Below, piece by piece: positions 1-64,000 of a stretch of DNA of 64,000 bases. Every line of letters begins with the position of its first letter. The stretch's first letter is position 1. Under the pieces are notes generated by a model, which was given only the letters and a program-made list of their open reading frames with translations, searched no databases and was not told where the DNA came from. The DNA is from Thermaerobacter marianensis DSM 12885. GTDB lineage: Bacteria > Bacillota > Sulfobacillia > Thermaerobacterales > Thermaerobacteraceae. The position numbers and the translations under genes are program-made. Location of the stretch: assembly GCF_000184705.1 (NCBI RefSeq), contig NC_014831.1:310001-374000 (forward strand). The letters run 5' to 3'.

Positions 1-19
1 CCGCCGGGAGCGAGGCACC

Positions 20-1081
20 GTGAGCCGTCCCCACCTCACCCTGGGCATCGAGACCAGCTGCGACGAGACCAGCTTCGCCGTGGTGGCCGGGGGCCGCCGC
101 ATCCTGGCCAACGTGGTCCTGAGCCAGACGGGTGAGCACCGGCGCTACGGGGGCGTCGTGCCCGAACTGGCCTCCCGCCGCCACGTCACCAACGCCGTGC
201 CCCTGCTGCAGGCGGCCTTGGCCGAGGCGGGCATCGGTTTGGGGGATCTGGACCTCATCGCCGTCACCCGCGGTCCGGGGCTGGTGGGCGCGCTGCTGGT
301 GGGCGTCTCCCTGGCCAAGGCGCTGGCCTGGGCCCTGGACAAGCCCCTGGTGGGCGTGCACCACCTGGCGGGCCACGTCTACGCCAACTTTCTGGCCCCG
401 CCGGGCGGTGATACGGCGCCCGAGCCCCGCTACCCCGCCGTGACCCTGGTGGTCTCGGGCGGCCACACGGACCTGTTTCACCTCGAGGCGGGGGGCGGCT
501 TGCGGTGGCTGGGAGGCACCCGGGACGATGCCGCCGGCGAGGCCTTCGACAAGGTGGCCCGGGAACTGGGGCTGGGGTACCCCGGCGGGCCGGTCATCGA
601 CCGGCTGGCGGCGCAAGGGGATCCGGGAGCCTTCGCCTTTCCCCGCGCCATGCTGGACGACGACACCCTGGACTTCAGTTTCAGCGGGCTGAAGACGGCG
701 GTGCTGTACGAGCTGGAGCGGCGCGGCTGGCGGGACCCGGACCGGCGTGCGGAACTGGAGGCCCACCTCCCCGACCTGGCCGCCAGCTTCCAACAGGCGG
801 TGGTGGACGTGCTGGTGGCCAAGACCCTGCGGGCGGCCCGGCAGGTGGGGGCACGGCAGATCTACCTGGCGGGCGGGGTGGCGGCCAACCGCCGCTTGCG
901 CCATGACCTGGGGGTCGCCGCCGCCGCGGCGGGTCTCGACCTGGCCTACCCGCCGCCCGTCCTCTGCACCGACAACGGCGCCATGATCGCGGCGGCCGGT
1001 TTCGCCGCCTGGCAGCGCGGCCGCCGGGACGGCCTCGACCTGGACGTCGATCCCGATCCGCCCCTGGACGAATGGTTTTAG
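20..1081 (+). CDS. tsaD: tRNA N6-adenosine threonylcarbamoyltransferase TsaD
   Basis: TsaD transfers the threonylcarbamoyl group from TC-AMP to A37 of ANN-decoding tRNAs in the cytoplasm, together with TsaB and TsaE. The 353-aa product has the usual family length. It opens with GIETSCDETS, typical of the ASKHA-fold N-lobe, and carries the metal-binding HxxxH as HHLAGH (His115 and His119). VSGGHTDL and the C-terminal LAGGVAANRRLR and TDNGAMIA blocks are also present. The start is GTG after a GGGAG ribosome site. The first bases of the window can be read as the end of an upstream gene whose TGA (21-23) overlaps this GTG; rimI or tsaB would be usual there, but too little is visible to name it. 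Confidence 0.96.
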   Translation: MSRPHLTLGIETSCDETSFAVVAGGRRILANVVLSQTGEHRRYGGVVPELASRRHVTNAVPLLQAALAEAGIGLGDLDLIAVTRGPGLVGALLVGVSLAKALAWALDKPLVGVHHLAGHVYANFLAPPGGDTAPEPRYPAVTLVVSGGHTDLFHLEAGGGLRWLGGTRDDAAGEAFDKVARELGLGYPGGPVIDRLAAQGDPGAFAFPRAMLDDDTLDFSFSGLKTAVLYELERRGWRDPDRRAELEAHLPDLAASFQQAVVDVLVAKTLRAARQVGARQIYLAGGVAANRRLRHDLGVAAAAAGLDLAYPPPVLCTDNGAMIAAAGFAAWQRGRRDGLDLDVDPDPPLDEWF

Positions 1082-1141
1082 GGGTCGTGGCGCGTGGTCG
1101 TACACGTGAAGGCGTGGGGTCGTGATGGGGGAGGGGAGGCC

Positions 1142-1942
1142 ATGGGGGCAGCAGGGGACGGCCGGGAGCACGCCCATCCCGAGGTGGGTGGCCGGCCGCG
1201 GCCAGGTCCGGCGCCGGCGCCGGCCATCCCGGGGGGGCCGGGGCACGGGCGTCCGGCCCACCATGGCGCGGAGACGTCCCGGGAACGGCGGCACGACGCA
1301 CCCCATGGGTGTCGCGGCGGTGCCTCCTCCGGGTGGTGGCCGCTGGAGGAGCCTGCCGGGTCCCAGGCCCGGGCGGCCGCTGACGGGCAGGAAGCAGCAC
1401 GGCGCCCGGCCGGTTCGTCCGGCGAGACGGCCGCGGGCTGGCATGCGGTACCGCGCCAGGAGCGGCTGCAGCGGCATCCCGTGCCGCCGGGGCGCAACTC
1501 CCTGCACTACTGGCGCCAGGCCAAGAGCCTGCCCCGGGTGGCGTGGAACTTCTTCGTGATCTCCCTATGCCGGGTGCTGCCCTGGTTCGGGGTGAAGAAC
1601 TTCCTCTACCGGCGCCTCGGCATGAAGGTGGGCCGGGATGTGGCCTTCGGCCTCATGGCGATGGTCGACATTTTCTGGCCCGAGCTGATCCAGGTGGGCG
1701 ACAACAGCATCATCGGCTACAACACCGTGCTGCTGGCCCACGAATTCCTCATCGACGAGTACCGCACGGGCCCCGTGGTCATCGGCCGCAACGTGATGAT
1801 CGGCGCCAACTGCACGGTGCTGCCCGGCGTGGTCATCGGGGACGGCGCCGTGGTGTCGGCCCACTCCCTGGTCAACGCCGACGTGCCGCCCGGGGCGGTG
1901 GTGGGGGGCGTTCCCGCCCGGCCCCTCGGCCGGCGCCCTTGA
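1142..1942 (+). CDS. Hexapeptide-repeat (left-handed beta-helix) acyltransferase
   Basis: The C-terminal 160 residues form a left-handed beta-helix acyltransferase. Repeats such as VIGRNVMIGANCTVLPGVVI, a catalytic-type His (LLAHEF) and the closing GGVPARPL are like those of the maltose/galactoside/serine O-acetyltransferase family. The acceptor is unknown; a cell-envelope sugar is possible because murC follows. The N-terminal ~100 residues are low-complexity, rich in Gly/Ala/Pro/Arg, with no recognisable domain. I chose ATG 1142 because GAGGGGAGG lies just before it; an in-frame GTG at 1094 and later starts are also possible. The conserved domain begins only near nucleotide 1500, so the true start could be well inside. 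Confidence is high for the family and low for the start and substrate. Confidence 0.8.
   Translation: MGAAGDGREHAHPEVGGRPRPGPAPAPAIPGGPGHGRPAHHGAETSRERRHDAPHGCRGGASSGWWPLEEPAGSQARAAADGQEAARRPAGSSGETAAGWHAVPRQERLQRHPVPPGRNSLHYWRQAKSLPRVAWNFFVISLCRVLPWFGVKNFLYRRLGMKVGRDVAFGLMAMVDIFWPELIQVGDNSIIGYNTVLLAHEFLIDEYRTGPVVIGRNVMIGANCTVLPGVVIGDGAVVSAHSLVNADVPPGAVVGGVPARPLGRRP
1408..1419 (+). repeat. Dispersed 12-mer GGCCGGTTCGTC (first of at least 11 exact copies)
   Basis: This 12-mer occurs exactly on the plus strand at 1408, 7441, 22821, 45999, 46473 and 59216. Its complement GACGAACCGGCC starts at 8832, 9676, 10233, 21927 and 49153. One-mismatch copies lie at 5319, 8757, 13730, 18308, 20610, 34204, 40207, 48377 and 53159. 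Several copies extend to a symmetrical CCGG-N5-CCGG. Copies fall in intergenic DNA, in disordered protein linkers and in conserved coding regions, in different reading frames. No function is known to me. Confidence 0.75.
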
Positions 1943-2156
1943 GGCGCGCCGGGTGCGAATGTTTTCCAGCAGCGGGCCCCAACCTAGCCCTGAGGGGCCG
2001 GCTCGCCGTAGCAAGGCGCGGCGGCGCCGCATAGATCCTGAAGGGCGCCCGCCCGGCGGCCGGCGGGAATCGCCGCCCCGCCGCCGGCGTGGACAAGGGA
2101 ACGCGCCGGCCGTTGCGAATTCATGGGGGCATCGATGCAGGAAGGTGAAGAGGGCG

Positions 2157-3596
2157 ATGGAGGAACCGGGGTACGCGCCCCCCGTGGAATGGTCGGGCAA
2201 GCGAGTGCACTTCATCGGCATCGGCGGCTACGGCATGAGCGGCCTGGCCCGGGTGCTCCTGGCCCGGGGCGCCCGCGTCAGTGGGTCCGACGTCCGTCCC
2301 TCCGACCGCACCCGCTGGCTGGCCGAGCAGGGTGCCGCGGTCCACATCGGCCACGCGGCCCGGCACGTAGCCGGGGCCGACCTGGTGGTCTACAACACCG
2401 ACGTGCCCGCCGACAACGTGGAGCTGGTGGCGGCGCGGGAGGCGGGCATCCCCGTCTGGCACCGGTCCCAGGTCCTGGCCGACCTGCTCAACCACCGCCG
2501 GAGCGTGGCCGTCACCGGAACCCACGGCAAGACCACGACCACGGCCATGACGGGCCTGGTCCTGGTGGCCGGCGGCCTGGACCCGACGGTGCTGGTGGGC
2601 GGCGAGGTGCCGGAGTTCGGTGCCGCCACGGCCCGCCTGGGCGAGGGGCCGTGGGTGGTGGCCGAGGCCTGCGAGAGCGACGGCACCTTCCTCCGCTACC
2701 TGCCCGAGATCGCCGTGGTGACCAACGTCGAGCCCGAGCACCTGGACCACTACGGCGGCGACTTCGCCCAGCTGCTGCAGGCCTTCGCCCGGTTCCTCCG
2801 CAACGTGCGGCCGGGCGGCCTGGTGGTGGCGTGCGGCGACCACCCGGTCCTGCGGCAGCTTCTGGCCGATCGAACACCGGCGCCGGGGGTACGGGTGGTC
2901 CGCTACGGCATGGAGGCGGAAGACAGCGACCTGCGCGCCCGGGACGTGCAGGCGGGGCCTGAAGGCACGCGGTTCACCGTCTGGCAGGGCGGCCGGCCGC
3001 TGGGGGAGGTCCGCCTGGCGGTGCCGGGGCTGCACAACGTGCTCAACGCCCTGGCGGCGGTGGCGGTGGGGCTCGAGCTCCGCGTGCCTTTCGCCGCGGC
3101 GGCCGCGGCCCTGGCCTCCTTCCACGGCGCCAAGCGGCGCTTCCAGGTGATCTACAACCGCGACGGGATCCTGGTGGTTGACGACTATGCCCACCACCCG
3201 ACGGAGATTCGCGCCACCCTGCGGGCAGCCCGCCAGCGGCAAGGTGAGGGGGGCCGGGTCATCGCCGTCTTCCAGCCCCAGCGCTACTCGCGCACGCGGC
3301 TGCTGATGGACGAGTTCGCCCGCGCCTTCGGCGACGCCGACCGGGTGATCCTGACGGAGATCTACGCGCCGCCCGGCGAGCGGCCCATCCCCGGCGTCTC
3401 CAGCGCCGTCCTGGCCGACCGCATCGCGCGGGAGGAGGGGCGGCCCGTCGAGCTCATCGCCAGCCGGGAGGAGCTGGTGGAGCACCTTTTGCGCACCGTG
3501 CGGCCCGGCGACCTGGTGCTCACCATGGGCGCCGGCGACATCTGGACCGTGGCCCGCGACCTGGCCCGGCGGCTGCAGGCCGTCACCCCGGCTTGA
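2157..3596 (+). CDS. murC: UDP-N-acetylmuramate--L-alanine ligase MurC
   Basis: MurC adds L-Ala to UDP-MurNAc with ATP, the first step in building the peptidoglycan stem peptide, in the cytoplasm. The 479-aa product matches the family length. It shows the N-terminal Rossmann motif GIGGYGMSGLA, the central ATP-binding P-loop GTHGKTTTT (about residues 120-128), EACESDGTF, and the C-terminal domain signature YAHHPTEI (about residue 343) followed by FQPQRYSRT. ATG 2157 was chosen because it follows AGGTGAAGAGG and leaves only a short tail before the first beta strand. The in-frame sequence further upstream is Arg/Pro-rich and unlike MurC. No other mur/fts genes are adjacent, so it stands outside a dcw cluster. 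Confidence 0.95.
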   Translation: MEEPGYAPPVEWSGKRVHFIGIGGYGMSGLARVLLARGARVSGSDVRPSDRTRWLAEQGAAVHIGHAARHVAGADLVVYNTDVPADNVELVAAREAGIPVWHRSQVLADLLNHRRSVAVTGTHGKTTTTAMTGLVLVAGGLDPTVLVGGEVPEFGAATARLGEGPWVVAEACESDGTFLRYLPEIAVVTNVEPEHLDHYGGDFAQLLQAFARFLRNVRPGGLVVACGDHPVLRQLLADRTPAPGVRVVRYGMEAEDSDLRARDVQAGPEGTRFTVWQGGRPLGEVRLAVPGLHNVLNALAAVAVGLELRVPFAAAAAALASFHGAKRRFQVIYNRDGILVVDDYAHHPTEIRATLRAARQRQGEGGRVIAVFQPQRYSRTRLLMDEFARAFGDADRVILTEIYAPPGERPIPGVSSAVLADRIAREEGRPVELIASREELVEHLLRTVRPGDLVLTMGAGDIWTVARDLARRLQAVTPA

Positions 3597-5420
<1,824 letters not shown>

Positions 5421-5589
5421 CCTCGGGAGCCACCCCGGGCGCCACCGCCAGCGGTCCCGGGCCCCGGCGCGCCGCCACCCTTGGGGGTGGGGTCAGGCCC
5501 GTCCCGCGCCCGTTCGGCATGGTGCCCGCAAAGCGCCGGGACCGGGCCCCGGGAAGAACCCGGCCGAAGCCGGAGGGTGAGAGGACACG

Positions 5590-7263
5590 GTGCAACAGCG
5601 GCGCGAAGGAAGGCAGGACGGAACGCGCGGGCCGGCGGCCACCGGGCTCGGATCCGCCGGCCCGGCCATTCCCGAAACCGACGGCGGGGCGGCCGGGACG
5701 GGCGGGACGGCCGGCACCGCGGCCCGGGCAGCCGGCCGTTCGGCGAACGGGGCGGGCGGTGCCGGCGCCACGGCCGGAAACGGGTCGGGGTCTGCCAGCG
5801 GCGCGGCCGGGACGGCCCGCACCGGCGCCGGGATCGCCTCGACCGGTGCCGGCGCCGCCCGTACCGGCGCCGGTCAGGCCGCGGTGGAATACCTGCAGGG
5901 GCTGAGCCGCTTCGGCATGCGGCTGGGCCTGGAGCGCATCCGGCAGCTGCTGCAGCGGCTCGGCCACCCCGAGGAAGGGTTGCCGCCCGTCTACCACATC
6001 ACGGGAACCAACGGCAAGGGCTCGACCGCGTGCATCCTCGAGGCCGTGCTCCGGTCCGCCGGCTACCGCACGGCCCTCTTCACGTCGCCCCACCTGGTCC
6101 ACTACGAGGAACGGTTCGTCTTCGACGGCCGGCCCGTCACCGGGGCCGAACTGGCCGCCGCCGTCGAGCGGGCGCGGGCCGCGGCCGGCGCCATGGCGGC
6201 CGAGGGCGAGGCGCCCACGGAGTTCGAGGTGGCGACGGCCGTGTTCCTCCTGCTGGTCCAGATGCGGCAGCCCGACGCCGTGGTGCTGGAGGTGGGGCTG
6301 GGCGGCCGCTACGACGCGACCAACGCCGTGCCCCGGCCCGTGGTGTCGGTGGTGACCAACGTGGCCTTGGACCACACCGACCGGCTGGGCCGCACGGTGG
6401 AGGAGATCGCCTACGACAAGGTGGGCATCGCCCGGCCCGGCGTGCCGCTGGTCACGGGGGCCCTGGACCCCGGCGCCCTGGCGGTGCTGCGGCGCGAGGC
6501 GGCACGGGTGGGAGCGCCCTTGTGGGAGGTCCGGCCGGACGAACCCGGCCCCCAGGGGCCTGGGCCGGCGGCCGCCGCCCGCTACCGCCTGCGGTCCACG
6601 GGGCCGGACGGGTCGCGTTGGGACTACCGCTGCGGGGCGGTGACGCCGGCCGGACAAGGGGGCCTGCCCGGCACGCCCGTCCGCTGGGACGACCTTCCCC
6701 TGGCCCTCCTCGGGCCCCACCAGGTGGCCAATGCGGCCGTGGCGGTGACCGCCCTGCTGGCCGCGGCAGCGGCCGGCCGGGGCTTGCCCGTGACCCGGGA
6801 GGTGGTGGAGCGCGGCCTGGCGGCGGCCCGCTGGCCCGGGCGGATGGAGCGGCTGGCCTGGCGGGGCCGGGAGATCTGGCTGGACGGGGCCCACAACCCG
6901 GCGGGCATGGCCGCCCTGGCCCGGACGGCGGCCACCCTCTGGCCCGGCCGGCAAGCCCTGCTGGTCATCGGGATGCTGGACGACAAGGACGTGGAGGCGG
7001 CGGCGGCGGCCATTGCCCCCACGGTGGCCCGGGCGGTGGTGACGGAGCCGCCGTCGCCCCGGGCGGCGCCGGCCCGGCGGGTGGCGGCGGCCCTGGAGGC
7101 CTGCGGGGTGCCGGTCACGGTGGAACGGGAGCCCATGGCCGCCCTGGACCGTGCCCTGGGGGAGGCGGCGCCGGGCCAGCCCGTGCTGGTGGCGGGGAGC
7201 CTGTACCTGGTCGGCGCTGTGCGCGGCCGGGTGCTGGAGCCGGCCGCTGCGCCCGGCCGCTGA
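5590..7263 (+). CDS. folC: Bifunctional folylpolyglutamate/dihydrofolate synthase FolC
   Basis: FolC ligates glutamate to folates with ATP (and, in bifunctional forms, makes dihydrofolate from dihydropteroate). The Mur-ligase-like core starts at about residue 97 with VEYLQGLSRFGMRLGLERI. It carries the P-loop ITGTNGKGST, TSPHLVHYEERF, EVGLGGRYDATNAV, DHTDRLG and DGAHNPAGM, which are folate-synthase hallmarks. The GTG start follows GGAGGGTGAGAGG. The first ~95 residues are a Gly/Ala/Thr-rich repeat-like tail not found in the family, so the start may be overlong, although the ribosome site supports it. The short 169-bp gap after guaB holds only a small CCACCC-TTGG-GGGTGG hairpin (5475-5490). 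Confidence 0.92.
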   Translation: MQQRREGRQDGTRGPAATGLGSAGPAIPETDGGAAGTGGTAGTAARAAGRSANGAGGAGATAGNGSGSASGAAGTARTGAGIASTGAGAARTGAGQAAVEYLQGLSRFGMRLGLERIRQLLQRLGHPEEGLPPVYHITGTNGKGSTACILEAVLRSAGYRTALFTSPHLVHYEERFVFDGRPVTGAELAAAVERARAAAGAMAAEGEAPTEFEVATAVFLLLVQMRQPDAVVLEVGLGGRYDATNAVPRPVVSVVTNVALDHTDRLGRTVEEIAYDKVGIARPGVPLVTGALDPGALAVLRREAARVGAPLWEVRPDEPGPQGPGPAAAARYRLRSTGPDGSRWDYRCGAVTPAGQGGLPGTPVRWDDLPLALLGPHQVANAAVAVTALLAAAAAGRGLPVTREVVERGLAAARWPGRMERLAWRGREIWLDGAHNPAGMAALARTAATLWPGRQALLVIGMLDDKDVEAAAAAIAPTVARAVVTEPPSPRAAPARRVAAALEACGVPVTVEREPMAALDRALGEAAPGQPVLVAGSLYLVGAVRGRVLEPAAAPGR

Positions 7264-7520
7264 CCGCAGGCCGATGGGGCCGGGGACGCCGGGAGGGTCC
7301 CCGCCCGCTGCGGCGACCCACGCCCGCAGGGATCGGCGGTCGCCGGGCCGAACTGCCCCGTAGAGGCCGGCCGCACCGCCGGCGCGCGGCGGGCGCCCTC
7401 CACGGCCACGGGCAGCAGGCCGCCAGGGCCGCCCGCCCGGGGCCGGTTCGTCCGGAACAACGGGCTCTGACGAGGGCCCGGCCACCGGGCGCCGGGCCGG
7501 CCTGCGCGGGGGTGAACCAC

Positions 7521-8705
<1,185 letters not shown>

Positions 8706-8737
8706 GGCCGGTCCGGGGGCGCGGCGCCCGCCGGCCG

Positions 8738-8847
8738 GGCGGACCGGCCGCCCGGAGGCGAACCGGCCCTTCCAAGGCGGACCGGCTGCCTGGGAACGGG
8801 GCGGCGGCCCCGGGCGAACCAGCCGCCCCGGGACGAACCGGCCGCCG
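8738..8847. repeat. 19-bp-period degenerate tandem repeat array
   Basis: Cores resembling GGCGRACCGGCCGCC start at 8738, 8757, 8776, 8813 and 8832. The intervals are 19, 19, 37 (about two periods, with a decayed unit near 8795) and 19. The array fills most of the 193-bp gap between the thiolase stop and moeA. The last unit contains an exact copy of the dispersed 12-mer. A 19-bp period is not a multiple of three and no conserved frame is evident, so this is unlikely to be coding. A regulator-binding or iteron-like array is one reading; the function is unknown. Confidence 0.6.
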
Positions 8848-8898
8848 GCCGGCGCCCGGCCGGCAAGGCACCGGTCGTGAAGGGGGAGATCGGCTCCC

Positions 8899-10212
8899 GT
8901 GCCCGACAGATCGATCCTGCATGACGAACGGGGACCGCACGAGCCGCCGGGCCCGGGGACGCCCGGCTTCCGGGCGCCCTTCCCCACCGCGGGCCTGCCC
9001 ACGGTGGCCGAAGCCCGCCAGCGCATCCTGGCCGCCGCCGGCCGCCCGCCGCTGCAGGTCGAAGAACTTCCGTTGGCGGAGGCCCTGGGCCGGGTCCTGG
9101 CCAAGCCGGTGTACGCCCCGGAGGACGTTCCCGGGTTCCACCGCTCGACGGTCGACGGCTACGCCGTGCGCAGCCAGGATCTGCGCGGGATCCAGCCGGA
9201 CCGGCCTGCACGGCTGCAGGTCGTGGGCCGGGTCCTGGTGGGCCGCCCCGCCGACGTGCGGGTCGAAGCCGGCCAGGCCGTGGCCGTGCCCACGGGGGGC
9301 ATGCTGCCGCCCGGGGCCGACTGCGTGGTGATGTTCGAGCACACCAGCCGGGAGGGCCCGTGGCTTTTGGTGCACCGCTTCGCCGGGCCGGGCGACAACG
9401 TCATCGCCCGGGGCGAGGATGCCGTCGCCGGCCTCGCCCTGCTGGCCCCCGGCCGGCGCCTGGGCCCCGCGGACCTGGGCGCCCTGGCGGGTGCGGGCAT
9501 CACCCGCGTGGCGGTGGCCAGGGAGCCCCGGGTGGCGCTGCTGCTGACCGGCGACGAGGTGGTTCCTCCCGGCCGGAGTCCCGGCCCCGGCCAGATCCGG
9601 GACATCAACGGCGTCGCCCTGGCCGCCGCGTTGCGCCAGGACGGCGCCCGTCCCCTGGAACCGGTCTACGTGCCGGACGAACCGGCCGCCTTCCGCCAGG
9701 CCCTGCGCGACGCCCTGGCGGCGGCGGACCTGGTGCTGATCTCCGGCGGCAGCTCCGTGGGCGAGCGCGACCTGACGGCCGAGCTGGCCGCGGAACTGGA
9801 GTCGCCGGGGGTGATCCTGCACGGGGTCGCCTTGAAGCCCGGCAAGCCCACGCTCTTCGCCATGGCGGGGCGCACGCCGGTCTTCGGCCTGCCGGGCAAC
9901 CCGGTGTCCGCCCTGGTGGTGTACCGGCTGCTGGTGCGGCCGGTGATCTTCCGCTGGCTCGGCCTGGAGGAATCGCCCGGCCCCGGCCCCCGCATCCGCG
10001 CCCGGCTGGAGACGCCCTTGCGCCGCCCGCCGGGCCGGGAGGAGTACGTGCCCGTGGCCCTGATCTGGCGGGGTGGCGAGTACGGCGCCCGGCCCCAGCC
10101 GCGCAAGTCCGGGCTCATCACCGCCCTGACCGGGGCCCAGGGCCTGGTCCACCTGCCCCTGGAGGTGGAGGGCCTGCCCGCCGGCGCCGAGGTGGAGGTG
10201 ATCCCCTGGTGA
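8899..10212 (+). CDS. moeA: Molybdopterin molybdenumtransferase MoeA
   Basis: MoeA inserts molybdate into adenylylated molybdopterin, the last general step of Moco synthesis, in the cytoplasm. The 437-aa product shows [14 protein letters not shown], a [10 protein letters not shown] loop, the MogA-like domain with LLTGDEVV and [11 protein letters not shown], the [11 protein letters not shown] motif and a C-terminal beta-barrel domain. The start is GTG after GGGGGAGAT. The first ~30 residues are a Pro/Gly-rich extension. The stop overlaps the moaC GTG, so moeA and moaC are translationally coupled, with mogA next: a compact Moco operon. The enzyme that uses the cofactor is not in this window. 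Confidence 0.94.
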
Positions 10213-10823
10213 ACGGTTCCTCCCACCCGCCGGACGAACCGGCCTGGACCCACCTGGACCCCGCGGGCCAGGCGCGCATGGTGGATACCAGCGGCAAGGC
10301 GGCCACCGTCCGGGAGGCCGTGGCCCGGGGCCGGGTGCGCATGGCCCCTGCCACCCTGGCCCGGCTGCGGGCGGGGGCCGTGCCCAAGGGGGATGTATGG
10401 GCTGTGGCCCGGGTGGCGGGCATCATGGCGGCCAAGGAGACGGGCCGGCTCATCCCCCTGTGCCATCCCCTGCCCCTGGATGCGGTGACCGTCGACTTCC
10501 GGCTGGGGCCGGAGGCGGTGGAGATCCAGGCCACGGCCCGCACCGTGGCCCGCACGGGGGTCGAGATGGAGGCCATGGTGGCGGTGGCCGTGGCCGCCCT
10601 GACCCTGGTGGACATGTGCAAGGCCCTGGACAAGGGGATGGTCGTCGAAGGCATCCGGCTGGTGCGGAAGACCGGCGGGCGCAGCGGCGAGTATGCCCGG
10701 CCCGGCGAGCCCCCGTGGGAGGCGCTGGGCGACCCGGTGGGGCCCGGGGGGCGCGGCCGGGCCGGCGATGGAGAGGGCACCCAGGCCGTCCAGGCCGCCC
10801 AACAGGGGCCGGGCCCGGGGTAA
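10209..10823 (+). CDS. moaC: Cyclic pyranopterin monophosphate synthase MoaC
   Basis: MoaC converts the MoaA product (3',8-cyclo-7,8-dihydro-GTP) into cyclic pyranopterin monophosphate. The conserved body includes [42 protein letters not shown] and KTGGRSGEY; the last two hold the family's catalytic Asp/Lys region. GTG 10209 overlaps the moeA stop (GTGA). At 204 aa it exceeds the usual ~160: an N-terminal tail of ~20 residues contains the dispersed 12-mer (as PDEPA), and ~40 Gly/Pro-rich residues follow the conserved end. moaA is not seen here, so the operon supplies only part of the pathway. Confidence 0.93.
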
Positions 10824-10838
10824 CGAGGGGGTGGGTGC

Positions 10839-11429
10839 GTGCGGGTGGCGATCCTCACCGTCAGCGACGGCGTGAGCCAGGGCTGGCGCCAGGATGCCAG
10901 CGGCGACTACCTGGCCCGCTGGGCCGCCCAGCGGGGCGCGACCGTGGTGGCCCGCGGCGTGGTGCCCGACCACCGGGCGGCCATCGCCCGCTGGCTGGCG
11001 GCGGTGGCCGACGGGCGGCCGGCGCCCGGGGAGGCGCGGGACCCCGCCCCGGGCCACGATGCCGGCCACGCTGCCCCGGCGGGGTCGAGCCCGGCCCGGG
11101 CTCCGGTGCCGGACCTGATCCTGACCACGGGCGGAACGGGCCTGGGTCCCCGGGACGTGACCCCCGAGGCCACCCTGGACGTCATCCAGCGGGCGGTGCC
11201 CGGCCTGCCCGAGCGGATGCGCGCCGTGACGGGCGCCGGCAACCCCCTGGCGTACCTTTCCCGCGCCGTGGCGGGGATCCGGGGACGAACCCTGATCGTC
11301 AACCTGCCCGGCAGCCCCCGGGGAGTGGCCGAGTGCCTTGCCGCCATCGAGCCCCTGCTGTCCCATGCGCTGGCGATCCTGCACGGGGGCGGCCACGAAG
11401 CCCCGGAAGGCGGTGACGGCGGCGCATAA
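10839..11429 (+). CDS. mogA: Molybdopterin adenylyltransferase, MogA/MoaB family
   Basis: This family adenylylates molybdopterin before MoeA inserts the metal. The 196-aa product begins [13 protein letters not shown] and carries the pterin/ATP-binding [16 protein letters not shown] and the late [14 protein letters not shown] Gly/Ala/Pro-rich insert of about 25 residues sits just before the TTGGTG strand, where most homologues have a short loop. GTG 10839 follows GAGGGGGTG, 15 bp after the moaC stop, so it is part of the moeA-moaC-mogA operon. MogA versus MoaB cannot be decided from sequence alone; pairing with moeA supports the adenylyltransferase role. Confidence 0.88.
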
Positions 11430-11491
11430 ATCCTGCCATGGCCGGGAACAGGAATAGCGGGCGACCTTGGGAACGGCGGCCAATTCGGGGC

Positions 11492-11520
11492 TTGACGACC
11501 GGTTCTGGCCGCCTTACCAT
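11492..11520 (+). promoter_or_regulatory. Sigma-A promoter of groES-groEL
   Basis: TTGACG (11492-11497), a 17-bp spacer and TACCAT (11515-11520). It is immediately followed by the CIRCE operator, which would therefore cover the transcription start and first transcribed bases. This is the classic arrangement for heat-shock chaperone operons in Gram-positive bacteria. Confidence 0.85.
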
Positions 11521-11530
11521 AGTCTCTGGT

Positions 11531-11557
11531 TTAGCACTCCCTGGCGTGGAGTGCTAA
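11531..11557 (+). promoter_or_regulatory. CIRCE operator (HrcA binding site)
   Basis: A perfect TTAGCACTC-N9-GAGTGCTAA inverted repeat, identical to the CIRCE consensus, 11 bp downstream of the -10 box. HrcA repressor is expected to bind here and release on heat shock; hrcA itself is not in the window. Confidence 0.97.
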
Positions 11558-11687
11558 CAGGGTACGTGCCGGGCGGCCCGGGGGCTCGGGTCCGCCGGCC
11601 GGGAATCCTTGCATCATCCACCATCCGACCGCTGTGGCCGGGCGCCCCGGAGCCGAACCTTCAGTTTCTCCAGGGAGGTGCACGGCG

Positions 11688-12014
11688 GTGAGCGTTCAGC
11701 CGCAGCCCAAGGGAGGGACCGTTTCGGTGAAGCTGCGCCCTCTCGGCGACCGCGTGGTCGTCAAGGTCATCGAGGAGGAGGAGCGGACCAAGGGCGGGAT
11801 CATCCTGCCGGACACGGCCAAGGAGAAGCCCCAGCAGGGTGAGGTCCTGGCCGTGGGGACGGGCCGCATCCTCGAGAACGGCCAGAAGGTGCCCCTCGAG
11901 GTCAAGGAAGGCGACCGGGTGATCTTCTCCAAGTACGCCGGCACCGAGGTCAAGCTGGACGACGAGGAGCTGTTGATCCTCAGCGAGCGGGACATCCTGG
12001 CCGTCATCCAGTGA
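11688..12014 (+). CDS. groES: Co-chaperonin GroES
   Basis: GroES caps the GroEL cavity during protein folding. The conserved body runs from [12 protein letters not shown] through [18 protein letters not shown] (mobile loop) to DILAVIQ. Two starts compete. GTG 11688 has the stronger ribosome site (GGGAGGTG, 7 nt away) and gives 108 aa with a 13-residue N-terminal tail. GTG 11727, after GGGAGGG, gives 95 aa, the usual family length, beginning directly at KLRPLGDR. I list the longer form on the strength of its ribosome site; the shorter is the conservative choice by homology. The gene is transcribed from the CIRCE-controlled promoter and lies 28 bp before groEL. Confidence 0.95.
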
Positions 12015-12024
12015 AGGTCCGTGA

Positions 12025-13662
<1,638 letters not shown>

Positions 13663-13682
13663 TCCGTCGCCCGGTGCCTGAC

Positions 13683-13724
13683 GCGGGGTGCCTGCAGGGA
13701 GCCGCGGGCACCCCGCCGCCTTTT
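13683..13724 (+). terminator. Intrinsic terminator of groES-groEL
   Basis: Stem GCGGGGTGCC (13683-13692) pairs with GGCACCCCGC (13707-13716) around a 14-nt loop, followed four bases later by TTTT (13721-13724). It sits 20 bp after the groEL stop. Confidence 0.7.
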
Positions 13725-13750
13725 CACGGGACGAACCAGCCGGAACACCC

Positions 13751-13779
13751 GGAGCCGCGGGAAGGCATCCCGCGGCTCC
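13751..13779. terminator. Perfect 12-bp hairpin between convergent genes
   Basis: GGAGCCGCGGGA and TCCCGCGGCTCC flank a 5-nt loop. It lies between groEL (rightward) and the toxin gene (leftward, ending at 13812), so it may serve as a back-up or bidirectional terminator. There is no long T-run on either side. Confidence 0.55.
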
Positions 13780-13811
13780 GCGTCGTTTCAGCGGTTTGCT
13801 CCGCAGGGGGG

Positions 13812-14285
13812 TCACGATCGCGGGGCGGGGAGATCGTCACGCAGAGAACGCACGTAGGCCGGTTTGCGGTTGCCCAACTGGCGCAGCAAGGCGGTGTCGG
13901 CCGTCCAGAATTCGGCCGGGGTACCGGTGCCGGCGGCGGCCAGTTCGGTACATGCGAAGAAACCCGCGTCGTAGAGGGTCGGCAAGTCCAGGCGGCGGGC
14001 GATCTCCCAGGCGCGCCGGCGCAAGGAAGGGGATTCCACGTATTCGATGGGCAGGTCTTGACAGGCGGTCCAGAGCTGGGTGGCCTCGGTGATCTCGAGC
14101 AAGCCCATCCGTACCTTCTTCAACAATACCGAACCCAGTTCGGCCCAAGCCCACGCAGGCGCCACCAGCCGCGCGCCCTCCTGCAGGGCCCGGTCCACCA
14201 GCCTCGTCACCGCATCCTCCTGTTCGTCCGGGGTCAGAAACTTGACCAGGATGCTCGTGTCGAAGCACACGACCCGCTCACTCAT
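13812..14285 (-). CDS. PIN-domain toxin, VapC-like
   Basis: PIN domains are Mg-dependent ribonucleases; VapC toxins typically cleave tRNA or rRNA. The 157-aa product has the expected acidic cluster: Asp9 (VVCFDTSILVKF), Glu49 (WAWAELGS), Asp106 (LYDAGFFACTE) and Asp130 (FWTADTALL). ATG 14285 is chosen because it overlaps the upstream antitoxin stop (ATGAGTGA), typical translational coupling; an ATG six codons upstream lacks a ribosome site. It runs leftward against groEL and guaA and is the only obvious accessory module in this part of the window. The pair-type call is an inference from gene order and motifs. Confidence 0.85.
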   Translation of the reverse strand: MSERVVCFDTSILVKFLTPDEQEDAVTRLVDRALQEGARLVAPAWAWAELGSVLLKKVRMGLLEITEATQLWTACQDLPIEYVESPSLRRRAWEIARRLDLPTLYDAGFFACTELAAAGTGTPAEFWTADTALLRQLGNRKPAYVRSLRDDLPAPRS

Positions 14286-14538
14286 CCCGGGCTTCCCCTT
14301 CACGCAGCGCCCGGATGAGGGGGATCGGGTCCGGGTGTACGCCGGTGCGTTCCCGAATGGCCTGGCGCAACCGGACGATGGTGTCGCGGGCCCGGAGCGC
14401 CTGCCGGCGCGTGATTTCGCGGCGGGCTGCTGCGACCAGGAAGTCGTTCAGCGACTCCCCGGGCTCCTGTACCTGCCGGATCCCGGCCAGCAACTCGGCG
14501 GGAACCCGTACCGTCAAGGGGTGGCGGCCTTCCGCCAC
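14278..14538 (-). CDS. Probable antitoxin of the PIN toxin (ribbon-helix-helix-like)
   Basis: A small, charged 86-aa protein immediately upstream of and overlapping the PIN toxin gene. Its N-terminus HPLTVRVPAELLAGI looks like a ribbon-helix-helix strand and first helix, followed by LNDFLVAAARREITRR and a long basic helical tail that would wrap the toxin. I use GTG 14538 because GGGGAGGGG precedes it. The frame stays open to an ATG at 14625, which would add 29 Arg-rich residues, but that start has no good ribosome site and overlaps the guaA promoter region. The family is not identified beyond fold and position. Confidence 0.7.
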   Translation of the reverse strand: MAEGRHPLTVRVPAELLAGIRQVQEPGESLNDFLVAAARREITRRQALRARDTIVRLRQAIRERTGVHPDPIPLIRALREGEARDE

Positions 14539-14598
14539 GGTGACCCCTCCCCGACGCCGGCGATTCCGTTCTCGAAGAGTCCGTCCCGCCCACGGTCC

Positions 14599-14615
14599 TG
14601 CTACAATGATATCAT
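14599..14615 (+). promoter_or_regulatory. Extended -10 promoter for guaA with overlapping palindrome
   Basis: TGCTACAAT (14599-14607) is an extended -10 element pointing to guaA; no good -35 is seen, as is common for extended -10 promoters. It overlaps the perfect 10-bp palindrome ATGATATCAT (14606-14615). The palindrome lies between the divergent guaA and antitoxin genes, so it could be the antitoxin operator and couple the two units. Confidence 0.5.
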
Positions 14616-14757
14616 CTTGTGACATCGGTCCATGCCATCACGGCACGCCGAGTTGGCTCCAGCCCGCGGGCCACAGCCCGCAGGAACCGGCCTCGCATCC
14701 GGTGCCTGCGTTCACCGTGCGGTCCCGCCCGTGCCGGGCGAGAAGGGAGCGATGCGC

Positions 14758-16332
14758 ATGAGCATGACGGACCTGGAACCGTCCCGGGTGGAACCCGAAG
14801 AGCGCGTGGTGATCCTGGACTTCGGCTCGCAGTACGGTCACCTCATCGCCCGGCGGGTGCGGGAACTGGGGGTGTACTCGGTGGTCCTGCCTCACCACGC
14901 GCCCCTGGCCGAGATCCTCCGGCACCGGCCGCGCGGGGTGATCCTGTCCGGCGGGCCGGCCAGTGTCTACGAGCCGGGCGCGCCCCAGTGCGACCCGGGC
15001 TTGTGGCAGGCCGGCGTCCCGGTGTTGGGCATCTGCTACGGCATGCAGCTCATGGTCCACCAGCTGGGCGGCCGGGTCGACCGGGCGGACCACCGGGAGT
15101 ACGGCCCCGCCACCCTGGAGGTGGAGGAACCCGGCCGGTTGCTGGCGGGCCTCGGCCCCCGGGTGGACGTCTGGATGAGCCACGGCGACCGGGTCGACGC
15201 GCTACCGCCGGGCTTCACCGTCCTGGCCCGCACAGCCGGCTCGCCCTACGCGGCGGTGGAGGGCGGTGACGGGCGCTGGCTTGGCGTCCAGTTCCACCCT
15301 GAGGTTGCCCACACGCCCCGGGGCCGGGAGATCCTGGCCAACTTCCTGTACCGCGTCTGCGGCTGTAAGGGCGGATGGTCCATGGCCGAGTTCGTCGAAC
15401 GGGCGGTGCCGGCCCTGCGCCGGCAGCTGGCAGGCGCCCGGGCCCTCTGCGCCTTGAGCGGCGGCGTCGATTCCGCGGTGGCGGCGGCCCTGGTCCACCG
15501 GGCCATCGGGCCGCGCCTGATCTGCGTGTTCGTCGACACCGGGCTCTTGCGGGAAGGAGAGGTGGAGGAGGTCCGGTCGATCTTCACCGGGCTCGGCATG
15601 GACCTGCGGGTGGTCGACGCCCGGGACCGCTTCCTGGCGGCGCTGGACGGCCTGGCCGACCCCGAAGCCAAGCGCAAGGCCGTGGGCGAGACCTTCATCC
15701 GCGTGTTCGAAGAAGAGGCCCGGCGGCTGGAGGCCCAGGTGGGCGCCATCCCCTTCCTGGTCCAGGGCACCACCTATCCCGACGTCATCGAAAGCGGCGG
15801 CGGTGCGGCGGCGACCATCAAGAGCCACCACAACGTGGGCGGCCTGCCGGCCGATCTGGAGTTCCAGCTGGTGGAGCCGCTGCGTGACCTGTTCAAGGAC
15901 GAGGTCCGGGAGGTGGGCCGGCGCCTGGGGTTGCCGCCGGCCATCGTCGACCGGCAGCCCTTCCCGGGGCCGGGGCTGGCGATCCGCATGATCGGCCCCG
16001 TCACCGCCGAACGGCTCCAGCGGTTGCGGGCCTGCGACCGCATCGTCCGGGAGGAGATCCGCCGGGCGGGGCTGGAGGACCGGCTGTGGCAGGCCTTCGC
16101 CGTCCTGACGGGCACGCCCACGGTGGGCGTGATGGGCGACCGCCGCACCTACGGCGAGGCGGTGGCGGTGCGCGCGGTGACGTCCGACGACGGCATGACC
16201 GCCGACTGGGCCCGCCTGCCCTATGAGGTCCTGGACCGCATCGCCCGGCGCCTGGCCAACGAAGTGGAGGGCGTCAATCGCGTGGTCTACGACGTGACCT
16301 CCAAGCCGCCTGCGACCATCGAGTGGGAGTGA
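14758..16332 (+). CDS. guaA: GMP synthase (glutamine-hydrolysing) GuaA
   Basis: GuaA aminates XMP to GMP using glutamine and ATP, the step after GuaB. The 524-aa product has the class I glutamine amidotransferase domain: [14 protein letters not shown], nucleophile Cys93 in GICYGMQLM, and the His/Glu pair in FHPEVAHT. It then has the ATP-pyrophosphatase P-loop [12 protein letters not shown] (about residue 233) and the C-terminal dimerisation domain ending [12 protein letters not shown] 14758 lies 8 nt after AAGGGAG; ATG 14752 is too close to that site. Expression probably starts at the extended -10 promoter at 14599. Confidence 0.95.
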
Positions 16333-16625
16333 GGTCCGGTCCCAGACAGGTTTCGCCATCGACGGACCGGTTTCAAGAGAAAGGCCCGGCTGAGGAACGG
16401 GAACGGCACCCTGCGCCTGTCCCGCCCCGAAGGCAGATCAAGCTTCCGGCGCTATTTGTCGAAAATCGTCGTACAACGGTCCTAATTTGCGGTTTTTAGG
16501 AGGAATCTTCAAGGCGACGCCGTAGCACAGCAGTACACGGGCCGGGAGGCGCACGACGGCCGGTCGCCGCCCGGGACGCTGGCTGGACGGGCGGGACCGG
16601 CCGGTTGAGGGTGGGAGGTGGCGCC
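16333..16625 (+). other. Intergenic leader after guaA, unusually AT-rich
   Basis: No gene is visible in this stretch on either strand. Around 16440-16515 the base composition drops sharply in G+C compared with the surroundings. It holds TTTGTCGAAAA (16455-16465) and an orphan AGGAGGA Shine-Dalgarno (16498-16504) with no ATG, GTG or TTG at usable spacing; reading from ATC gives only six codons before TAG. It ends with the strong ribosome site GGGAGGTG (16613-16620) of the micro-ORF. I do not see a clear guaA terminator. Confidence 0.5.
16455..16465 (+). promoter_or_regulatory. TTTGTCGAAAA motif (Spo0A-box-like)
   Basis: The core TGTCGAA (16457-16463) equals the Bacillus Spo0A-box core. The same 11-mer occurs once more, upstream of oppA at 24855. 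Both lie in AT-rich leaders and both are followed within about 45 bp by an orphan Shine-Dalgarno. Spo0A control is inference; no spo0A gene is in the window. Confidence 0.4.
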
Positions 16626-16715
16626 ATGTTCTATCGCCTGCTGGCGGCCGCAGCCGGCATCGTGACCGGCCTGGTTGCGGCCTTGAACAGCCAGGTGAGC
16701 TGGCCCATCGGCTAA
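16626..16715 (+). CDS. 29-aa membrane micro-protein
   Basis: ATG 16626 sits 5 nt after a near-perfect GGGAGGTG ribosome site and opens a 29-codon frame ending in TAA. The peptide has a short N-terminus (MFYR), about 16 hydrophobic residues rich in Ala/Leu/Gly/Val that could form one membrane helix, and a polar tail NSQVSWPIG. I do not recognise a family. It lies between guaA and the large membrane sensor kinase on the same strand, so a role as a small partner or regulator of that kinase is possible but unproven. The strong ribosome site and coherent hydrophobic helix argue that it is real. Confidence 0.55.
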   Translation: MFYRLLAAAAGIVTGLVAALNSQVSWPIG

Positions 16716-17053
16716 GCGGCAACCCGGCCGCCGGTGCCGGCCCGCCACCCGCTCCGCACCCGTGATGCCACGTTAGTTTCATCAAACCACGGGGACGGAA
16801 GCGGTGTAAAGCCTCACGTGCCGGCCCGGCCCCGGCGGGGCCGGCACCGGCCACCGGCCGGGTGCCCGTTCATCCAGGTGGATCCCCACCACCGGTGCAG
16901 TGGGTCCGCGCTCCGGTTCAGGCAGACGGCAGGGACGATCCCCTGGGCCGTGGCGCCCCGGTGCGCGGGCGAGCACCCCGAGGCCGCGTTCTTCCACGGA
17001 CGCGGCCTCCGTGTTGAGAGGGTTGGGCAGTGCCCCAGCGAACTGGAGTTTTC
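16716..17053 (+). other. Leader of the kinase-pcrA-ligA operon
   Basis: No convincing gene. It contains two inverted repeats. One has arms GTGCCGGCCC and GGGCCGGCAC, near 16819-16847. The other, at 16980-17009, is GAGGCCGCGT with ACGCGGCCTC around a 10-nt loop, ending about 45 bp before the kinase start. A short AT-richer stretch at about 16771-16812 could hold a promoter, but I cannot identify one with confidence. Confidence 0.4.
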
Positions 17054-19963
17054 ATGAAACCCTCAGGGGTCGTGGCGCGCTACATGGCGGTGGTGGCCGC
17101 GGCGGGCTTGCTGGGCGTCGCGGCCCTGGCGGTGGTCGAGGCGGCGCCGCCGTCGGCCCTGTCTCTGCTGCTCGGGGTCGCCTTGCTGATCGCCGAGCTG
17201 TGCCAGGTGATGTCGGCCGGCGGCGAGGCCGTGTCCATGGGGTCGCTGGTGGTGCTGGTCGCCCTGTGGCTGCTGGGGCCGGCCGTGCCCGTGTGGGCCG
17301 AGGTGGTGGGCTGGTGCCTGGTGGGCGCGTGGCGCCGGTCGCCCGGCCTGGTGGTGGCCTTCAACCTCGGGCAGACGGTGCTGGCGGTCCTGGCGGCGGC
17401 GGCAGCCTTTCGCCTGGGCGGTGGCGATTGGGGCTTGCCCCTGGCGAGCGGGGACTCCGTCGTGCCCTACCTGGCCAGCGCCGCGGCCTTTGGCCTCGTC
17501 AACGCGGCCCTGGTGGCGGCCGCCTTTGCCCTCTACAAGCGGGTTCCCTTCCGCGAGCAGTGGCGCGACTACATGGTCGCCGACAGCTGGCGCCTCGCCG
17601 TATCCTGGCTCCTGGCCCTGGGGGTCTACGTCCTCTTCACCCGCCACGACTACCCGCCCGCCGCGCTGGCCGTCTTCCCCGTCCTGGCCGTCATCCACCA
17701 GGTCGGGACCTCGGTCTGGACCCGCCGCCTGCGCCAGCGGGCGGTGGAGCGCTTTCTCCGCACCCTCCACGCGGACCTGGAGGTGGTGCGCCGGGCCGAA
17801 CTGCTGGTCCGGCTGGTGACGAACCTGGCCGAGTCCCTGGGGGTCGGCGGCCGCGAGCTGGACAACCTGCGCCATGCGGCCCTGCTCCACGAGGCGGGAG
17901 GACCCCGCCCGCTGGGGGTGGGCGAGAGCGAACCGGCGCCGGACCTGCTGGTTCGGCATGCCCTGGCCTCGGCCCGCGAGGTGGCCCGCATCGTGGTGCT
18001 GGAGCCGGTGGCCCGCATCCTCCGTCACCACCACGAACACTGGGACGGCACCGGCGGTCCCGATGGCCTGAGGGGAACGGCCATCCCCCTGCCCAGCCGC
18101 GTCCTGGCGGTGGCGGAGGCGTACCTCTTTGCCCTGCAGCGCTGGGGCGACGCCGATGCGGCCTGGGACGCCGTCCTCCGGCGGGCCGGCAGCCGCTACG
18201 ACCCCCAGGTGGTCGAGGCCCTGGCGGGCGCCCGGGATCTGGTGGGATGGGCTGCCGAGCCCCGTCTCAGCGTGGTGGGCGAGCTGGCCGTCGCCGCCGA
18301 CCAGTTGCGCCGGTTCGTCCGGGAGGAAGGGTGCCGGAGCGGTGGCCGCGGGGTCGGCTTCCACGACGACCACCTGCTGCGCCAGGCGGCGGGCGGGGTG
18401 GTTGCCCTGTCCCACTTCGCGCGGGTGATCAACGCCACCTTGCGGCCGGACCAGGTGGCCGAGCGGGTGCTGGACACCTTCCTGGAGGTGTTGGGCGGCC
18501 GCGTCCTCTGGCTGGTCCCGGCCGGACCGCCCGCCGTGTTGCGGGTGGCGGGGGTGCGCAACGCGCCGCCGGATCTGGTGGGCGGGGAGCTGGACCTCAA
18601 CCGGCCGCCCTTCCGCCAGCTGGTCGAACAGGACAAGGCGCTGGTCATCCGGCTGGAGCCGGACCAGGGGCCGTCCTGGTTGCTGGGTGGCCAGCGGCGC
18701 TGGATCCTGGCGGTGCCGCTGGTGGCTCGGGGCCAGCTGCTGGCGGCCGTGGTGGTGGTGCGGGACGGGCCGCCGCCCTATCCCTTCACCCAGGGGAACC
18801 TGCTGGACGTGGTGGCCAGCCAGGCCGCCTTGAGCCTGGACAACGCCCGGCTGTTCGAGCAGGTCCAGCTGCGCCTGCAGGAGCTGACCTCCCTCAAGCG
18901 GTTCCAGGACCTGGTCTTCGAGCAGGTGGGGACCGGGATCGTCGCCGCCGACGCCACGGGCACCGTGACGCTGGCCAACCGCACGGCGGCCGAGATCCTC
19001 CGGCGGGCGGGATGGCCGGGCTGCCAGCTGCCGCCGCCCCGTCCCTTGGGCGCGGGCAACCCCTGTGATAGCATGCTGCTGGAGCAACTGACCGCACGCC
19101 ATCCCCTGCCACCGCGGACGTGGGAGCTGGAGGCGGAGGACGGCAGCCCCCTGGTCGTCACGGCCCAGGCCTTTCCCCTGGTGGGGCATGACGGAGAGCG
19201 CGCCGGGGCCGTGGTCCTCCTGCGCGACGTGACCCAGGAACGGGAACTGGAACAGCGGGCGCGCCGCTCGGAGCGCCTGGCGGCCGTGGGCCAGCTGGCC
19301 GCCGGTGCCGCCCACGAAATCCGCAACCCGCTGACCGCCATCAAGGGCTTCATCCAGCTGATCGGGCGGAAGCTCGAGGGGGAGGCGGCGGGCTACATGG
19401 ACATCGTGCTCCAGGAGATCGATCGCATCGAGGGGATCGTCAACGACCTGTTGCTGCTGGCCCGCCCGCCCAAGCCGCGGCTGCGGCCGGTGGACGTGGG
19501 CGGGCTGCTGGCCCGGCTGGTGGAGATGATCCGCCTGGACGAAGCGGCCCGCGGGTGTACCGTAGAACTGGCCGTGGCCGGTCCGCTGCCGCCGGTGGTC
19601 GCCGACGAGGCCCAATTGCGCCAGGTGTTCCTGAACCTGGTTCGCAACGGCCTGGACGCCATGCCGGCGGGCGGCGTGCTGCGGGTGCGGGCGCTGTACG
19701 ACCGGGCTACGGACACGGTGCAGGTCGAGGTGGAGGACCGCGGCCCCGGGATTCCGCCCGAGCACCTGAACCGGATCTTCGATCCGTTCTTCTCGACCAA
19801 GGAGGGCGGGACGGGCCTCGGTCTTGCCGTGAGCTACGGCATCGTGCGCAACCACGGCGGGCACATCGACGTGGACAGCGAGCCGGGGTGCGGCACGCGG
19901 ATGCGGGTCGTGCTGCCGGTGGCCGGGCCGGCGGGACAGCCGGCTCGTCCGGAGGGGAGCTAG
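17054..19963 (+). CDS. Orphan membrane sensor histidine kinase with degenerate HD-GYP, GAF and PAS domains
   Basis: The 969-aa protein begins with about six membrane segments (residues 1-215). An HD-GYP-like region follows (about 229-395) in which the catalytic signature is degraded: LLHEAG replaces HDIGK, and HHHEHWDGTGGPDG keeps the frame of HHERxDGxGYP but has GGP. A GAF-like domain (about 460-600), a PAS domain (about 614-729; VGTGIVAADATGTV), HisKA with phospho-acceptor His754 in AAHEIRNPLTAIKGFIQLI, and an HATPase with NLVRNGLDAM, DRGPGIP and GTGLGLAVSYG complete it. The HEIRNPLTxIKGFxQL box resembles Bacillus sporulation kinases. No response regulator is adjacent; pcrA and ligA follow closely. 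ATG 17054 follows TGGAG; GTG 17030 would add 8 residues. Signal and partner are unknown. Confidence 0.9.
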   Translation: MKPSGVVARYMAVVAAAGLLGVAALAVVEAAPPSALSLLLGVALLIAELCQVMSAGGEAVSMGSLVVLVALWLLGPAVPVWAEVVGWCLVGAWRRSPGLVVAFNLGQTVLAVLAAAAAFRLGGGDWGLPLASGDSVVPYLASAAAFGLVNAALVAAAFALYKRVPFREQWRDYMVADSWRLAVSWLLALGVYVLFTRHDYPPAALAVFPVLAVIHQVGTSVWTRRLRQRAVERFLRTLHADLEVVRRAELLVRLVTNLAESLGVGGRELDNLRHAALLHEAGGPRPLGVGESEPAPDLLVRHALASAREVARIVVLEPVARILRHHHEHWDGTGGPDGLRGTAIPLPSRVLAVAEAYLFALQRWGDADAAWDAVLRRAGSRYDPQVVEALAGARDLVGWAAEPRLSVVGELAVAADQLRRFVREEGCRSGGRGVGFHDDHLLRQAAGGVVALSHFARVINATLRPDQVAERVLDTFLEVLGGRVLWLVPAGPPAVLRVAGVRNAPPDLVGGELDLNRPPFRQLVEQDKALVIRLEPDQGPSWLLGGQRRWILAVPLVARGQLLAAVVVVRDGPPPYPFTQGNLLDVVASQAALSLDNARLFEQVQLRLQELTSLKRFQDLVFEQVGTGIVAADATGTVTLANRTAAEILRRAGWPGCQLPPPRPLGAGNPCDSMLLEQLTARHPLPPRTWELEAEDGSPLVVTAQAFPLVGHDGERAGAVVLLRDVTQERELEQRARRSERLAAVGQLAAGAAHEIRNPLTAIKGFIQLIGRKLEGEAAGYMDIVLQEIDRIEGIVNDLLLLARPPKPRLRPVDVGGLLARLVEMIRLDEAARGCTVELAVAGPLPPVVADEAQLRQVFLNLVRNGLDAMPAGGVLRVRALYDRATDTVQVEVEDRGPGIPPEHLNRIFDPFFSTKEGGTGLGLAVSYGIVRNHGGHIDVDSEPGCGTRMRVVLPVAGPAGQPARPEGS

Positions 19964-19982
19964 GGACAGGAGGGTACCGGTC

Positions 19983-22358
19983 GTGGCGGACTTGCTGGCG
20001 GATCTCAACCCGGCCCAGCGGGAGGCGGTCACCCATCCCGGCGGTCCGGTGCTGGTGCTGGCCGGCGCCGGCAGCGGCAAGACGCGGGTGCTGACGCGCC
20101 GGGTGGCCTTCCTGCTGGAGCAGGGGGTGGCGCCCCACCAGATCCTGGCCATCACCTTCACCAACAAGGCGGCCCGGGAGATGCGGGAGCGGGTGGAGCA
20201 GCTGGTGGGGACCGGCGCCCGGGACATGTGGATCGGCACCTTCCACGCCAGCTGCGTCCGCATCCTGCGCCGGGACGGCTACCGGATCGGCTACGACCGG
20301 AACTTCATCATCCTGGACGAGGACGACCGCCGGTCGGTGCTGCGGGACGTGCTCAAGGAGCGCAACCTCAGCGAGACCCGGTACCCGCCCAACGCCGTGG
20401 GCGGCATGATCTCCGCCGCCAAGAACCAGCTGCTGGACCCCGAGGAGTTCGCCGCCCGGCACCGGGACTTCTACCGCCAGCAGGTGGCCGCCGTGTACGC
20501 CGCCTACCAGGAGCGGCTGCAGCGCAACGGCGCCATGGACTTCGACGACCTGCTGATGCAGGCCGTGCGCCTGCTGGAAGAGGCGCCCGACGTGCTGGCC
20601 TACTATCAGCGCCGGTTCGTCCATATCCTGGTGGACGAGTACCAGGACACCAACCATGCCCAGTACCGGCTGCTGCGGCTGCTGGCGGCGGGACACCGCA
20701 ACCTGTTCGTGGTGGGCGACCCGGACCAGAGCGTCTACCGCTGGCGCGGCGCGGACATCACCAACATCCTGCGCTTTGAGGAAGACTATCCCGACGCCCG
20801 GGTGGTGCGCCTGGAGCTGAACTACCGCTCGACGGCGTCCATCCTGGGCGCCGCCCAGGCGGTGATCGAGCACAACACCCAGCGCAAGGAGAAGCAGCTG
20901 CGCTCCGTCCACGGCGAGGGGGCGCGCGTGGTGGTGTTCGGGGCCGCCGACGAGCACGACGAGGCCTGGTTCGTCGCCCGGGAGATGGAACGCCTGCACG
21001 GCGAGGAAGGATACGGTTACGGGGAGATGGCGGTCCTCTACCGCACCCATGCCCAGTCCCGGGTGCTGGAGGAAACCCTGCTGCGCCGCGGCATCCCCTA
21101 CCGCATCGTGGGTGGCCTGAAGTTCTACGAGCGCAAGGAGGTCAAGGACATCCTGGCCTACCTTCGCCTGGCGGTGAACCCCGACGACCGCATCAGTCTG
21201 CGGCGGGTGATCAACGTGCCGCGGCGCGGCATCGGCGAGGCCACCCTGGCCCGGCTGGAGGCGTACCTGGACCGCGAGGGCGTCGGCCTGCTGGACGCCC
21301 TGGCACGGGCGGAGGACATCCCCGGCGTCACCCGGCCCCAGGCGGCGGCGCTCATGGCCTTCGGCGGGGTCATCGCCGACCTGCGGGCCATGGCGGAGCA
21401 GCGGCCGGCCTACGACGTCATCGCCCTGGCCCTGGACCGCACCGGGTACAAGGAGATGCTGGAGCAGGAGCAGACGCCCGACGCCATGAGCCGGCTGGAG
21501 AACCTCAAGGAGCTGCTCTCCGTGGCTCGCGATTTCGAGCGCCAGCGGGGGGCGGGGGACGCGCCGCTGGTCGACTTCCTGGCGGAGGTGGCGCTGGTCA
21601 GCGACGTGGACCAGCTGGACGAGGGGGCCCGCGCCGTCTCCCTGATGACCCTGCACAGCGCCAAGGGGCTGGAGTTCGACGTGGTCTTCATCACGGGGAT
21701 GGAGGAGGGGGTCTTCCCCCACAGCCGGTCCCTGGACGACCCCCACGAGCTGGAGGAGGAGCGCCGCCTTTGCTACGTGGGGATGACCCGGGCGCGGCGG
21801 CGGCTGTACATGTGCTTCACCCGCCAGCGCACCCTGTTCGGCGCCACCCGGCGGCAGGTGCCCTCCCGCTTCCTGGAGGAGGCCGACCAGCGGTACCTGG
21901 AGTGGCAGGGGTTGCCCCCCGGCTCGGACGAACCGGCCTTCGGCGACGGCGGGGACGCCTGGGAGGCGGGTGCACCCGCCTGGCGCGGTGCCGGGGCCCG
22001 GTGGGGTGCGGCGGGCCGGCCGGGCCGCGGGAGCGGGGCGTTCGGCTGGGACCGCGGCCGCGGCGGTCCGGGTGGAGGAGCCGGCCTGGACGGACGGGCC
22101 CGCGGCGGGCCGGCCTGGAACGGGCGGGGTGCCAGCGAGACGGCTGGGGCGACGCTCCGCGGCGACGGCACCTGCGGCCCCGCGGCCGCGGGCGGGGAAC
22201 CCTTCCGGCCGGGGGAGCGGGTGGTCCACCCGCGCTTCGGCGAGGGCACCATCGTCATGCGCCGGGGCGAGGGCGACGACGCCGAGGTGACCATCGCCTT
22301 CCCGGATGCCGGCCTGAAGACGTTCATCGTCCGTTATGCCAACCTGCGGCGGGCGTGA
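19983..22358 (+). CDS. pcrA: ATP-dependent DNA helicase PcrA/UvrD
   Basis: PcrA is a 3'-5' superfamily 1 helicase for repair and replication-transcription conflict. The 791-aa product has LNPAQREAV (Q motif), Walker A AGAGSGKT (about residues 27-34), TFTNKAAREM, Walker B LVDEYQDTN, VGDPDQSVYRWRGAD and the late LMTLHSAKGLEFDVVF and VGMTRARRRL. A Gly/Ala/Arg-rich linker (about 654-737), longer than in Bacillus and containing one dispersed 12-mer as SDEPA, leads to a C-terminal Tudor-like domain (GERVVHPRFGEGTIV), which in PcrA contacts RNA polymerase. The start is GTG after AGGAGGG, 19 bp after the kinase stop; ligA follows by 27 bp. Confidence 0.96.
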   Translation: MADLLADLNPAQREAVTHPGGPVLVLAGAGSGKTRVLTRRVAFLLEQGVAPHQILAITFTNKAAREMRERVEQLVGTGARDMWIGTFHASCVRILRRDGYRIGYDRNFIILDEDDRRSVLRDVLKERNLSETRYPPNAVGGMISAAKNQLLDPEEFAARHRDFYRQQVAAVYAAYQERLQRNGAMDFDDLLMQAVRLLEEAPDVLAYYQRRFVHILVDEYQDTNHAQYRLLRLLAAGHRNLFVVGDPDQSVYRWRGADITNILRFEEDYPDARVVRLELNYRSTASILGAAQAVIEHNTQRKEKQLRSVHGEGARVVVFGAADEHDEAWFVAREMERLHGEEGYGYGEMAVLYRTHAQSRVLEETLLRRGIPYRIVGGLKFYERKEVKDILAYLRLAVNPDDRISLRRVINVPRRGIGEATLARLEAYLDREGVGLLDALARAEDIPGVTRPQAAALMAFGGVIADLRAMAEQRPAYDVIALALDRTGYKEMLEQEQTPDAMSRLENLKELLSVARDFERQRGAGDAPLVDFLAEVALVSDVDQLDEGARAVSLMTLHSAKGLEFDVVFITGMEEGVFPHSRSLDDPHELEEERRLCYVGMTRARRRLYMCFTRQRTLFGATRRQVPSRFLEEADQRYLEWQGLPPGSDEPAFGDGGDAWEAGAPAWRGAGARWGAAGRPGRGSGAFGWDRGRGGPGGGAGLDGRARGGPAWNGRGASETAGATLRGDGTCGPAAAGGEPFRPGERVVHPRFGEGTIVMRRGEGDDAEVTIAFPDAGLKTFIVRYANLRRA

Positions 22359-24680
<2,322 letters not shown>

Positions 24681-24825
24681 GGTGCACATCGGACCGGCGG
24701 CGAGGGGCCTGGGCTGCGGCCGGGCGCCAGCTTCCCGGCTTGGCGGGCGGTAGCAGACAGCCCTGGTATGCCGCGCCGTTTTTTCCCTGGCAACTGGGCC
24801 GTATCCCAGGAGGAAATCGCTCAAC

Positions 24826-24853
24826 TTGCGAGAACATCTGCACGGTGTATCCT
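24826..24853 (+). promoter_or_regulatory. Candidate promoter of the first peptide-transporter operon
   Basis: TTGCGA (24826-24831), 16-bp spacer, TATCCT (24848-24853), in the AT-richest part of the gap between ligA and oppA. The match is moderate. The TTTGTCGAAAA motif begins two bases downstream, so a bound regulator would cover the start site. Confidence 0.4.
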
Positions 24854-24854
24854 G

Positions 24855-24865
24855 TTTGTCGAAAA
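24855..24865 (+). promoter_or_regulatory. TTTGTCGAAAA motif (Spo0A-box-like), second copy
   Basis: Identical to the 11-mer at 16455. It directly follows the candidate -10 box, a position where a bound regulator would be expected to repress. The core TGTCGAA matches the Spo0A box; the link to Spo0A is inference. Confidence 0.4.
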
Positions 24866-24877
24866 AGACGACCGGCG

Positions 24878-24888
24878 AAAGGAGGTGA
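24878..24888 (+). promoter_or_regulatory. Perfect Shine-Dalgarno without a standard start codon
   Basis: AAAGGAGGTGA matches the 16S rRNA 3' end completely, yet no ATG, GTG or TTG lies at usable spacing. ATC codons at 24889 and 24895 are both in frame with oppA and no stop intervenes; 24895 is at ideal spacing. A 7-bp hairpin TTGCGCC-GAACAA-GGCGCAA (24908-24927) separates this site from the annotated oppA GTG. Confidence 0.6.
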
Positions 24889-24948
24889 ATCCCCATCGCA
24901 GCCGGTCTTGCGCCGAACAAGGCGCAAACCTGCATCAGGGGGGTACCC

Positions 24949-26694
24949 GTGTTGAAGCGCAATCGCAAAGTGTTCGCTCTGTTCAGCCTGCTGGTGGTGG
25001 CCTCGCTCGTGCTGGCCGCGTGCGGCAATGGCGGCGGAGGCCAGACCGGTACCACCGGCCAGGGTGGCGAGCAGCAGGCCAGTGGGCCCGACAGCCCGAA
25101 CTATTTGAAGCTCAACCTCGGCGATGAGCCGCCCAGCCTGGACCCGCAGCTGGCGACGGACAGCGTCTCCTTCTCGATCATCGGTGCGACCTACGAGGGC
25201 CTGGTGCGCCAGGACGCCAACGGCGATTTCCCGCAGGGCAGCGGCATCGCCGAGAGCTGGGAGGTCTCCGAGGACGGGCTCACCTACACCTTCCATCTGC
25301 GTGACGCGCAGTGGAGCGATGGCAAGCCCGTGACCGCTAACGACTTTGCCTTCGCCTGGAAGCGGGCCATGGACCCGCGCACGGCCTCCCAGTATTCCTA
25401 TATCGTCTACCCTTACATTAAGGGTGGCGATGCCGTCGCCAGCGCTTGCGGTGACGACGGCTCCTGCGACGGCGATGACGCCAAGATCGAAGAGGCCCTG
25501 AACAACGTCGGCATCGAAGTGGTCGACGAGAAGACCCTGAAGGTCACCCTGAGCAAGAACGTACCCTTTTTCATGAACCTGCTGACCTTCCCGGTCTGGC
25601 GGCCGGTGCGGCAGGACATCGTCGAGAAGTACGGCGACCAGTTCGCCACCGATGCCGACAAGGCCGTGTACAACGGTCCCTTCATTGTTAAGGAATGGAA
25701 TCACAACAACTCGCTGCGCATCGAGAAGAACCCGAACTACTGGGATGCGGCCAACGTCAAGCTCGACTACGTGGACTTCGTGATGGTCAGCGACGCCGCG
25801 GCCTACATCAACGCCTATGAGGCCGGCGAGCTGGACGCCACGGGCGTCCCGGCGGAGTTCAAGGAGCAGTTCGAGCAGACCCACGCCGACGAGCTGGGCA
25901 GCTACTACGACGGTGCCACGTTCTACCTGGTGCTGAACACCACCAAGAAGCCCTGGAACAACCCCAAGGCGCGCCAGGCGGTATCGCTGGCCATCGACCG
26001 GGAGACCTACATCAACGCCTTGAACAAGGGCATCGGGTTGCCGGCGACCAGCTACACCAACCCGGTGATCACGGCGCCGGGCGAGCCGGGCGTAAGCTTT
26101 GAAGAGAAGTACGTCCGCCCGCTCAACCTCTTCCCCACCAAGGCCGACCCGGCCAAGGCGAAGCAGCTGTGGCAGGAGGCCCTCCAGGAGGAGGGGCTGA
26201 CGGAGGTCCCGACCCTGGAGTTCGTGGGTGACAACGGCGACGTGGTCAAGACGCGCCTGGAGTTCTTCCAGCAGCAGCTGAAGCAGAACCTGGGCATCGA
26301 CCTGCAGATCGTCCAGGTGCCCTTCGAGGAGCGGCTGGAGCGCCAGCGCACCCAGAAGTTCGACATCATCATGGCCGGCTGGGGCCCCGACTACGACCAC
26401 CCGCTGACCTTCCTGGACATGTGGGTGTGTGACGGGCCCTACAACGACGGCAAGTACTGCAGCCAGCAGTACGACAACCTGGTCAAGCAGCTGCAGGAGG
26501 CGACGGACCCCGCCCAGCAGCGGGAGCTGTCGATCCAACTGGAGAAGCTGATTGCCCAGGACGTTCCCATCGTGCCCATCTATCACCGCGAGGTGCTCTA
26601 CGCCCAGAAGCCCTACGTCAAGAACCTGATCCGGCGGGCCATCGGCTTCAGCCCCGAGTTCAAGTGGGCTTACACCGAAGGCCGCGGGCAGTAA
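24949..26694 (+). CDS. oppA: Oligopeptide-binding lipoprotein OppA (SBP_bac_5)
   Basis: The extracellular receptor of a peptide ABC importer, anchored by lipid. The 581-aa product has a basic n-region (LKRNRKVF), a hydrophobic stretch and the lipobox LAAC, then a Gly/Gln-rich spacer and the SBP family 5 body: LNLGDEPPSLDPQLATDS, YEGLVR, TYTFHLRDAQWSDGKPVTANDFAFAWKRAMD and a C-terminal DYDHPLTFLDMW. GTG 24949 follows GGGGGG; a perfect but unused Shine-Dalgarno at 24878 raises the possibility of an in-frame ATC start 18 codons earlier. It leads oppB, C, D and F; long hairpins separate it from oppB, so it can be made in excess of the permease. Confidence 0.93.
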   Translation: MLKRNRKVFALFSLLVVASLVLAACGNGGGGQTGTTGQGGEQQASGPDSPNYLKLNLGDEPPSLDPQLATDSVSFSIIGATYEGLVRQDANGDFPQGSGIAESWEVSEDGLTYTFHLRDAQWSDGKPVTANDFAFAWKRAMDPRTASQYSYIVYPYIKGGDAVASACGDDGSCDGDDAKIEEALNNVGIEVVDEKTLKVTLSKNVPFFMNLLTFPVWRPVRQDIVEKYGDQFATDADKAVYNGPFIVKEWNHNNSLRIEKNPNYWDAANVKLDYVDFVMVSDAAAYINAYEAGELDATGVPAEFKEQFEQTHADELGSYYDGATFYLVLNTTKKPWNNPKARQAVSLAIDRETYINALNKGIGLPATSYTNPVITAPGEPGVSFEEKYVRPLNLFPTKADPAKAKQLWQEALQEEGLTEVPTLEFVGDNGDVVKTRLEFFQQQLKQNLGIDLQIVQVPFEERLERQRTQKFDIIMAGWGPDYDHPLTFLDMWVCDGPYNDGKYCSQQYDNLVKQLQEATDPAQQRELSIQLEKLIAQDVPIVPIYHREVLYAQKPYVKNLIRRAIGFSPEFKWAYTEGRGQ

Positions 26695-26727
26695 TCCCGA
26701 CGTAAGGCAAGCGAACACCGGCGAGGC

Positions 26728-26761
26728 AGCGCGCGGCCACGCGGTGGCGTGGCCGCGCGCT
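26728..26761 (+). other. Perfect 15-bp hairpin after oppA
   Basis: AGCGCGCGGCCACGC and its exact complement flank the tetraloop GGTG, 33 bp after the oppA stop. No T-run follows, so it looks like an mRNA-stabilising or attenuating structure and not a full terminator. Together with 26920-26942 it occupies the 291-bp oppA-oppB gap, which has no gene. Confidence 0.6.
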
Positions 26762-26919
26762 CGCCCAGCCGGCTTGGCGTGACAGGCACCAGCGGCAACG
26801 AGGCACGGGCTTGGCACGGCCAGCGTCCGGTAGGGTGCACTGGCGCCGGAATTTGGTGGTGGGCCCGGCCTTGTGGGAACCTCGCAGCGGCGGAGGCGAG
26901 ACCGGTTGGAACGGTAAGG

Positions 26920-26942
26920 GATCCCGGCCTCGTGCCGGGATC
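26920..26942 (+). other. Second oppA-oppB intercistronic hairpin
   Basis: GATCCCGGC and GCCGGGATC around CTCGT, 43 bp before the oppB GTG. No T-run; probably part of differential expression of receptor and permease. Confidence 0.45.
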
Positions 26943-26985
26943 TCGTCCGTGCGGCCGCTGTGAGGAAGGAAGGGGGGAGATCATC

Positions 26986-27915
26986 GTGCGCCGTTACGTG
27001 ATCCAACGGTTGGCGCTGATGCTGGTGTCCATCTGGGCCGTGGTGACCCTCACCTTCGTGATGATGCACGCCATTCCAGGCAACCCCTTTGCAGACCCGC
27101 GGCTACGCCCCGAGATCCTGGCCCTGATGATGGACAAGTACGGCCTCAACGACCCGCTCTGGGAGCAGTACCTGCGCTACTGGGGTAACCTGCTCCAGGG
27201 TGACCTGGGCGTGTCCTTGAAGAACATCGGCCAGAGCGTCAACCGCATGATCGCCGAAGGCTTCCCGTGGTCGGCGTGGATCGGTGGCCAGGCGCTCATC
27301 TTCGCCCTGGCGGTGGGTCTCACGCTCGGCACCATTGCGGCCCTCAACCGGAACCGTTGGCCCGACTACGCGGCTATGGTCATCGCGGTGCTGGGCGTGT
27401 CGGTGCCCAGCTTCGTCATTGCCGTATTCGCCCAGTGGCTCTTTGCCGTGAAGCTCAACTGGGTCCCGGTGCTGTGGAACGGGACGTGGCAGACCTCCAT
27501 CCTGCCGTCCCTGGCCCTGGGTGGCACCATGCTGGCCACGCTGGTGCGCATGATGCGGACCCAGATGCTGGATGTGATGGGTCAGGATTATATCAACACC
27601 GCGCGGGCCAAAGGCCTCTCCCAGGGTGAGGTCATCTGGCGGCACGCCCTGCGCAATGCCATCCTGCCCATCGTGACCATTCTCGGCCCGCTGGTGGCCG
27701 GCATCCTGACGGGCACCGTGGTCATCGAGGCCATCTTTGGCATTCCCGGCCTTGGCAAGTATTACGTTGAGAGCGTTTATCAAAGGGACTATCCCTTGAT
27801 CTTGGGTACCACGGTGTTCTACTTCATCTTCCTGATCGTCGCCAACTTCCTGGTCGACCTGTCCTACGGGATCATCGACCCGCGCATCCGGCTGACGAAC
27901 CGGGCCAGGGGGTGA
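26986..27915 (+). CDS. oppB: Peptide ABC transporter permease OppB
   Basis: Inner-membrane permease of the first peptide importer, pairing with OppC. The 309-aa product starts RRYVIQRLALMLVSIWAVVTLTFVMMH, typical of OppB/DppB, has six predicted membrane spans, and carries the ATPase-contact EAA loop INTARAKGLSQGEVIWRHAL. GTG 26986 follows GGGGGGAGA. Upstream in-frame sequence is not permease-like and was excluded. It is followed at 4 bp by oppC. Confidence 0.94.
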   Translation: MRRYVIQRLALMLVSIWAVVTLTFVMMHAIPGNPFADPRLRPEILALMMDKYGLNDPLWEQYLRYWGNLLQGDLGVSLKNIGQSVNRMIAEGFPWSAWIGGQALIFALAVGLTLGTIAALNRNRWPDYAAMVIAVLGVSVPSFVIAVFAQWLFAVKLNWVPVLWNGTWQTSILPSLALGGTMLATLVRMMRTQMLDVMGQDYINTARAKGLSQGEVIWRHALRNAILPIVTILGPLVAGILTGTVVIEAIFGIPGLGKYYVESVYQRDYPLILGTTVFYFIFLIVANFLVDLSYGIIDPRIRLTNRARG

Positions 27916-27919
27916 GTCC

Positions 27920-28891
27920 ATGGCAGTGAACCGGGCGGCACCACCCGCACCGGCGCCGACGCCGGCGCTGACGCCGGACATGTTTCAACCGGCGCCCGTG
28001 GCCACGGGCGAGGCGGAGGCCATCGTCCGGCCGAGTCTGACCTTCTGGCAGGACGCGTGGATCCGCTTCCGCGCCAACCGCCTGGCCATGCTGGGCTTGG
28101 TGCTGCTGATTTTCATGGCCCTGGGGTCCCTGCTGGGCCCTGTCATCTCGTATCGGCTGCTGGGCCATACCTTCGACTTTCAGGACTATGCCAACATCAA
28201 CAAACCGCCCTCGGCCCAGTTCTGGTTCGGCACGGACCAGATCGGCCGCGACCTGTTCACCCGGGTTTGGATGGGTGGGCGCATCTCCCTCTTCATCGGC
28301 ATCGTGGCCGCCCTGCTGGAGCTCGTGATCGGCGTTCTGTATGGCGGGATCTCGGGCTATCTGGGCGGCCGGGTCGATGAGATCATGATGCGCATCATCG
28401 ACGTCCTGTACGGCATCCCGTACCTGCTGCTGGTGATCCTGTTGCTGGTGGTGATGGACCCGGGACTGCCCACCATCATCCTGGCCATGGGGATGACCGG
28501 CTGGGTGGGCATGGCGCGGCTGGTACGCGGCCAGATCCTGCAACTGCGGGAGATGGAATTCGTCCTGGCGGCGCGGGTGCTGGGCGTTCCCACCATGCCG
28601 CTGATCCTGCGGCATCTGGTGCCCAACATCATGGGCCCCATCATCGTCAGCCTGACCTTGACCGTGCCGGGGGCCATCTTCGGCGAGGCGTTCCTGAGCT
28701 TCATCGGTCTGGGTGTGCCGCCGCCGCGGGCTAGCTGGGGCACGTTGATCAACGAGGCGTACACCGTCATGCGCATCTGGCCATGGCAGTTCGCCTTCCC
28801 GGCCCTGGCGCTGAGCATCACCATGTTCGCCTTCAACGCCGTGGGCGACGGCCTGCGGGACGCCCTTGACCCCCGCCTGCGGGCCCGGTAG
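27920..28891 (+). CDS. oppC: Peptide ABC transporter permease OppC
   Basis: Second permease of the first peptide importer. The 323-aa protein has an N-terminal cytoplasmic tail rich in Ala/Pro, the OppC_N segment RFRANRLAMLGLVLLIFMAL, the FGTDQIGRDLFTRVWMGGRIS motif found in OppC/DppC, and the EAA loop VLAARVLGVPTMPLILRHLV. ATG 27920 follows AGGGGGTGAG, 4 bp after the oppB stop. An internal Met 19 residues downstream would remove the Pro-rich tail, but the upstream ribosome site is stronger. Confidence 0.94.
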   Translation: MAVNRAAPPAPAPTPALTPDMFQPAPVATGEAEAIVRPSLTFWQDAWIRFRANRLAMLGLVLLIFMALGSLLGPVISYRLLGHTFDFQDYANINKPPSAQFWFGTDQIGRDLFTRVWMGGRISLFIGIVAALLELVIGVLYGGISGYLGGRVDEIMMRIIDVLYGIPYLLLVILLLVVMDPGLPTIILAMGMTGWVGMARLVRGQILQLREMEFVLAARVLGVPTMPLILRHLVPNIMGPIIVSLTLTVPGAIFGEAFLSFIGLGVPPPRASWGTLINEAYTVMRIWPWQFAFPALALSITMFAFNAVGDGLRDALDPRLRAR

Positions 28892-28905
28892 AAAGGACGA
28901 AGTCT

Positions 28906-29916
28906 ATGGAGAAGCTGTTGGAAGTTCGCGATCTGCGCGTCCATTTCCGTACCCACGGCGGCGAGGTCCAGGCGGTCCGCGGCGTCTCATTCGATCTGCA
29001 CAAGGGCGAGACGCTATGCATCGTGGGCGAGTCGGGCTGCGGCAAGTCCGTCACCGCCCAGACCATCATGCGCCTGATTCCCATGCCGCCGGGGCGGATC
29101 GTCAGCGGGTCCATCCGGTTCCAGGGCCAGGACCTGGTCAGGCTGCCCGAGCGGGAGATGCAAAAGATCCGGGGGCGGTCCATGGGCATGATCTTCCAGG
29201 ACCCGATGACCTCCCTCAACCCGACCATGACCATCGGGCGGCAGATCGCGGAGCCGCTGATCAAGCATCAGGGGATGCGGCCCGACCAGGCCCGGGCGCG
29301 GGCGGTGGAGTTGCTGCAGATGGTGGGGATCCCCAACCCCGAGGAGCGGGTGCGCCAGTACCCCCACCAGTTCTCGGGCGGCATGCGCCAGCGGGCCATG
29401 ATCGCCATTGCCCTGGCCTGCAACCCGGCGCTGCTGATCGCCGACGAGCCCACCACGGCCCTGGACGTGACCATCCAGGCGCAGATCCTGGAACTGATGC
29501 AGGATCTCAAGCAGCGCCTGGGCACGGCCATCATCCTGATCACCCACGACCTGGGCGTGGTGGCGCGCATGGCGGACCGGATCGCCGTGATGTACGCGGG
29601 CCAGATCGTGGAGCAGGGGACGGCCGAGGAGATCTTCCACCATCCCAAGCACCCGTACACCGAAGCGCTGCTGCGGTCCATCCCGCGCCTCGACGACCGG
29701 CGCGAGCGGCTACAGGCCATCCCGGGCACGCCACCCGACCTGTTCGCACCGCCGGCGGGTTGCCCCTTTGCTGCCCGGTGCCCGTACACGATGCGGGTGT
29801 GCCACGACTACGACCCCGAGCTGGAGGAGATCCGGCCCGGGCACTACGCCAAGTGCTGGCTGCATCATCCCTACGCGCCGGTGGTGGGCCTGAACGCGGA
29901 GGAAAGGGGGGCGTGA
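28906..29916 (+). CDS. oppD: Peptide ABC transporter ATP-binding protein OppD
   Basis: One of two ATPases energising the first peptide importer. The 336-aa product has Walker [11 protein letters not shown], the Q loop [10 protein letters not shown], signature [10 protein letters not shown], Walker [13 protein letters not shown] and H-loop THDLG. The C-terminal oligo-HPY segment has the cysteine pattern [15 protein letters not shown], which in this subfamily can bind an iron-sulfur cluster. ATG 28906 follows AAAGGACGAAG, 14 bp after oppC. Confidence 0.95.
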
Positions 29917-29919
29917 CGG

Positions 29920-30972
29920 ATGGCCAAGGGCGGAGCCGGAACGGTGGCGGTGCCGGCAGGGGGCGCGGCCGGCGCGCAGGACGAGGCGGCCCCGGGTGAG
30001 CGGCCGCTGCTGGAAGTCCGGAACCTCAAGCGCTACTTCGACGTGGGCCGCGGAGCCGTCCTCAAGGCGGTGGATGGCGTCTCCTTCAGTCTGCGGCGGG
30101 GTGAAGTCCTCGGCCTGGTGGGCGAGTCGGGTTGCGGCAAGTCCACGGTGGGCCGTACCATCGTGCGCCTGTACGACCCCACCGAGGGGCAGGTGCTTTT
30201 CGACGGGCAGGACGTGCACAAGCTGGCCGGCAAGGACCTGATGCGCTTCCGCCGCCGCGCCCAGATGATCTTCCAGGACCCCTATGCCTCCCTGAACCCG
30301 CGCATGCTGGTGTCGGAGATCATCGGCGAGGCCCTGGACCTGCACGGGATGGTGAAGAGCCGCAAGGAGCGGACCGAGCGCATCCACGAGCTCTTGAACC
30401 TGGTCGGCCTGAACCGGGACCACGCCAACCGCTTCCCCCACGAGTTCTCCGGTGGGCAGCGGCAGCGCATCGGCATCGCCCGGGCGCTGGCGGTGAAGCC
30501 GGAGTTCATCGTGGCCGACGAGCCCATCTCGGCCCTGGACGTGTCCATCCAGGCCCAGATAGTCAACCTGATGACGGACCTGAAGGAGCAGTTCGGGCTG
30601 ACGTACATCTTCATCGCCCACGACCTGTCCATGGTGAAGCACATCAGCGACCGGGTGGCGGTGATGTACCTGGGCCAGATCATGGAGCTGGCGCCCAGCG
30701 ACGAGCTCTACCACCGGCCCCAGCATCCGTACACCCAGGCGCTGCTCTCCGCGGTGCCCATCCCCGACCCTCACGTGGAGCGCACCCGCGAGCGCATCGT
30801 GCTCAAGGGCGACGTGCCCAGCCCGGTGAACCCGCCCCGGGGCTGCCCCTTCAGCACCCGCTGCCCCCTGGCGGAGAAGATCTGCTTCGAGGCGCGGCCG
30901 CCGCTGGAGGAGATCGCGCCCGGCCACTGGGCGGCCTGCCACCTGGTCAAGGGGACGAACGCGGCCGCGTGA
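29920..30972 (+). CDS. oppF: Peptide ABC transporter ATP-binding protein OppF
   Basis: Partner ATPase of OppD. The 350-aa product has an Ala/Gly-rich N-terminal tail of ~25 residues, then [14 protein letters not shown], Walker [13 protein letters not shown] loop [10 protein letters not shown], signature [10 protein letters not shown], Walker [13 protein letters not shown] and H-loop AHDLS. The C-terminal oligo-HPY Cys pattern is [18 protein letters not shown] 29920 follows GGAAAGGGGGG, 3 bp after the oppD stop. Last gene of the first transporter operon; a strong terminator follows. Confidence 0.95.
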
Positions 30973-31009
30973 CGCGCCAGCGGACATCATGAAGCAAACG
31001 CTCCACCCC

Positions 31010-31035
31010 AAAAGGGGCCCAAAGGGGCCCCTTTT
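31010..31035 (+). terminator. Strong intrinsic terminator of oppABCDF
   Basis: AAAAGGGGCCC-AAAG-GGGCCCCTTTT, an 11-bp perfect stem with a 4-nt loop whose 3' arm ends in TTTT, followed by GCTTT. It lies 38 bp after the oppF stop. Confidence 0.9.
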
Positions 31036-31040
31036 GCTTT

Positions 31041-31366
31041 GGTCTCGTACCGGGGTTTGCCGGCGTGGGTTGGCGGCTGACAGCACGGAGCCGGCACCCC
31101 TGGCCAGTTTCCGCTCAAAAAGGTGGAAATCATGCCGGTTTACGGAAGGAAGTAGACGGGTCACGTGGTATACCTTCCGACAACCCGGTTCCTACCAAAC
31201 GGGAATCCCATGGTACGGGGGTGGGAGTCAGCCATGCGGTGATGCGGCGGGTGGCGGCGCCCACCGAGAGCCGAGCCCCGGTTCTTCCACCATGGGACCC
31301 TGCGGGGAACGCGGCCTGCTGCGGGCCCGTCCCCCAGGATCCTCGATTCCAAGGGAGGTTGTGAGG
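31041..31366 (+). other. Leader of the second peptide-transporter operon
   Basis: No gene is visible. A possible extended -10 promoter is TGG-TATACC (31066+100 to 31174, hexamer 31169-31174) without a good -35. It overlaps an inverted repeat with arms CGGAAGG (31143-31149) and CCTTCCG. Further upstream, TTTCC and GGAAA flank an A-rich loop near 31110-31131. I looked for T-box features (AGGGTGGNACCGCG) and found none. Confidence 0.35.
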
Positions 31367-33088
31367 GTGCTTCGCAAGGCCCGACTTGGGACGGCGTTGG
31401 CCTTGTTGCTGGTGGTGGCTCTGGTGCTTGTGGCATGCGGCCAGGGCGGCGGCCAGGGGCCTGCCCAGGGTGAGGGCGGGCAGCAGCAGTCCGCCGAGGG
31501 CGAGCAGTCCCGCCCCCAGAAGGGCGGTACCCTGACGGTCGGTACCTTCTCGGACATCATCACCATCAATCCGCTGTTCATCGACGACGTCCCGTCCCAG
31601 GAGGTCGCCAACCTGGTGCTGGCGTCCCTATACGACGTGGACCCCCAGGCCAACGTCATCGTCAGCGACACGTCCCTGGCGGCGGAACTGCCCCAGATCA
31701 GCGAGGATGGCCTGAGCTACACCGTCAAGCTGAAGGACACGCCCAAGTGGACCGACGGCCGGCCCGTCACCGCCGAGGACGTAGCCTGGACCATCGAGAT
31801 GTATGCCAACCCCGAGGTGGGGTCCCCCGCCATCGCCAGCTTCGACAAGGTGGACAAGGTGGAGGTGGTGGACCCGCAAACCGTCCGGGTGACCCTGAAG
31901 CAGGTTTACGCCCCGTTCCTCTACACCCTGGCGGAGTTGCAGCCGCTGCCAAAGCACGTCTTCGAGGGTGTTGCACCCAAGGACCTGCAGAAGCAGCCTT
32001 ATGGCACCGACCCGTCCAAGACGGTGACCAACGGCCCGTGGAAGTGGACGGAGTGGACCCAGAAGCAGTACGTCACCCTGGAGCGCAACGAGAACTACTG
32101 GGGCCCGGAGCCGTACATTGACCGGGTGGTCTTCAAGATCTACGCCGATCAAAACACCCTGGCCCAGGCCATGCTGAACCGCGAGATCGACATCTTGCCC
32201 GGAGTGGATGTCAAGACCCTGCCGGCCCTGCAGGGCCAGTCAGGCATCCAGATCGTGGAAGCGCCGGGGCCGGTGTACGACTACCTGGGCTTCAACTTCA
32301 AGCCCGAAAACTTCCCGGACGGCTTCGTGCCCTGGGCCAGCCAGAAGACGCGGCAGGCCATTGCCTACGCCATCAACCGCCAGGGGATGGTCGACAGCAT
32401 TCTCAAGGGCCATGGCCAGTTGCTCAACGGGCCCTTCCTGCCCGGCTCCTGGGCTGACGCCGGAACCGCCGTCAACTACGAGTACAACGTGGAGAAGGCC
32501 AAGCAACTGCTGGCGGAAGACGGCTGGCAGCCCGGGCCCGACGGCATTCTCCAGAAGGACGGACGCAAGTTCGAGTTCACCCTGCAGACCAACGCCGGCA
32601 ACGAGCGGCGCGAGCAGGTGGCCGCGGTCATCCAGCAGAACCTGAAGGACGTCGGCATCAAGGTGAACATTGAGACCCTGGACTTCTCCAGCTGGGTCGA
32701 GAACTACATCCTCCCGGGCAAGTTCCAGGCCATCCTCATCGGATGGCGCTTGGCCCTGGACCCCGATGCCGAGTCCATCTTCAGCTCCAAGTACGTCCCG
32801 CCCAACGGCCAGAATGCCGGTTGGTACAAGAACGAGCAGATCGACCAGCTCTGGGTCGAGGGGTACTCAACCACCGACCAGGAGGAGCGCAAGCAGGTCT
32901 ACGCCGAGATCGCGCGTCTGATCTCCCAGGACTTGCCCTACGTGTTCCTCTACACCCAGAACGTCATCGCCGCGTACAGCGATCGGGTCCAGTGGCAGGA
33001 AGCCGACAAGCCGGTGCTGACCCTGCCCGACGGCTGGCAGTACAACATGGAGAAGTGGTGGTTGTCCGACGCCCAGGGCGGGCAGTGA
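31367..33088 (+). CDS. Peptide-binding lipoprotein of the second ABC system (SBP_bac_5)
   Basis: Lipid-anchored receptor of the second peptide importer. The 573-aa product has a basic start (LRKARLG), a hydrophobic segment, lipobox LVAC, a Gly/Gln-rich spacer and an SBP family 5 body: LTVGTFSDIITINPLFIDD, YTVKLKDTPKWTDGRPVTAEDVAW, GTDPSKTVTNGPW and a C-terminal WRLALDPDAESIFSS. GTG 31367 is 6 nt after AAGGGAGGTT; GTG 31361 abuts that site. It is clearly different in sequence from the first OppA, so the two systems probably prefer different peptides. dppB follows after a 93-bp gap. Confidence 0.93.
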   Translation: MLRKARLGTALALLLVVALVLVACGQGGGQGPAQGEGGQQQSAEGEQSRPQKGGTLTVGTFSDIITINPLFIDDVPSQEVANLVLASLYDVDPQANVIVSDTSLAAELPQISEDGLSYTVKLKDTPKWTDGRPVTAEDVAWTIEMYANPEVGSPAIASFDKVDKVEVVDPQTVRVTLKQVYAPFLYTLAELQPLPKHVFEGVAPKDLQKQPYGTDPSKTVTNGPWKWTEWTQKQYVTLERNENYWGPEPYIDRVVFKIYADQNTLAQAMLNREIDILPGVDVKTLPALQGQSGIQIVEAPGPVYDYLGFNFKPENFPDGFVPWASQKTRQAIAYAINRQGMVDSILKGHGQLLNGPFLPGSWADAGTAVNYEYNVEKAKQLLAEDGWQPGPDGILQKDGRKFEFTLQTNAGNERREQVAAVIQQNLKDVGIKVNIETLDFSSWVENYILPGKFQAILIGWRLALDPDAESIFSSKYVPPNGQNAGWYKNEQIDQLWVEGYSTTDQEERKQVYAEIARLISQDLPYVFLYTQNVIAAYSDRVQWQEADKPVLTLPDGWQYNMEKWWLSDAQGGQ

Positions 33089-33181
33089 GCCCCGCCGGGG
33101 GCACGGCAACCGGGGGACGGGGCGGGGGGCGGCGGATCGCCCCGCCCCGCCACCCCGACGACGGGAGGGGGGATTCCATCC

Positions 33182-34153
33182 TTGGCGGAATACCTGGTGC
33201 GCCGGGTTGTGCAGTCGCTGCTGGTCTTGTGGCTGGTCTCCGTGGTGACCTTCGCGATCATTCACCTGGCGCCCGGCGGTCCCATTCAGTACTTCTTGCA
33301 GCCGGGGCTGTCACCGGCGGCCATCCAGCAGCAGATCAAGAACCTGGGCCTGGACCGGCCTATTCCCGTGCAGTACCTGGACTGGTTGGGCGACCTGCTC
33401 CGGGGTGACCTCGGCCATACCTTCAAGGGATATATGCCGGTGGCCCAGATCATCTGGCCCACCTTCAAGAACACCCTGATCCTGATGACCACGGCGTGGG
33501 TGCTGACCCTGGTGATTGCCATCCCTTGGGGCGTGTACAACAGCGCCCGCCAGTACGGTTTTTCAGACACCCTGGCGTCCCTCGTAGGCTATGCCGGGTT
33601 TGCTATGCCGTCCTTCTGGCTGGGCATCATCCTTCAGGAAACCTTTGCCCTGAAGCTCAAGTGGTTTCCCCTTTCCAACATGTACACCTACGGCCGTGAG
33701 GGCGACGTGTTGGACCTGCTCCACCACATGGTGCTGCCCGTCACCACCCTTGTGATCATCAATCTGGCGGCCTATCTGAAGTACGCCCGGGCCAGCATGC
33801 TGGAGGTACTGGGGCAGGACTACATTCGCACCGCCCGGGCCAAGGGTGTACCGGAGCGCCGGGTGATCTTCCGCCACGCCCTGCGCAACGCTCTCATCCC
33901 CGTGATCACCATCCTGGGATTGGATCTGCCCTTCGTGGTGTCCGGGGCGGCCTTGACGGAGGCCGTCTTCAACTGGCCGGGCATGGGACAGCTGTTCGTC
34001 CAGATGGCCTTTGCCCGGGAGTATCAGGTGCTGATGGCCATCACCCTGATCGTCACCGTGGTGGTGGTCCTGGGTAACCTGTTGGCCGACATCCTTTACG
34101 CCGTGGTGGACCCGCGGGTCCGCCTGACGGGCAAGGGGGTGCAGTCGGCATGA
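33182..34153 (+). CDS. Peptide ABC transporter permease (DppB/OppB family), second system
   Basis: Membrane permease of the second importer. The 323-aa protein begins AEYLVRRVVQSLLVLWLVSVVTFAIIHLAPGGP, with the family N-terminal helix and the conserved HLAPGGP extracellular turn. It has the EAA loop IRTARAKGVPERRVIFRHAL and six predicted spans. The start is TTG 33182 after GGGAGGGGGG; no ATG or GTG is better placed. Its stop overlaps the next gene (ATGA), so B and C are translationally coupled. Confidence 0.92.
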   Translation: MAEYLVRRVVQSLLVLWLVSVVTFAIIHLAPGGPIQYFLQPGLSPAAIQQQIKNLGLDRPIPVQYLDWLGDLLRGDLGHTFKGYMPVAQIIWPTFKNTLILMTTAWVLTLVIAIPWGVYNSARQYGFSDTLASLVGYAGFAMPSFWLGIILQETFALKLKWFPLSNMYTYGREGDVLDLLHHMVLPVTTLVIINLAAYLKYARASMLEVLGQDYIRTARAKGVPERRVIFRHALRNALIPVITILGLDLPFVVSGAALTEAVFNWPGMGQLFVQMAFAREYQVLMAITLIVTVVVVLGNLLADILYAVVDPRVRLTGKGVQSA

Positions 34154-35241
34154 GCCATCCCCTGCCCTGGCACCAGCCGGGCCTGCCCGATGCGCCGGTC
34201 CAGGACGAACCGGCTCCCGCCGACGGCGGTGAGCCGGCGGGTGCTCCCGGCGACATCCTGTGGCGCATCGCCCTGCGGCGTTTCATGGCCAATCCCTGGG
34301 CCGTGGCGGGCCTGCTGATCCTGCTCTTCTTCATTGGCGTGGCCGTGGCGGCACCCTGGATCGCCCCCTACCCGCCCGACCAGATCGACCTTCTGAACCC
34401 CGACGCCCCGCCCAGCGCGGAGCACTGGCTGGGCACCGACGGCATCGGCCGCGACATCCTGTCCCGGCTGATCTACGGTAGCCGCGTGTCCCTGGTGGTG
34501 GGCTTCAGCGTGGCGGCGGGCACGGTACTGCTGGGCTCGCTGGTGGGGGCCCTTGCGGGGTACTTCGGCGGCTGGGTGGACACGGTGCTGATGCGGCTAA
34601 TCGACGTAATGTTGTCCTTCCCCGCCTTGTTTCTGAATATCCTGGTGCTGGCCATCTTTGGCACCGACTTCAAGTACCTGATCATGATCCTGGTGCTGAC
34701 CAGCTGGATGGGGGTGGCCCGGCTGGTCCGAGGCCAGTTCCTCCAGTTGCGGGAGATGCAGTACGTGGAGGCCGCCCGCGCCATCGGTACCCCGGCCTGG
34801 CAGATCATCGTCCACCACCTGCTGCGGAATGCCACTGCGCCCCTGATCGTCAACGCCACGCTGATGATCGGCGGCGCCATCCTGGCGGAATCGGCTCTCT
34901 CCTTCCTGGGCCTGGGGGTCCAGCCGCCCCACACCAGCTGGGGGCAGATGCTGAACAACGCCCAGCAGTACATGCTGACCAATCCGATGCTGGCCGTGTA
35001 CCCGGGCGCATGCATCTTCCTCACGGTGCTGGCGGTGAACTTCGTGGGGGACGGAATCCGCGACGCCCTGGACCCGCGCCAGAAGGAGCGGGTGCGTCGC
35101 CGCTGGCGGGTGGCCGTGGCCTTTGGCCGGGCCCCGGCGCCGGCCGTGCCGGCGGCGGCCGGCGGAAGCGGCATCCGGCCGGGGGACGGGGAGGTCGCCC
35201 GGTTGGCTGGGCATGGCGAGGCGGGAGGTGACGGCCGGTGA
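34150..35241 (+). CDS. Peptide ABC transporter permease (DppC/OppC family), second system
   Basis: Second permease of this importer. The 363-aa product has an acidic Pro/Ala-rich N-terminal tail carrying a near-copy of the dispersed 12-mer (as QDEPAP), then [19 protein letters not shown], the [21 protein letters not shown] motif and EAA loop [20 protein letters not shown]. The C-terminus is extended by ~45 Ala/Gly-rich residues past the usual end ([13 protein letters not shown]). ATG 34150 overlaps the upstream stop; its own stop overlaps the next GTG. Confidence 0.92.
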
Positions 35242-36341
35242 GCCGGGGCGTGGCGGCGGCCGCGGGAGCGGCCGCGACGGGGCGCACCACCCGGCCGTTG
35301 CTGGAGGTACAGGGCCTGACGGCCGGGTTCCTCACGCGCCAGGGGCCGCTGGTGGCGGTGGAGGACGTGTCCTTCCACGTGGGCGTGGGGGAGACGGTCT
35401 GCCTGGTGGGAGAGTCGGGCAGCGGCAAGAGCGTCACCTCCCTGGCCATCATGCGCCTCCTCGAGTACGATAACGGCACCATCTTCGGCGGCCGGATCCT
35501 GCTGGACGGCACCGACCTGGTGACCCAGAGCCAGGAGGCCATGCGCCGTATCCGCGGCCGTCACGTGGCCATGGTGTTCCAGGAGCCCATGACGGCCCTC
35601 AACCCCGTCTTTCCCATCGGCGACCAGATCGCCGAGGCGGTGATGCTCCACGAGGGCAAGGGCCGAGCGGAGGCCTGGGCCCGGGCGGTGGAGATGCTGC
35701 GCCTGGTGGGCATCCCGGAGCCCGAGGTGCGGGTCCGCCAGTACCCCCACCAGTTCTCCGGCGGCATGCGGCAACGGGCCATGATCGCCATGGCCCTGGC
35801 CTGCCGCCCGCGGCTGCTCATCGCCGACGAGCCCACCACCGCCCTGGACGTGACCATCCAGGCCCAGATCCTCGACCTGCTGCGCCGGCTGAAGGCGGAG
35901 CTGGGCATGTCCATCCTGCTGATCACCCACGACATGGGAGTGGCCGCCGAGATGGCCGATCGCATCGTCGTGCTGTACGCGGGCCGGGTGGTGGAGGAGG
36001 GGCCCGTGGACCGGATCTTCGAGCGGCCTGCCCACCCCTACACCATGGGCCTGCTGGCCTCGGTGCCCGACCTGGACCGCCCTCGCCAGCGGCGGCTGCG
36101 GGCCATCCCAGGTTCGGTGCCCAGCCTCGACCGCATGCCGCGCGGCTGCCGGTTCCACCCCCGCTGTCCCTACGCGGAAGAACGCTGCCGCCGGGAGGAG
36201 CCGCCCCTGCGTCCCTGGCAGGACGGGCACGTGGCCTGCTGGCTGGCGGAACAGGTGGCCGCCCAAGCGGCGGTGCCGGTGGCCGGCGGCGGCGAGCCGG
36301 ACCAGGTGCGTCGGGACGGCGCGGGGGAGGTGCATGGCTGA
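35238..36341 (+). CDS. Peptide ABC transporter ATP-binding protein (DppD family), second system
   Basis: First ATPase of the second importer. The 367-aa product has [11 protein letters not shown], Walker [13 protein letters not shown] loop [10 protein letters not shown], signature [10 protein letters not shown], Walker [14 protein letters not shown]-loop THDMG and a C-terminal oligo-HPY Cys pattern ([14 protein letters not shown]). GTG 35238 overlaps the permease stop (GTGA). A low-complexity tail of ~30 residues follows the oligo-HPY segment, and the TGA shares its last base with the next ATG. Confidence 0.94.
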
Positions 36342-37339
36342 TGGCGGTGGCGGAACCTCGGGTTCGGACGGCAGAGCCGCTGGTCAAGGTGGAGGGGCTG
36401 AAGAAATACTTCCCCATCACCCGGGGCCTGTTGTCCCGCACGGTGGGCTACGTGCGGGCGGTCGACGGCGTATCCCTGGAGATCCACCCCGGGGAGACCT
36501 TCGGCCTGGTGGGGGAGTCGGGGTGCGGCAAGTCGACCCTGGCCCGTTTGGTGTTGCGCCTGATCCCGGCCACGGAGGGGCGGGTGTGGTTCGACGGCCA
36601 GGACCTGTTCGCCCTGCCGCCGGCGGCCATGCGCAAGATGCGACGGCAGATGCAGATCATCTTCCAGGACCCCTTCGGCTCTCTCAACCCGCGGTTCACC
36701 GTGGCGGACATCATCGGCGAACCCCTGCGGGTGCACGGCATGCGCCGCCGGGCAGATCGGGACCGGCGGGTGGCCGAGTTGATGGAGATGGTCGGCCTGA
36801 ACCCCGCCTGGCGCCACCGCTTCCCCCACCAGTTCTCTGGCGGCCAGCGCCAGCGCATCGGCATCGCCCGGGCCATCGCCCTGAACCCGCGGTTCGTGGT
36901 GGCGGATGAGGCTGTCTCGTCCCTGGACGTGTCGGTCCAGGCCCAGATCCTCAACCTGCTGGCCGACCTGCAGGAGCGCCTGGGGCTGACGTACCTCTTC
37001 ATCGCCCACGGGCTCAACGTGGTGCGCCACGTGTCCACCCGGGTGGGGGTCATGTACCTGGGCCAGCTGGTGGAGGTGGCGCCGGTGGACGAGCTGTTCA
37101 GCCATCCGGCCCACCCGTATACGGCGGCTTTGCTTTCGGCGGTGCCCGTGCCCCATCCCCGGCGGCGGCGGGAGCGCATCGTGCTCCAGGGGGACGTGCC
37201 CTCGCCGGCCAACCCGCCCGCGGGGTGCCGGTTCCACCCGCGGTGCCCCTTTGCCCAGCCGCGGTGCCGGGAGGAGAGGCCGGTGCTGCGGACCCTGACC
37301 TCCGGCCACGCCGTGGCATGCCACTTCCCGCTGGAGTGA
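36341..37339 (+). CDS. Peptide ABC transporter ATP-binding protein (DppF family), second system
   Basis: Second ATPase of this importer. The 332-aa product has [13 protein letters not shown], Walker [13 protein letters not shown] loop [10 protein letters not shown], signature [10 protein letters not shown] and C-terminal [14 protein letters not shown]. Two positions differ from the usual consensus. The Walker B/D-loop block reads [11 protein letters not shown] where ADEPVSALD is common (the catalytic Glu is kept). The H-loop reads IAHGLN in place of xHDL (the His is kept). Activity is therefore likely retained. ATG 36341 overlaps the upstream stop as TGATG. Confidence 0.93.
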
Positions 37340-37520
37340 CCTCCCGGACGGTGCGCCGACGGCCTCCGGATGGCGCCCAAACGGCCCTAGCTCGCGCCCG
37401 GACGGCTTGCTCTTCCCCTGTCCTGCGCCGGCGTCCCGGATGGCCGGCCCCCGGCGGGCGGCCATCCGGGCAGGGAAGGACCCGGGCGCCGTGGAAGGTG
37501 CCGGGAAAGGAGGGAACGGC

Positions 37521-38876
37521 ATGGAAGGTGCTCTTGCATACAGTCGCGCCCACCGGGAGGAGGCCCTGGAGGACCTGCGGGCCCTTCTGCGCCAGCCCTC
37601 GGTGGCCGCCCAGAACCTGGGCATGCAGGCCTGCGCCGAGCAGGTGGCGGCGATGCTGGAAGCCGTGGGAGCCCGGGTCGAACTGGTCCCGCTGGAAGGC
37701 GGGTTCCCCGTGGTCTTCGGCGAGATCGACGCCGGTGCCCCGCGTACCCTGCTGTTCTATAACCATTACGATGTCCAGCCGCCCGAGCCCCTGGAGGAGT
37801 GGGAGGTCGATCCCTTCGCCGCCGAGATCCGCGACGGGCGCCTGATCGCCCGGGGCGTGGCGGACAACAAGGGCAACCTGATGACCCGCATCAAGGCGGT
37901 CGAGGCCTGGCTCCAGGGTGAGGGACGCCTGCCGGTCAACGTGAAGTTCGTCATCGAAGGGGAAGAGGAGATCGGCAGCGTGCACCTGCACCAGTTCATG
38001 GAGCGATACGCGGACCGCCTGGCCGCCGACGGGGTGGTGTGGGAGTCGGGCGGCAAGGACGCCCGCGGGCGCCCGGCCATCTCCGCCGGATGCAAGGGCA
38101 TCCTGTACGTCGAGCTGGTGGCCCGGGCCGCCAACCAGGACCTGCACTCCAGCCTGGCGGCCGTCGTGCCCAACCCGGCCTGGCGCCTGGTGCAGGCCCT
38201 CTCGACCCTCAAGGACGTCACCACCGACCGCGTGCTCATCGAGGGCTTCTACGACGCCGTCCGCGGCCCGACCCCCGCCGAGCGGCGCCTGCTGGAACAG
38301 TTCCCCCTGGAAGAGGACGAGATGCTGGCCAGCTGGGGCCTCAACGAGTTCATCGGCGGCCTGCGGGGCGTGGCCCTGCAGGAGAAGCTGCTGTACGCGC
38401 CCACCTGCACCATCTGCGGGATCGTGTCGGGCTACACCGGCCCGGGCACCAAGACGGTCTTGCCCCGCGAGGCGCGGGTCAAGCTGGACTTCCGCCTGGT
38501 GCCCGACCAGCGGGCGGACGACATCCTGGCCAAGCTCCGCGCCCACCTGGACCGCCACGGCTTCGGCGACCTGGAGATCGTGGTCCTCGGTCCGGAAGAC
38601 CCGGCCCAGACCGACCCGGACCACCCGCTGGTGGGGGTGATCCGGGACACGGCCCGGGAGGTGTACGGGGTCGAACCGGTGGTGCGTCCGCGCACGGCGG
38701 GCACCGGCCCCATGTTCCTGTTCCACCGCATCGGCCTGACCGCCACCGTGGACGGCGTGGGCATCGGCCACCACGGTTCGCTGGTGCACGCGCCCAACGA
38801 GAACGTCTTCGTCGACGACTACTACCGGGGCATCGAGCACGTGATCCGCGTCCTGGACCGGTTCGCACGCGTGTGA
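37521..38876 (+). CDS. M20 family metallo-dipeptidase
   Basis: A cytosolic zinc dipeptidase/aminoacylase of the M20 (ArgE/DapE/carnosinase) group. The 451-aa product has the first zinc His and general Asp in FYNHYDVQPPEPLEEW, a bridging Asp in RGVADNKGN, the catalytic Glu pair in EGEEEIGS, the dimerisation insert (GCKGILYVELVAR) and a late ligand His in LVHAPNENV. ATG 37521 follows AAAGGAGGG. Its position directly after a peptide importer suggests that it cleaves imported dipeptides; the exact substrate is not predictable. The 181-bp gap upstream has no obvious promoter or terminator, so it is probably cotranscribed with the transporter. Confidence 0.93.
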   Translation: MEGALAYSRAHREEALEDLRALLRQPSVAAQNLGMQACAEQVAAMLEAVGARVELVPLEGGFPVVFGEIDAGAPRTLLFYNHYDVQPPEPLEEWEVDPFAAEIRDGRLIARGVADNKGNLMTRIKAVEAWLQGEGRLPVNVKFVIEGEEEIGSVHLHQFMERYADRLAADGVVWESGGKDARGRPAISAGCKGILYVELVARAANQDLHSSLAAVVPNPAWRLVQALSTLKDVTTDRVLIEGFYDAVRGPTPAERRLLEQFPLEEDEMLASWGLNEFIGGLRGVALQEKLLYAPTCTICGIVSGYTGPGTKTVLPREARVKLDFRLVPDQRADDILAKLRAHLDRHGFGDLEIVVLGPEDPAQTDPDHPLVGVIRDTAREVYGVEPVVRPRTAGTGPMFLFHRIGLTATVDGVGIGHHGSLVHAPNENVFVDDYYRGIEHVIRVLDRFARV

Positions 38877-38928
38877 GCGACGTAGAGCGGGGCGATCCGC
38901 GGCATACATGGGAAACGGGGGCGTGTCG

Positions 38929-40110
38929 ATGTGGTGGATTAGCGACGGCGAACTGGCCCGCCGCCGGCGGAGGGTGCTGGCCGAGCTGAGCGAGCGGGGC
39001 GCGGCCGCGTTCCTCACGTACAACCCGACGTCCATCTTTTACTTGACGAACTTCCACTTCATCCCCACCGAGCGGCCGGCGGCGCTGTTGCTGGAGGAAT
39101 CGGGTCGCTGCGGGCTGCTGGTGCCCCGGCTGGAGCTGGAACACGCCCAGCTGGTGGCCAGGGTCGACGAGGTGCGGGACTATCCGGAGTACCCGGGCGA
39201 GGTCCACCCCATGGAGCACCTGGCCCGATGGCTCAAGGACCGGGGGCTCGGGGCCGCCCACCTGCTGGCCGAGGCGGCGGGCTACGCCTCCTCCTGGGGG
39301 TACCAGGGACCGCCCCTCACCGAGCTCCTGCCCGGTGCCCGCATCACCGTGGATGCCAAGCTGATCGAACGGCACCGGCTGGTGAAGTCGCCCGAGGAGA
39401 TCGCCCTGATCCGGGAGAGCTGCCGGTGGGGGAACCTGGCCCACGAGCTTCTGCAGGAGTATGCGGTTCCCGGCGCCAGCGAGGTGGAGATCAGCCACCG
39501 GGCTTCCCACGAGGCGACCATGGCCATGATCCGCGCCTTCGGCCGGGGACGGCGGCCCGTGGGGCCGCTGTCGGCCTTCGCCGGCTTCCGCGGCCAGGTC
39601 GGTCCCAACAGCGCCCTGCCCCACGCCGTGACCATCAATGCGGTGCTGAAGCGGGGCGACGTGCTGGTCACCGGCGCCACGGCCTCCGTGGGCGGGTACC
39701 TGAGCGAGCTGGAGCGGACCATGTTCGTGGGCGAGCCGAGCCCCGAGCAGGTCCGGTTCTTCCAGCACATGCTTGAGCTTCAGGAGGTGGCCTTCGCGGC
39801 CATCAAGCCGGGGGTGCCCTGCTCCGCCGTCGACCGCGAGGTGCGCCGCTACTACGACGAGCACAACCTCTGGCCCTACTGGCGCCACCACGTGGGCCAC
39901 AACATCGGCCTGCTGGGCCACGAGGCGCCCTTCCTGGACATCGGCGACGAGACCCTGATCGAACCCGGCATGCTGTTCACGGTCGAACCCGGCCTCTATG
40001 TGCCGGGCCTGGGTGGGTTCCGCCACTCGGACACGGTGCTGGTAACCGAAGACGGCATCGAGATCCTGACCTACTACCCGCGGGACCTGGAGAGCCTGAT
40101 CTGCGGGTAG
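38929..40110 (+). CDS. M24 (Xaa-Pro peptidase/creatinase) fold protein with altered metal site
   Basis: The 393-aa product has the creatinase-type N-domain (AFLTYNPTSIFYLTNFHF) and a C-terminal pita-bread fold. The catalytic-type His is present in SALPHAV (His232), as are ligands His324 (GHNIGLLGHE) and Glu353 (FTVEPGLY). Against the aminopeptidase P pattern, the first Asp position reads Gly249 (VLVTGATAS), the second Asp is Glu260 (SELERT) and the last Glu is Ser367 (RHSDTVLVT). Three of five metal ligands therefore differ, so it may be a metal-independent hydrolase like creatinase, or a non-classical peptidase. ATG 38929 is placed after GGGGG; ATG 38908 lacks a ribosome site. It follows the dipeptidase by 52 bp. 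Confidence 0.85.
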   Translation: MWWISDGELARRRRRVLAELSERGAAAFLTYNPTSIFYLTNFHFIPTERPAALLLEESGRCGLLVPRLELEHAQLVARVDEVRDYPEYPGEVHPMEHLARWLKDRGLGAAHLLAEAAGYASSWGYQGPPLTELLPGARITVDAKLIERHRLVKSPEEIALIRESCRWGNLAHELLQEYAVPGASEVEISHRASHEATMAMIRAFGRGRRPVGPLSAFAGFRGQVGPNSALPHAVTINAVLKRGDVLVTGATASVGGYLSELERTMFVGEPSPEQVRFFQHMLELQEVAFAAIKPGVPCSAVDREVRRYYDEHNLWPYWRHHVGHNIGLLGHEAPFLDIGDETLIEPGMLFTVEPGLYVPGLGGFRHSDTVLVTEDGIEILTYYPRDLESLICG

Positions 40111-40137
40111 GCCCACCGCCGGCGCAGGGCCACCCGG

Positions 40138-40173
40138 CCGCCACCCGCCGCCGTCAGGGGCGGCGGGTGGCGG
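40138..40173 (+). terminator. 15-bp hairpin after the peptide-use operon
   Basis: CCGCCACCCGCCGCC pairs with GGCGGCGGGTGGCGG around a 6-nt loop, 28 bp after the M24 gene stop. Only TT follows, so it is a GC-rich, T-poor terminator candidate. Confidence 0.6.
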
Positions 40174-40239
40174 TTCGCTGGGGGAGCGCGGCCGCTCGGC
40201 GCCGCGGGCCGGTTCCTCCGGACCGGGGAAGCCTTGGTG

Positions 40240-40245
40240 TATAAT
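40240..40245 (+). promoter_or_regulatory. TATAAT -10 box of gatCAB
   Basis: A perfect TATAAT 24 bp before the gatC ATG, in a region otherwise near-devoid of AT-rich hexamers. No convincing -35 is seen at 16-18 bp. The transcript leader would be about 15-18 nt, just enough for the GAGGAGGAC ribosome site. Confidence 0.6.
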
Positions 40246-40268
40246 GGCCGCACGAGAGGAGGACGAGC

Positions 40269-40562
40269 ATGGCCGACATCACGCGGGAGGAGGTGCGGCG
40301 GATCGCCGCCCTGGCCCGGCTGGGCCTGGATCCGGCCGAGGAAGAGCGGCTGGCCGGCCAGATGGTGCGCATCGTCGAGGCCATGGCCCAGCTGCGGCGG
40401 GTCGATGCCGGCAACGCCGAGCCCCTGACCCACGTCCTCGCGGGTCTCGGCAACGTCACCCGGCCCGATGAGCCCCGGCCGGGGACCGACCGCGAGGCCC
40501 TGATGGCCGCCGCCCCCGATCGCAGCGGCCCATTCTGGCGCGTTCCCCGGGTGATCGACTGA
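40269..40562 (+). CDS. gatC: Asp/Glu-tRNA amidotransferase subunit C (GatC)
   Basis: GatC is the small belt subunit that stabilises GatA-GatB. The 97-aa product is the typical length, with [26 protein letters not shown] at the start, NAEPLTHV in the middle and the C-terminal RVPRVID. ATG 40269 follows GAGGAGG. The stop shares a base with gatA's ATG (TGATG). The operon order C-A-B is the usual Firmicutes one. Confidence 0.96.
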
Positions 40563-42028
40563 TGGAAGAACTCTGGTTCGAACCGGCCCACCGCCTAGCC
40601 CGACGCCTGGAGGCTGGGGAAATCAGTGCCCGGGAGCTGGCCCGGGCCTTCCTGGACCGCATCCAGGAGCTGGACGGCACCGTGGGCGCCTACCTGACGG
40701 TGACCGCGGAGCTGGCCCTGGCCCAGGCCCGGGAGGAAGACGACAAGCGCCGCCGCGGGGAGCCCGTCGGGCCGCTGTCGGGCATCCCCGTGGCCATCAA
40801 GGACAACCTCTGCATCCAGGGTGTCCCCACCACCGCTGCCTCGAAGCTCCTGGCCGGGTACCGGCCGCCCTACACCGCCACCGCCGTGGAGCGGCTGCGA
40901 AAGGCCGGGGCCGTTGTGCTGGGCAAGACCAACATGGACGAGTTCGCCATGGGCTCGTCCACCGAGAACTCCGCCTTCCGCATCACCCGCAACCCCTGGG
41001 ATCCCCAGCGGGTCCCCGGCGGCTCCAGCGGCGGCTCGGCGGCGGCGGTAGCGGCCGGGGAAGCCGCGGCGGCCCTGGGCTCGGACACCGGCGGGTCCAT
41101 CCGCCAGCCCGCCGCGTTTTGTGGCGTGGTGGGGCTCAAGCCCACCTACGGGCGGGTGTCGCGGTACGGGCTAATCGCCTTCGCGTCGTCCCTGGATCAG
41201 ATCGGTCCCCTGACGCGGGACGTCACCGACGCCGCCCTCCTGATGGAAGCCATCGCCGGCCACGACCCGGCCGACGCCACCTCGGCGCCGGTGCCCGTCC
41301 CCTCCTGGCGCGACGCCCTGACCGGTGAGGTGGCGGGGGTCCGCATCGGCCTGCCCCGGGAGTTCTACGGCGAGGCGGTGGAGCCCGAGGTGGCCGGCGC
41401 CGTGCGGGCGGCGGTGGAGCGGCTGGTGGCCGACGGCGCCGTGGCCGACGAGACCTCGCTGCCCTCGGCGGAGCACGCCCTGCCGGCCTACTACCTGATC
41501 GCCACCGCCGAGGCGTCGTCCAACCTGGCGCGGTACGACGGGGTGCGCTACGGCTACCGGGCCGACGCCGGGAACCTGGCCGACATGTACCTCGAAACGC
41601 GGAAGAACTTTGGCCCCGAGGTCAAGCGGCGCATCCTGCTGGGCACCTTCGCCCTGCGCGAGGGCTACTACGACGCCTACTACCGCAAGGCGCTGCAGGT
41701 GCGGCGGCTGATCAAGGACGACTTCGACCGGCTCTTCGCGACCTTCGACGTGCTGATCACCCCCACGTCGCCGGTGGTCGCCTTTCCGCTGGGCGCCCGC
41801 ACCGCGGATCCCCTGGCCATGTACGCCGCCGACATCTGCACGCTGCCCGTCAACCTGGCGGGCCTGCCCGCCGTGTCGGTTCCCTGCGGTTTCGCCGGCG
41901 GGCTGCCCGTGGGGTTGCAGATCATCGGCCGGCCCTTCGCCGAAGACATGGTACTGCGGGTGGCCTACGCCATCGAGCAGCGGCTGCAGCTGGACCTGCG
42001 GCCGCCCCTGGGGAGGGTTGCCGCATGA
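40562..42028 (+). CDS. gatA: Glutamyl/aspartyl-tRNA amidotransferase subunit A (GatA)
   Basis: GatA hydrolyses glutamine to ammonia, which is channelled to GatB. The 488-aa product has the amidase signature: catalytic Lys in VAIKDN, the [15 protein letters not shown] loop and the nucleophilic Ser in [30 protein letters not shown] and the C-terminal [13 protein letters not shown] are also typical. ATG 40562 overlaps gatC's stop and its stop overlaps gatB's ATG, so all three subunits are translationally coupled. With GatB it makes Gln-tRNA and/or Asn-tRNA from mischarged precursors. Confidence 0.97.
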
Positions 42029-43653
42029 CGGCCACGGCGGGAGCCGGTGCGCGGGGCGGGCCGGTGCCGGCGGCGGGCATGGCACCGGTGTCCGGCGTGG
42101 CGGCGGGCGCCGCACCAAAGGGCGCTGCGGCAGGTGGCAGCGGGGCGGTGACGGCCCCGGCGCCGGCGGGCGCCGAAGCCCCCGCGGCCTGGCAGGAAAA
42201 GAACGGCCTGCGTTACCGGGTCATCGTGGGCCTGGAGGTCCACGTGGAGCTGCGTACCCGGACCAAGATCTTCTGCAGCTGCCCCAACCAGTTCGGGGCC
42301 GAGCCCAACACCCACGTCTGCCCGGTGTGCATGGGCCTGCCCGGCACCCTGCCGGTGTTGAACCGGCAGGCCCTGGAGTACGCCGCGCTGGCGGCCCTGG
42401 CCCTGAACTGCCGCATCGCCCGGGAGACCAAGTTCGACCGCAAGAACTACACCTACCCCGACCTGCCCAAGGGCTACCAGATCTCCCAGTACGACCAGCC
42501 CCTGGCCACGGGCGGCTGGGTGGAGATCGACGCGCCCGCGGGCCCCAAGCGCGTCCGCATCCGGCGCCTGCACCTGGAGGAGGACGCGGGCAAGTCCGTC
42601 CACGACCAGGACGAGACGGGCACGCTGCTGGACTTCAACCGGGCCGGGGTGCCGCTGATCGAGATCGTCACCGAGCCCGACCTGGCCTCGCCCGAGGAGG
42701 CGCGCCTGTTCCTCCAAGAACTGCGGGCGGCCATCCTCTACACCGGCGTCTCCGACGTGCGGATGGAAGAGGGCTCGCTGCGCTGTGACGCCAACGTCAA
42801 CGTGGTGGTGAGAGGGGCGGGGCCTGACGGCGGCGACCTGCGCACGCCCATCACCGAGATCAAGAACCTCAACTCCTTCCGCTCGGTGGTCCGGGCCCTG
42901 GAATACGAGGTGGAGCGCCACCTGGAGGCCGTGCGCCGGGGCGAGCGGCTCGAGCGGGAGACCCGCCACTGGGACGAGCAGCGGGGCCGCACCCGGCCTT
43001 CCCGCGGCAAGGAGGAGGCCCACGACTACCGCTACTTTCCCGAGCCCGACCTGCCCCGGCTGGTGCTGGACGAAGCCTGGGTGGAGGGGCTGCGAGCCCG
43101 CCTGCCCGAGCTGCCCCGGCAGCGGCGGGCCCGTTACGTGGAAGAACTGGGCCTGCCCGCCTACGACGCGGGCGTCCTCACGGCGGACCCGGCCCTGGCC
43201 CGTTTCTTCGAGGACGTGGTGGCGGCGGGGGTGCCGGCCAAGGCGGCCAGCAACTGGATCATGAGCGAGGTGCTGGCCCACCTCAACGCCACCGGGCGGG
43301 AGGTCCAGGACCTGCCCTTCGGCCCCGGCCAGCTGGCGGCCCTGCTCCAGCTGGTGGAGAAGGGTACCATCAGCGGCAAGATCGCCAAGCAGGTCTTCGC
43401 CGAGATGCTGGAGACGGGCGGCGACCCCGAGACCATCGTCCGGGAGCGCGGCCTGGTGCAGGTGACCGACGAGGGCCAGCTGGTGGAATGGGTGGAGCGG
43501 GCCATCGCCGAAAACCCCGAGGCGGTGGCCAACTACAAGGGCGGCAAGACCACCGCCCTGGGCTTTTTGGTCGGCCAGGTGATGCGCTACAGCAAGGGCA
43601 AGGCCAACCCCCAGCGGGTCAACGAGCTCCTGAAGGAGCGGCTGGACGGGTAA
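42025..43653 (+). CDS. gatB: Aspartyl/glutamyl-tRNA amidotransferase subunit B (GatB)
   Basis: GatB phosphorylates the mischarged aminoacyl-tRNA and completes the amidation. The 542-aa product has the cradle domain [19 protein letters not shown] with [22 protein letters not shown] (zinc and active-site region), [37 protein letters not shown] and the C-terminal YqeY-like tail that grips tRNA. About 65 Ala/Gly/Pro-rich residues precede the conserved start, beyond the ~480 aa typical length. ATG 42025 overlaps gatA's stop (ATGA), so the tail is probably translated. A terminator follows. Confidence 0.96.
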
Positions 43654-43769
43654 GGGAGCCCGGCCGTAGCCGCCGCAACGGGTCACAGGTCTGTGTGGCG
43701 AGCGCCTGGACCGGCACCAGCACAGCAGGGAATGCGGATAGAACGGTGGCCTGCGGGTCACCCTGGAAA

Positions 43770-43800
43770 CCGGCGGCGCCGAGGCGCCGCCGGCCCTTTT
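43770..43800 (+). terminator. Intrinsic terminator of gatCAB
   Basis: CCGGCGGCGCC (43770-43780) and GGCGCCGCCGG (43783-43793) form a long stem, followed by CCCTTTT to 43800. It ends 15 bp before the start of the RND gene. The preceding ~115 bp after gatB has no gene. Confidence 0.8.
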
Positions 43801-43815
43801 CGGGGAGGGTCCGCG

Positions 43816-46800
43816 GTGGCGGTCTGGCGCTGGGCCATCGCCCGGCCGGTGGCGACCCTGATGGCCATGGGCGTGCTGGTGTGGGCCGGGCTCTTCTCCC
43901 TGCGCACCCTGCCCGTGGGGCTCCTCCCCGCCCTGGACCCGCCGGTGCTGACGGTGGTCACCACCCTTCCCGGCGCCTCCCCGGAAGCCATCGACCAGCT
44001 CCTGGCCCCGCCCTTGACCCAGGCCCTGCGCACCGTCCGCGGCGTCGAAGAGATCACCGCCCGCTCGGGTGACGAGGCGGCGGTGGTGGTCCTGCGCTTC
44101 CGGTGGGGGACCGGCCTGGACGCCGCCCGGGAGCAGGTCCACCAGCGCCTGGACGCCCTGCCGCTGCCGCCGGGGGCGGGCCGGCCCCAGGTGCTGCGTT
44201 TCGACCCCCAGCAGCTGCCCATGATGGAGGTCAGCCTGGCAGGCCCCGGCGATCCGGTGCAGCGGGCACGGCAGGTGCGGGAGGTGCTGCTGCCGCGGCT
44301 GGAGGCGGTGCCGGGGGTGGCCGCGGCCAGCTTGCGGGGTGCTCCCGAGGAGCGGGTCGAGGTGGTGCTGGACGCTGCCGCCCTGCGCCGCCACGGGCTG
44401 GCGCCGGGCCAGGTGCAGGCGGCGGTGGCCGCGGCGGCGGCCACCGTGCCGGCGGGCGCCGTCGCGGGGGGCGACGGCGCCCGCCGGTGGCCCGTGGAGG
44501 TGGAGGGCGGGTTCGACCACCTGGACGATCTGGAGCGGGTGGTGGTGGGGCTGTCCTCGCCCGTGGCCGTGGTGCCGCCGGGGCCCGTGCCAGGTCTCCA
44601 AACCCCGGAACGGGGTGCCATCCCGGAACCGGGGGCCGCCGGCGACACCCCGGTGGCGGCGAGCCCCGGCATGGAGGGCAGCCGGGACGGGACGCCGGAC
44701 CGCCCGGACGGTGCACCGGGCCGGGGTGGGGCGCCGGGCCGGCGTCCCGCGCCCGTGCTGGCCGGTGCCGTGCCCGTCCGGCTGGCGGACGTGGCCACCG
44801 TCACGGTGCGGCGGGACCCGCCCCCGGACGTGGAACGCCTCAACGGCCGGGATGGCCTGGGGCTGGTGATCTACCAGGAACCCGGAGCCAACACCGTCTC
44901 CGTCAGCCGTGGGGTGCGGGAGGCTCTGGCCGGCGGCCTGGCCGCCCTGCCCGGTTGGGAGGCCACGGTCACGTACGACGCCGGCCTGCTGGTCGAGCGG
45001 GCCGTGCGCGGGGTGGGGCAGTCCCTGCTGGTGGGCAGCCTCCTGGCCGTGGCCATCCTGTGGCTCTTCCTCCGGCGGGGCCGGGCCGTGGCCGTCGTGG
45101 CCGTCGCCATCCCGATCAGCGCCTGCGCGACCCTGGCGGCCATGCACCTGGCGGGTATGACGCTCAACGTGATGAGCCTGGGGGGCCTGGCCCTCAGCGC
45201 CGGCGTGCTGGTGGACCAGGCCATCGTCGTGCTGGAGAGCATCGCCCACCGGCACCGCCAGGGCCTGCCGCCCCGGGAAGCGGCCGAGGCCGGCACCGCC
45301 GAGGTGGCCGCCGCCGTCGCCGGATCCACGGTCACGAATCTCATCGTGTTCCTGCCCGTGCTGTTCCTGGGCGGGCTGGCAGGCCAGCTCTTTCACGACC
45401 TGGCCGTGACCAACGCCCTGGCCCAGGCCGCGTCGCTGCTGGTGGCCGTCACCGTGGTGCCGGTCCTGGCGGCCTGGTGGCTGGACGAACCGGTGCCCCT
45501 CCCGGCCAAGGCCTCCCGCGCCCAGGCATCCTCCCCACCAGCGACCGGGCCGGTCCCCGCCACGGGCGCCGTGCCCGCCCCCGGTCCGGCCGAAGGACCC
45601 GCCCCGTGGGCGGTGGGGCACCCCGGCCCTGACGGGGCCGGCACGTCCGCCACAACCCTTGTCGTGCCGCCCCTGCCGCGCCCCTTCGAAGCCTGCCTGG
45701 CCCGGCCGGCCGTCACCCTGGTGGCCGCGCTGGTGCTGGTCGCCGCGTCGGTGCCCGCCGCCGCCCGCCTGGGCACCGAGTTCCTCCCCGCCGTGGACGA
45801 GCGAGCCGTCGACGTCACGGTGACCTTGCCCCAGGGCAGTTCGCTGGCCGCCACCACCGCGGCCCTGGAGCGGGTCGAGGCCGCCGTGCTGCGCCTGCCC
45901 GGCGTCGAGACGGTCGTGGTGCGGGCGGGGGGCAGCGCCTGGCCGGGGATGGCGGGGGCCCAGAACCAGGGACTGGTCCGGGTGCAGCTGGCCGAGGGGG
46001 CCGGTTCGTCGGCGGCGTGGGCGGAGCGGATCCGGCGGCGGCTGGACGGCGCCAGGGACCCCGGGCTCGACCGGCTGGGCGCGCAGGTGACCGTTCAGCC
46101 CCGCAACCTTTGGGCCGACGTGGGGGCGGGCGCGCCGGTGGTGGAACTGGCCCTGCGGGCGGAAGACCCGGCCACCCTGGCCGAAGCGGCGGCGCAAGCC
46201 CGGCGGGTCCTGGCCGGCATGCCCGGGCTGGCCGACGTGGCGGTGGACCTCGACCCCACCGCGCCACGGCTGCTGGTGCGGGTCGACGCCGCCGCCGCGG
46301 CCGGGTACGGCCTGGCGCCGGCCCAGGTGGGGCAGCAGCTGCGGCTGGCCCTGGCGGGGGAGGCGGTGGCCCGGGCGCGGGTGGACGGACGGTGGCTGCC
46401 CGTGGTCCTGCGTACGGCCGGGATGCCGGCACGCGGGAACCTGCCCGCGGTGACGGGAGCCGGGCCCAGCGGGGCCGGTTCGTCCGCGGCGCCCGCCGGT
46501 CCGGCCCCGGCGGGGGACCAAGGAGCCAGGCCTGCCCTGGGTGCCGGCGTGGGGCAGCTCCCCCTGGCGGGCGGGACGGGCTGGACCCGGCTCAACGACG
46601 TGGCCACGGTTCGCCCGGACGCCACGCCTGCCGCGCTGGTACGGCGCGACGGGTGGCTGTCGGCCACCGTGACCGCCCGGGTCGACGGCACCGACCTGGG
46701 CACGGCGGTGACCCGGGCCCGACAGCGGGTGGCCGCCGCCCTGCCGCCCGGCGCGGCGGTGGCGCCGGCCGGCACCGCGGTCCTCATGGAGGAGGGGTTC

Positions 46801-47313
46801 GCGACCCTGGTACCTGCCGCCCTGGGGGCGCTGCTCCTGATCTACATGGCCATGGCGGCCCAGTTCGAGTCCCTGGTCCACCCTCTGCTGATGATGGTGA
46901 CGCTGCCGCTGGCCCTGGTGGGGGCGGTGGCCGGGCTGGCGGTGACGGGCTACCCCATCGGGCTGACGGCGGTGATGGGCGGCATCGTCCTGGCGGGGAT
47001 CGCCGTCAACAACGGGATCGTGCTGGTCGACGCCGCCCGCCGCTACCGGGCGGAGGGGCTGGCGCCGGCGGCGGCCATCCGGCAGGCGTGGCGCCGCCGG
47101 CTGCGCCCCGTGTTGATGACGGCCCTGACCACCCTCCTCGGGTCCCTGCCCATGGTGCTGGCGCCCGGACGGGGCAGCGAGCTGGAGGTGCCGTTGGCGG
47201 CGGTCCTGGTGGGCGGGCTCTTCACATCGACGGCCCTCACGCTGGTGGTGCTCCCCTGCGCCTGGCTGGTGGTCGAGACCCGCCGCCGGCCCGGGGCGCC
47301 ATCCCGGCCCTAG
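43816..47313 (+). CDS. RND-superfamily exporter (HAE1-like)
   Basis: A 1165-aa proton-driven exporter. It has the RND layout: AIARPVATLMAMGVLVWAG as the first helix, LPGASPEAIDQ in the porter domain, TM4 LSAGVLVDQAIVVLESI, PVLFLGGLAGQLF in TM6, a second half starting ARPAVTLVAAL, and a late MGGIVLAGIAVNNGIVLVDAA. In TM4 the usual proton-relay pair Asp-Asp is Asp467-Gln468. Three low-complexity Ala/Gly/Pro inserts (about residues 255-315, 558-617 and 878-915) interrupt the fold, two of the regions carrying the dispersed 12-mer. GTG 43816 follows GGGGAGGG. No adaptor or outer-membrane partner is adjacent. Substrate unknown. Confidence 0.88.
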   Translation: MAVWRWAIARPVATLMAMGVLVWAGLFSLRTLPVGLLPALDPPVLTVVTTLPGASPEAIDQLLAPPLTQALRTVRGVEEITARSGDEAAVVVLRFRWGTGLDAAREQVHQRLDALPLPPGAGRPQVLRFDPQQLPMMEVSLAGPGDPVQRARQVREVLLPRLEAVPGVAAASLRGAPEERVEVVLDAAALRRHGLAPGQVQAAVAAAAATVPAGAVAGGDGARRWPVEVEGGFDHLDDLERVVVGLSSPVAVVPPGPVPGLQTPERGAIPEPGAAGDTPVAASPGMEGSRDGTPDRPDGAPGRGGAPGRRPAPVLAGAVPVRLADVATVTVRRDPPPDVERLNGRDGLGLVIYQEPGANTVSVSRGVREALAGGLAALPGWEATVTYDAGLLVERAVRGVGQSLLVGSLLAVAILWLFLRRGRAVAVVAVAIPISACATLAAMHLAGMTLNVMSLGGLALSAGVLVDQAIVVLESIAHRHRQGLPPREAAEAGTAEVAAAVAGSTVTNLIVFLPVLFLGGLAGQLFHDLAVTNALAQAASLLVAVTVVPVLAAWWLDEPVPLPAKASRAQASSPPATGPVPATGAVPAPGPAEGPAPWAVGHPGPDGAGTSATTLVVPPLPRPFEACLARPAVTLVAALVLVAASVPAAARLGTEFLPAVDERAVDVTVTLPQGSSLAATTAALERVEAAVLRLPGVETVVVRAGGSAWPGMAGAQNQGLVRVQLAEGAGSSAAWAERIRRRLDGARDPGLDRLGAQVTVQPRNLWADVGAGAPVVELALRAEDPATLAEAAAQARRVLAGMPGLADVAVDLDPTAPRLLVRVDAAAAAGYGLAPAQVGQQLRLALAGEAVARARVDGRWLPVVLRTAGMPARGNLPAVTGAGPSGAGSSAAPAGPAPAGDQGARPALGAGVGQLPLAGGTGWTRLNDVATVRPDATPAALVRRDGWLSATVTARVDGTDLGTAVTRARQRVAAALPPGAAVAPAGTAVLMEEGFATLVPAALGALLLIYMAMAAQFESLVHPLLMMVTLPLALVGAVAGLAVTGYPIGLTAVMGGIVLAGIAVNNGIVLVDAARRYRAEGLAPAAAIRQAWRRRLRPVLMTALTTLLGSLPMVLAPGRGSELEVPLAAVLVGGLFTSTALTLVVLPCAWLVVETRRRPGAPSRP

Positions 47314-47523
47314 GTCCCGCCCCGAGCTCGGACGAACGCGGCATCCGGCGACCGCCCGCGCGTCACCATCGGGCCGCACCGGCAGGAAGGATCTGGCCAC
47401 ACCGGCAGGCAGGGGTGGCCGCTGCGGGTAGCGAACCCTGGGCGGGACGCCGCGGGCCGGCCGGTTCTCGATCGGACCCCCGGGAACGAGACGGCCGGCT
47501 CCGCCGAGGCAGGAGGGGTGGCC

Positions 47524-48279
47524 ATGGATTGGCGCCGCTGGCGCCACGCGGTGAAGCTCGATCCGGCGCGCCCGCTGGACCCCGAGGTGGTCCGCGGGCT
47601 GGCGACCACGGGCACCGACGCCCTGATCCTGGGCGGCAGCGACGGCATCCGCCGGGAGGCGGTGTTCCACCTGCTGGGGGCCGCCCGGGCCACGGGGCTG
47701 CCCGTGGCCATCGAGGTCTCGTCGGAGGAGGCGGTGGTTCCCGGCGCCGACTGGTACCTGATCCCCATGGTCCTCAACACCCGGGATCCCCGCTGGCTGG
47801 TGGGCGCCCACCGTGAAGCCTTCCAGAACCTGCACCGCATCGCGCCCGGCATCCCCGTGCCCTGGGATCGGGTGGTGACGGTGGCCTACGTGGTGTGCAA
47901 CCCCGATGCCACGGTGGCGCGGGTGGCGGCGGCGGTGCCGCCCGCCGGTCCCGACGAGGTGGCGGCCTGGACCACGGTGGCCGAACGGCTCTTGCGGGCC
48001 GACATCGTGTACATTGAGTACAGCGGCCGGTTCGGGGACCCGGCGTGGGTCGGCGCGGCGGCCGGCGCCATGCGGGGAGCCCGCCTCTTCTATGGCGGCG
48101 GGATCGGCACCGCCGAGCAGGCGGCCGTCATGGCGGCCCGTGCCCACACCGTGGTGGTGGGCAACGCCCTGTACCGGCCGGGCGGACTCGAATGCATCCG
48201 GGCCACCGTCGAAGGCGCGCGCCGGGTCCGGCCCGGAGAGGGAGGGGAACCCATTGCCGCCGGAGGTCGTCTTCCTTAA
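47524..48279 (+). CDS. pcrB: PcrB-type prenylglyceryl-phosphate synthase
   Basis: In Firmicutes, PcrB joins heptaprenyl diphosphate to sn-glycerol-1-phosphate, an archaea-like ether lipid step. The 251-aa product has VKLDPARPLD, ALILGGSDGI, IPMVLNTRDPRWLVGAH, YIEYSGRFGDP, LFYGGGIGT and TVVVGNALY, which are the phosphate- and isoprenoid-site blocks of the family TIM barrel. ATG 47524 follows AGGAGGGG by 5 nt. In bacilli pcrB sits next to pcrA; here the two are 25 kb apart. It ends overlapping the aminotransferase start. The 210-bp gap upstream shows nothing definite. Chain length of the lipid substrate cannot be read from the sequence. Confidence 0.9.
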   Translation: MDWRRWRHAVKLDPARPLDPEVVRGLATTGTDALILGGSDGIRREAVFHLLGAARATGLPVAIEVSSEEAVVPGADWYLIPMVLNTRDPRWLVGAHREAFQNLHRIAPGIPVPWDRVVTVAYVVCNPDATVARVAAAVPPAGPDEVAAWTTVAERLLRADIVYIEYSGRFGDPAWVGAAAGAMRGARLFYGGGIGTAEQAAVMAARAHTVVVGNALYRPGGLECIRATVEGARRVRPGEGGEPIAAGGRLP

Positions 48280-49150
48280 TGGATCTTTTGTGCCCTACGA
48301 ACAGGCCGTGGTGCCCGTGGAGGACCGCGGCTTCCTCTTTGCCGACGCCATTTACGAGGTGATCCGCTGCTACGGCGGCCGGTTCTTCCGCCTGAACGAC
48401 CACCTGGAGCGCCTGGAGCAGAGCGCCGCCGCCCTGGAGATTCCCCTGCCCTACGACCGCGCCCGCTGGACGGCCGTGCTGGAGGAACTCATCCAGCGCA
48501 ACGGGGTGCGGGACGGGTCGGTCTACGTCCAGGTCAGCCGCGGCGTGTCGCCCCGCAGCCATACGTGGCCCGGCGGCCTCCAGCCCACGGTGGTGGCCAT
48601 CGCCCGCTCCGGCGGCGCCCCGGCGCCGGAGGCGGTGCGCCAGGGGGTCAAGGCGATCACCGTGCCCGACAACCGCTGGGGCCTGTGCTGGGTCAAGACC
48701 ACGGGGCTCCTGCCCAACGTGCTGGCCAAGCAGCAGGCGGCACGGGCGGGCGCCTACGAGGCCCTGTTCGTCCGCGACGGGCTCCTGACCGAAGGTACGT
48801 CCAGCAACGTGTTCGTGGTGCTGGACGGCGTGCTCTACACCCACCCCCTCGCCAACATCCTGCCCGGCGTCACCCGCACGGTGGTGCTGGAGGTGGCGCG
48901 GGAGGCCGGGATCCCGGTGCGCGAGCAGGCGATCCCCGTCCGGTGGCTGGAGCGGGCGTCGGAGGTCGTCCTCTCGGGGACCAACAGCGAGGTGCTGGCC
49001 GTCGTGGAGGTCGACGGCCGGCCCGTGGGCGACGGCCGGCCCGGGCCGGTGTTCGCCCGCCTGCGGCAGGGGTATCTGGCGCGGGTGGCGGCGGAGACGG
49101 GCGCGCCGGTGGACGCCGGGACGGAGGCGGGCACGGGAACCGGCGCATGA
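48254..49150 (+). CDS. dat: Class IV aminotransferase, D-amino-acid aminotransferase-like
   Basis: PLP enzyme of fold type IV, most like D-alanine transaminase. The 298-aa product has VFLNGSFVPYEQAVVPVEDRGFLFADAIYEV, the PLP lysine in CWVKTTGLLPNVLAKQ, EALFVRDGLLTEGTSSNVF and the C-terminal LSGTNSEVLAV. D-AAT would make D-Glu/D-Ala for peptidoglycan; a branched-chain aminotransferase or aminodeoxychorismate lyase of the same fold is possible but less like it. TTG 48254 lies 6 nt after GGGAGGGG and overlaps the end of pcrB by 26 bp. The C-terminal ~15 residues are Gly/Ala/Thr-rich. Confidence 0.85.
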   Translation: MPPEVVFLNGSFVPYEQAVVPVEDRGFLFADAIYEVIRCYGGRFFRLNDHLERLEQSAAALEIPLPYDRARWTAVLEELIQRNGVRDGSVYVQVSRGVSPRSHTWPGGLQPTVVAIARSGGAPAPEAVRQGVKAITVPDNRWGLCWVKTTGLLPNVLAKQQAARAGAYEALFVRDGLLTEGTSSNVFVVLDGVLYTHPLANILPGVTRTVVLEVAREAGIPVREQAIPVRWLERASEVVLSGTNSEVLAVVEVDGRPVGDGRPGPVFARLRQGYLARVAAETGAPVDAGTEAGTGTGA

Positions 49151-49326
49151 CGGACGAACCGGCCCGGCGAGGACCCGGCGGCCCGTGGGCCAGGCTGCAG
49201 TCGCAGGCGGGTGGGGGCGCGGTCGCAGGGGGGCGGTCTCCTGCCGGTGGGCCGCCACCGCCGGTCCGGCGCCGGGCCGGCATCCGGCCGGCGAGGCCAG
49301 TGCAGGGCGAGAGGAGGCGCTTCTGC

Positions 49327-49842
49327 GTGCCCACCCGGGTTCTCGTGCTGTCGGATACCCACGTCCCCGGCCGGGCGCGGGCTCTGCCGCCGGCGGTGCT
49401 GGAGGCGGCCGCCCGGGCGGATCTGATCGTCCATGCGGGGGATCTGGTGCGCCTTGAGGTGTATGAGGAGCTGGCGCTGCTGGCGCCGGTGGTGGCCGTC
49501 CACGGCAACGTGGACGACCCGGAGGTCTACCGCCGGCTGCCGGCGCGGGCCGTGTTCGAGCGGGACGGGGTGCGGGTCGGGGTGACCCACGGTCACCTGG
49601 GCCGGGCCGCCACCACGCCGGCGCGGGCGCTGGAGGCCTTCGCCGGCGAGGACGTGCCGCCGGCGGTGGTGGTGTTCGGGCACAGCCACCAGCCCCTGAT
49701 CCAGCGGCAGGACGGCGTGCTGCTGGTGAATCCGGGTTCGCCCACCGACCCGCGGCAGGCCCCGGCGCCGACCTATGCCTGGCTGGAGCTCGACGGCGGC
49801 GAGGCCCGGGCGCGCCTGGTGGAACTGTCACGGCGCCCCTGA
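49327..49842 (+). CDS. YfcE/MJ0936-type metallophosphodiesterase
   Basis: A small calcineurin-fold phosphodiesterase. The 171-aa product has all five metal motifs: LSDTHVPG, HAGDLV, HGNVDD, THGH and FGHSHQP, plus the closing VNPGSPTDPR. The physiological substrate of this family is not established. GTG 49327 follows GAGGAGG, about 10 nt away. The frame stays open back to an ATG at 49147 that overlaps the aminotransferase stop; that would add 60 Gly/Pro/Arg-rich residues containing a dispersed 12-mer. I favour the shorter form because the family starts at VLVLSDTH. Confidence 0.87.
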   Translation: MPTRVLVLSDTHVPGRARALPPAVLEAAARADLIVHAGDLVRLEVYEELALLAPVVAVHGNVDDPEVYRRLPARAVFERDGVRVGVTHGHLGRAATTPARALEAFAGEDVPPAVVVFGHSHQPLIQRQDGVLLVNPGSPTDPRQAPAPTYAWLELDGGEARARLVELSRRP

Positions 49843-49867
49843 ACCCCGCTCTGGGAGAGGATGCCGG

Positions 49868-51685
49868 TTGTCCGAGCAGACCCTGAACTGGCGCCGCCGC
49901 CTGGGGGCGGCGGTGATCCTCGCCCTGGTCCTGGTGGCCGCGGCGGGCATCTGGCACCTGGCCGGGACCGCGGGTCCGGGCCCCGCGGTCCCGGCCGATC
50001 CGACCGGGGCGCCGGCGACGCCGCCGGGCGACCAGCCGTCCGTACCCGAGCTGGTCCTGGGCAGCCTGGGCGGCTTCGAGGGGTGGAACCCGCTGCTGAC
50101 CGAGCGCCACCCCCTGCAGCCGCTGCTCTTCCGCAGCCTGGTGCGGTACAACGACCGCATGGAGGTGGAGCCGGACCTGGCCGCGTCCTGGGACGTCAGC
50201 GACGACGGCCGGGTCTACACCCTCCACCTGGCCGAGGCCAGCTGGCAGGACGGGCGGCCGGTGACGGCGGACGACGTGGTCTTCTCGCTGACCACCCGCC
50301 TGCACCCCCGGGCGGACCGGCTGGCGGCCTACAACCTGGCGCCCTTGGACGGGGCGGAGGCGTACCTGGCGGAGCTGGAGAGCCTCGACCGGGAGAAGGC
50401 CGCGGGCCTGCTGGACGAAGCCACCTGGGAGGCCCGGGCCCAGGCGGCCTACGGCCGGTGGCTCAAGCGGGGCGCCGTACGGGCCGTCGACCCGCGCACG
50501 GTGGTGGTGACCTTCGCCGAGCCGTACGCGCCGGCCCTTGAGCTCTTCACCCTGCCCGTGGTGCCGGCCCACGCCTTCGCCAGCCAGGCCGAAGCCCTCG
50601 ATCCCGAGAACCCCTTCCACACCGGCCGGCCCGTGGGATCCGGACCCTACCGGCTGGTGAGCTGGGTGCCCGGCGTGCAGGCGCGGCTGGTGGCCCGCGA
50701 CGACCTGCCCGCGGAGGCGGCCCCGGGCTACCGCGTGGTGGTGGTCCGGTTCTTCCGGGATCAGGAGGAGCTGGACCGGGCGGTGCTGGCGGGGGAGGTG
50801 GACGCGGGCCGCCTCTCGCCGGAGGCGGCGCGGGAGGTGGTGGCGTCCCGGGAGCCCCTGCGACTGGTGGAGTTCCCCGACCTCGGGTATACCTACGTGG
50901 CCTACAACCTGCGCGCCCCCGTGCTGGCCGACCCGGCGGTCCGCCGGGCCATCGACCTGGCCGTCGATCGCCAGGCCATGGTCCGCGACCTCTTCGGCCG
51001 GTACGCCGAACCCCTGACGTCGCCGGGCTTGCCGGGCACCTGGTGGGCGGCGCCCGCGCCCCTGCCCCGCCACGACCCCGAGGCCGCCCGCGCCGTGCTG
51101 GAGGCGGCGGGCTGGAAGGATGCCGACGGCGACGGCGTGCGGGAGCGGGGCGAGCAGCGCCTGGCCATCCAGCTGCTGACCCACCGGGAGAACCGGTACC
51201 GCGAGGAGGCGGCGGCCATGCTGGCCGCGTCCCTGCGCGAGGTGGGCATCGCCGTCGAGGTCCGGCTGGTCGACTGGCCCGAGCTGGTGGCCGCCTTGCA
51301 GGAAGGGCGCTACGAGGCGGCGCTTCTCGGGGTGGCCGTGGGCGTCGATCCGGACGGCTACGCCCTGTGGCACTCGGGCGGCCACCTCAACTTCACCGGC
51401 CTGCACGATGCCGAGCTGGACCGCCTGCTGGAGGAGGGGCGGCGCGGCGGCGACCGGCGCGCCGTGTACCGGCAGGTGCAGGAGCGGTTGGTCCAGCTGC
51501 AGCCGGCGCTGTTCCTCTGGCAGGAGATCCAGGTGCTGGCGGTGCGGCCGGGGGTGGACGGCCCGATCAGCGGCTCCCCGGGCGGGTTCTTCTGGAACCT
51601 GGCGGCCTGGCATCCGTCCGACCGGCAGCCGACGGAGCCGCCGGGCGCCGGGGTGGAGGAACCTGCCGCGCCCGCGCGCCCATGA
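49868..51685 (+). CDS. Solitary ABC substrate-binding protein (SBP_bac_5)
   Basis: A third family 5 binding protein, without permease or ATPase genes nearby. The 605-aa product has a basic N-terminus (LNWRRRLG), a hydrophobic segment AAVILALVLVAAAGIWHLAG with no lipobox Cys, a Pro-rich spacer and the body VYTLHLAEASWQDGRPVTADDVVFS, PFHTGRPVGSGPYRL and WEARAQAAYG; QDGRPVTADDVVFS is the SBP family 5 hallmark. It may be membrane-tethered by its uncleaved N-terminus or secreted. TTG 49868 follows GAGAGGA; no ATG or GTG is better placed. It could supply one of the two peptide permeases elsewhere in this window, which is inference. Downstream is the nuo promoter. Confidence 0.88.
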   Translation: MSEQTLNWRRRLGAAVILALVLVAAAGIWHLAGTAGPGPAVPADPTGAPATPPGDQPSVPELVLGSLGGFEGWNPLLTERHPLQPLLFRSLVRYNDRMEVEPDLAASWDVSDDGRVYTLHLAEASWQDGRPVTADDVVFSLTTRLHPRADRLAAYNLAPLDGAEAYLAELESLDREKAAGLLDEATWEARAQAAYGRWLKRGAVRAVDPRTVVVTFAEPYAPALELFTLPVVPAHAFASQAEALDPENPFHTGRPVGSGPYRLVSWVPGVQARLVARDDLPAEAAPGYRVVVVRFFRDQEELDRAVLAGEVDAGRLSPEAAREVVASREPLRLVEFPDLGYTYVAYNLRAPVLADPAVRRAIDLAVDRQAMVRDLFGRYAEPLTSPGLPGTWWAAPAPLPRHDPEAARAVLEAAGWKDADGDGVRERGEQRLAIQLLTHRENRYREEAAAMLAASLREVGIAVEVRLVDWPELVAALQEGRYEAALLGVAVGVDPDGYALWHSGGHLNFTGLHDAELDRLLEEGRRGGDRRAVYRQVQERLVQLQPALFLWQEIQVLAVRPGVDGPISGSPGGFFWNLAAWHPSDRQPTEPPGAGVEEPAAPARP

Positions 51686-51703
51686 GGCCGCACGGCGCTT
51701 TGG

Positions 51704-51733
51704 TTGACACCCATTTTCGCTTCTCCATATAAT
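51704..51733 (+). promoter_or_regulatory. Consensus sigma-A promoter of the nuo operon
   Basis: TTGACA (51704-51709), 18-bp spacer, TATAAT (51728-51733). Both hexamers are perfect; it is the strongest promoter in the window. The leader to the chosen nuoA start is about 110 nt. Confidence 0.93.
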
Positions 51734-51850
51734 GTGGATGGCTTGCGGGCGGGCTCCTTCATGTTCCGATTTTCACGAAGTCCCGCCCGTCGCATTTCTA
51801 CCCGGTGGCGCCGGTGGCGATGGCCTGCCGGGCGAACGGGGGTCGGCCAG

Positions 51851-52219
51851 TTGGATTCCCGGGTCTGGATCGACGTGCTGGTCTTCCTCATCGCCGGGGC
51901 CAGCTTCCCCATGGTCAACGTGGCCGTGAGCCGGCTGCTGCGGCGCGACTGGCGCGAGCCCAGCAAGCTGACCACCTACGAGACCGGGATTCGCCCCTAC
52001 GGCGATGCCCGCGTGCGGTATAGCATCCACTATTACATCTTCGCCCTGATCTTCCTGGTGTTCGACGTCGAGGTGGTCTTCTTCTACCCGTGGGCCGTCC
52101 AGTTCCGCGAGCTGGCCCAGATGGGTCCCTTCGCCTTTGTCGAGATGGCGCTGTTCATCGTCATGCTGGCGGTCGGACTGATCTACGCGTGGAAGAAGAA
52201 GGTGTTACGATGGGCGTGA
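51851..52219 (+). CDS. nuoA: Complex I subunit NuoA
   Basis: Small membrane subunit at the junction of the peripheral and membrane arms. The 122-aa product has three predicted helices, the loop motif [30 protein letters not shown] and the second helix [13 protein letters not shown] with its conserved acidic pair. TTG 51851 gives the usual length; an in-frame ATG at 51761 would add 30 Arg-rich residues and lacks a ribosome site. The end overlaps nuoB by 10 bp. Confidence 0.92.
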
Positions 52220-52791
52220 CCAACCCGCGGGTGACGGGACCGTCGGGCATCACCCTGGCCGACCTGGCCTGGGACGAGACGGACCCCGACCACCTGATCG
52301 ACCGGGCGGCGGAACGCCTGCCGGGCGTGTGGGAGTACCTGCCTGGGGTCATCACCACCAACCTGCAGACCCTGGTCAACTGGGGCCGCAAGAACTCCCT
52401 CTGGTACCTGCTCTTCGGCATCGCCTGCTGCGCCATCGAGATGATGGCCGCCGGCGCCTCCCGCATCGACCTGGACCGGCTGGGTTCGGTGTTCCGCGCC
52501 TCGCCCCGCCAGGCCGACCTGATGATCGTCGCGGGCACCGTCACCGAGAAGATGGCGCCGGTGATCAAGACCCTCTACGACCAGATGGCCGAGCCCAAGT
52601 ACGTGATCGCCATGGGTGCCTGCGCCTCCAACGGCGGGCCGTATTACCAGGGCTATAACGTGGTGGACGGCGTCGACAAGATCGTCCCCGTGGACGTGTA
52701 CGTGGCCGGGTGCCCGCCGCGGCCCGAGGCGCTGATCTACGCCATCATGAAGCTGCAAGACAAGGTGGCCCGGGCGAACCTGCCGGCCTGA
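52210..52791 (+). CDS. nuoB: Complex I subunit NuoB (cluster N2)
   Basis: Holds the terminal 4Fe-4S cluster N2 next to the quinone site. The 193-aa product has the tandem cysteines in [11 protein letters not shown], plus the other two ligands in [14 protein letters not shown] and [14 protein letters not shown] 52210 lies inside the end of nuoA, after AAGAAGGTG. A 205-bp spacer follows before nuoC; it contains no gene. Confidence 0.96.
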
Positions 52792-52996
52792 GATCCGACG
52801 ACGCAGCCCCGCGGGGAGCGGGGCTGGCGTATGCCTGGGCGCCGTGGCGCAAGCCGCCCGCAGCCGGGGACGAACCCGGCCCCGGGGGCAACGGTCCCGG
52901 CGCCCGCGCCGTCGAGGCGGGGCCGGGCGGCGCCCCACCGGGCCCGACGCGAGATCACGCCACCAGACCGTGCCGGAACGATGGGGGGAAGTACCT

Positions 52997-53653
52997 GTGG
53001 CCGAGCGCGCCGAGGCGGCGCCCGGGCAAGCCGGGGACGACCGCCCGATCCACATCCACCAGGATGACAAGCCCCTGCTGGAGGCCCTGCCCCTGCCGGC
53101 CGAGGGCACCTTCGTCGACCCGAAGGCGAAGAAGAAGGCCGCGGGCGAGGGGACCGGAGAGGAACCGGCCGCCGATCCCGTGGTGGCCCGCCTGCGGGAG
53201 GCCTTCCCGGACCTGACCTTCGAGCCCGTGGCGGCCACCGCCGACGGCGGCCCCATCGTCACCGTGCCGGTGGACCGGTGGCTGGAGGTGGCCCGGTTCC
53301 TCCGCGACGATCCGCAGCTGGGCTTCGACTACCTGTCCGACCTGTGCGGCGTCGACTACAAAGACGCGCTGCAGGTGGTGTATCAGCTGCGGGGCGTGGG
53401 CCACGACCGGCGGCTGACGGTGAAGGTGAACGTCGGCAAGGACGATCCCGAGGTCCCCAGCGTGGTGGAGGTGTGGCCCGGAGCCGGCTGGCACGAGCGG
53501 GAGGCCTTCGACATGTTCGGCATCCGCTTCAGCGGCCATCCGGACCTGCGGCGGATCCTGATGCCGCCGTGGACGCCGGACGACGTCTTCCCGCTGCGCA
53601 AGGACTTCGTGGACCGGCGGCCCAAGCGGGAGCGCAAGGTGCGGCCGCGGTAA
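52997..53653 (+). CDS. nuoC: Complex I subunit NuoC (30 kDa)
   Basis: Peripheral-arm structural subunit. The C-terminal ~150 residues carry the family fold and signature WHEREAFDMFGIRFSGHPDLRRILMP, then FPLRKDF. The N-terminal ~60 residues are charged and low-complexity (DPKAKKKAAGEGTGEEPAA). GTG 52997 follows GGGGGGAAG; further upstream in-frame sequence is Arg-rich and unlike NuoC. NuoC and NuoD are separate here, not fused as in E. coli. At 218 aa it is within family range. Confidence 0.93.
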   Translation: MAERAEAAPGQAGDDRPIHIHQDDKPLLEALPLPAEGTFVDPKAKKKAAGEGTGEEPAADPVVARLREAFPDLTFEPVAATADGGPIVTVPVDRWLEVARFLRDDPQLGFDYLSDLCGVDYKDALQVVYQLRGVGHDRRLTVKVNVGKDDPEVPSVVEVWPGAGWHEREAFDMFGIRFSGHPDLRRILMPPWTPDDVFPLRKDFVDRRPKRERKVRPR

Positions 53654-53807
53654 GGGCGGCCCGGCAGCAGGTGCCCGGGCCCTGCGGCCGGCGACGCCGC
53701 CGGTGGGGACCGGTGCCGCGGGAACGGGCGGGCGCCCCCGGCGCGGGCCCGCCACAGGCGGCAAGGCGACGGGACGGAACGGGTGGACGGAAGGCGAGGT
53801 GAGGGCC

Positions 53808-54983
53808 GTGAGCCTGACGCGGGAACCGGTGCAGCCGCTGGAGCTGGATCCCCGCCTGGGCGATCGGGTGCGGATCGAGCCCCTGGACGGCGGGCGCCAG
53901 ACCATGACCATGAGCATGGGGCCGCAGCACCCCAGCACCCACGGGGTGCTCCGGGTCGTGCTCACCCTGGACGGCGAGACCGTGGTCGATGCCCAGCCGG
54001 ACATCGGCTACCTGCACCGCAACTGGGAGAAGATCGCCGAGTACATGACCTATGCCATGACGGTCCCCTTCTCGGACCGCAACGACTACCTGGCCGCCAT
54101 CACCAACGAGCTGGCCCTGGTGCAGGCGGTGGAGAAGCTGACGGGCATCGAGGTGCCCGAGCGCGCCCAGATCTTGCGGATCATCTTCTCCGAGCTGCAG
54201 CGCATCACCAGCCACCTGCTCTGGTTCGGCACCTTCGGCCTCGACCTGGGGGCGGTGACCGCGTTCCTCCACGCCTTCACGGCGCGCGAGTACTGCTACA
54301 GGCTGTTCGAGCGGGCGACGGGGGCGCGGTTCCTGTACGGGTACCTGCGGATCGGCGGGATGCGCAACGACGTGCCCGACGGATGGGTGGAGGACCTGCT
54401 CTCCTTCGTCGACCAGCTAGAGCGCACCTACTGGCCGGAGTTCATGCGCCTGCTGATCGACAATGCCATCTTCATCCGGCGGACCAAGGGCATCGGCGTG
54501 CTCAAGCCGGAGGTCGCCGTGGCCTACGGGGCCAGCGGCCCCGTGCTGCGGGGCTCGGGCGTCAAGTACGACGTGCGCAAGGCGGACAACTACCTGCCCT
54601 ACGACCGGTTCGAGTTTGACATCCCGGTGGGCGAGAACGGCGACGTCTACGACCGGGCCGTGGTCCGCATGTACGAGATGCTGGAGAGCGCCAAGATCAT
54701 CCGCCAGGCCGTCAAGGAGCTGCCCGACGGCCCGGTGATGGCCAAGGTGCCGCGGGCCATCCGGCCGTACGGCGAGGTGTACCACCGGGTGGAGGGCCCC
54801 CGGGGCGAGGTGGGCGTCTACCTGGTGGCGGCGGGTGACACCAACGCCTACCGGGCCCGCTGGCGGTCGCCGTGCTTCGTCCACCTGCAGCTGCTGCCGC
54901 TGCTGGCGCGGGGGCACCTGGTGGCCGACGTGGTGGCCATCATCGGCAGCATCGACATCGTCCTCGGGGAGGTCGACCGCTGA
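53808..54983 (+). CDS. nuoD: Complex I subunit NuoD (49 kDa)
   Basis: Forms the quinone-binding cavity with NuoB. The 391-aa product has MSMGPQHPSTHGVLR with the quinone-site His, DIGYLHRNWEK, NDYLAAITNE, GGMRNDVPDGW and the C-terminal DIVLGEVDR. GTG 53808 has AGGTGAGG a few bases before it; GTG 53799 is an alternative that would add three residues. The stop overlaps nuoH's ATG (TGATG). The hydrogenase-type Cys ligands are absent, as expected for NuoD. Confidence 0.95.
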   Translation: MSLTREPVQPLELDPRLGDRVRIEPLDGGRQTMTMSMGPQHPSTHGVLRVVLTLDGETVVDAQPDIGYLHRNWEKIAEYMTYAMTVPFSDRNDYLAAITNELALVQAVEKLTGIEVPERAQILRIIFSELQRITSHLLWFGTFGLDLGAVTAFLHAFTAREYCYRLFERATGARFLYGYLRIGGMRNDVPDGWVEDLLSFVDQLERTYWPEFMRLLIDNAIFIRRTKGIGVLKPEVAVAYGASGPVLRGSGVKYDVRKADNYLPYDRFEFDIPVGENGDVYDRAVVRMYEMLESAKIIRQAVKELPDGPVMAKVPRAIRPYGEVYHRVEGPRGEVGVYLVAAGDTNAYRARWRSPCFVHLQLLPLLARGHLVADVVAIIGSIDIVLGEVDR

Positions 54984-55945
54984 TGCCGGAGTGGCTGGTG
55001 GCGGTGCTGTGGGCCATCCTCAAGGCGACCATCGCCCTCGCCTTTATCGGCGTGAACTTCATGTTCCTGGTGTGGCTGGAGCGCAAGGTCTCCGCCCGGA
55101 TGCAGTACCGGGTGGGCCCCTACCGCGTGGGCAAGCCGCACGGGTGGCTGCAGCTGATCGCCGACGCCATCAAGATGTTCTCCAAGGAAGACGTGATGCC
55201 CGCGGCGGCGGACCGGTGGGTGTGGGCGGCGGCGCCGGTGGTGGTGTTCGCGCCCGCGGTCCTGCTGTTCGTGATCCTGCCTGTGGGGCCGAACTTCGGC
55301 GTGCAGCCGGACTTCAACCTGGGCCTGCTGTTCCTCAGCGCCGTCTCGTCCTTCACCCTGTTCGGCATCTTCATGGCCGGCTGGGGCTCCAACAACAAGT
55401 ACTCGCTGATCGGCGCCATGCGCGCCGCGGCCCAGCTGATGGCTTACGAGATCCCGCTGGTGCTGGCGGTGCTGGGCGTGGTGATGCTGGCCGGCAGCCT
55501 CAGCCTGCAGGACATCGTCGCGGCCCAGCGCACCTACTGGTACGTCTTCCCGCAGTTCCTCGGCTTCATCGTGTTCCTCATCGCCGCCATCGCCGAGCTC
55601 AACCGCACGCCCTTCGACCTGTCGGAGGCGGAGTCGGAGCTGGTGGCGGGGTACTTCACCGAGTACAGCGGCATCCGCTGGGGCATGTTCATGTTCGCCG
55701 AGTACACCAACCTGTTCACCATGTCCGCCATCGCGGCCAGCCTGTTCTTCGGTGGGTGGAACGGGCCCATCCTGCCGCCGGTGGTGTGGTTCCTGATCAA
55801 GACGTACGCCTTCGTCCTGCTGGCCATGTGGATCCGGTGGACCCTGCCGCGCATCCGCATCGACCAGCTGCTGGACCTGGGCTGGAAGTTTCTCGTCCCC
55901 GTGGGGTTGCTGAATCTGGTGATCACCGGGTTGTTCCTGGTCTGA
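54983..55945 (+). CDS. nuoH: Complex I subunit NuoH
   Basis: Membrane subunit forming the lower part of the quinone channel. The 320-aa product has eight or so predicted helices and the conserved LVWLERKVSARMQYRVGP, GWLQLIADAIKMFSKED and ELNRTPFDLSEAESELVAGY loops, which carry functional acidic and Arg residues. ATG 54983 overlaps nuoD's TGA. nuoI follows after 16 bp. Confidence 0.96.
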   Translation: MPEWLVAVLWAILKATIALAFIGVNFMFLVWLERKVSARMQYRVGPYRVGKPHGWLQLIADAIKMFSKEDVMPAAADRWVWAAAPVVVFAPAVLLFVILPVGPNFGVQPDFNLGLLFLSAVSSFTLFGIFMAGWGSNNKYSLIGAMRAAAQLMAYEIPLVLAVLGVVMLAGSLSLQDIVAAQRTYWYVFPQFLGFIVFLIAAIAELNRTPFDLSEAESELVAGYFTEYSGIRWGMFMFAEYTNLFTMSAIAASLFFGGWNGPILPPVVWFLIKTYAFVLLAMWIRWTLPRIRIDQLLDLGWKFLVPVGLLNLVITGLFLV

Positions 55946-55961
55946 AAGGCGGTGACGGTGG

Positions 55962-56441
55962 GTGAGCGTCCTGGCCGAGATCTGGCAGGCGGCCAAGAGC
56001 ATCGTGGTGGGGCACGCCGTCACGTGGCGGTCGACCACCCGGCCGCCGGTGACGGTGAACTACCCGGACGAGCGGCCCGACCTGCCCAAGGGCTATCGCG
56101 GCATCCCGGTGTTGAAGACCAACCTGGAGACCGGCCAGCTGAACTGCACGGCCTGCGGCCTCTGCGCCCGGTCGTGCCCGGTCAACGTCATCGAGGTCGT
56201 CGAGGAGACCGACGAGAACGGCAAGCGCCTGCGCCGGCCCAAGGTCTTCAACATCGACATGTCGCGCTGCATGGTGTGCAACCTGTGCGTCGAGGCCTGC
56301 CCCTTTGACGCCCTGGAGATGGCCAACCACTTCGAGATCGCGGACTACTCCGTGCCGAACCTGATCTTCAACAAGGAACAGCTGGCGGAGATCTGGAAGC
56401 AGTACGACGCCGTCCGCCTGGCCGGAGGCGAGAAGCCATGA
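55962..56441 (+). CDS. nuoI: Complex I subunit NuoI (two 4Fe-4S clusters)
   Basis: Carries clusters N6a and N6b. The 159-aa product has two complete ferredoxin motifs, CTACGLCARSCPVNVIEV and CMVCNLCVEACPFDALEM, each with the fourth Cys followed by Pro. GTG 55962 follows AAAGGCGGTGA. The stop overlaps nuoJ's ATG (ATGA). In this operon, with NuoEFG missing, NuoI would be the outermost electron entry point of the visible complex. Confidence 0.95.
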   Translation: MSVLAEIWQAAKSIVVGHAVTWRSTTRPPVTVNYPDERPDLPKGYRGIPVLKTNLETGQLNCTACGLCARSCPVNVIEVVEETDENGKRLRRPKVFNIDMSRCMVCNLCVEACPFDALEMANHFEIADYSVPNLIFNKEQLAEIWKQYDAVRLAGGEKP

Positions 56442-57106
56442 CGGGCGCGGCGGTGATCTTCGCCATCCTGGCGGCGGTGGTCCTGCTGGGCGCCTGGCGG
56501 GTGGTGACCAGCGAGCAGATCGCCCACAGCGCCCTGTTTCTCGGACTGACCTTCGTGGGCATGGCGGGCCTGTTCGTCCTGCTCCAGGCGCCGACCTTCG
56601 CCCTGCTCCACGTGCTGGTCTACGTGGGCGCCATCCTGACCGTCGTGGTCTTCGCCATCATGCTCTCCGATCCGGAGGAACTGCGCGGCGCCGGGGACCT
56701 GCCGCCCGGCGAGCGGCTGCGGCGGCGCCTGCTCTCGCCCTACTACGGCTGGATCCCCGTGGTGGTGGCCGGGGTGCTGGTGGCGGTGGTGCTGGCCAGC
56801 CTGGCGGCCGCCCAACTGCCCCGGGTGCCGCTGGGCGAGCCCGTCGCCGACGACCTGCGGGCCATCGGCCGCGACATGTTCACCCGGTATGCCCTTCCCT
56901 TTGAGGTGGCGTCGCTGGCCCTGCTGGCGGCCCTGATCGGCGCCATCGGCCTGACCCGGCGCAATACGTCGGAAGAACGCGGCCGCACGGGCCGGGATAC
57001 GGCGGCGGGCGCCGGGACGGGCACGCCGGACGGCGCCGGCAGGAACGGCTCTGCTGCCGCGGGGAGGGCCGGGACCGCGGGCGCGGCCGGGGAGGTGAGC
57101 CGGTGA
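56438..57106 (+). CDS. nuoJ: Complex I subunit NuoJ
   Basis: Membrane subunit. The 222-aa product has five predicted helices, including the HSALFLGLTFVGMAGLFVLLQAPTFALLHVLVYVGAI region with the flexible third helix that links the quinone site to the antiporter-like subunits. The last ~55 residues are a Gly/Ala/Arg-rich hydrophilic tail with no counterpart in the family. ATG 56438 overlaps nuoI's stop; the TGA overlaps nuoK's start. Confidence 0.93.
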   Translation: MTGAAVIFAILAAVVLLGAWRVVTSEQIAHSALFLGLTFVGMAGLFVLLQAPTFALLHVLVYVGAILTVVVFAIMLSDPEELRGAGDLPPGERLRRRLLSPYYGWIPVVVAGVLVAVVLASLAAAQLPRVPLGEPVADDLRAIGRDMFTRYALPFEVASLALLAALIGAIGLTRRNTSEERGRTGRDTAAGAGTGTPDGAGRNGSAAAGRAGTAGAAGEVSR

Positions 57107-57420
57107 TGGGCGGCGTTCCGCTGATGGATTACCTGGTGGTCGGCACCCTGCTCTTCGGCCTCGGGCTGTGGGGCGCCCTGACTCGGACCAATGCCATCCG
57201 GATCCTAATGTGCATCGAGCTCATGCTCAATGCGGTGAACCTCAACTTGGTGGCGCTGAACCAGTACCTGGACCCCGGGTCCGTGGAGGGGCAGATCTTC
57301 GGCCTGTTCATCATCGCCATCGCCGCGGCGGAGGCGGCCATCGGCATCGGCATCGTCCTCATGGTGGTGCGGCGGCGCGGCGAGGTGGACATCAACAAGA
57401 TTCGGCTGATGCGCGGCTGA
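57106..57420 (+). CDS. nuoK: Complex I subunit NuoK
   Basis: Three-helix membrane subunit of the proton path. The 104-aa product has the two membrane Glu residues: RILMCIELMLNAVNLNLVAL in helix 2 and AAAEAAIGIGIVL in helix 3. ATG 57106 lies about 6 nt after GGGGAGGTGA; GTG 57103 is one codon earlier. A 125-bp gap without a gene follows before nuoL. Confidence 0.95.
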   Translation: MGGVPLMDYLVVGTLLFGLGLWGALTRTNAIRILMCIELMLNAVNLNLVALNQYLDPGSVEGQIFGLFIIAIAAAEAAIGIGIVLMVVRRRGEVDINKIRLMRG

Positions 57421-57545
57421 TGCGGTGCGGCCGGCAGGATCCGGGTGCACGGCCGCGGGTGGGGGTCGTGCCGCGGGTCGCGCTGCGGGCGGTGCACGGA
57501 GCGACGCGCGGATAAGGGCATGGACGGGACTGCGAGGTGAGCGGC

Positions 57546-59429
57546 GTGGTGGAGTCGGCCTGGTTGATCCCGCTGTTTCCGCTGGCGGCCTTCGTGCTGA
57601 CGGTCTTCGTCGGCCGCCGGCTGGGCGAGCGGGCGGGCTGGATCGGCGTCGCGGGCATGCTGGCGGCGACGGTCATGGCCCTGGGCGTGTTCCGGGACGC
57701 CGTGGTCCGGCCGGAGGCCTACGAGGCCGCCTGGCGGTGGCTGCAGTTCGGCTCCTTCGAGCTCAGGGTCGGGTTCCGGGTGGACAACCTGGAGGCGACC
57801 CTGCTGCTGATGGTGTCCTTCGTCAGCTTGATGGTGCACGTGTTCTCCCTGGGCTACATGCACGGGGATGCCCGGTACAACCGGTACTTTGCCCTGATCT
57901 CCCTGTTCACCGCGGGCATGCTGGGCCTGGTGATCTCCGACAATGCGGTCTTCTGGCTGCTGTGGTGGGAGATCATGGGCGCCTGCTCCTACCTGCTCAT
58001 CGGCCACTGGTTCGAGGAGCGGGAGAACCAGGCGGCCGCGTACAAGGCCTTCATCACCACCCGCATCGGCGACGTGCTGATGATGGCCGGCTTCTGGTAC
58101 ATGTTCCACCTGACGGGGAGCCTGCGCTTCGCCGACTGGCAGGCGTGGGTGGAGCACCAGGCCGGCGCCGGCGCTCCCGACTTCACCCGGGCCATGACGG
58201 TGGCGGCGCTGCTGATCTTCGGCGGCGCCGTGGGCAAGTCGGCGCAGGCGCCGCTGCATGTCTGGCTTCCGGACGCGATGGCCGGTCCGACCCCCGTCAG
58301 CGCCCTGATCCACGCCGCGACCATGGTGGCTGCCGGCGTGTTCCTCATCGCGCGGACCTACTTCATCTTCGCCCAATCCCCCACGGCCCTGGCGGTGGTG
58401 GCCTTCCTCGGCGCCTTCACGGCCTTTCTGGCGGCCAGCATCGCCGTGGTCCAGTCGGACATCAAGAAGGTGCTGGCCTACTCCACGGTGAGCCAGCTGG
58501 GCTACATGGTGATGGCCCTGGGCGTGGGGGGCTACACCGCGGCCCTGTTCCACCTGTGGACCCACGGATTTTTCAAGGCGTTGCTGTTCCTGGGCTCGGG
58601 GTCCGTGATCCACGCGGTCCACACCCAGAACATGCACGAGATGGGCGGCCTGGCCCGCAAGATGAAGCTGACCGCCGCGACCTTCATCGTCGGCACGCTG
58701 GCCCTGGCCGGGATCTGGCCGTTCTCCGGCTTCTACTCGAAGGACGAGATCTTGCTGGCGGCCTACCACTCGCGCTATCCGGTGCTGTTCTGGGTGGGTG
58801 CCGCGACCGCGGGGTTGACGGCCTTCTACATGACGCGGGCGGTGGTGCTGACCTTCTTCGGCCGGCCGCGGGACGCGCATAAGTACGAGCACGCCCACGA
58901 GGGCGGACCCGAGCTCACCTGGCCGTTGCTGCTGCTGGCCATCCCCGCCTTTGCGGCCGGGTTCCTGGCGCCGGCCCTGTTCGGCGCGCCGGTCCACGAG
59001 TTCATCACCTTCGGCGAGCACGTCTCCGGGTACGAGCCGGAGTCGGTGGTGGTGTTGACCGGCACGCTCTTCGCCGTGGCGGGCATCCTGCTGGGCATCG
59101 TGGTCTATGGGCTGGGCTGGATCTCGCCCCAGACCCTGCGCGCCGCCTTCGCCACGCCCTACTTCGTCCTGCAGGAGAAGTGGTTCTTCGACCGGGCGTA
59201 CCAGGCCGTGGTGCTGGCCGGTTCGTCGGCGGTGGCACGGCTGGCGGCCGGGTTCGACCGGCTGGTCATTGACGGGATCGTCAACGGGGTGGCCCGGCTG
59301 GTGGCCGGCGTGGGCGAGGTGGTGCGGCGCTGGTCGACCGGCCTGGTGCAGGGCTACATGCTGACCCTGTTCGCCGGCGTGGTGGTGCTGGCGCTGCTGA
59401 TCCTGCAAGTGACGGGAGGCTTGAGGTGA
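57546..59429 (+). CDS. nuoL: Complex I antiporter-like subunit NuoL
   Basis: Distal proton-pumping subunit with the long lateral helix. The 627-aa product has the TM5 Glu in FWLLWWEIMGACSYLLIGHW, the TM7 Lys in AVGKSAQAPLHVWLPDAMAGPTPVSALIHAATMV, the His-rich TM8 region and a C-terminal amphipathic extension with one copy of the dispersed 12-mer (LAGSSA). GTG 57546 lies after GAGGTGA; GTG 57537 overlaps that site. It ends overlapping nuoM. Confidence 0.95.
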   Translation: MVESAWLIPLFPLAAFVLTVFVGRRLGERAGWIGVAGMLAATVMALGVFRDAVVRPEAYEAAWRWLQFGSFELRVGFRVDNLEATLLLMVSFVSLMVHVFSLGYMHGDARYNRYFALISLFTAGMLGLVISDNAVFWLLWWEIMGACSYLLIGHWFEERENQAAAYKAFITTRIGDVLMMAGFWYMFHLTGSLRFADWQAWVEHQAGAGAPDFTRAMTVAALLIFGGAVGKSAQAPLHVWLPDAMAGPTPVSALIHAATMVAAGVFLIARTYFIFAQSPTALAVVAFLGAFTAFLAASIAVVQSDIKKVLAYSTVSQLGYMVMALGVGGYTAALFHLWTHGFFKALLFLGSGSVIHAVHTQNMHEMGGLARKMKLTAATFIVGTLALAGIWPFSGFYSKDEILLAAYHSRYPVLFWVGAATAGLTAFYMTRAVVLTFFGRPRDAHKYEHAHEGGPELTWPLLLLAIPAFAAGFLAPALFGAPVHEFITFGEHVSGYEPESVVVLTGTLFAVAGILLGIVVYGLGWISPQTLRAAFATPYFVLQEKWFFDRAYQAVVLAGSSAVARLAAGFDRLVIDGIVNGVARLVAGVGEVVRRWSTGLVQGYMLTLFAGVVVLALLILQVTGGLR

Positions 59430-60979
59430 TGTCCGCGTCGCTGCCCTACCTGAGCCTGATCGTGGGGGTGCCGGCGGCGGGCGCGCTGCTGACCCTCCTG
59501 ATCCCCCGCGACAACCACCGGGCCATCCGCCTGCTGGGAACCGTCGCCCTGGCCTTGCCCCTGCTGCTGGTGGCGGCCGTGTGGGCCGGGTTCGATCCCG
59601 CGGCCGGCGGACCGCAGTTCGTGGAGCGGTACCGCTGGATCCCCACCCTGGGGGCCTGGTACTACCTGGGGGTCGACGGCCTGTCCCTGCCGCTGGTGGC
59701 CCTGACGGCCCTGGTGGCGCCCCTGGCGGCCCTGGCCTCCTGGGGCATCGAGCACCGGGTGAAGGAGTATTGGGTACTGCTGGGGCTGCTGGTGACGGGG
59801 ATCTTCGGCGTGTTCCTGGCGCTGGACTACCTGCTGTTCTACGTGTTCTTCGAGCTGTCCCTGATCCCCATGTACTTCCTCATCGGGATCTGGGGCGGGC
59901 CGCGGCGGGACTACGCGTCGCTGAAGTTCTTCATTTATACCCTGGTGGGCAGCATCGTGCTGATCGTCGGCATTCTGGGCCTGTACTTCCTCACCGGCGC
60001 CAGCACCTTCGACATGGTGGAACTGGCGCGGCGCGCGCCGGCGGCGGTGCCTCCGGCGCTGAAGTTGCCGCTGTTCCTGCTGCTGTTCGCCGGGTTCGCC
60101 ATCAAGACGCCCATGTGGCCGGTGCATACCTGGCTTCCCGACGCCCACGTGGAGGCGCCGACGCCCATCAGCGTGATCCTGGCGGCGGTGCTGCTGAAGA
60201 TGGGCACCTACGGCATGATGCGCATCACCTGGCCCACCCTGCCCGACGTGGCCCGCGACTTGGCGGGGACCTTGGCCGCGCTGGCGGTGATCGCCATCCT
60301 CTACGGCGCCTTCACCGCCCTGGGCCAGCGGGACTTCAAGCGGCTGGTGGCCTATTCGTCGGTGAGCCAGATGGGCTTCGTGGTGCTGGCCCTGGCGGCG
60401 GCGGCCATGGCGCCGGCGGCGGCGGAGGCGGCGCAGCTGGCGGGGCGCGACCCGCAGGTGGTGCTGGAGGCGGGCCAGTCGGCCACCATGGCGGCGGTGT
60501 TCATGATGGTGGCCCACGGCCTGGCGTCGGCCCTGCTGTTCCTGCTGGTGGGCTTCTGGTACGACCGGACCCATACCCGCGACTTCGACCGGCTGGGCGG
60601 GATGTTCCGCACCACGCCGGTGGCGGCCACCTTCCTGGGTATCGCGGCCTTCGCCAACCTGGGCCTGCCGGGGTTCAGCACCTTCATCGGCGAGTTCTTC
60701 ACCCTGCTGGGGACGCTGCCGGTGTTCCCCACGGCGGTATACGTGGCCCTGGTGGGCCTGGTCGGGGCCGCCATGTACAACCTGACCATGCTGCAGCGGG
60801 TGACCATGGGGCCGCCCAAGCCGGAGTGGCACGGGCTGCCTGATGTCACGCCGCGGGAACTGGTGACCTTCGTGCCCCTGGTGGCGGCCATGCTGCTGCT
60901 GGGCTGGATGCCCGGCTTGCTGACCCAGGTGTTGAGCACGCCCGTCGCCCAGTTCGTCGCCAAGTTGGGAGGGATGTGA
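59429..60979 (+). CDS. nuoM: Complex I antiporter-like subunit NuoM
   Basis: Central proton-pumping subunit. The 516-aa product has the TM5 Glu in FYVFFELSLIPMYFLIGIWG, the TM7 Lys in FAIKTPMWPVHTWLPDAHVEAPTPIS and the TM8 Lys region AAVLLKMGTYG. ATG 59429 shares its A with nuoL's TGA (TGATG); GTG 59426 is one codon earlier. GGGAGG lies at good distance. It ends 2 bp before nuoN. Confidence 0.95.
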   Translation: MSASLPYLSLIVGVPAAGALLTLLIPRDNHRAIRLLGTVALALPLLLVAAVWAGFDPAAGGPQFVERYRWIPTLGAWYYLGVDGLSLPLVALTALVAPLAALASWGIEHRVKEYWVLLGLLVTGIFGVFLALDYLLFYVFFELSLIPMYFLIGIWGGPRRDYASLKFFIYTLVGSIVLIVGILGLYFLTGASTFDMVELARRAPAAVPPALKLPLFLLLFAGFAIKTPMWPVHTWLPDAHVEAPTPISVILAAVLLKMGTYGMMRITWPTLPDVARDLAGTLAALAVIAILYGAFTALGQRDFKRLVAYSSVSQMGFVVLALAAAAMAPAAAEAAQLAGRDPQVVLEAGQSATMAAVFMMVAHGLASALLFLLVGFWYDRTHTRDFDRLGGMFRTTPVAATFLGIAAFANLGLPGFSTFIGEFFTLLGTLPVFPTAVYVALVGLVGAAMYNLTMLQRVTMGPPKPEWHGLPDVTPRELVTFVPLVAAMLLLGWMPGLLTQVLSTPVAQFVAKLGGM

Positions 60980-60981
60980 CG

Positions 60982-62538
60982 ATGCCGGTCCTGCCGGCCG
61001 GGGAACTGGTCTATCTCCTGCCCGAGATCGTGCTGGCCGCCACGGCCATGATCCTCCTGCTGGCGGACGCCTTCGCGGGCGGCCGCGACGAGGCGACGAC
61101 GGCGGCGGGGGCGGCGCCCGGGGCGGCCGCTGCCGGCCCGGCGGCGGAGGGACGCCGCGACTGGATCGGCTACCTGGCCGTCCTCGGCGTGGTGGTGGCC
61201 ATGATCCTCATTCGCCGCGACGTGACCCAGCCGGGGCCCATCCTGGGCGGCATGGTGGCCAGCGACGGCTACGCGGCGTTCTTCAAGGCCGTGTTCCTCA
61301 TCGCCACCGCCCTGGTCGCTCTGATGTCCATCGACTACGTGGCCCAGCGCGGTATCGCCGCCGGAGAGTACTTCAGCCTGCTGCTGCTGGCCACCACCGG
61401 CGCGCTGTTCATGGCAGGCGCCGCGAACCTGCTGACGTTCTACCTGGGGCTGGAGCTGCTGTCGCTGAGCTCGTACGCGCTGGCGGGCCTGATGCGGACG
61501 GACCCCCGCTCCCAGGAGGCGTCGCTGAAGTACTTCCTCAACGGCGCCCTTAGCTCGGGCGTACTGCTCTTCGGCATCTCCCTGCTCTACGGCGCCACCG
61601 GCACGTTCGACTTGGTGGAACTGGCGCGCCAGGTGGGCCAGGCCCTGCAGGGTGGTGAACCGGCGGGCCCGCTGCCCGCACCGGTCCTGGCGCTGGGCGT
61701 CGCCTTCTTGCTGGCGGGGCTTGCCTTCAAGGCCGGGGCGGTGCCCTTCCACCTGTGGTTGCCCGACGCGTACCAGGGCGCGCCCACGCCCATCACCGCC
61801 TACCTGGCGGTGGCGTCGGAAGGTGCAGCCTTTGCCGCCATCCTGCGGGTTTTCTACGGCGGGCTGGGCGGTGCGCAGGCGACCTGGCAGGAGGCCTTCA
61901 TCATCCTGGCGGTGCTCACCATGACGGTGGGCAACGTGACGGCCTTGCGGCAGACGGACGTCAAGCGCCTGATGGCGTACTCGTCCATCGCCCAGGCCGG
62001 GTATATCCTGGCGGCCGTCGGCGCCGCCACGGAGCTCAGCCGGCCGGCGGTGCTGTACTACGTCATGGCGTACACCTTCATGAACGTGGGGGCCTTCGCG
62101 GTGATCACCGCCCTGCAGGTGCAGGGCGAAGGCCGCGAGGTGCGGGACTTCGCCGGGCTGGCGCGCCGGGAGCCGTTGCTGGCGGCGCTGCTGGTGGTGT
62201 TCCTGGTGTCCCTGGTGGGGCTGCCGCCCACGGCGGGCTTCATGGCCAAGTTCTCGGTGTTCCGCGCCCTGGTCTCCGCAGGCAATTTCTGGCTGCCCGT
62301 CGTGGTGGCCCTGAACAGCGTGATCTCCGTGGGCTACTACTACAACCTGGTGCGGTACATGTACGTGGTGCCGGCGGACAAGGAGCCCGTTCCGTCGACG
62401 CCCGTGGCGGTGCCGGCGCCCGTCTGGACGGTGCTGGTGGTCTGCGCTTTCTTCACCCTGGTGCTGGGCCTGTGGCCGGACGCCTTCGTGCGCTGGGCCG
62501 AGGTGTCCTTGATGGCCATGGGTGGGGCCGGATTCTGA
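60982..62538 (+). CDS. nuoN: Complex I antiporter-like subunit NuoN
   Basis: Proton-pumping subunit nearest the quinone site. The 518-aa product has the TM5 Glu in YLGLELLSLSSYALAGLMR, the TM7 Lys in LAFKAGAVPFHLWLPDAYQGAPTPITAYL and KRLMAYSSIAQAGYIL. A short Gly/Ala-rich insert after TM2 replaces the usual loop. ATG 60982 is 8 nt after GGGAGGG; GTG 60976 abuts that site. Last gene of the operon. Confidence 0.95.
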   Translation: MPVLPAGELVYLLPEIVLAATAMILLLADAFAGGRDEATTAAGAAPGAAAAGPAAEGRRDWIGYLAVLGVVVAMILIRRDVTQPGPILGGMVASDGYAAFFKAVFLIATALVALMSIDYVAQRGIAAGEYFSLLLLATTGALFMAGAANLLTFYLGLELLSLSSYALAGLMRTDPRSQEASLKYFLNGALSSGVLLFGISLLYGATGTFDLVELARQVGQALQGGEPAGPLPAPVLALGVAFLLAGLAFKAGAVPFHLWLPDAYQGAPTPITAYLAVASEGAAFAAILRVFYGGLGGAQATWQEAFIILAVLTMTVGNVTALRQTDVKRLMAYSSIAQAGYILAAVGAATELSRPAVLYYVMAYTFMNVGAFAVITALQVQGEGREVRDFAGLARREPLLAALLVVFLVSLVGLPPTAGFMAKFSVFRALVSAGNFWLPVVVALNSVISVGYYYNLVRYMYVVPADKEPVPSTPVAVPAPVWTVLVVCAFFTLVLGLWPDAFVRWAEVSLMAMGGAGF

Positions 62539-62627
62539 GTCCGTGCAGGGCGTCAGGGCCCGGGGCTCTAGGGCTGGTCCGGCTCTGGGGCTGGGCCGTG
62601 GGCGGCCTGTCGCGGCAGCGAGAAGGA

Positions 62628-62662
62628 ACGGGCGGCCGTCCCTTGCCGGGACGGCCGCCCGT
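62628..62662 (+). terminator. Hairpin terminator candidate after nuoN
   Basis: ACGGGCGGCCGTCCC and its exact complement (15 bp) around TTGCC, 89 bp after the nuoN stop. No long T-run. It separates the rightward nuo operon from the leftward stress-protein gene; the rest of 62539-62775 shows nothing else. Confidence 0.6.
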
Positions 62663-62775
62663 CCTATGTTCAGGCGCGGGCCCGCCGGCGGCGGCGAGTC
62701 CGGGCCCCCGGCCGGCGTTGCCAGCGGCGCGGTCAAACCGGGCAAACCGCCGAGCTCCCACCAGCCTGCGGCAGG

Positions 62776-63198
62776 CTACTGCACCACCAGGACGGGGCCC
62801 CGCCAGTGTTCGACCACATAGGCGCTGACGCTGCCCAGCAGGGCCGAGGAGAGCCGTCCCAGGCCGCGCCGGCCCACCACCACCAGGTCCGGGCGCTGCC
62901 GTTCGGCCTCGGCGACGATCTCCCGGCCCGGCTCGCCCCGGCGGAGCACCGGCTCCACGGGCGGTCGCGGCTGGCCGAGCCGGTCTGCTGCTGCCTCCAG
63001 GATGGCACGGCCGAGGCGCTCCGATTCCTCCTGGAACCGGTACACGGCATCGGGACCGACGAACAGATCGCCGCTCATTCCAGGGACGCAGTGCACCAGG
63101 ACCACCTGCGGATCCGATTGGCCTCGCAGCAGCTGCCCGGCCAGTTCCACCGCCCGGGCGGAGGCGGGGGAGCCGTCCACCGCGATCAGGAACTTCAC
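62776..63198 (-). CDS. Universal stress protein, UspA family
   Basis: A 140-aa single-domain Usp. It starts KFLIAVDGSPASARAVELA, has the D-D-V-type strand PDLVVVGRRG and the ATP-binding G-x2-G-x9-G-S pattern in GRRGLGRLSSALLGSVS, ending VVEHWRGPVLVV. GTG 63198 follows GGGGGTGG. Its role is stress-related nucleotide sensing, not further definable. It converges on the nuo operon and lies on the same strand as, and downstream of, the antiporter gene. A pair of direct repeats lies just upstream. Confidence 0.9.
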   Translation of the reverse strand: MKFLIAVDGSPASARAVELAGQLLRGQSDPQVVLVHCVPGMSGDLFVGPDAVYRFQEESERLGRAILEAAADRLGQPRPPVEPVLRRGEPGREIVAEAERQRPDLVVVGRRGLGRLSSALLGSVSAYVVEHWRGPVLVVQ

Positions 63199-63214
63199 CG
63201 CATGCCACCCCCAG

Positions 63215-63254
63215 GTCGTTCCCCTGGTCCCAACCCGTCGTTCCCCTGGTCCCA
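63215..63254 (-). repeat. 18-bp direct repeat upstream of the Usp gene
   Basis: GTCGTTCCCCTGGTCCCA at 63215-63232 and again at 63237-63254 (plus-strand reading), period 22 bp, identical. It lies 16-56 bp before the Usp GTG and could be a regulator site or a local duplication. The rest of the ~260-bp gap to the antiporter gene (to 63460) shows no gene. Confidence 0.6.
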
Positions 63255-63460
63255 GCAGCCAGGCCTCATGCTTCCGCGGCCCCGCCGACGCGCCGCCGCC
63301 GCGCCGGCGCCGTGACGCCTGCACGATGCCCCCCAGCGCAGTGCGGGTTGAGAGCCTACGCGGGTATCCCGGGCCGGGCCCGGCCATGGCCATGGCACGG
63401 GTCCAGGCCACCGTACCCGCGGCCGCGCTCAACCCTGGTCCGGGTCGGTTCCCGTCCGCA

Positions 63461-64000
63461 TCAGTCGGCCTCTCCCGACCGCGGGCCGGGCGCGGGGGAG
63501 AAGGCGGCCGCACCCGACGGCGACCCGGGGGCACGGCCGAAGGACCAGCGCAACAGGATGGGCGTGATCAGCGTGGTAAAGAGCGTCATGACGACCATGA
63601 CGGAGAAGACCGCCTGGGAGATCACCCCTTCCTGCAGGCCGATGCCTGCCACGATCAGGGCGACTTCGCCGCGGCTGACCATGCCGATGCCCACCCGCAA
63701 GGCCTCCATCCAGGTAAAGCCGAAGGGGCGCACCCCCGAGCCCGAGCCGACGATCTTGCCCAGGGCCGCGGCCAGCAGGATCAGCACCAGGAAGGCGGGG
63801 CCACTGGCCGCCACGGCGTCCAACAGGTCGGTCTCCAGTCCGATGTTGACGAAGAAGATGGGGACGAAGAAGCCGTAGGCCAGCACCGCCAGCCTTTCCT
63901 CGACGGCGCGCTTGACGTCGGGGACCAGGGTCAGCATCACGCCCGCCATATAGGAGCCCGTAATGGCCGCCACGCCGCCCAGTTCCTCCGCGGCCACGGC
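63461..64000 (-). CDS. Cation/proton antiporter (CPA2/NapA-GerN type), C-terminal part
   Basis: The 5' end lies beyond the window. The visible ~180 residues hold the C-terminal half of a monovalent-cation:proton antiporter: GSYMAGVMLTLVPDVKRAVEERL, GFFVPIFFVNIGLETDLL, the SRGEVALIVAGIG helix with its conserved Arg, and FTTLITPILL as the last span. A short Ala/Pro/Gly-rich cytoplasmic tail follows, with no TrkA-type domain, unlike KefB/KefC. The exact ion (Na+ or K+) cannot be told. Confidence 0.88.
   Translation of the reverse strand, partial: AVAAEELGGVAAITGSYMAGVMLTLVPDVKRAVEERLAVLAYGFFVPIFFVNIGLETDLLDAVAASGPAFLVLILLAAALGKIVGSGSGVRPFGFTWMEALRVGIGMVSRGEVALIVAGIGLQEGVISQAVFSVMVVMTLFTTLITPILLRWSFGRAPGSPSGAAAFSPAPGPRSGEAD

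Follow-up and report, generated by a model that had tools for sequence, protein, structure and literature searches.

Why does a sensor histidine kinase carry, at its input side, an HD-GYP domain that has lost catalytic residues, what does such a kinase sense, and where does its phosphoryl group go? The kinase in question is encoded in the 64-kb window analyzed here, i.e., positions 310001 to 374000 of the Thermaerobacter marianensis genome, a complete single contig of 2,844,696 bases. From the N to the C terminus, it consists of a membrane domain followed by HD-GYP-like, GAF, PAS, HisKA, and HATPase domains (Table 1). The fusion of a degenerate HD-GYP domain to GAF, PAS, and HisKA, which an earlier note on this DNA had proposed, is borne out by Pfam (HD_5 at residues 244–386, E = 4.7e-19) and by Foldseek. 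PAS_4 is also matched in 17 of 20 members of the kinase family, and an Rfam scan of the window gave no match. The AF2 model of residues 1–422, which like the other model used here is of a monomer and is based on a 42-sequence alignment (pLDDT 90, pTM 0.82), comprises seven membrane helices, a stalk helix, and the HD-GYP helices. Among solved structures, Foldseek returned DvhD (9RBZ), PA4781, V-cGAP3, PmGH, and Bd1817, each with probability 1.00. The HD-GYP fold is thus present in the predicted structure, and the fold gives no ground for rejecting the earlier reading. The interpretation that we favor, at a probability of roughly 0.5, is that the protein is a membrane-bound, ligand-sensing orphan kinase of the Spo0 type, in which a dead HD-GYP domain would serve as a transmission module.

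Table 1. Features of the kinase locus (window positions; residues refer to the kinase)
Feature	Position	Strand	Residues	Basis or remark
Orphan sensor histidine kinase	17054..19963	+		ORF, 969 aa, stop within coordinates
Membrane domain of seven helices (divergent MASE9 type; fold predicted to be ECF S-component-like)	17066..17644	+	5–197	AF2, Foldseek, hhalign
Long stalk helix running into the HD domain	17657..17770	+	202–239	AF2 model
Degenerate HD-GYP domain	17777..18238	+	242–395	Pfam HD_5, Foldseek, residue scoring, dN/dS
LLHEAG	17882..17899	+	277–282	HD motif Asp to Glu; position of catalytic Lys deleted
RHHHEHWDGTGGP	18023..18061	+	324–336	Double His retained; GYP Tyr to Gly
AVAEAYLFALQRWGD	18107..18151	+	352–366	D305 and D308 equivalents gone; RPYK ligand loop deleted
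GAF domain	18443..18841	+	464–596	Pfam GAF_2
PAS domain	18917..19246	+	622–731	Pfam PAS_4, just under cut-off
HisKA	19286..19465	+	745–804	Pfam; phospho-acceptor H754, specificity residues TAGFQL
HATPase_c	19604..19921	+	851–956	Pfam; N, G1, F, and G2 boxes intact
pcrA (UvrD/PcrA helicase), conserved neighbor	19983..22358	+		19 bp downstream of kinase
ligA (NAD-dependent DNA ligase), conserved neighbor	22380..24680	+

With respect to catalysis, the residues can be compared with those of PmGH, which has an HD-GYP fold like that of the window kinase, but is active and is not a kinase. In this enzyme, alanine at H189, H221, D222, H250, H276, H277, D183, K225, or D308 leads to loss of activity, and alanine at E185 or D305 reduces it (PMC4159591). 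Four of the seven scored metal ligands (the set H189, H221, D222, H250, H276, H277, and D305) are kept in the window kinase, where H279 corresponds to H221, H302 to H250, and H326 and H327 to H276 and H277. Equivalents of H189, D183, and K225 are missing; D222 is replaced by Glu (E280), and Glu and Leu are found at the positions of D305 and D308, respectively. Moreover, the GYP Tyr (Y285 in PmGH) is Gly, giving GGP, and the RPYK loop is deleted together with the equivalents of PmGH R314 and K317. Residue scoring thus confirms the loss of the GYP Tyr stated in the earlier note, while its statement on the HD pair in LLHEAG goes slightly too far: the Asp is gone and the His is kept. Since D222, D305, D308, H189, D183, and K225 are lost or changed, and most of them are essential in PmGH, it is a safe inference from the residues that the domain is dead as an enzyme. 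The retained His residues H279, H302, H326, and H327 would be the basis for regarding the domain as a still active phosphodiesterase and the kinase as bifunctional, but alanine at most of the lost positions abolishes PmGH activity, and we consider this reading extremely improbable. Bd1817, which is not a kinase either, has the HD-GYP fold without the GYP Tyr and does not hydrolyze c-di-GMP; it keeps its di-iron site.

Kinase orthologues were gathered from ~19 families of the class; the search for the architecture beyond the class used kinase-core patterns and covers the matches listed. Across these ~19 families, the HD-GYP motifs hold their positions, a pattern far from chance. For comparison, 16 HD-GYP enzymes were scored, of which 14 are standalone and share the membrane domain of the kinases; the other two are further HD-GYP proteins encoded in the source genome. 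None of the 16 has lost any of the seven scored ligands, the Lys, or GYP/GFP. Included in the 14 is a paralogue from the source genome (genome positions 225556–227004; ~28% identity to the window kinase over 361 aa), which, like its 13 standalone relatives, has the same order of membrane domain and HD-GYP domain and no kinase. Among the orthologous kinases, the catalytic Lys is kept in none of those having sequence at that position, and only two (L047 and L127) keep all seven metal ligands. On the kinase-core tree, each metal ligand has been lost ~3–8 times and the GYP Tyr ~5 times. The simplest reading of this history is that an ancestral MASE9-HD-GYP enzyme was fused to a kinase, that the Lys was lost early, and that parallel erosion followed. 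A two-gene counterpart of the fusion is seen in Brevibacillus: at three loci (L203, L217, and L226), a PAS-HisKA kinase gene is immediately preceded, in the same orientation, by an HD-GYP gene whose HHE...GYP region is intact.

Repeated decay of the metal ligands is also what would be expected if the HD domain were a mere passive relic or spacer, and one pcrA-linked orthologue (L055; G044, 7892–10276) has no recognizable HD domain. This explanation, however, has to account for the constraint on the segment. Within the genus, its dN/dS is 0.17–0.26, which is indicative of purifying selection, compared with 0.24–0.46 for GAF, 0.35–0.42 for PAS, and 0.13–0.22 for the kinase core. The values for the HD segment are thus below those for PAS and mostly below those for GAF, i.e., the constraint is at least that on the sensory GAF/PAS domains. 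In addition, no member of the kinase family deviates at G284 or P286 in the GYP loop, and HD_5 is detected in 19 of the 20 aligned members. The dN/dS values thus show that selection maintains the dead domain, and a relic or spacer therefore appears improbable. In one congener (L036; G001, 7377–8892), the kinase is split near residue 657 by a ~1.6-kb insertion with transposase-like ORFs; hence, the gene can be dispensed with.

The earlier note had suggested that the degenerate domain was converted into a ligand sensor. The best structural and full-length domain match of the window kinase is DvhD from Desulfovibrio vulgaris (9RBZ and 9RC0), likewise a receptor in the membrane whose HD-GYP domain is catalytically dead; this domain binds c-di-GMP, and the stalk helices splay (PMC13090378). 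DvhD has a periplasmic dCache domain, PAS, and HD-GYP and no kinase, whereas the window protein is a kinase. By analogy, the HD-GYP domain would be a receptor for c-di-GMP (or cGAMP), and the kinase would couple the c-di-GMP level to its output. The canonical-site contacts in DvhD are Y523, L577, K582, Y621 (the GYP Tyr), M646, R650, Y652, and E668 (PMC13090378). According to the alignment, none of these eight is present in the window kinase, in addition to the absence of PmGH Y285, R314, and K317 noted above, and for this kinase the c-di-GMP-sensor reading is consequently weak. Furthermore, a conversion of the DvhD type predicts conserved ligand residues, but the GYP Tyr has been lost repeatedly in the family. 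Nine orthologues do keep the GYP Tyr together with the Arg and the Arg/Lys of the ligand loop and, judging from these residues, could still bind nucleotide. GYP along with RPYR is retained in the orthologues L040, L041, and L049. Moreover, two GGDEF proteins are encoded in the source genome, and c-di-GMP inhibits early sporulation in C. difficile (PMC8653836); these two observations keep the idea alive. Collectively, c-di-GMP sensing appears plausible for parts of the kinase family and weak for the window kinase, and we regard a DvhD-like receptor function as unlikely.

The N-terminal seven-helix membrane domain was absent from the earlier note. Pfam MASE9 (PF20972) is matched in 18 of 41 aligned relatives (best 8e-13), with the window kinase below threshold, and a few aligned relatives weakly match ECF S-component families. 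The AF2 model of the domain has a pLDDT of 93.7 and a pTM of 0.90, and nearly all of its high-probability Foldseek matches are ECF S-components. The match to TmRibU has probability 1.00, TM-score 0.70, and rmsd 3.5 Å; FolT, CbiM, and 4huq_S follow at 0.98–0.99, and ThiT, BioY, and NikM are further matches, with E-values that are weak throughout (best 7e-3). Comparing the profile of the family with that of 30 S-components from relatives (hhalign) gave a score of 35.7 (P = 5.5e-5, 140 columns), compared with 13.6 for the reversed profile and ≤12.5 for shuffles used as controls. Thus, the MASE9-type membrane domain probably has an S-component-like fold. It would share this predicted fold with RibU, FolT, ThiT, BioY, and CbiM at ~12% identity; unlike these proteins, it appears as a sensor fused to signaling modules, and no ECF module is fused to it. 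A literature search on the MASE9 membrane domain found no paper, and one on HD-GYP with GAF in the genus gave nothing useful. On the basis of the models, the membrane domain is a better candidate sensor than the HD-GYP domain. The proposed conversion to a ligand sensor is accordingly weakened where c-di-GMP is concerned, by the missing DvhD contacts, and the ligand would rather be sought at the membrane.

Turning to the output side, the H, N, G1, F, and G2 boxes of a HisKA-type kinase are all present and, apart from one F-to-Y change in the F box, invariant in 27 orthologues. The likeness of the phospho-acceptor box to that of Bacillus sporulation kinases, which had been noticed earlier, extends to the specificity residues: the H-box HEIRNPLTAIKGFIQL yields TAGFQL, the very set listed for KinA and KinE (Table 1 in PMC6136694). 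Nearly all of the 27 orthologues keep TAGFQL or close variants, and among the six HisKA kinases of the source genome that were read, the window kinase is the only one with a TAGFQL-type H-box, although similar residues may be widespread among HEIRNP-type kinases generally. Bacillus KinA to KinE and D. acetoxidans Dtox_1918 are also orphans, usually with PAS, a HEIRNPLTAIKGF-type box, and TAGFQL; to our knowledge, an HD-GYP input is not known in any of them. That the kinase is an orphan is upheld by the 64-kb window, in which no receiver gene was found. It is the only orphan of its type in the genome that is not explained by a neighbor. Another orphan kinase, at genome position 1989264, adjoins a phosphate-uptake operon and was for this reason set aside as PhoR-like.

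Which components could receive the phosphoryl group? Spo0A is present in the source genome; given that it is found in 143 of 154 genomes, its phylogenetic profile relative to the kinase is uninformative. The candidate for Spo0B is a SPOB_a protein (L158; G000:2660337–2660489) adjoining rpmA and obgE, the hallmark position of Spo0B, and it has the residues QVGWQL compared with QVGLQL in D. acetoxidans. No Spo0F was recognized in the source genome or in three congeners. Of the 21 receivers of the source genome, those considered were the CheY proteins at 2250217 and 2526879, a stand-alone receiver at 1660193, and a degenerate one at 1202691; they were rejected, as they are without the Q-G-I/V-L-E-V signature. 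Spo0F-like proteins are encoded beside a transaldolase-like gene in a number of genomes from the class (loci L273, L276, L279, L284, and L271), and four of these genomes, G017, G031, G040, and G047, also bear the kinase. With Spo0A and a Spo0B candidate present and Spo0F not recognized, a Spo0 output of the window kinase is favored but incomplete. The same applies to the earlier suggestion of a phosphorelay kinase, for which the genome search supplied Spo0A and not Spo0F.

The genes downstream of the kinase bear on the same issue. At 22 related loci, which represent many families, pcrA lies on the same strand within ~0–300 bp of the kinase, and ligA is usually next where the contig allows. The distance to pcrA is ~3 kb in two loci (L051 and L130), and at two further kinase loci (L058 and L129) pcrA was not found; guaA is upstream of the kinase in only five related loci. 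There is strong reason to regard kinase-pcrA-ligA as a genomic unit, and from the gene order co-expression of the kinase with pcrA and ligA is likely. A scan for promoters from the kinase to ligA gave none of the sigma-70-like kind, and a scan for terminators gave a single candidate site, inside the kinase gene, which is below the chance mean; in such GC-rich DNA, both results are uninformative. The link to pcrA and ligA that the earlier note drew is real and conserved as a neighborhood; a tie of the signal to DNA metabolism is suggested by the gene order. Verified sporulation kinases have no conserved neighborhood (PMC6136694); the window kinase differs from them both in its conserved pcrA neighborhood and in that Spo0F was not found in its genome.

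In this context, the kinase might instead feed a receiver outside the Spo0 pathway, e.g., the stand-alone receiver at genome position 1660193, which is not a CheY, or a regulator of DNA metabolism tied to pcrA-ligA. DNA repair and replication genes as conserved neighbors and the unrecognized Spo0F are both in line with such an output. However, TAGFQL is the signature of Spo0F kinases and is kept, or nearly so, in 27 orthologues, and relatives bearing the kinase have Spo0F-like genes beside transaldolase. Genomes bearing the kinase also have Spo0A, although Spo0A is near-universal in the class. A non-Spo0 output is therefore a possibility to be taken seriously, yet doubtful.

For the reading that we favor, a Spo0-type orphan kinase with a ligand-sensing membrane domain, the following mechanism can be proposed. 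The input half would derive from a MASE9-HD-GYP phosphodiesterase that became fused to a GAF-PAS-HisKA-HATPase kinase. As suggested by the fold, a small ligand would bind to the S-component-like membrane domain, and the long stalk helix would relay the ligand-induced change to the HD domain. In the genus, this domain is probably a conformational transmission module rather than a c-di-GMP sensor. GAF and PAS would integrate the signal and set the autophosphorylation of H754, from which the phosphoryl group would most likely enter the Spo0 pathway (Spo0A and the Spo0B candidate, with Spo0F not recognized). The kinase would then be the KinA-type input of the lineage. A broader scenario, which we offer tentatively and consider less probable than this mechanism, is that an S-component-like fold was recruited as the MASE9 receptor, first in phosphodiesterases and then, by fusion, in a class-wide kinase of the sporulation type. 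Its HD-GYP domain would have died repeatedly and become a mechanical relay, and the kinase, expressed together with PcrA and LigA, would make sporulation responsive to a vitamin-like molecule.

Every domain of the protein is already known; what is new is their combination, together with a probable S-component-like sensor and the parallel death of HD-GYP among the kinases of one family. The family offers a natural series, from HD-GYP domains with all catalytic residues to others with almost none, in which an output domain has turned into an input inside a kinase, and experiments can draw on matched intact paralogues. Should MASE9 indeed have the S-component fold, this would name a candidate ligand class for an orphan membrane sensor domain. 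The field of sporulation initiation gains a candidate kinase with a conserved gene neighborhood, which is unusual. Elsewhere in the window, a gene for a PIN-domain protein (13812–14303, minus strand) is preceded by a small ORF without a Pfam match (14278–14625, minus strand), and the two look like a toxin-antitoxin pair of the VapBC type.
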